Positions 1 to 20,010 of a stretch of 20,010 nt of DNA are shown piece by piece (within the stretch, counting starts at the first letter, position 1; the number at the start of each line of letters is the position of its first letter). The notes beneath the pieces are model-generated. The model was not told the DNA's origin. It saw nothing but the letters and a program-made list of their open reading frames with translations, and did not search any database. The translations under genes and the position numbers were made by a program. Location: positions 1-20,010 of the IMG/VR virus record IMGVR_UViG_3300044645_001638. One strand, given 5' to 3'. The stretch comes from a virus.

Positions 1-140
1 CGGGCTCTAACTCTGGCTCGGGCTCTAACTCTGGCTCGGGCTCTAACTCTGGCTCGGGCTCTAACTCTGGCTCGGGCTCTAACTCTGGCTCGGGCTCTAA
101 CTCTGGCTCGGGCTCTAACTCTGGCTCAGGCTCTAGTTGG
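1..140 (-). repeat. Perfect 18-bp tandem repeat encoding (EPEPEL)n
   Basis: Seven identical 18-bp copies fill bases 1-126, followed by a degenerate eighth copy to about 140. The array may continue beyond the left edge. The unit keeps the frame of the enclosing gene and encodes Glu-Pro-Glu-Leu-Glu-Pro. Base-level identity, including synonymous positions, points to recent expansion by slippage or unequal recombination. It would form a stiff, highly acidic stalk. Confidence 0.95.
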
Positions 141-1687
141 GTTGTGTATTTTTCTGTTTGCCAACTCTCAAACGGCAGATCTGACCCAGAGGCCTCCCAC
201 TCGTTCTTGTCCGCTATCCAATCACTGAGCGGCATGTCAGACCCAGAGGTGTTCCACTCCTCTCGTTTTGCCTGATAGTCCTCGTAGTTCCTGTAAAAAT
301 CTTCAAAGGTTCCGGGGGCACCGATCGCGTCCCACTCTCCAAGTCTTTCGTTGTACGTGTTTACCGTATCTTCTTGGAGTTTGTTGTACTCTTCAACCGT
401 TCTTAGGTAATCTTCTTCCGCCTCATTCGCCCTCTGCCTTAAATCCGCGGCCTCATCGGCGGTTTGCAAAAGACCTTCGGCTCCGCCCATGCTTTGCTCA
501 TTCAGGGTTATGGCTTTTGCTGCATCGTAACCCTTGGTTGGGATTATGTTCCCATACTTATCTGCAACTACGCCGCTTCCTGTTACCGTGTAATCATCAC
601 CGTAAACATAACCACGCGCTTCCATGTCTTTTTTGAACGTGTTTATGCCGTTCCACTCATCCGGACGCACCGTGCTAAGCGGCGAGTACTTCGCTAACTC
701 CCCAGACGATGTGTCCCTTGCGTCTGCGTACTGCTCAACGTCTCGGCCCAATATCGCGGGGTTAAACTGTCTGCTACCCGGAACAAAAACAAACTGACCA
801 TTTTTAACCGTTTGAGCCACATTCCAAACCTGACCCACGTCATCGATCATGTAATCAACGCCCTCTTTAAGACCTTTGGCGTTTAGTGTTGCGACGTAGT
901 CGTTTATACTGTCTTGGTCTTGTAGCTTTAGAACATTTTCCTTGTTGCTCTCCGTGATCTGCCTACCAAACGAGTCGTACAGGTTGCCGGTGGCGTCGGC
1001 GACATAGTCTATCCCGTACTTCATGCCGTACCCGGTCATCGCGGAGATCATCCCCGCGGTGGCGTCCTGTCCCTTTAACTCTGCGGCCAGTGCGCCCTTG
1101 GTTGCGGCGGAGCTGAGACCCGTCAAGAACTTGTTGGTATCCCCGGTTATCCCTGCAATCTCCGCCAAATTTTTTGATATGTACGGGGTTATATACTCAC
1201 TGGTCAACCCACCGGCTAACCCGGTTAGCGCCCCAGATGTTAGCCCGTCCATTATGTCCTGCCCGCTTAGGCCTGCGCGCGTGGCGCCCGTTGTGGCTCC
1301 CTGCGCTATGGAACCAGCCAACTTCGCAGTCGTGCCCTCAAACAGACCGCTCGTGTAATCACCGGCGAAAGATCCTACCTTGCCGGCCACGTACGATATT
1401 GCCGCAGACTTTAGCGCGTCGGCCAAGCTCCCGCCCGCTGCAATAGTCTGGCCCGCCGATATAACCGGCAACAGCCACACCTGACCCGAGGCCACCGCCG
1501 CTATCTGCGCGATTGTCCCTATCGGATCCTTGATCGCCATTTTGATGGTGCCCTCGACGGCCTTGCCGACGGAGCTGATAACCTTACCCACGCCCTTGAC
1601 GACGCTGGTCAAAACCTTGCCAACACCTGAGACGGCGCGCGTTATAGCCTTTCCGACACTACTAACAGCTTTACCAACGGCGCTCAT
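1..1687 (-). CDS. Large Ala/Gly-rich virion protein, candidate ejection protein (C-terminus outside window)
   Basis: Open reading frame of 562 codons from ATG at 1687, with no stop before the left edge, so the C-terminus is missing. The first 45 residues are a Gly-Lys-Val/Ser-Val-Gly repeat that looks like amphipathic helix. Residues 60-220 are Ala/Gly-rich with glycine-zipper stretches (such as TSGALTGLAGGLTS), suggesting membrane contact. Three copies of a G-x3-G-x-DY motif start near residues 221, 272 and 359. Two tandem 19-residue units (476-494 and 495-513) share W-x2-SGSD and a second Trp, and a weaker third copy precedes them at 451-475. From residue 518 the chain is Glu-Pro-Glu-Pro-Glu-Leu repeats. 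The ATG overlaps the upstream stop as ATGA, so translation is probably coupled. Position after the gp10-like gene is where P22-like phages carry ejection proteins; that role is inferred from context, not from recognised homology. Confidence 0.8.
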   Translation of the reverse strand, partial: MSAVGKAVSSVGKAITRAVSGVGKVLTSVVKGVGKVISSVGKAVEGTIKMAIKDPIGTIAQIAAVASGQVWLLPVISAGQTIAAGGSLADALKSAAISYVAGKVGSFAGDYTSGLFEGTTAKLAGSIAQGATTGATRAGLSGQDIMDGLTSGALTGLAGGLTSEYITPYISKNLAEIAGITGDTNKFLTGLSSAATKGALAAELKGQDATAGMISAMTGYGMKYGIDYVADATGNLYDSFGRQITESNKENVLKLQDQDSINDYVATLNAKGLKEGVDYMIDDVGQVWNVAQTVKNGQFVFVPGSRQFNPAILGRDVEQYADARDTSSGELAKYSPLSTVRPDEWNGINTFKKDMEARGYVYGDDYTVTGSGVVADKYGNIIPTKGYDAAKAITLNEQSMGGAEGLLQTADEAADLRQRANEAEEDYLRTVEEYNKLQEDTVNTYNERLGEWDAIGAPGTFEDFYRNYEDYQAKREEWNTSGSDMPLSDWIADKNEWEASGSDLPFESWQTEKYTTQLEPEPELEPEPELEPEPELEPEPELEPEPELEPEPELEPEPELEP

Positions 1688-2181
1688 CGTTTCTTTCTTT
1701 TTTTAGTGTGAGATTTTCGTGGTTTTGTGTGGTGTATTCCAAAGTCAATAACGGCCTGGTAAGATCCATCGTCCATCTCATATGCTCGGTAGCCCATGTT
1801 GGGACTCGGTGGGTTCCTGCCAATAATCTTGAACAGGTTCAGCAGTGTTGGATCGTCGAACTCTGTGACCAGCGCCGTGAAGCCCATCGACTTCGCGGCG
1901 GTTAAGAACATGAGGCTGTTGTTTACGTAGTTGTCTGGGGTGTCCGCGTTAAGCGCCCTGAACATCCCAAAGTGAGGCTTTGACTTATCTCGGTAGAGAA
2001 CGAATATGGTGTTGCCGTTCCGTATCAGAGTAGCCCTTTGTGACTCATTTCTGGCCTCCGCGGCCAAGGACGCCTTGACCTGCTCCGCGCTGTACTCTCC
2101 GCCCGTGTTTAGCGCCGCGATCGAAATGATCTCGTCGTTGTCAAGCAGCTGCTGCTTTGAGTTTACGGTGCTCGCGTCCAT
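1684..2181 (-). CDS. GNAT-like phage protein (T7 gp13-type), 165 aa
   Basis: ATG at 2181; the only upstream purine element is a weak GTGGA. Residues 59-147 look like part of a GNAT (acyl-CoA N-acyltransferase) fold: strands around VLYRDK and GMFRAL, a helix at 85-98 (YVNNSLMFLTAAKS), strand FTALVTE (101-107), a helix LLNLFKIIG (113-121), then YRAYEMDDGSYQAVIDFG. The NLFKIIG followed by an aromatic strand and D-G-x-[YF]-Q resembles the end of T7 gp13, a virion-assembly protein with GNAT resemblance. No clear acetyl-CoA loop (Q/RxxGxG/A) is visible, so catalysis is doubtful. The C-terminus (153-165) is almost all Lys, Arg and His and could contact DNA. The gene sits just upstream of the putative ejection protein and its stop overlaps that gene's ATG. 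Function is inference. Confidence 0.55.
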   Translation of the reverse strand: MDASTVNSKQQLLDNDEIISIAALNTGGEYSAEQVKASLAAEARNESQRATLIRNGNTIFVLYRDKSKPHFGMFRALNADTPDNYVNNSLMFLTAAKSMGFTALVTEFDDPTLLNLFKIIGRNPPSPNMGYRAYEMDDGSYQAVIDFGIHHTKPRKSHTKKRKKR

Positions 2182-2205
2182 TCTAAATCCACTTATGCAA
2201 AAACC

Positions 2206-2220
2206 GGGTATTTTTTACCC
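2206..2220 (-). other. Small hairpin in the largest intergenic gap
   Basis: On the minus strand GGGTA-AAAAA-TACCC forms a 5-bp stem with a 5-base loop and is followed by GGTTTTTG. It begins at the last base of the TAG stop of the 84-aa gene, in the only gap longer than 15 bases. The short stem and interrupted T run make it at best a weak terminator; an RNA-processing or stability site is equally possible. Confidence 0.35.
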
Positions 2221-2474
2221 TAGTTAGTTGGCCCGTTAACCATAACCACGACCACTCGCACCCAATCCCGCCAGTCTTGAAACCCCTCAGGCCCCGGTAT
2301 GCCGAACGAGTTAAACGTTGGCAGTAAGACCATCGCGTTAGCCACATCCCTCCAGTTTTCCTCGTCCACCTTGGGTAGGGGCTCCTGGCCGAAGTAGTGG
2401 AGCAGGTTACCGTTCCAGCCCTCCCAGGTCGCCTCCTCGGCGATGAAGGGTATGCTCTGCGTTATGGAGGGCAC
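2220..2474 (-). CDS. Conserved-looking phage protein of unknown function, 84 aa
   Basis: GTG start at 2474 overlaps the TAG stop of the upstream gene by one base (TAGTG). A GAGAGG Shine-Dalgarno six bases upstream supports this start. The protein is acidic and Trp-rich: W-x2-W near 17-20, then an ENWRDVANAMVLLP helix and a C-terminal FQDWRDWVRVVVVMVNG. Hydrophobic residues near the end look like an amphipathic helix or strand rather than a membrane span. I recognise the general type, a small acidic protein beside neck genes in marine podovirus contigs, but no named family. Location between the gp10-like hub and the GNAT-like gene suggests a minor virion or assembly role. Confidence 0.7.
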   Translation of the reverse strand: MPSITQSIPFIAEEATWEGWNGNLLHYFGQEPLPKVDEENWRDVANAMVLLPTFNSFGIPGPEGFQDWRDWVRVVVVMVNGPTN

Positions 2475-4555
2475 TAGGGCCTCTCGTCGCCCAGCTCGGC
2501 GGTGATAAGCACCCGGCCCATCTGGTAGGATCCGCCGGCTACGTTGGTTCCGAACTTGAGCCTGGTCTCCCGGTTCTCAATTCGCAGATCTACCTTGCCA
2601 GTGTCTGAGGTGAACGTGAACACCGGGGAGTTAACCTCCGTCGATTGCGCGAATGGCTTGCCTATAACCTCCAGCGTCATCTCACCGCTCTGAACAAAGT
2701 CCGGCTCTACACGTCTGAGGTGCAGGCGTCGGTTGATGCCCTTGAGCTCGTCCTGGGCGGGGTTACCGCCGACCCAGCTGATGTCGCACGTTGTGAAGTA
2801 CGCCGGGATCGCGGTCTGGCCTGTCGGCTCAACCCTGTCCGTTCCTATCTCGTGCTGCCACATCGCGTAGCCGCTAGTCGTCGGGAATACCGAGTCTCCA
2901 ACGCTCGGGTAAGGGCTGATAGCCTCGGTGACAGTGACGAGCGTTGAGTTTGACGCGGGGTCGTACACCACGGTGCTGATAAGGTACGAGGTGCCCGACG
3001 GTAGGTTTGTGAACTGTATGGTCTTGTTTGGCGAGTACTTGGGTGTCTGGTCGCCGTCCAGGTAGAACTGTGACGACGTCGGAGCCGGCTCGCCCGCGGG
3101 TGTGGCGATCGTAACGTCGGGCTGGCCCACGGTGAAGTCGTACTCCCAGCTGCACCATATGGGCGTTGGGAAAACCTCGGTCGTGTAACCGCAGCTCCTG
3201 TACGCGCCGGATGCTGACCCTGCGTCGTACCAGATCTTGTCCTTGACGTTGTAGATGATGGCGTCGTTGCACTCCGTGGATGTGCCTCGTGGATAAAAGA
3301 ACCAGATCTCATTAAAGCGGGGAACCTTGGTCGCCCAGACCTTTTGGCGCTGCGCGAAGTTCAGGTTGTCGTACACCCAGTTTAGGTTCTTATCGTTTGG
3401 CAACACCTGAACGGAGCCGTTGTACATGTAGAAACGGTCAACGCCCATCCAAAAGTAAACCCCGTCCATCTCAACGACTGCGTTGGATGACATGATTGAG
3501 ATCTGGCTAGAAATGATGTCGTACTTCCAGTACTGGTTCACGTCTCCGGTGAACGAGACACGTATCAAGCTGTCTGTCGCCCAGAACAATCCGGAGGGTG
3601 AATTGGTACCGCCACGGACCGGCATTCCCTTAACGATCTTACCCGCGGCCATGTTCACACGGTTGGCGAGTGGCCCGTTCCAGTTGTTCAAGCTCTGGTC
3701 CGCGTATATCGCGTCGACGTGATTGTTGGCGATAAGGCCATCAGATCCGTATATGAACAGGAACGGGTATAGCATCACGATTCCGCCGTCACAGGTCACC
3801 GGTGCGAATGTTGGGTTGTTTCCGGCGGTGTCCGCGAGCCCGTAAAAATTCCATGTTGCACCGGTGGGTAGTATGTCCCCAACGAGGACCTGCGTCGGGT
3901 TGTCCTCTACGATGTTTACAAGGTTCTGACCTGGGTGGGCGATCACCTTCATGCTCCCGCCCTGGGAGTCGTACTGCATGTCAAACTGCCACAGGTTCGC
4001 GGGGTTAGGGTCAAACTCTACGTTCGCGATCCACACCGTCGTTTGAGACGCGGGGATACTGGTTGGCGTTACGGTGACCGTAGTATTACCCGCCGAGAAC
4101 ACAGAACCAGACACGGTGTACTGGGTTGCGCCTGGTGTCTGGCTGAACACGACCTTTGTGCTAGCCGGAAACTTTGTTGTAAGGTCCCCCGTCACAACAA
4201 AGGTTGAACTTGTGTTAGATGTCACCGTTGTTTCGGCGTAGCCAACATTTATAACGGCCTTGCTGGGGCCTGTGCCCGCCGCGAATGATAGGCTCGTCGT
4301 GAACGCGTCGATTGTCTCCTCGGTGCCGGTGAATATAAAGTTCTGCCCGTTGTACGCGTTCGCTATGATGCCACGGGCGATCCCGTACTTGTCCAAGAAC
4401 ATGCGCGAGTAACCGCCGATCTTGCGCGGCGTACCACGCTGGAAACGGTTCCATAGCGCGTCCGTGCACTCGCGAGACTCAAACACCGTGCCGTCTCGTT
4501 TAACCCCGGGCGCAAGCCCGAGCGTGTAAACAACCGAGAGATTCTCGTCCGCCAT
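2474..4555 (-). CDS. P22 gp10-like tail hub / DNA-stabilisation protein, 693 aa
   Basis: ATG at 4555 lies in TAATG, overlapping the preceding stop by one base. Residues 1-90 and 185-480 resemble the phage stabilisation family (P22 gp10), a beta-propeller-like ring that closes the portal-tail channel. Typical features are the N-terminal NRFQRGTPRKIGGYSRM, repeated blades such as GLFWATDSLIRVSF, DGVYFWMGVDRFYMYNG and PRFNEIWFFYPRG, and an I-x-YNVKDKIWY blade. The protein is longer than P22 gp10 (about 470 aa). The excess is explained by two inserted, mutually similar beta modules (118-165 and 496-560) and a C-terminal extension to 693. The order adaptor-fibre-gp10-like-ejection candidate matches P22-type neck clusters. 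The hub assignment is by motif and context; the function of the inserted modules is unknown. Confidence 0.75.
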   Translation of the reverse strand: MADENLSVVYTLGLAPGVKRDGTVFESRECTDALWNRFQRGTPRKIGGYSRMFLDKYGIARGIIANAYNGQNFIFTGTEETIDAFTTSLSFAAGTGPSKAVINVGYAETTVTSNTSSTFVVTGDLTTKFPASTKVVFSQTPGATQYTVSGSVFSAGNTTVTVTPTSIPASQTTVWIANVEFDPNPANLWQFDMQYDSQGGSMKVIAHPGQNLVNIVEDNPTQVLVGDILPTGATWNFYGLADTAGNNPTFAPVTCDGGIVMLYPFLFIYGSDGLIANNHVDAIYADQSLNNWNGPLANRVNMAAGKIVKGMPVRGGTNSPSGLFWATDSLIRVSFTGDVNQYWKYDIISSQISIMSSNAVVEMDGVYFWMGVDRFYMYNGSVQVLPNDKNLNWVYDNLNFAQRQKVWATKVPRFNEIWFFYPRGTSTECNDAIIYNVKDKIWYDAGSASGAYRSCGYTTEVFPTPIWCSWEYDFTVGQPDVTIATPAGEPAPTSSQFYLDGDQTPKYSPNKTIQFTNLPSGTSYLISTVVYDPASNSTLVTVTEAISPYPSVGDSVFPTTSGYAMWQHEIGTDRVEPTGQTAIPAYFTTCDISWVGGNPAQDELKGINRRLHLRRVEPDFVQSGEMTLEVIGKPFAQSTEVNSPVFTFTSDTGKVDLRIENRETRLKFGTNVAGGSYQMGRVLITAELGDERP

Positions 4556-5823
4556 TAGAACGTACCGCCGCTGATAAGGCCTGCCTTAACCTCACCCGTG
4601 AACGTTGTCTTTGGAGCCAATGGATTTGTATTGTCTACGACCATCATGTCCGTGCTACCCGCGGAGATTGCTGGCCTGCTAGTCGCCTTGAGGTACATGC
4701 CGGTGTTCGTGTCGTTTGAGAACGAGAAGGACGGTGCCGCGGTCGTACCGTTCACCGCGTAGTAGATGTAGATCCAGGCCTGTGTTAGCAGGAACGCGTT
4801 CGACCCGCTCGTGAGAATGATCGCCGACGATCCGTTGGCTATCGAGATCGCCGGCAGGGAGGTTCCAGTAACCTCTACGTTGATGTCGTACCCCGCCTGC
4901 CCCGTCTGGTTGCTGACGATGTACATCTGCGTGATCGCGGGCAGGACAACGTCCAGGTCAACGGTGCGGGTGCCCGACAGCGCGATGTACGTCTGGATGG
5001 TTGGCGCGTACGTTGTCAGATCCAGGGTATTGCCCACGATGCTGTCGACGTCGTACGTCGCCGCCGTGAAGGATACGTCTACCTGCCTTGGGAGGCCGAC
5101 GGTGAAGAAGTTACCCGTGGCGAAGTCCATGATCACAACCGCGGAGTCCGAGGGGAACATGCTCAGGCTTGAGAGTCCGTTGATCGTCTTTGTCGCGGGG
5201 GGTGTTATAACCACAGACCCCGTGCCGCTGTTTCGAATGTTAACGAACCATCCGGTGTTCGCCGTTGCGGTGCTCGGCAGCGTGATCGTGCCAGCCCCAC
5301 CAGTCCACACGTACGTCGCGGATCGGTTGTTCTCCGTTAGCGTGACGTTAATGGCTGTTTCTATTACCTGCGAGCCGGTAGCCAATCGGCCGAGGATGTC
5401 AACCAGTCCGTTGCCCACCAGTGTCGCTGCGTCGGCTGCAGATGTCCCCGCGCCGAATGTTACGTTCTCGTAGGTTCCGGCCTCGGTTGAGTTGTCTGAG
5501 AGGTACACGTAGCGTGACTCGCCCGCCAGGATCTCAATGGCCTGAAAGCCGTCGATGTCCTCGACGAAGAAGCTGTCAGCTCCCAGGTTACGGAAGAGAA
5601 TATCCGTTCCGGTAGATCCCTGGTTACCCGGGGGCAACGTGACAACCCATCCGTCTGTGTCCGGCGTGCAGTCCATGATCCTCGCGGCCGCGACGGTGCC
5701 ATCACCCGGCACGGTGTACGAGGGCCATGATAGCGTTACGTTAGACTCGATCGCTAGCGCGGTGTAGCTTACGTCTGTGGGTTGAACTACGGTCCCAGTA
5801 AACGGCGATGTAAATGTGGGCAT
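4555..5823 (-). CDS. Beta-repeat head/tail fibre-like structural protein, 422 aa
   Basis: ATG at 5823 follows AGGAG by eight bases and overlaps the upstream stop as TAATG. The protein is Thr/Ser/Gly-rich with almost no Cys and very few Lys. It contains three divergent copies of one beta module at roughly 59-122, 178-243 and 285-350: a TLP-type opening, an (I/L)-x-R/S-N-x-G/T strand, then a Ser/Gly turn and a V/I-rich strand. Near the C-terminus PSFSFSNDTNTGMY (364-377) is a motif I associate with phage fibres just before the tip. It lies between the second adaptor and the gp10-like hub, so a fibre or decoration attached at the neck is plausible. No enzymatic domain is seen. Naming as a fibre is by composition, repeats and C-terminal motif. 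Confidence 0.65.
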   Translation of the reverse strand: MPTFTSPFTGTVVQPTDVSYTALAIESNVTLSWPSYTVPGDGTVAAARIMDCTPDTDGWVVTLPPGNQGSTGTDILFRNLGADSFFVEDIDGFQAIEILAGESRYVYLSDNSTEAGTYENVTFGAGTSAADAATLVGNGLVDILGRLATGSQVIETAINVTLTENNRSATYVWTGGAGTITLPSTATANTGWFVNIRNSGTGSVVITPPATKTINGLSSLSMFPSDSAVVIMDFATGNFFTVGLPRQVDVSFTAATYDVDSIVGNTLDLTTYAPTIQTYIALSGTRTVDLDVVLPAITQMYIVSNQTGQAGYDINVEVTGTSLPAISIANGSSAIILTSGSNAFLLTQAWIYIYYAVNGTTAAPSFSFSNDTNTGMYLKATSRPAISAGSTDMMVVDNTNPLAPKTTFTGEVKAGLISGGTF

Positions 5824-6449
5824 TATTGTGGCTCCTGAACGGATGTGTTCCTGTCGACCCTACGGGCCGCGTCTTCTTTTGTTAGCGCGCTCATTGAGTT
5901 GTTGTAGAGCTGCGTCCAGATCTGTAGCTTGTCCGGGCTCTTCAAATAAGGCTGTGCCTGTAGCAGCGAACCAAACAAAAGAGCCTGCGGCGCCTCGCGC
6001 GTGATCAGATTCTCCTGGTTGTCGTCCGCAAGTGGTTGCACCCGGTTGTAATAAATAATCTCCACCGCGTATTCATCGTCTGGCACCGGCGCGAATGCCC
6101 AGTGGTTGTAGTCGTAGTCCGAGTAGTACTTGGGCTGTGCGCTTGGTAGTTCGTTCTGGGCCTGCGCGACATAGTCCTGCCCTCGCAAGAGAACTGGCTG
6201 GCCGTTGATCTTCATCGAGACCGTCTTCCTCCAGCGCGCCGGCTTCTCCAGGGTAGCACCCTGAGAGCCCGACAAGAGCGTTGTCTCCACGACAACCAAC
6301 TCCCAGAGCGCCTTCACCTGCGCGGCGATCTCCTGCTCGGCTAGCATGATCATGCGAGGGATCTGCTCCACGAATGACTGATCGTCTCGCTCGGAGTACC
6401 TGATGATGTCCTGTATTAGTGTGTCGTATGTCAACACTGGTGCTGGCAT
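5823..6449 (-). CDS. Phage adaptor protein, SU10-type, 208 aa
   Basis: Start chosen at ATG 6449, two bases after the upstream stop, because GAGG sits five bases before it. An in-frame ATG at 6533 would add 28 low-complexity residues inside the previous gene and has no support. N-terminal helices (TYDTLIQDIIRYSERDDQSF, then PRMIMLAEQEIAAQVKAL) are followed by a beta region with W-x-FAPVPDDEYAVEIIYY and a C-terminal helical part containing APQALLFGSLLQAQPYL. This layout fits the SU10-like adaptor family of podoviruses, which forms a ring below the portal. It overlaps the fibre gene by one base. The family name is recognised by motif only. Confidence 0.7.
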   Translation of the reverse strand: MPAPVLTYDTLIQDIIRYSERDDQSFVEQIPRMIMLAEQEIAAQVKALWELVVVETTLLSGSQGATLEKPARWRKTVSMKINGQPVLLRGQDYVAQAQNELPSAQPKYYSDYDYNHWAFAPVPDDEYAVEIIYYNRVQPLADDNQENLITREAPQALLFGSLLQAQPYLKSPDKLQIWTQLYNNSMSALTKEDAARRVDRNTSVQEPQ

Positions 6450-6451
6450 GA

Positions 6452-7507
6452 TTACCTCGTGTAGTAGGATACGTTGGGCGTCAGCATAACCGGGGACTTG
6501 TCTCTCTCCTCGGCCTCCGCCTGCGCCAGCCAATAGTTAGCCTGCCCGTCCAGGTACTGTATGCGCGCCATGTCAATGCCCGGCAGCTGCAGGGACATCT
6601 GGTGCGACAGCAACTTTTGAACCGCGGCTATCCAGCGGTTGGGTAGGTAGAGCTCGTTTGAGAGGTCTCCGACGTCCTGTATCTGCTTCTCGATGACGAG
6701 CTGGAACACCTGGAAGTCGTTGTTCGGGATAGGCCACAAATACATCTGCGGGTTGATCTGACGATCCATCCAGTACTGTAGCGATCGGTCGCTCTCAAAT
6801 TGCTTGTTAGGTAAATTCCAGTAGTCGTCGCGGTTTAGACGCGCGAGTGGGATGTCCTGCTGCGTGTACGAGAACGACAGAGCCCTCAGCGAGAACGTTG
6901 TCGCGCCGGTGTTGCGGAGCCTGAAGTTGTAGTGGCCGGGGCTTGGCTCGACAGGGAAGTAGTACCACTCCCTGTCCGCTAGCGTGACCGTTGGTAGCGT
7001 GTAACGCAGCGTCCAGGTCACACCGTCCTCGCTCGTCTCGTAGACCAGGTTAAGCGTCTGCGCCCCGTACGAGTTAAAGCCCACCTGGAATATCCGCTGC
7101 TGGTTGCCGTAGTTGGCGCCGAACCAGTTGTTCAGGAGTGTCGACGTCCCGAACGTGTCCAGGTTGTTGTCGAACAGCGCGGGAGCTGTCGCGTTGGACG
7201 CGGGCAGGGCGCCTGAGATTTGTGGCGTGATGATGTACCGCCAGTTGGCCTCGCGAACGTCGACCGTTCCCTGTGGCAGGTTTATGATCGTCTGGTTCTT
7301 GATCGTGCCGGAAATGTAGTTCTCCAGCATCCACAGGTTAACGCCGCGGTTTGAGAGGTTCTGCAGGATGTAGAAGAGCGCGAGCTTGCCCGCGTCGATG
7401 TACTCCGGCGTCTGCTCCTCCGCCGCCTTCCCAGCCTCACGGAAGGCGAACTCGATCATCTGGGCGACGTTTACCTTGGTCTGGTTTGTGGTGCCCGAGT
7501 ATGCCAT
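6452..7507 (-). CDS. Tail adaptor / gp4-like neck protein with inserted discoidin-like domain, 351 aa
   Basis: ATG at 7507 is three bases after the upstream TAA, with GGGAG and AAGAG purine tracts before it. Residues 1-85 are helical (VAQMIEFAFREAGKAAEEQT, then KLALFYILQNLSNRG) and, with 218-351 (YWNLPNKQ, MYLWPIPNNDF, LPNRWIAAVQKLLSHQMS, YLDGQANYWLAQAEAEERD), form a split neck-adaptor domain of the kind seen in gp4-like tail accessory proteins. Between them, residues 97-214 read as an F5/8 type C (discoidin/CBM32) beta-sandwich: an ALFDNNLDTFG opening, YETSEDGVTWTL (the usual S-x-DG-x-xW strand) and a closing YNFRLRNTGA...FSLRALSFS. Such domains usually bind sugars or lipids. The gene is directly followed by the second adaptor. 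The adaptor name is an inference from motifs and position. Confidence 0.65.
   Translation of the reverse strand: MAYSGTTNQTKVNVAQMIEFAFREAGKAAEEQTPEYIDAGKLALFYILQNLSNRGVNLWMLENYISGTIKNQTIINLPQGTVDVREANWRYIITPQISGALPASNATAPALFDNNLDTFGTSTLLNNWFGANYGNQQRIFQVGFNSYGAQTLNLVYETSEDGVTWTLRYTLPTVTLADREWYYFPVEPSPGHYNFRLRNTGATTFSLRALSFSYTQQDIPLARLNRDDYWNLPNKQFESDRSLQYWMDRQINPQMYLWPIPNNDFQVFQLVIEKQIQDVGDLSNELYLPNRWIAAVQKLLSHQMSLQLPGIDMARIQYLDGQANYWLAQAEAEERDKSPVMLTPNVSYYTR
6455..6458 (-). promoter_or_regulatory. Ribosome binding site fixing the start of the SU10-type adaptor
   Basis: GAGG on the minus strand, five bases before ATG 6449 and just before the TAA of the preceding gene. It favours the short 208-aa product over the 236-aa frame extension. 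Confidence 0.7.
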
Positions 7508-7510
7508 CTC

Positions 7511-7690
7511 TTATCTCCCGCGTCCGCTCGTACGCATTGGTGCGCTCTGCTTTACGCGCGCTGGTAGGTTCTTCTTTGCGGGTCCTGCCGCGACGTACTC
7601 CTTGCCGACCTTCTTGGGGATTCCTAGAGTGCTCTTCCCCTCGGCTGCGGCGTACATCGCGCCAAGTTGCGCCTTTGACTTAATCGGCAT
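7511..7690 (-). CDS. Small basic phage protein, 59 aa
   Basis: Start set at ATG 7690, one base after the upstream TAA, with AAGG six bases before it. An in-frame GTG at 7705 would add five residues, overlap the previous gene by 14 bases and has no Shine-Dalgarno. The sequence [20 protein letters not shown], then a [11 protein letters not shown] helix, matches a short S-K-A-Q ... (V/A)-x-KE-(Y/F) motif found in many small basic phage proteins. The C-terminus is Lys/Arg/Ser/Gly-rich and likely disordered. Role unknown; a DNA-binding virion component is possible. It lies three bases upstream of the gp4-like gene. Confidence 0.65.
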
Positions 7691-7691
7691 C

Positions 7692-8375
7692 TTAGACCTT
7701 GCCACCAGAACAATACTGCCCGACGGCTTGCAATCCGCGCATCATGTTCATGCGCTCGTCGTCTGACATGGCGCCCATGCCAAGCTGTCCTACCAACCCA
7801 GGCTTATTCACCATGGCGCGCTCTGCGTCCGATACCGCGCCCATCCCGGCCATTCCTGCATCACCCATGCCAGCATTATTTAACAAGGCGCGCTCTGCAT
7901 CAGATACAGCTCCCATTCCGGCCATTCCGGCTGCTGTCATAGGACGGCGGCGCTTGCGTGGTGCCATCTTTTGTTTTAGCGACAGGTCTTCCATGGACCC
8001 TGGTTGAAATGCTGCTGATGGAGCCGCGGCAGGTGCTGCTGCCATTGCGCGCTCGGCGTCACTGACGTTACCCATGCCGCTCATGCCGCCATCGGCCATC
8101 TTCTTAACCGATCCGCCCTTCTTGTACTTCTTGACGGTGCCAACTTCTTTCTTGGCGCGTCCGCCTTTCTTCAGCTTGGAGAGGTCTGTCTTCTCGTCGT
8201 GTGACTGTTCGTCGTGAATCTTGAACGCCTTCTTGACGATCTTCTTGTCCTTGGCGACGTCCTTCTTCACCTCGGTGCTCTCGGAGTGCTTGGCCTTGTC
8301 GCGCTTAACAAATCCACCCTCCTTGTAGCAGGGCAGGTCGCACTTCATCTTTGGGTTTGCTTTGAATCCTTCCAT
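7692..8375 (-). CDS. Lys/Gly-rich repeat protein with SDAER motifs, 227 aa
   Basis: ATG at 8375 has GGAG eight bases upstream in an 11-base gap after the endolysin stop. Residues 1-95 are Lys-rich, with KKGG motifs (near 70, 86) and a short [10 protein letters not shown] segment. Residues 97-208 carry four copies of GM(A/S)GMGxVSDAERA or a degenerate form (97-110, 150-163, 174-187, 198-208). The second half is Ala/Met/Gly-rich and interrupted by a basic patch PRKRRR (139-144). No known domain is recognised. The repeats are diverged at DNA level, so they are not a recent expansion. KKGG-type proteins are frequent among virion genes in marine phage contigs; binding to packaged DNA or capsid is a guess. 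Stop TAA is one base before the next ATG. Confidence 0.7.
7752..8087 (-). repeat. Four SDAER-containing protein repeats
   Basis: Unit GMxGMGxVSDAERA occurs four times within the Lys-rich protein, spaced 53, 24 and about 24 residues apart. Codons differ between copies, so the repetition is conserved at protein rather than DNA level. Confidence 0.85.
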
Positions 8376-8386
8376 GTTACTTCTCC

Positions 8387-8851
8387 TTACTTTTGTAATC
8401 CAGTTAAATAGACCGTGCGGCCGTCCTTTTTTACTGCTGTCAGTGCTTCATTCTTTAGTTTGCTCGGGTCGTACGAGACGTGCACCCAGCCAGAGTCTGG
8501 CACGCCCTGCGTGTAGAACTCCAAGATAACCTGTGTGAACTTCAGATTGTCAGCGATCCACTTCGCGAGCTCGTAGTTAGACACGCCGGGGATCTCAATG
8601 TCCGCGGCCTGCCCCTTGCAATGGTCCGATGTGGGGCTACCACCAACCGCCTGGTTAACGGCGGGTGCGCGGAACCCGGAGTTGCACTTGACGCCCTTCT
8701 TGAAGTGATCGCGGACGGGCTGTAGCACGTTCTGCGCGAGAACCATGAGCGCTTGGATCTGCTCCTCGTTCGGCGTGTTGTCAATGCCGTGACGTAGCGC
8801 GGCCTCGCTCTTCGTCATCTCGGACAGTGTGAAGTTTGGTGAGAGGTTCAC
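8387..8851 (-). CDS. Endolysin: M15A zinc peptidase, 154 aa
   Basis: GTG start at 8851 overlaps the holin stop by four bases (GTGA), with GAAGG seven bases before it. This is a peptidase M15A-type domain over nearly the whole protein. SGFRAP (58-63), then S-x-HCKGQAADIEIP, supplies zinc ligands H77 and D84, and WVHVSY gives the third, H124. The C-terminus ends soon after the domain, so there is no separate cell-wall binding module, as is usual for 130-160 aa phage M15A enzymes. These enzymes cut the peptide part of peptidoglycan. There is no signal peptide, so release depends on the adjacent holin. Confidence in the fold is high; the exact bond cleaved is not readable from sequence. Confidence 0.92.
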   Translation of the reverse strand: MNLSPNFTLSEMTKSEAALRHGIDNTPNEEQIQALMVLAQNVLQPVRDHFKKGVKCNSGFRAPAVNQAVGGSPTSDHCKGQAADIEIPGVSNYELAKWIADNLKFTQVILEFYTQGVPDSGWVHVSYDPSKLKNEALTAVKKDGRTVYLTGLQK

Positions 8852-9246
8852 TTCTTAGCCTTCATGTCCATGACCTTCTCAAGCGTGCGGCCCCCAAAAT
8901 AAAATGACATCACCAGCATGCCCCACTGGCCCAGCAAGGATACGAAATTGTCGGAAATGTCAAGACCCGACGCGTCCATGATAACCATCGCCAGGTACGC
9001 GGTCAGGATGTAGATCAGCGTCATGGGTCTGATGTTCTTTGACAGCCACGAGTCTGAGCTCATGTCGGACTGCAAACGCTTCGTTAGCTCTTGCGCCTCT
9101 ACGTTGTCGGCCTCAAGCTCAGCCAGCTGACCCTTCTGCGCCAGCTCCATGAGCTTGGCCTGAGCCTCTGCCTTAGCAACAGGATCAGGAAGAACCTTGT
9201 CTAAAACCTTTTCGCCTATCGATAACAGTGCCGCTACTGGTAGCAT
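8848..9246 (-). CDS. Holin, GTA-type 3TM family, 132 aa
   Basis: Start set at ATG 9246, overlapping the previous stop as TAATG with a G-rich tract just upstream; a TTG at 9252 would add only two residues. The pattern matches the 3TM holin family first described in gene-transfer-agent release: an N-terminal hydrophobic helix with LSIGEKVLDKVLPDP, an acidic coiled segment (22-65), WLSKNIRPMTLIYILTAYLAM (second span, about 75-91), then LLGQWGMLVMSFYFGGRTLEK (third, about 101-118) and a Lys-rich tail. RPMT and GGRT-x-EK are hallmark positions. It should oligomerise in the inner membrane and let the M15A endolysin out. Its stop overlaps the endolysin start, giving coupled expression. Confidence 0.85.
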   Translation of the reverse strand: MLPVAALLSIGEKVLDKVLPDPVAKAEAQAKLMELAQKGQLAELEADNVEAQELTKRLQSDMSSDSWLSKNIRPMTLIYILTAYLAMVIMDASGLDISDNFVSLLGQWGMLVMSFYFGGRTLEKVMDMKAKK

Positions 9247-9695
9247 TACCAAGCCCCCGTTGCCTTAAGAATTCCGTAAAAAACTGCCGCGACGGTAAAG
9301 ATTAGTATCCAAATCAGTCGCTCTTCTGCTTGTATTCGCTGGAACTCGTGGTCCAGTATCTTTCTTTCTTTTCGCATCTGCGCGACCAAGGCCTTCACCT
9401 CGTTCACCGCGCCCCTGCCAAACTCCCGCTCCATGTCGTCGTACATTCCCTCTTCAGCGGCGCGGATCTTTCTGACCTCTCGGTACTCTGCTGCGGCGTC
9501 AACAAAAACTAAATCACCCCGCCGTTGTAACTGTAGCTGCTTCTTCTTCCAGGCTACGCGTGCGCGAGCCTCTTCGTCTAGGAAGCTGTTAACCTCCTTA
9601 GCGGTGGAGCGTATCTCCCTTCCAACTTTGACCGCCTCTTGTATGCCGCTGAGAGCCGTGCGCGCTATTTGCGCTGGGTTTTGAATCTCTGACAA
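9246..9695 (-). CDS. Tail-anchored coiled-coil protein beside the holin, 149 aa
   Basis: TTG start at 9695 with GAGGAG five bases upstream; no in-frame ATG is nearby. Residues 5-125 are mostly helical and highly charged, with heptad-like stretches at 40-60, 70-90 and 97-125. A single hydrophobic span lies at 127-144, leaving a five-residue tail (KATGAW region). The topology is therefore a cytoplasmic helical body with a C-terminal anchor. The gene overlaps the holin by one base. Lysis-cassette position suggests a holin regulator (antiholin) or spanin-related part, but classic i-spanins have the anchor at the N-terminus with the coil in the periplasm, so it does not fit a known spanin. Function unassigned. 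Confidence 0.75.
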   Translation of the reverse strand: MSEIQNPAQIARTALSGIQEAVKVGREIRSTAKEVNSFLDEEARARVAWKKKQLQLQRRGDLVFVDAAAEYREVRKIRAAEEGMYDDMEREFGRGAVNEVKALVAQMRKERKILDHEFQRIQAEERLIWILIFTVAAVFYGILKATGAW

Positions 9696-9700
9696 GGTCG

Positions 9701-9706
9701 CTCCTC
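9701..9706 (-). promoter_or_regulatory. Strong ribosome binding site for a TTG start
   Basis: GAGGAG on the minus strand, five bases before TTG 9695. An ATG overlapping this site is out of frame, so the TTG is the likely initiator. Confidence 0.75.
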
Positions 9707-9710
9707 ATTT

Positions 9711-9912
9711 TTATTTTTTGTCGGCTTTGTCTTCCAACTTGTCAAATATCCGTATGAGCATGCTCTTGATCTCGTCGATGTCGCGCTTGAAGTCGTCCTT
9801 GGTGACGTATATCAGTGGCAGCTCTGAGATGCGGTCCTCGATGCGAATGATCGACTTTGAGAGGCTGTTAAGCACCCAACCACCAAAGAAGCCGGCCAGG
9901 CCGATCGCTATG

Positions 9913-9935
<23 letters not shown>
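9711..9935 (-). CDS. Small membrane protein with coiled coil, 74 aa
   Basis: ATG at 9935 with AAAGGA five bases upstream, located inside the end of the preceding gene (23-base overlap). Residues 6-22 (LINIAIGLAGFFGGWVLN) form one membrane span, followed by a charged helix (SKSIIRIEDRISELP), a strand (LIYVTKDDF) and a second amphipathic helix to a Lys/Asp-rich end. V-x-KDDFKRDIDEIK...RIFDKLEDK is a layout I associate with common small phage membrane proteins. With the anchor at the N-terminus and a coil behind it, it is the better spanin-like or holin-accessory candidate in this cassette. No lipoprotein partner is seen nearby. Function is inferred from topology and neighbours. Confidence 0.75.
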
Positions 9936-12274
<2,339 letters not shown>

Positions 12275-12289
12275 GGGCGGCCCTCTTCG

Positions 12290-12814
12290 TTATGCGGGCC
12301 ACCTCTGGTCGTTCAGCACTTCTATCAGCTCCTCTACGGTGCCACAGCCCTGAATCGCTACCTCTAATCGGTCAGCCTCTGCTACTACTAATGCACGTTT
12401 TGAGGCTATTTCGGCCGGGATCTCAACGTTACGCTCGTACTTCCTGGTGACGTACCAGTCGGTTTGTAGGAGGAGCTTTCCGGCCGTTTCCTTGGTTTGG
12501 GCGGTGTGCTGTGTCTTGAGCCCTGTTTGGACGTACGGCTCGCCGTAGATCGGGGTGGACTCCTCGTATGGCTCTCCCTCCTCGGGTGTGATCGTCTGCG
12601 TGTCGTACCCGGTGACCGGCGTGACGGTCTCGTCGTTCAGCTGCTTGGGGCTGTTCGCGCCCCAGTAGAAGCGCTCGTCGTACCACTCGGGGTCCGGCGC
12701 CTCGACCACGCCGAGCTCGGCGCGTAGCTGCGCGTCTCTCAGGTGCGGGTAGGTTACGCCCTCGATGGTGATCGGGTTGTAGATGTTGATTGGCTGGTCG
12801 TTTAGTGTGAACAT
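12290..12814 (-). CDS. Tail fibre assembly / chaperone-like protein, 174 aa
   Basis: ATG at 12814, one base after the giant fibre's stop, with AAGGG upstream at longer than usual spacing. Two conserved-looking parts flank a variable middle. The N-terminus (18-51) has EGVTYPHLRDAQLRAELGVV, then DPEWYDERFYWG. The C-terminus (111-152) has AGKLLLQTDWYVTRKYERNV, then EIPAEIASKRALVVAEADRL. The L-L-x2-(S/T)DWYV-x-R-x-E-R pattern resembles phage tail assembly chaperone proteins that follow fibre genes. Residues 70-110 are Pro/Glu/Thr-rich and probably flexible. Placement directly after a 1905-aa fibre gene agrees with a folding or trimerisation helper. The family name is by motif resemblance only. 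Confidence 0.6.
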   Translation of the reverse strand: MFTLNDQPINIYNPITIEGVTYPHLRDAQLRAELGVVEAPDPEWYDERFYWGANSPKQLNDETVTPVTGYDTQTITPEEGEPYEESTPIYGEPYVQTGLKTQHTAQTKETAGKLLLQTDWYVTRKYERNVEIPAEIASKRALVVAEADRLEVAIQGCGTVEELIEVLNDQRWPA

Positions 12815-12815
12815 A

Positions 12816-15800
12816 TCAGAATGCCCTTGAGTACTTGAATGGGAACGCCGCGAAGGCTATGTAAACATACGTGGATCCGCTTTGGTTCCAGTCTACTTCG
12901 GTTCCTCGTATCTTAAACCCGTTTGACAAGAAGTCTGCGAATAGAAGAGCTGCGGTTGTGCCTGATGCCTCCGCGTTAGCCAGGTTTGGTTGTAGCCGGA
13001 GATCTACCACGTTGTAGGTGTCTCTTGCGGAGTCAAAATGCTCCCAGTTTCTGGCTGTAGTAGAACACTTAACCAAAACATACGCGGGGCGGAAGTTCGT
13101 GTAGATCATGGGTCCGTCTGCCGAACCATTGCCCGTGTACGAGCCCATCGCGCTGAACCCGCTCACGGGCGCGAAGCAGTACGCCACATAGGTTGAGCCG
13201 CTGCCGTTTATGGTCGCGTTGTTTCCGATGTTGATCACGGTGGACGATGGCGCGCCGTTGTAAACGTCTGGCCTGCTAGTTGCCTGAGCGGCTGTATCAT
13301 TTAGAAGTACATAGGCGTTTGTTGGAAGACTTACGTGGTACGTCATCCAAGACCACGTGCCGTTTCTTTGCTTGATTGTTATGAAACTCGGAGCCACGCC
13401 CAGGCCATGACCCACCGTGGCGTTGGCCCCAGTCCCCGTGTACGTTACGATGGAGCAACCGTTGGTGGTGTTCGCGCTGACCGTTGAGGGTATGGTGCCG
13501 TCCGTGTTAGCCACGCCCGTGCTGCCACCGCCGCGCCAGGCCCAGCCAACGTATGTCGCGGTGTTGGTGTTTGTTCTGGCTGATGTGTACGTTGTGTTGA
13601 AGCCCACGCTGAACCCGCCCGAGTCGAATGAGTTCAGAACGTTGGTGACGGTGGCCTCTGCCGTGGTTGAGTTTGAGTATATTAGCTTGTTCGGGCCTCG
13701 CAGGCTGTCGCACAACACGTTCCACTCAGTTCCTGAGCTCCTGGACTTGATCCAGGTGAAGTCCGGTGTGAAGCCCTGCCCTGGGAGAAGAACGGACTGT
13801 GTGGTTCCGTTGCCGGTGTACGTCGCAATGTCAAAGTAGTTGTCCGCCTGTGTCGTGCTCGTCGCGCCGATGCCGTTCACGGTGGGCAGGTTCGTTGAGA
13901 CCAGGCACTTGAACCCGGCCGGGGCGGTGTACGAGAACGCGCGCTGTCCGAAGTTGAAGTCGCCTTGGATGCCTGCCGATATACGAGCCAGTGGGAAGTA
14001 CGTTCCAGTTAATCCGGAGAACGCCACGCCCTGTGACACTCCGTTTTTGTAGAACGTTATGGTGCCGGCGTCCATGTCAAGCGCCACCCCAATAACGTCG
14101 TTGGTTGTAAACGTCGCGCCATACGCTGATGGTGTTGCGCCGTCGTACTTATTGCCGTTGAAGTAGTAGCCCTTGACGCCTGTCAATCCTGTTGTTTGGG
14201 TTATGTCGGTCGTGACACCGGCCATTTGACCGTTCACCCCGATAATTGTCATGGTGTAATCCCAGTACCACTTTCCGGAAGACACGCCGAATGTGCCGTA
14301 CCTAGAGTTTCCAGACGCCGTTCCACCGGTTACTGTTAGGTTGCCGTTTGACAAGACAGCGTTTGTGTCGCCGCTAAGAGGGCTGAGCGTGGCGTAGTTC
14401 CCGCGTACCTGGCCTCCGACGCCGGTGTCCGTCCCATAGTCCGAGACCGTGTCCGTGAGGTTGTCGTTGCCAACGCCCGCGGTCACGGATATGTTCGCGG
14501 GTGTCCACTGCTGGAATCCCACGTCCTGCACGTTGTACGCGAACGCGGCCGCGGGTGGTGTGAACGCGCCCGAGTAGCGTCCCACCTTGCTCACGCGCAG
14601 GTCCTGGATGTACCCGATGAACGGGTACTGCGTCGGAGCGTATGTTCCGTTCGTGCCGACGTGCGTGATTGAGTTGCTTGAGAGCGTGTACGACGTGGTC
14701 GATGAGACGTCCAGAACGCCGTTTATGAAGAGCCTGCTCGTGGTCCCAACACGTGACACGGCGACGTGGTACCAGGTGTTGCTGCTGAGCGTGATCGTGC
14801 CAATCAATATGTCGGTGCTTGTCGTACCAAACCGCATCCTTGATGAGACTATTTGAAAGTCGAAGTTTGCGGCGCCTGAGACCGCTATCCGATTGGACAG
14901 CACCATCTGCTGGTTCGCGATTGATGTGGAGTAGATCCACGCCTCGATGGTGAAGTCGAAGGCGCCGAACTGGCAGGGCGCGTTGGTTGTCGGTATGACC
15001 AGGTAGTCGCCGCTCCCGTCAAAGTAAGCGCTTGTCTCGCCCCACTTCTTGACCGCGGTGCTGACCTGGGCGTTGCCCGCGGTCTCGATGTTGTTGATCC
15101 CGGTCGCGTCGTATATGCCGGCAGCGGTGAAGTTAGCCAAGAAGTTGGTGAGGAGTATGTTCGTCGGGGGAGCCACGGGAGGGGTGAAGTTTGCCGTGTA
15201 CAGGTTTCTTCCGATTAGCACGCGGAAGCCAGAGATGTACTTGCTGTACCCTATGCCAGGGGTTCCTCCGCTTTGTATGGCGTTTATGTAGTTGACCGTT
15301 CCCGCGTGCAGCGCGGAGGCGTTCGTGCCGCTGCCGATCTGTCTTCCATTTTGGAATACGCGTATGGCTCCGGATGTGCCGTCTCGGGTTACAGCTATGT
15401 GGTTCCAGGTACTTGGCGCGAAGCTTCCGATGTTCGTGATCTGGTTGGCCCACGAGCTCCCGTTGTTGCTAATGTAGACGCTAATCGTGCTCGCGGTGTC
15501 TCGTTGGAGTCGGAGCGCGGCGTAGCTAGCGGCCGAGTTTATGACATACAAAGGATCTACGGCGGTGAACGTGCTAAAGTAGAACCAGCCCTCGACGGTG
15601 AACGTGTTCGACCCGAGTTGCAAAGACGCGGAGTTGGCGATGGTGAGGTAGTCGCCGGTGCCGTCGAAGTACGCGGAGCCGCCCATGGTTGTAGCGTTGT
15701 ACGCGGACGATGGGTACGTCGGCGAGGATGGTACGAGGGAGCACGTTCCGTTTAGCGCTATCGCCCTGTTGTTGGAGGACAGGTCCATGACGTAGGGCGT

Positions 15801-18532
15801 GCGGAACGTGTCCAGCATCATCCCGCCGTTCTGGGTGAACGTCAGGTTCGCCATCTTGCCCAGAGCCCATGAGTTAAAGAGCGAGCCCGCCTGGTAGAAG
15901 AACCTCCCCAGCTCCATGGATGAGTGGGTCTGCGGCAGCGCTGTGACGGCGACCGAGCTCGCGACGGAGACGCCGTTCACGAAAAGGCTCAGGGACGTTC
16001 CGAGCTTTTGAAATTTAATCCTGTTCCAGCGCCCGGCTCCGATAGCGCCGTTTGCGGAGGTGATGGTGTTCTGCGTTGCGCCGACGCGAAAAGATCCTCC
16101 AATTGCGCCGTTTGTGTCAACTGCGAGGTTCCAGTACGTTGTGAACGACCCGAAGGTGAACAGAGACTGAGACGTGATGGAGCTGCTTTGTGAGTGGTCC
16201 GCGATGTCGTCGCAGAAGTAGTCGAACTCAACTATGTCGTTCGTGGTGGAGGAGAACGTGACGGCCATCGTCGCGCTCACGTACGTGTTCTCGTTCACGC
16301 CGTTGAAGTACATGCCGTACCCGTTCGGCGGCGGGGTGGTGTAGTTGACGGGGCTGTTGAACGGGTTGTTGAGTGTGCCCGTGTATGAGTTTCCAACCGT
16401 TGTTATCGTGAACGCGTTCGGGCTGTTGTCCACGAACGTGCTCGACTGGCACGTGAGCAGTGAGGTGTTCGTGATCGCGGTCAGTGGCGCGGTCGGGGGT
16501 GTGAAAGTCGACGTGTAGAGCGCGGTGCCCTTTAAGATTCTAACGTTTGAAACGCAGCCGTTAAATGGTCTGTTTGTTCCGACGGTTCCTCCGGATCCGA
16601 TTGCTAAAGCAGCAGAACCGGCTGTTATTGTGACCGTTCGCGCTGTGCTTGTTTGTAATTGGCCGTTCAAAAACAAGTACAGCGTCGAGCCGGAGAGAAC
16701 AAACGCTACGTGGTACCACACGCCCGTGCTAAGATTTGTTGTGCCTGTTATGTTTTGTGATGTGCTGGTTGAGTTGCCAACAACGGCTAGGAGTACATTG
16801 CTCTGAACCGCCACCCCGTACTGTGGGAAAGTCACCCCCGAGTTCCAATCTTTTTGAACTATTATGGGGTCACCAGAGAAGCTGTTAGCGTTAAACCAAA
16901 ACTCAATAGTAAAATCGGTTGAGGTCAAGTTTAGCGCGGCGTTATTTGGAACGGTTATGCAGTCCCCCGTGCCGTCGAAGTAACCCGACCAGGCCGTCAT
17001 GCCGAACGGGTTCGCGGGGGTGGGCTGTGCGGTGCCGTTGACGGTGAGGGCGTGGTTGTTAGATGAGTTGTCGATGAACGAGCTGCTCTGGCAGGTCAGG
17101 AGTTGTGTGTTCGTGACCGCGGTCAAGGGCGTGGTTGGCACGGTAAATTTTGTGCCACCTGGGTATAAACAAGTGCCTGCAATTATGCGGGCATTAGAGA
17201 TATACCCGTTCATCTCAAACCCGCCGGTATCAAAACGACCGATTAAATATAAAGAAAATGAAGCTCCACTTGATCCGGTTCCTTGTTGGACTCCGTTGAC
17301 ATAAGCACGGCAAGTAGTCCCTTCTCTAACCCAAGCTAAATGGTGCCATTGGTTAAGAGTTACGGCGGTGCCACTTGGTAAAATAACTGCACCCCCATTA
17401 AGTGTCAGTCCTATTGATCCGGTTGTTGTGTTGTCTATGTAGAGCTGTTGATTACCAGCACCTGAAAACACGTTTGTATACCCACTGCCGTCTACGGCGG
17501 TCTTATAGACCCAGCATTCAACCGTAAAATTTCCAGAAAGTGTGGTGCCGCTCCATGATAAAGAATCCCCGGTGCCGTCAAACGTCCCGGAGTAGTAACC
17601 GTTCGTTTGCTCGGTGCCGCCGCCCAGGTAGAACGGGGATATGGTTCCCTGCGTGGTGTTTCCGTTTCGTGTTATTCCGATGCCGAACTGCGCCTGGTCC
17701 GAGAATGAGTTGTTCTGCTGCCCGTTCGTGTTCGTCGTGTTTATCAGGAGCGTGTTGTTCTTCCAGTAGCCGTCCTGGCCGGTTACCTTCTTGTTCTGGC
17801 CTAGGTCTACCGCGAGAGCGTTCGAGCTAAAGGGCATGTAGAAGCCGTTGGTTCCGTACGAGCCCGTGTAACCGGTTGAGATCGGAATCAGCTGCCCGGT
17901 GGTGGAGGATGTCTCTGTGAAGGACGCCGGGGTGAGAGCTTGTCCGTCGATCAGGTACACCTCGGCCATGTACCCGCCAAATTGGAACGTTGCGCTATTC
18001 GCGTACCTGCCGAGGTAGTGCTGAACGCCGGTGGTGTTAACGCTCGTGATCGTGGTTAGGTTGGCCGGTAGCGTGTTCGTAGAAAACGCTGTAACCCTGG
18101 TGCCGTTAACGAACAGACGCACACGGTCGGCCTGTGTGGCATTTAGAAGGTCAAACACAAGAACTATGTTGTACCACTGCGACGGATCTCTAAAAACCTG
18201 CGTGGTTATTAACTGAATGACAGTTGATGCTGCTACGTTGCTTGCGATTCGTATTGTGTCATTGGCCTGAAGCTCAAGAAATGTGTGGTTGTTGGTGTCT
18301 GTGTTCACACCAAAAACTATTTGCTGAGATCCAAGGAGGCTACGCTTGACCCACGCGCTGAACGTGAACGTTTGCCTACTCCCCGTTACCGTTGGAATGT
18401 AGCCGAAGTTGGGCGTGTCCGCCGGGTTGAAGCGCACGCTCCCGGGCGATGTGTAGGACGGCGCGGGCGCCGGGCCGAAGCCTGGCGACCCAACGCTCTG
18501 CGCTATGGTTCCACCGCTGGGGTATACCGGCA

Positions 18533-18533
<1 letters not shown>
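12816..18533 (-). CDS. Giant tail-fibre/adhesin: six LamG-like modules, SPRY, three C-terminal repeats, 1905 aa
   Basis: ATG at 18533 lies in TAATG with the previous fibre gene. Six concanavalin/LamG-type beta-sandwiches lie at about 30-215, 310-470, 515-690, 735-915, 950-1120 and 1165-1330. Each shows some of the pattern FDGTGD...FT(V/I)E.W, then W(Y/H)H(V/I)A and an L(F/Y)(V/L)NG strand, ending in a (G/S)x(V/I)xNxR(I/V) strand. Linkers such as LTAVTNTQLLTCQSS (471-485) and LTAITNTSLLTCQSS (684-698) repeat. Residues 1395-1550 read as a SPRY domain (GKWYWDYTM, FTTNDVIGVALDMDAGTITF, KNGVSQG, FNFGQRAF). Three divergent C-terminal repeats follow at 1565-1670, 1690-1792 and 1795-1900: YTG(N/T)G..., then F-x-P-x-(F/Y)-x-x-(I/V)-K, and a YV(G/A/Y)-x-(A/C) end. 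No signal peptide or protease motif. Likely a receptor-binding fibre contacting glycans. Confidence 0.8.
16463..17603 (-). other. Low-GC LamG modules with GC-rich linker (compositional mosaic)
   Basis: Covers LamG modules 2 and 3 of the giant fibre. Hand counts give about 46% GC for 17161-17580 and 48% for 16621-16920, against about 61% for the linker between them (16981-17160) and 62% for 17581-17640. The low-GC parts use A/T-ending codons unlike their neighbours. Confidence 0.7.

Positions 18534-20010
<1,477 letters not shown>

Follow-up and report, generated by a model that had tools for sequence, protein, structure and literature searches.

Among podovirus neck proteins, the adaptors of cyanophage A4 (9k09 chain d), LME-1 (9efk), Carin1 (8ck1), KHP30 (7wmp), and SU10 (gp11) combine a helix bundle with a beta dock, a plan shared by the protein described here. 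The chains of these adaptors, at 193-250 aa, are however too short to hold both this core and a discoidin domain. The beta-rich part of the adaptor acts as the fibre dock in SU10, T7, KP32, and P-SCSP1u, and the adaptor ring has 12 subunits in SU10 and P-SCSP1u (PMC9509320, PMC10575957).

Tails, baseplates, capsid turrets, and siphophage collars are already known to carry accessory sugar-binding modules. In the lactococcal 936 phages, CBMs of the neck passage structure bound host cells weakly (PMC6669499), and for the galactose-binding-like domain of the HFTV1 turret head protein, a role in the initial reversible contact with glycans has been proposed (PMC12494034). The podovirus adaptor ring is usually treated as a mere connector; here, one of its subunits is predicted to carry a spliced-in domain of the sugar-binding type. 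In the literature searched, whose coverage is incomplete, no account of a discoidin or galactose-binding domain inside a podovirus adaptor was found.

The adaptor locus and its neighbourhood

The window, meaning the whole stretch of 20,010 bases of a virus contig that was analysed, encodes on its minus strand a 351-aa adaptor with an inserted domain (Table 1). In the order of transcription, fibre-like genes, a holin (phrog_3427), and an M15 endolysin precede this adaptor, which is followed by a second, 208-aa adaptor, a 422-aa protein without clear family match, and a 693-aa virion structural protein. The latter is probably the nozzle, judging by gene order, and apparently has extra beta-rich stretches (approximately aa 90-185 and 500-570) compared with its phrog_3287 profile match. 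The pair formed by a window-type and an SU10-type adaptor is also present in HTVC023P, CRP-901, HTVC027P, Pag-Yong1, and RLK, so that phages of this group usually have two proteins of the adaptor fold. The longest reading frame of the second adaptor (5823-6533, minus strand) starts from a TTG at 6533 and overlaps the insert-bearing gene; its true start is probably the ATG at 6449, which abuts the stop codon of the first adaptor.

Other genes of the window, all on the minus strand, deserve mention. A 1905-aa fibre-like protein (12816-18533) matches the lectin-fold family Laminin_G_3 six times and has a SPRY domain, with DUF7483 at its C-terminus, giving this phage another and far larger stock of lectin-type folds. 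Collagen-like repeat proteins (PF01391) are encoded at 10089-11225 and at 18533-20008, the second running off the contig. Among the fibre genes lies a family-2-type glycosyltransferase with TPR repeats (11228-12274), whose targets might be proteins of the virion or the host surface. The product of 2-1687, whose large N-terminus is rich in Lys, Ser, and Val and whose long EPEPEL repeat runs off the contig, is possibly an internal virion (ejection) protein.

Table 1. Features of the adaptor locus in window coordinates
Feature	Position	Strand	Basis
Neck (head-tail) adaptor with inserted discoidin-fold domain (predicted)	6452..7507	-	ORF; phrog_12985 E 2.2e-6; AF2 pLDDT 86.9
N-terminal part of the adaptor core, aa 1-91, with two helices and the initial dock strands	7235..7507	-	AF2 secondary structure; alignment with insert-less adaptors
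Inserted discoidin/CBM32-fold domain (predicted), aa 92-215	6863..7234	-	VIA-align Z up to 15.7; insert profile vs PDB; F5_F8_type_C
S-E-D-G-V-T-W motif of F5/8C domains, aa 159-165	7013..7033	-	sequence; conservation
D-N-N-L-D-T, aa 113-118, counterpart of the F5/8C DGNxxT stretch	7154..7171	-	alignments
Adaptor core, C-terminal part, aa 216-351: remaining dock sheet, two helices, extended C-terminus	6455..6862	-	AF2; phrog_12985 match aa 216-301
Second adaptor-fold protein, SU10-type without insert, 208 aa, directly downstream	5823..6449	-	PF24175 SU10_adaptor E 5.1e-23; SU10 adaptor 7z47 E 5.6e-6
Nozzle/stabilisation-type virion protein, 693 aa, probable next tail component	2474..4555	-	phrog_3287 virion structural protein E 1.1e-20

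Fold of the host protein and of the inserted domain

The structural assignment relies on an AF2 model of the window protein, built on an alignment of 88 rows from virus contigs, from which both the adaptor match and the insert match are derived. The mean pLDDT is 86.9 for the whole protein and 93-95 over the insert. The flanks of the insert align with the cyanophage A4 adaptor (9k09_d) at Z 13.5 over 199 of 216 residues (VIA-align, model range 9-343). The core helices span aa 14-24, 34-53, 290-307, and 313-333, and a single chain combines helix bundle and beta dock, matching solved podovirus adaptors of the T7 gp11/SU10 gp11 type. The model of a relative with a shortened insert also matches the tail chains of LME-1, Carin1, and KHP30.

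At the sequence level, phrog_12985 is matched by the window protein and by 86 of the 88 members, and PF24175 (SU10_adaptor) by 40 of 88 aligned relatives (best 1.8e-11), the window protein itself not being among them. Searches of Pfam and NCBIfam with the window protein alone gave no adaptor match, and an insert-less profile recovered no adaptor from the PDB. The preliminary description, which spoke of a sugar-binding domain splitting an otherwise recognisable neck adaptor, was thus right about the adaptor by structure and through the relatives, and not by what Pfam makes of this sequence alone. On the predicted model, a discoidin domain splits the window protein, a head-tail adaptor of podovirus type, which also supports the neck location claimed for this domain.

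The model likewise confirms aa 92-215 as a domain of predicted discoidin/CBM32 fold. This region aligns with the CBM32 of AlyQ (7d2a_A) at Z 15.7 over 122 residues and 2.3 A (Foldseek and VIA-align); CBM32 and CBM62 structures match it at Z 14-15.7, and the jelly-roll beta-sandwich match to solved discoidin members spans the whole inserted domain (VIA-align on the AF2 model). BFVD contains a predicted structure of the same build (A0A6J5RSL2, TM 0.89). The fold search returned discoidin rather than an unrelated fold. The domain had been placed at aa 97-214 (6866-7219), where it does lie, within slightly larger boundaries (Table 1). The proposed S-x-DG-x-x-W strand was borne out as well: S159-E-D161-G162-V-T-W165 fits it, and in 69 relatives with the full insert D161 and W165 never vary and S159 and G162 are conserved to at least 95%.

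Profile comparisons point in the same direction. The Pfam family F5_F8_type_C is matched by 34 of the 88 aligned members at a threshold of E<=0.1 (best 6.3e-6). Given by itself, the window insert scores 13.2 bits (E 0.1), a level that the window protein reaches in Pfam in this trimmed form only, and stays below the curated cut-off of PF00754 (28.2 bits), for which reason it is classed by fold and not as a Pfam member. An insert-only profile run against the PDB retrieved chitobiase F5/8C, CBM32, factor VIII C2, and lactadherin (best chain E 0.0017), and a PDB sequence search with the window protein gave a chance match only. On the full-insert profile, shuffled inserts reach at most 10.1 bits, and reduced inserts, left out of its building, score 20-43 bits. 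With tblastn, the insert alone had its sole convincing match among phage records in the MW202545 adaptor (E 2e-11); the other records, mostly Vibrio phage fibres, were at chance level (E 3 or worse) and were rejected. An assignment of the conserved insert residues to the apical or basal face by strand order was dropped, as simple alternation contradicts the known CBM32 geometry.

Insertion history and reuse of the site

The insertion is real and widespread, and public virus contigs contain this adaptor family in abundance. Insert-less homologues of 220-231 aa include those of the cultured phages HTVC023P (gp54, 231 aa) and CRP-901 (gp54, 226 aa) as well as DSL-LC04, ct2G2228, and ct7L0027; in these relatives and in many virus contigs, a loop of 12-15 residues replaces the discoidin domain. 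The insertion proposed earlier is clean, falling between two dock strands, and the region is not constant across the adaptor family. In a tree of the core only, with the insert columns removed, all discoidin carriers form one clade (support 100/98); one partial, divergent row (L033) is placed elsewhere within this clade with weak support. Clades A and B of the carriers hold the full domain, and clade C, which includes Caulobacter phage RLK, holds a form about 25 residues shorter that lacks the DxNxxT stretch. The shortened insert is still predicted to be a discoidin sandwich, the model of one such relative (L119) matching CBM62 at Z 13.7 over 98 residues. The carrier clade is deep, with hundreds of loci keeping the domain, and none of the 227 carrier-clade ORFs measured is missing it, in a sampling that favours full-length matches. 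Most simply, the common ancestor of a large phage clade would have gained a 124-residue discoidin-fold domain a single time, at the hairpin between two strands of the beta-rich fibre-dock part of the adaptor.

In approximately 59 marine-type contigs near HTVC023P, here called the L360 type (L360:1539-2447, L454-L512, HTVC023P-like phages), an unrelated domain some 75 residues long occupies this loop, at the exact discoidin site. This domain (..TSVVLTDATGFASSGTIQIGLEFITYTGK..LTGATRGARGS..AHAAGV..) has no score against the discoidin profile. It is similar to segments found in other structural proteins of phages, including the "tail tube B" of Skadi phages. In the core-only tree, the L360-type lineage is nested inside insert-less pelagiphage adaptors. 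The presence of an unrelated domain at this loop in a marine sister lineage makes the loop a reusable insertion site. HTVC027P gp64 (L371:4001-4939) has a similar TG/RG-like domain, which was rejected as a same-site case because it sits one hairpin earlier, and the N-terminus of the 023Pt_psg01 adaptor (L372:1129-2226) is extended by about 135 aa. Together with the L360 type, these variants show that the adaptor family repeatedly takes up small domains at apparently exposed edges.

Constraint, ligand site, and proposed roles

In clade A, mean identity is 0.55 for the insert and 0.74 for the core, and the insert is the less conserved of the two in 99% of pairs (84% in clade B). Among close relatives, dN/dS is 0.10 for the insert, with no sign of diversifying selection, and 0.07 and 0.04 for the two core parts, these ratios being approximate because dS values are high. 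The insert is a peripheral, moderately constrained domain under purifying selection, without signs of an arms race.

The galactose-type site of CBM32 (as in the CpGH84C CBM32) comprises Trp/His after DGNxxT and an Arg in a later loop. In the 69 full inserts, positions 120/121 are never W or H, and no Arg is found among the residues listed at 147-149. As clade C lacks the DxNxxT stretch, there is no ligand site common to the whole clade. CBM32 sites are diverse, so the missing galactose-site residues are compatible with another ligand. Discoidin folds also serve as protein-protein modules, such as APC10/DOC1 and IFT25, both of which the structural comparison matched to the insert. Sugar binding, as proposed in the preliminary description, stays plausible but is not directly supported, given the absent Trp/His/Arg counterparts, the reduced clade C, and the dN/dS of 0.10.

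The window protein would belong, as a subunit, to the ring of neck adaptors in an uncultured short-tailed phage. Two long strands (aa 81-93 and 206-220) are predicted to connect the domain to the core, which suggests a rigid attachment with the domain pointing outwards all around the neck; we infer about 12 copies per ring, this outward position, and adhesion alike. The domain may well be an accessory display module, a reading that we hold tentatively and short of calling it probable: a solvent-exposed sandwich would make weak multivalent contacts to the cell surface or to glycans in the surroundings, aiding adsorption without deciding it. That unrelated domains are interchangeable at one loop agrees with a display site that is exposed and tolerant, the faster divergence of the insert relative to the core is expected of a peripheral domain, and the neck CBMs of 936 phages and the HFTV1 turret serve as precedents. 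Against it speak the unconserved galactose-type positions, the loss of DxNxxT in clade C, and the lack of diversifying selection, and a domain absent from none of the 227 carriers fits an integral part better than an optional adhesin. A bolder extension, rather speculative and on balance doubtful, takes the fibre-dock hairpin as a general socket for small beta domains (discoidin, shortened discoidin, TG/RG-rich domain, or none), with 12 discoidin copies forming an active glycan-binding collar in the window's clade. If true, the podovirus neck itself would be an adhesion organ.

Since the insertion falls in the part that docks fibres in T7, SU10, and P-SCSP1u, contact with a fibre or collar is a serious rival, possible though somewhat less plausible than display. 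Here, the discoidin domain would enlarge the dock and bind a phage protein (the tail fibre N-terminus, a collar protein, the second adaptor, or the capsid) instead of sugar. The insertion in the beta-rich fibre-dock part (as placed by strand order), the matches to APC10 and IFT25 as discoidin folds of protein complexes, the fixation of the domain in the carrier clade as sampled, purifying selection, and the survival of a shortened form without DxNxxT all agree with this. With a specific dock, however, one would hardly expect a sister lineage to have an unrelated domain at this loop and other lineages to have none, and insert-less relatives evidently attach fibres without it. The domain is unlikely to be a mere passenger or purely structural spacer, in which case the permissive loop would simply tolerate an exposed fold that contributes little or nothing to neck stability: its dN/dS above that of the core (0.10 versus 0.04-0.07), its lower identity, the tolerance of the site for unrelated domains, and the decayed motif stretch of one clade would suit such a passenger, but purifying selection is still strong, structural residues are conserved, and the domain is kept across a deep clade and hundreds of loci. 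Finally, the low score of the window protein alone against F5_F8_type_C (only E 0.1) could suggest an ordinary variable region of the adaptor family with no inserted domain at all; this is highly improbable, being refuted by the confident discoidin model at Z 15.7, the Pfam match in 34 of 88 relatives, and the adaptors without the region.

Compared with known systems, the window insert has the fold and the S-x-DG-x-x-W strand in common with CBM32/F5/8 type C domains (AlyQ CBM32, 7d2a; CpGH84C CBM32, 2j1a). Unlike CBM32, it lacks the galactose-site Trp/His, does not reach the Pfam cut-off, and sits in a virion neck protein. The 936 phages, with "evolved" Dit/MTP and neck CBMs, have likewise added carbohydrate-type modules to neck and tail proteins as accessory adhesins, the modules named being BppA-like or of other CBM types (PMC6669499). 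These are, however, siphophages of a Gram-positive host, whose module lies at the collar-fibre end or in Dit/MTP and not in a podovirus adaptor ring. HFTV1 also differs from the window phage, being an archaeal virus with its domain on a capsid turret, beside a deacetylase-like domain.

Closer at hand, the adaptors of Pelagibacter phage HTVC023P (gp54), Roseobacter phage CRP-901 (gp54), phage DSL-LC04, and Planktothrix phage Pag-Yong1 are homologous to the core over its full length, with a loop of 12-15 residues and no discoidin; in HTVC023P, CRP-901, and Pag-Yong1, those tested, a second SU10-type adaptor gene comes next, as in the window. The Caulobacter phages RW, RLK, KcrB, and GB2A (RLK_gp076c, 328 aa) belong to the same clade and have a homologous domain at the same site, scoring 35 bits on the full-insert profile, in a version about 25 residues shorter than that of the window and without the DxNxxT stretch. 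With an abundant family, an insert traceable to one clade, and the shortened form in these cultured Caulobacter phages, the role of the neck domain, be it adhesion, fibre docking, or ornament, becomes directly testable.
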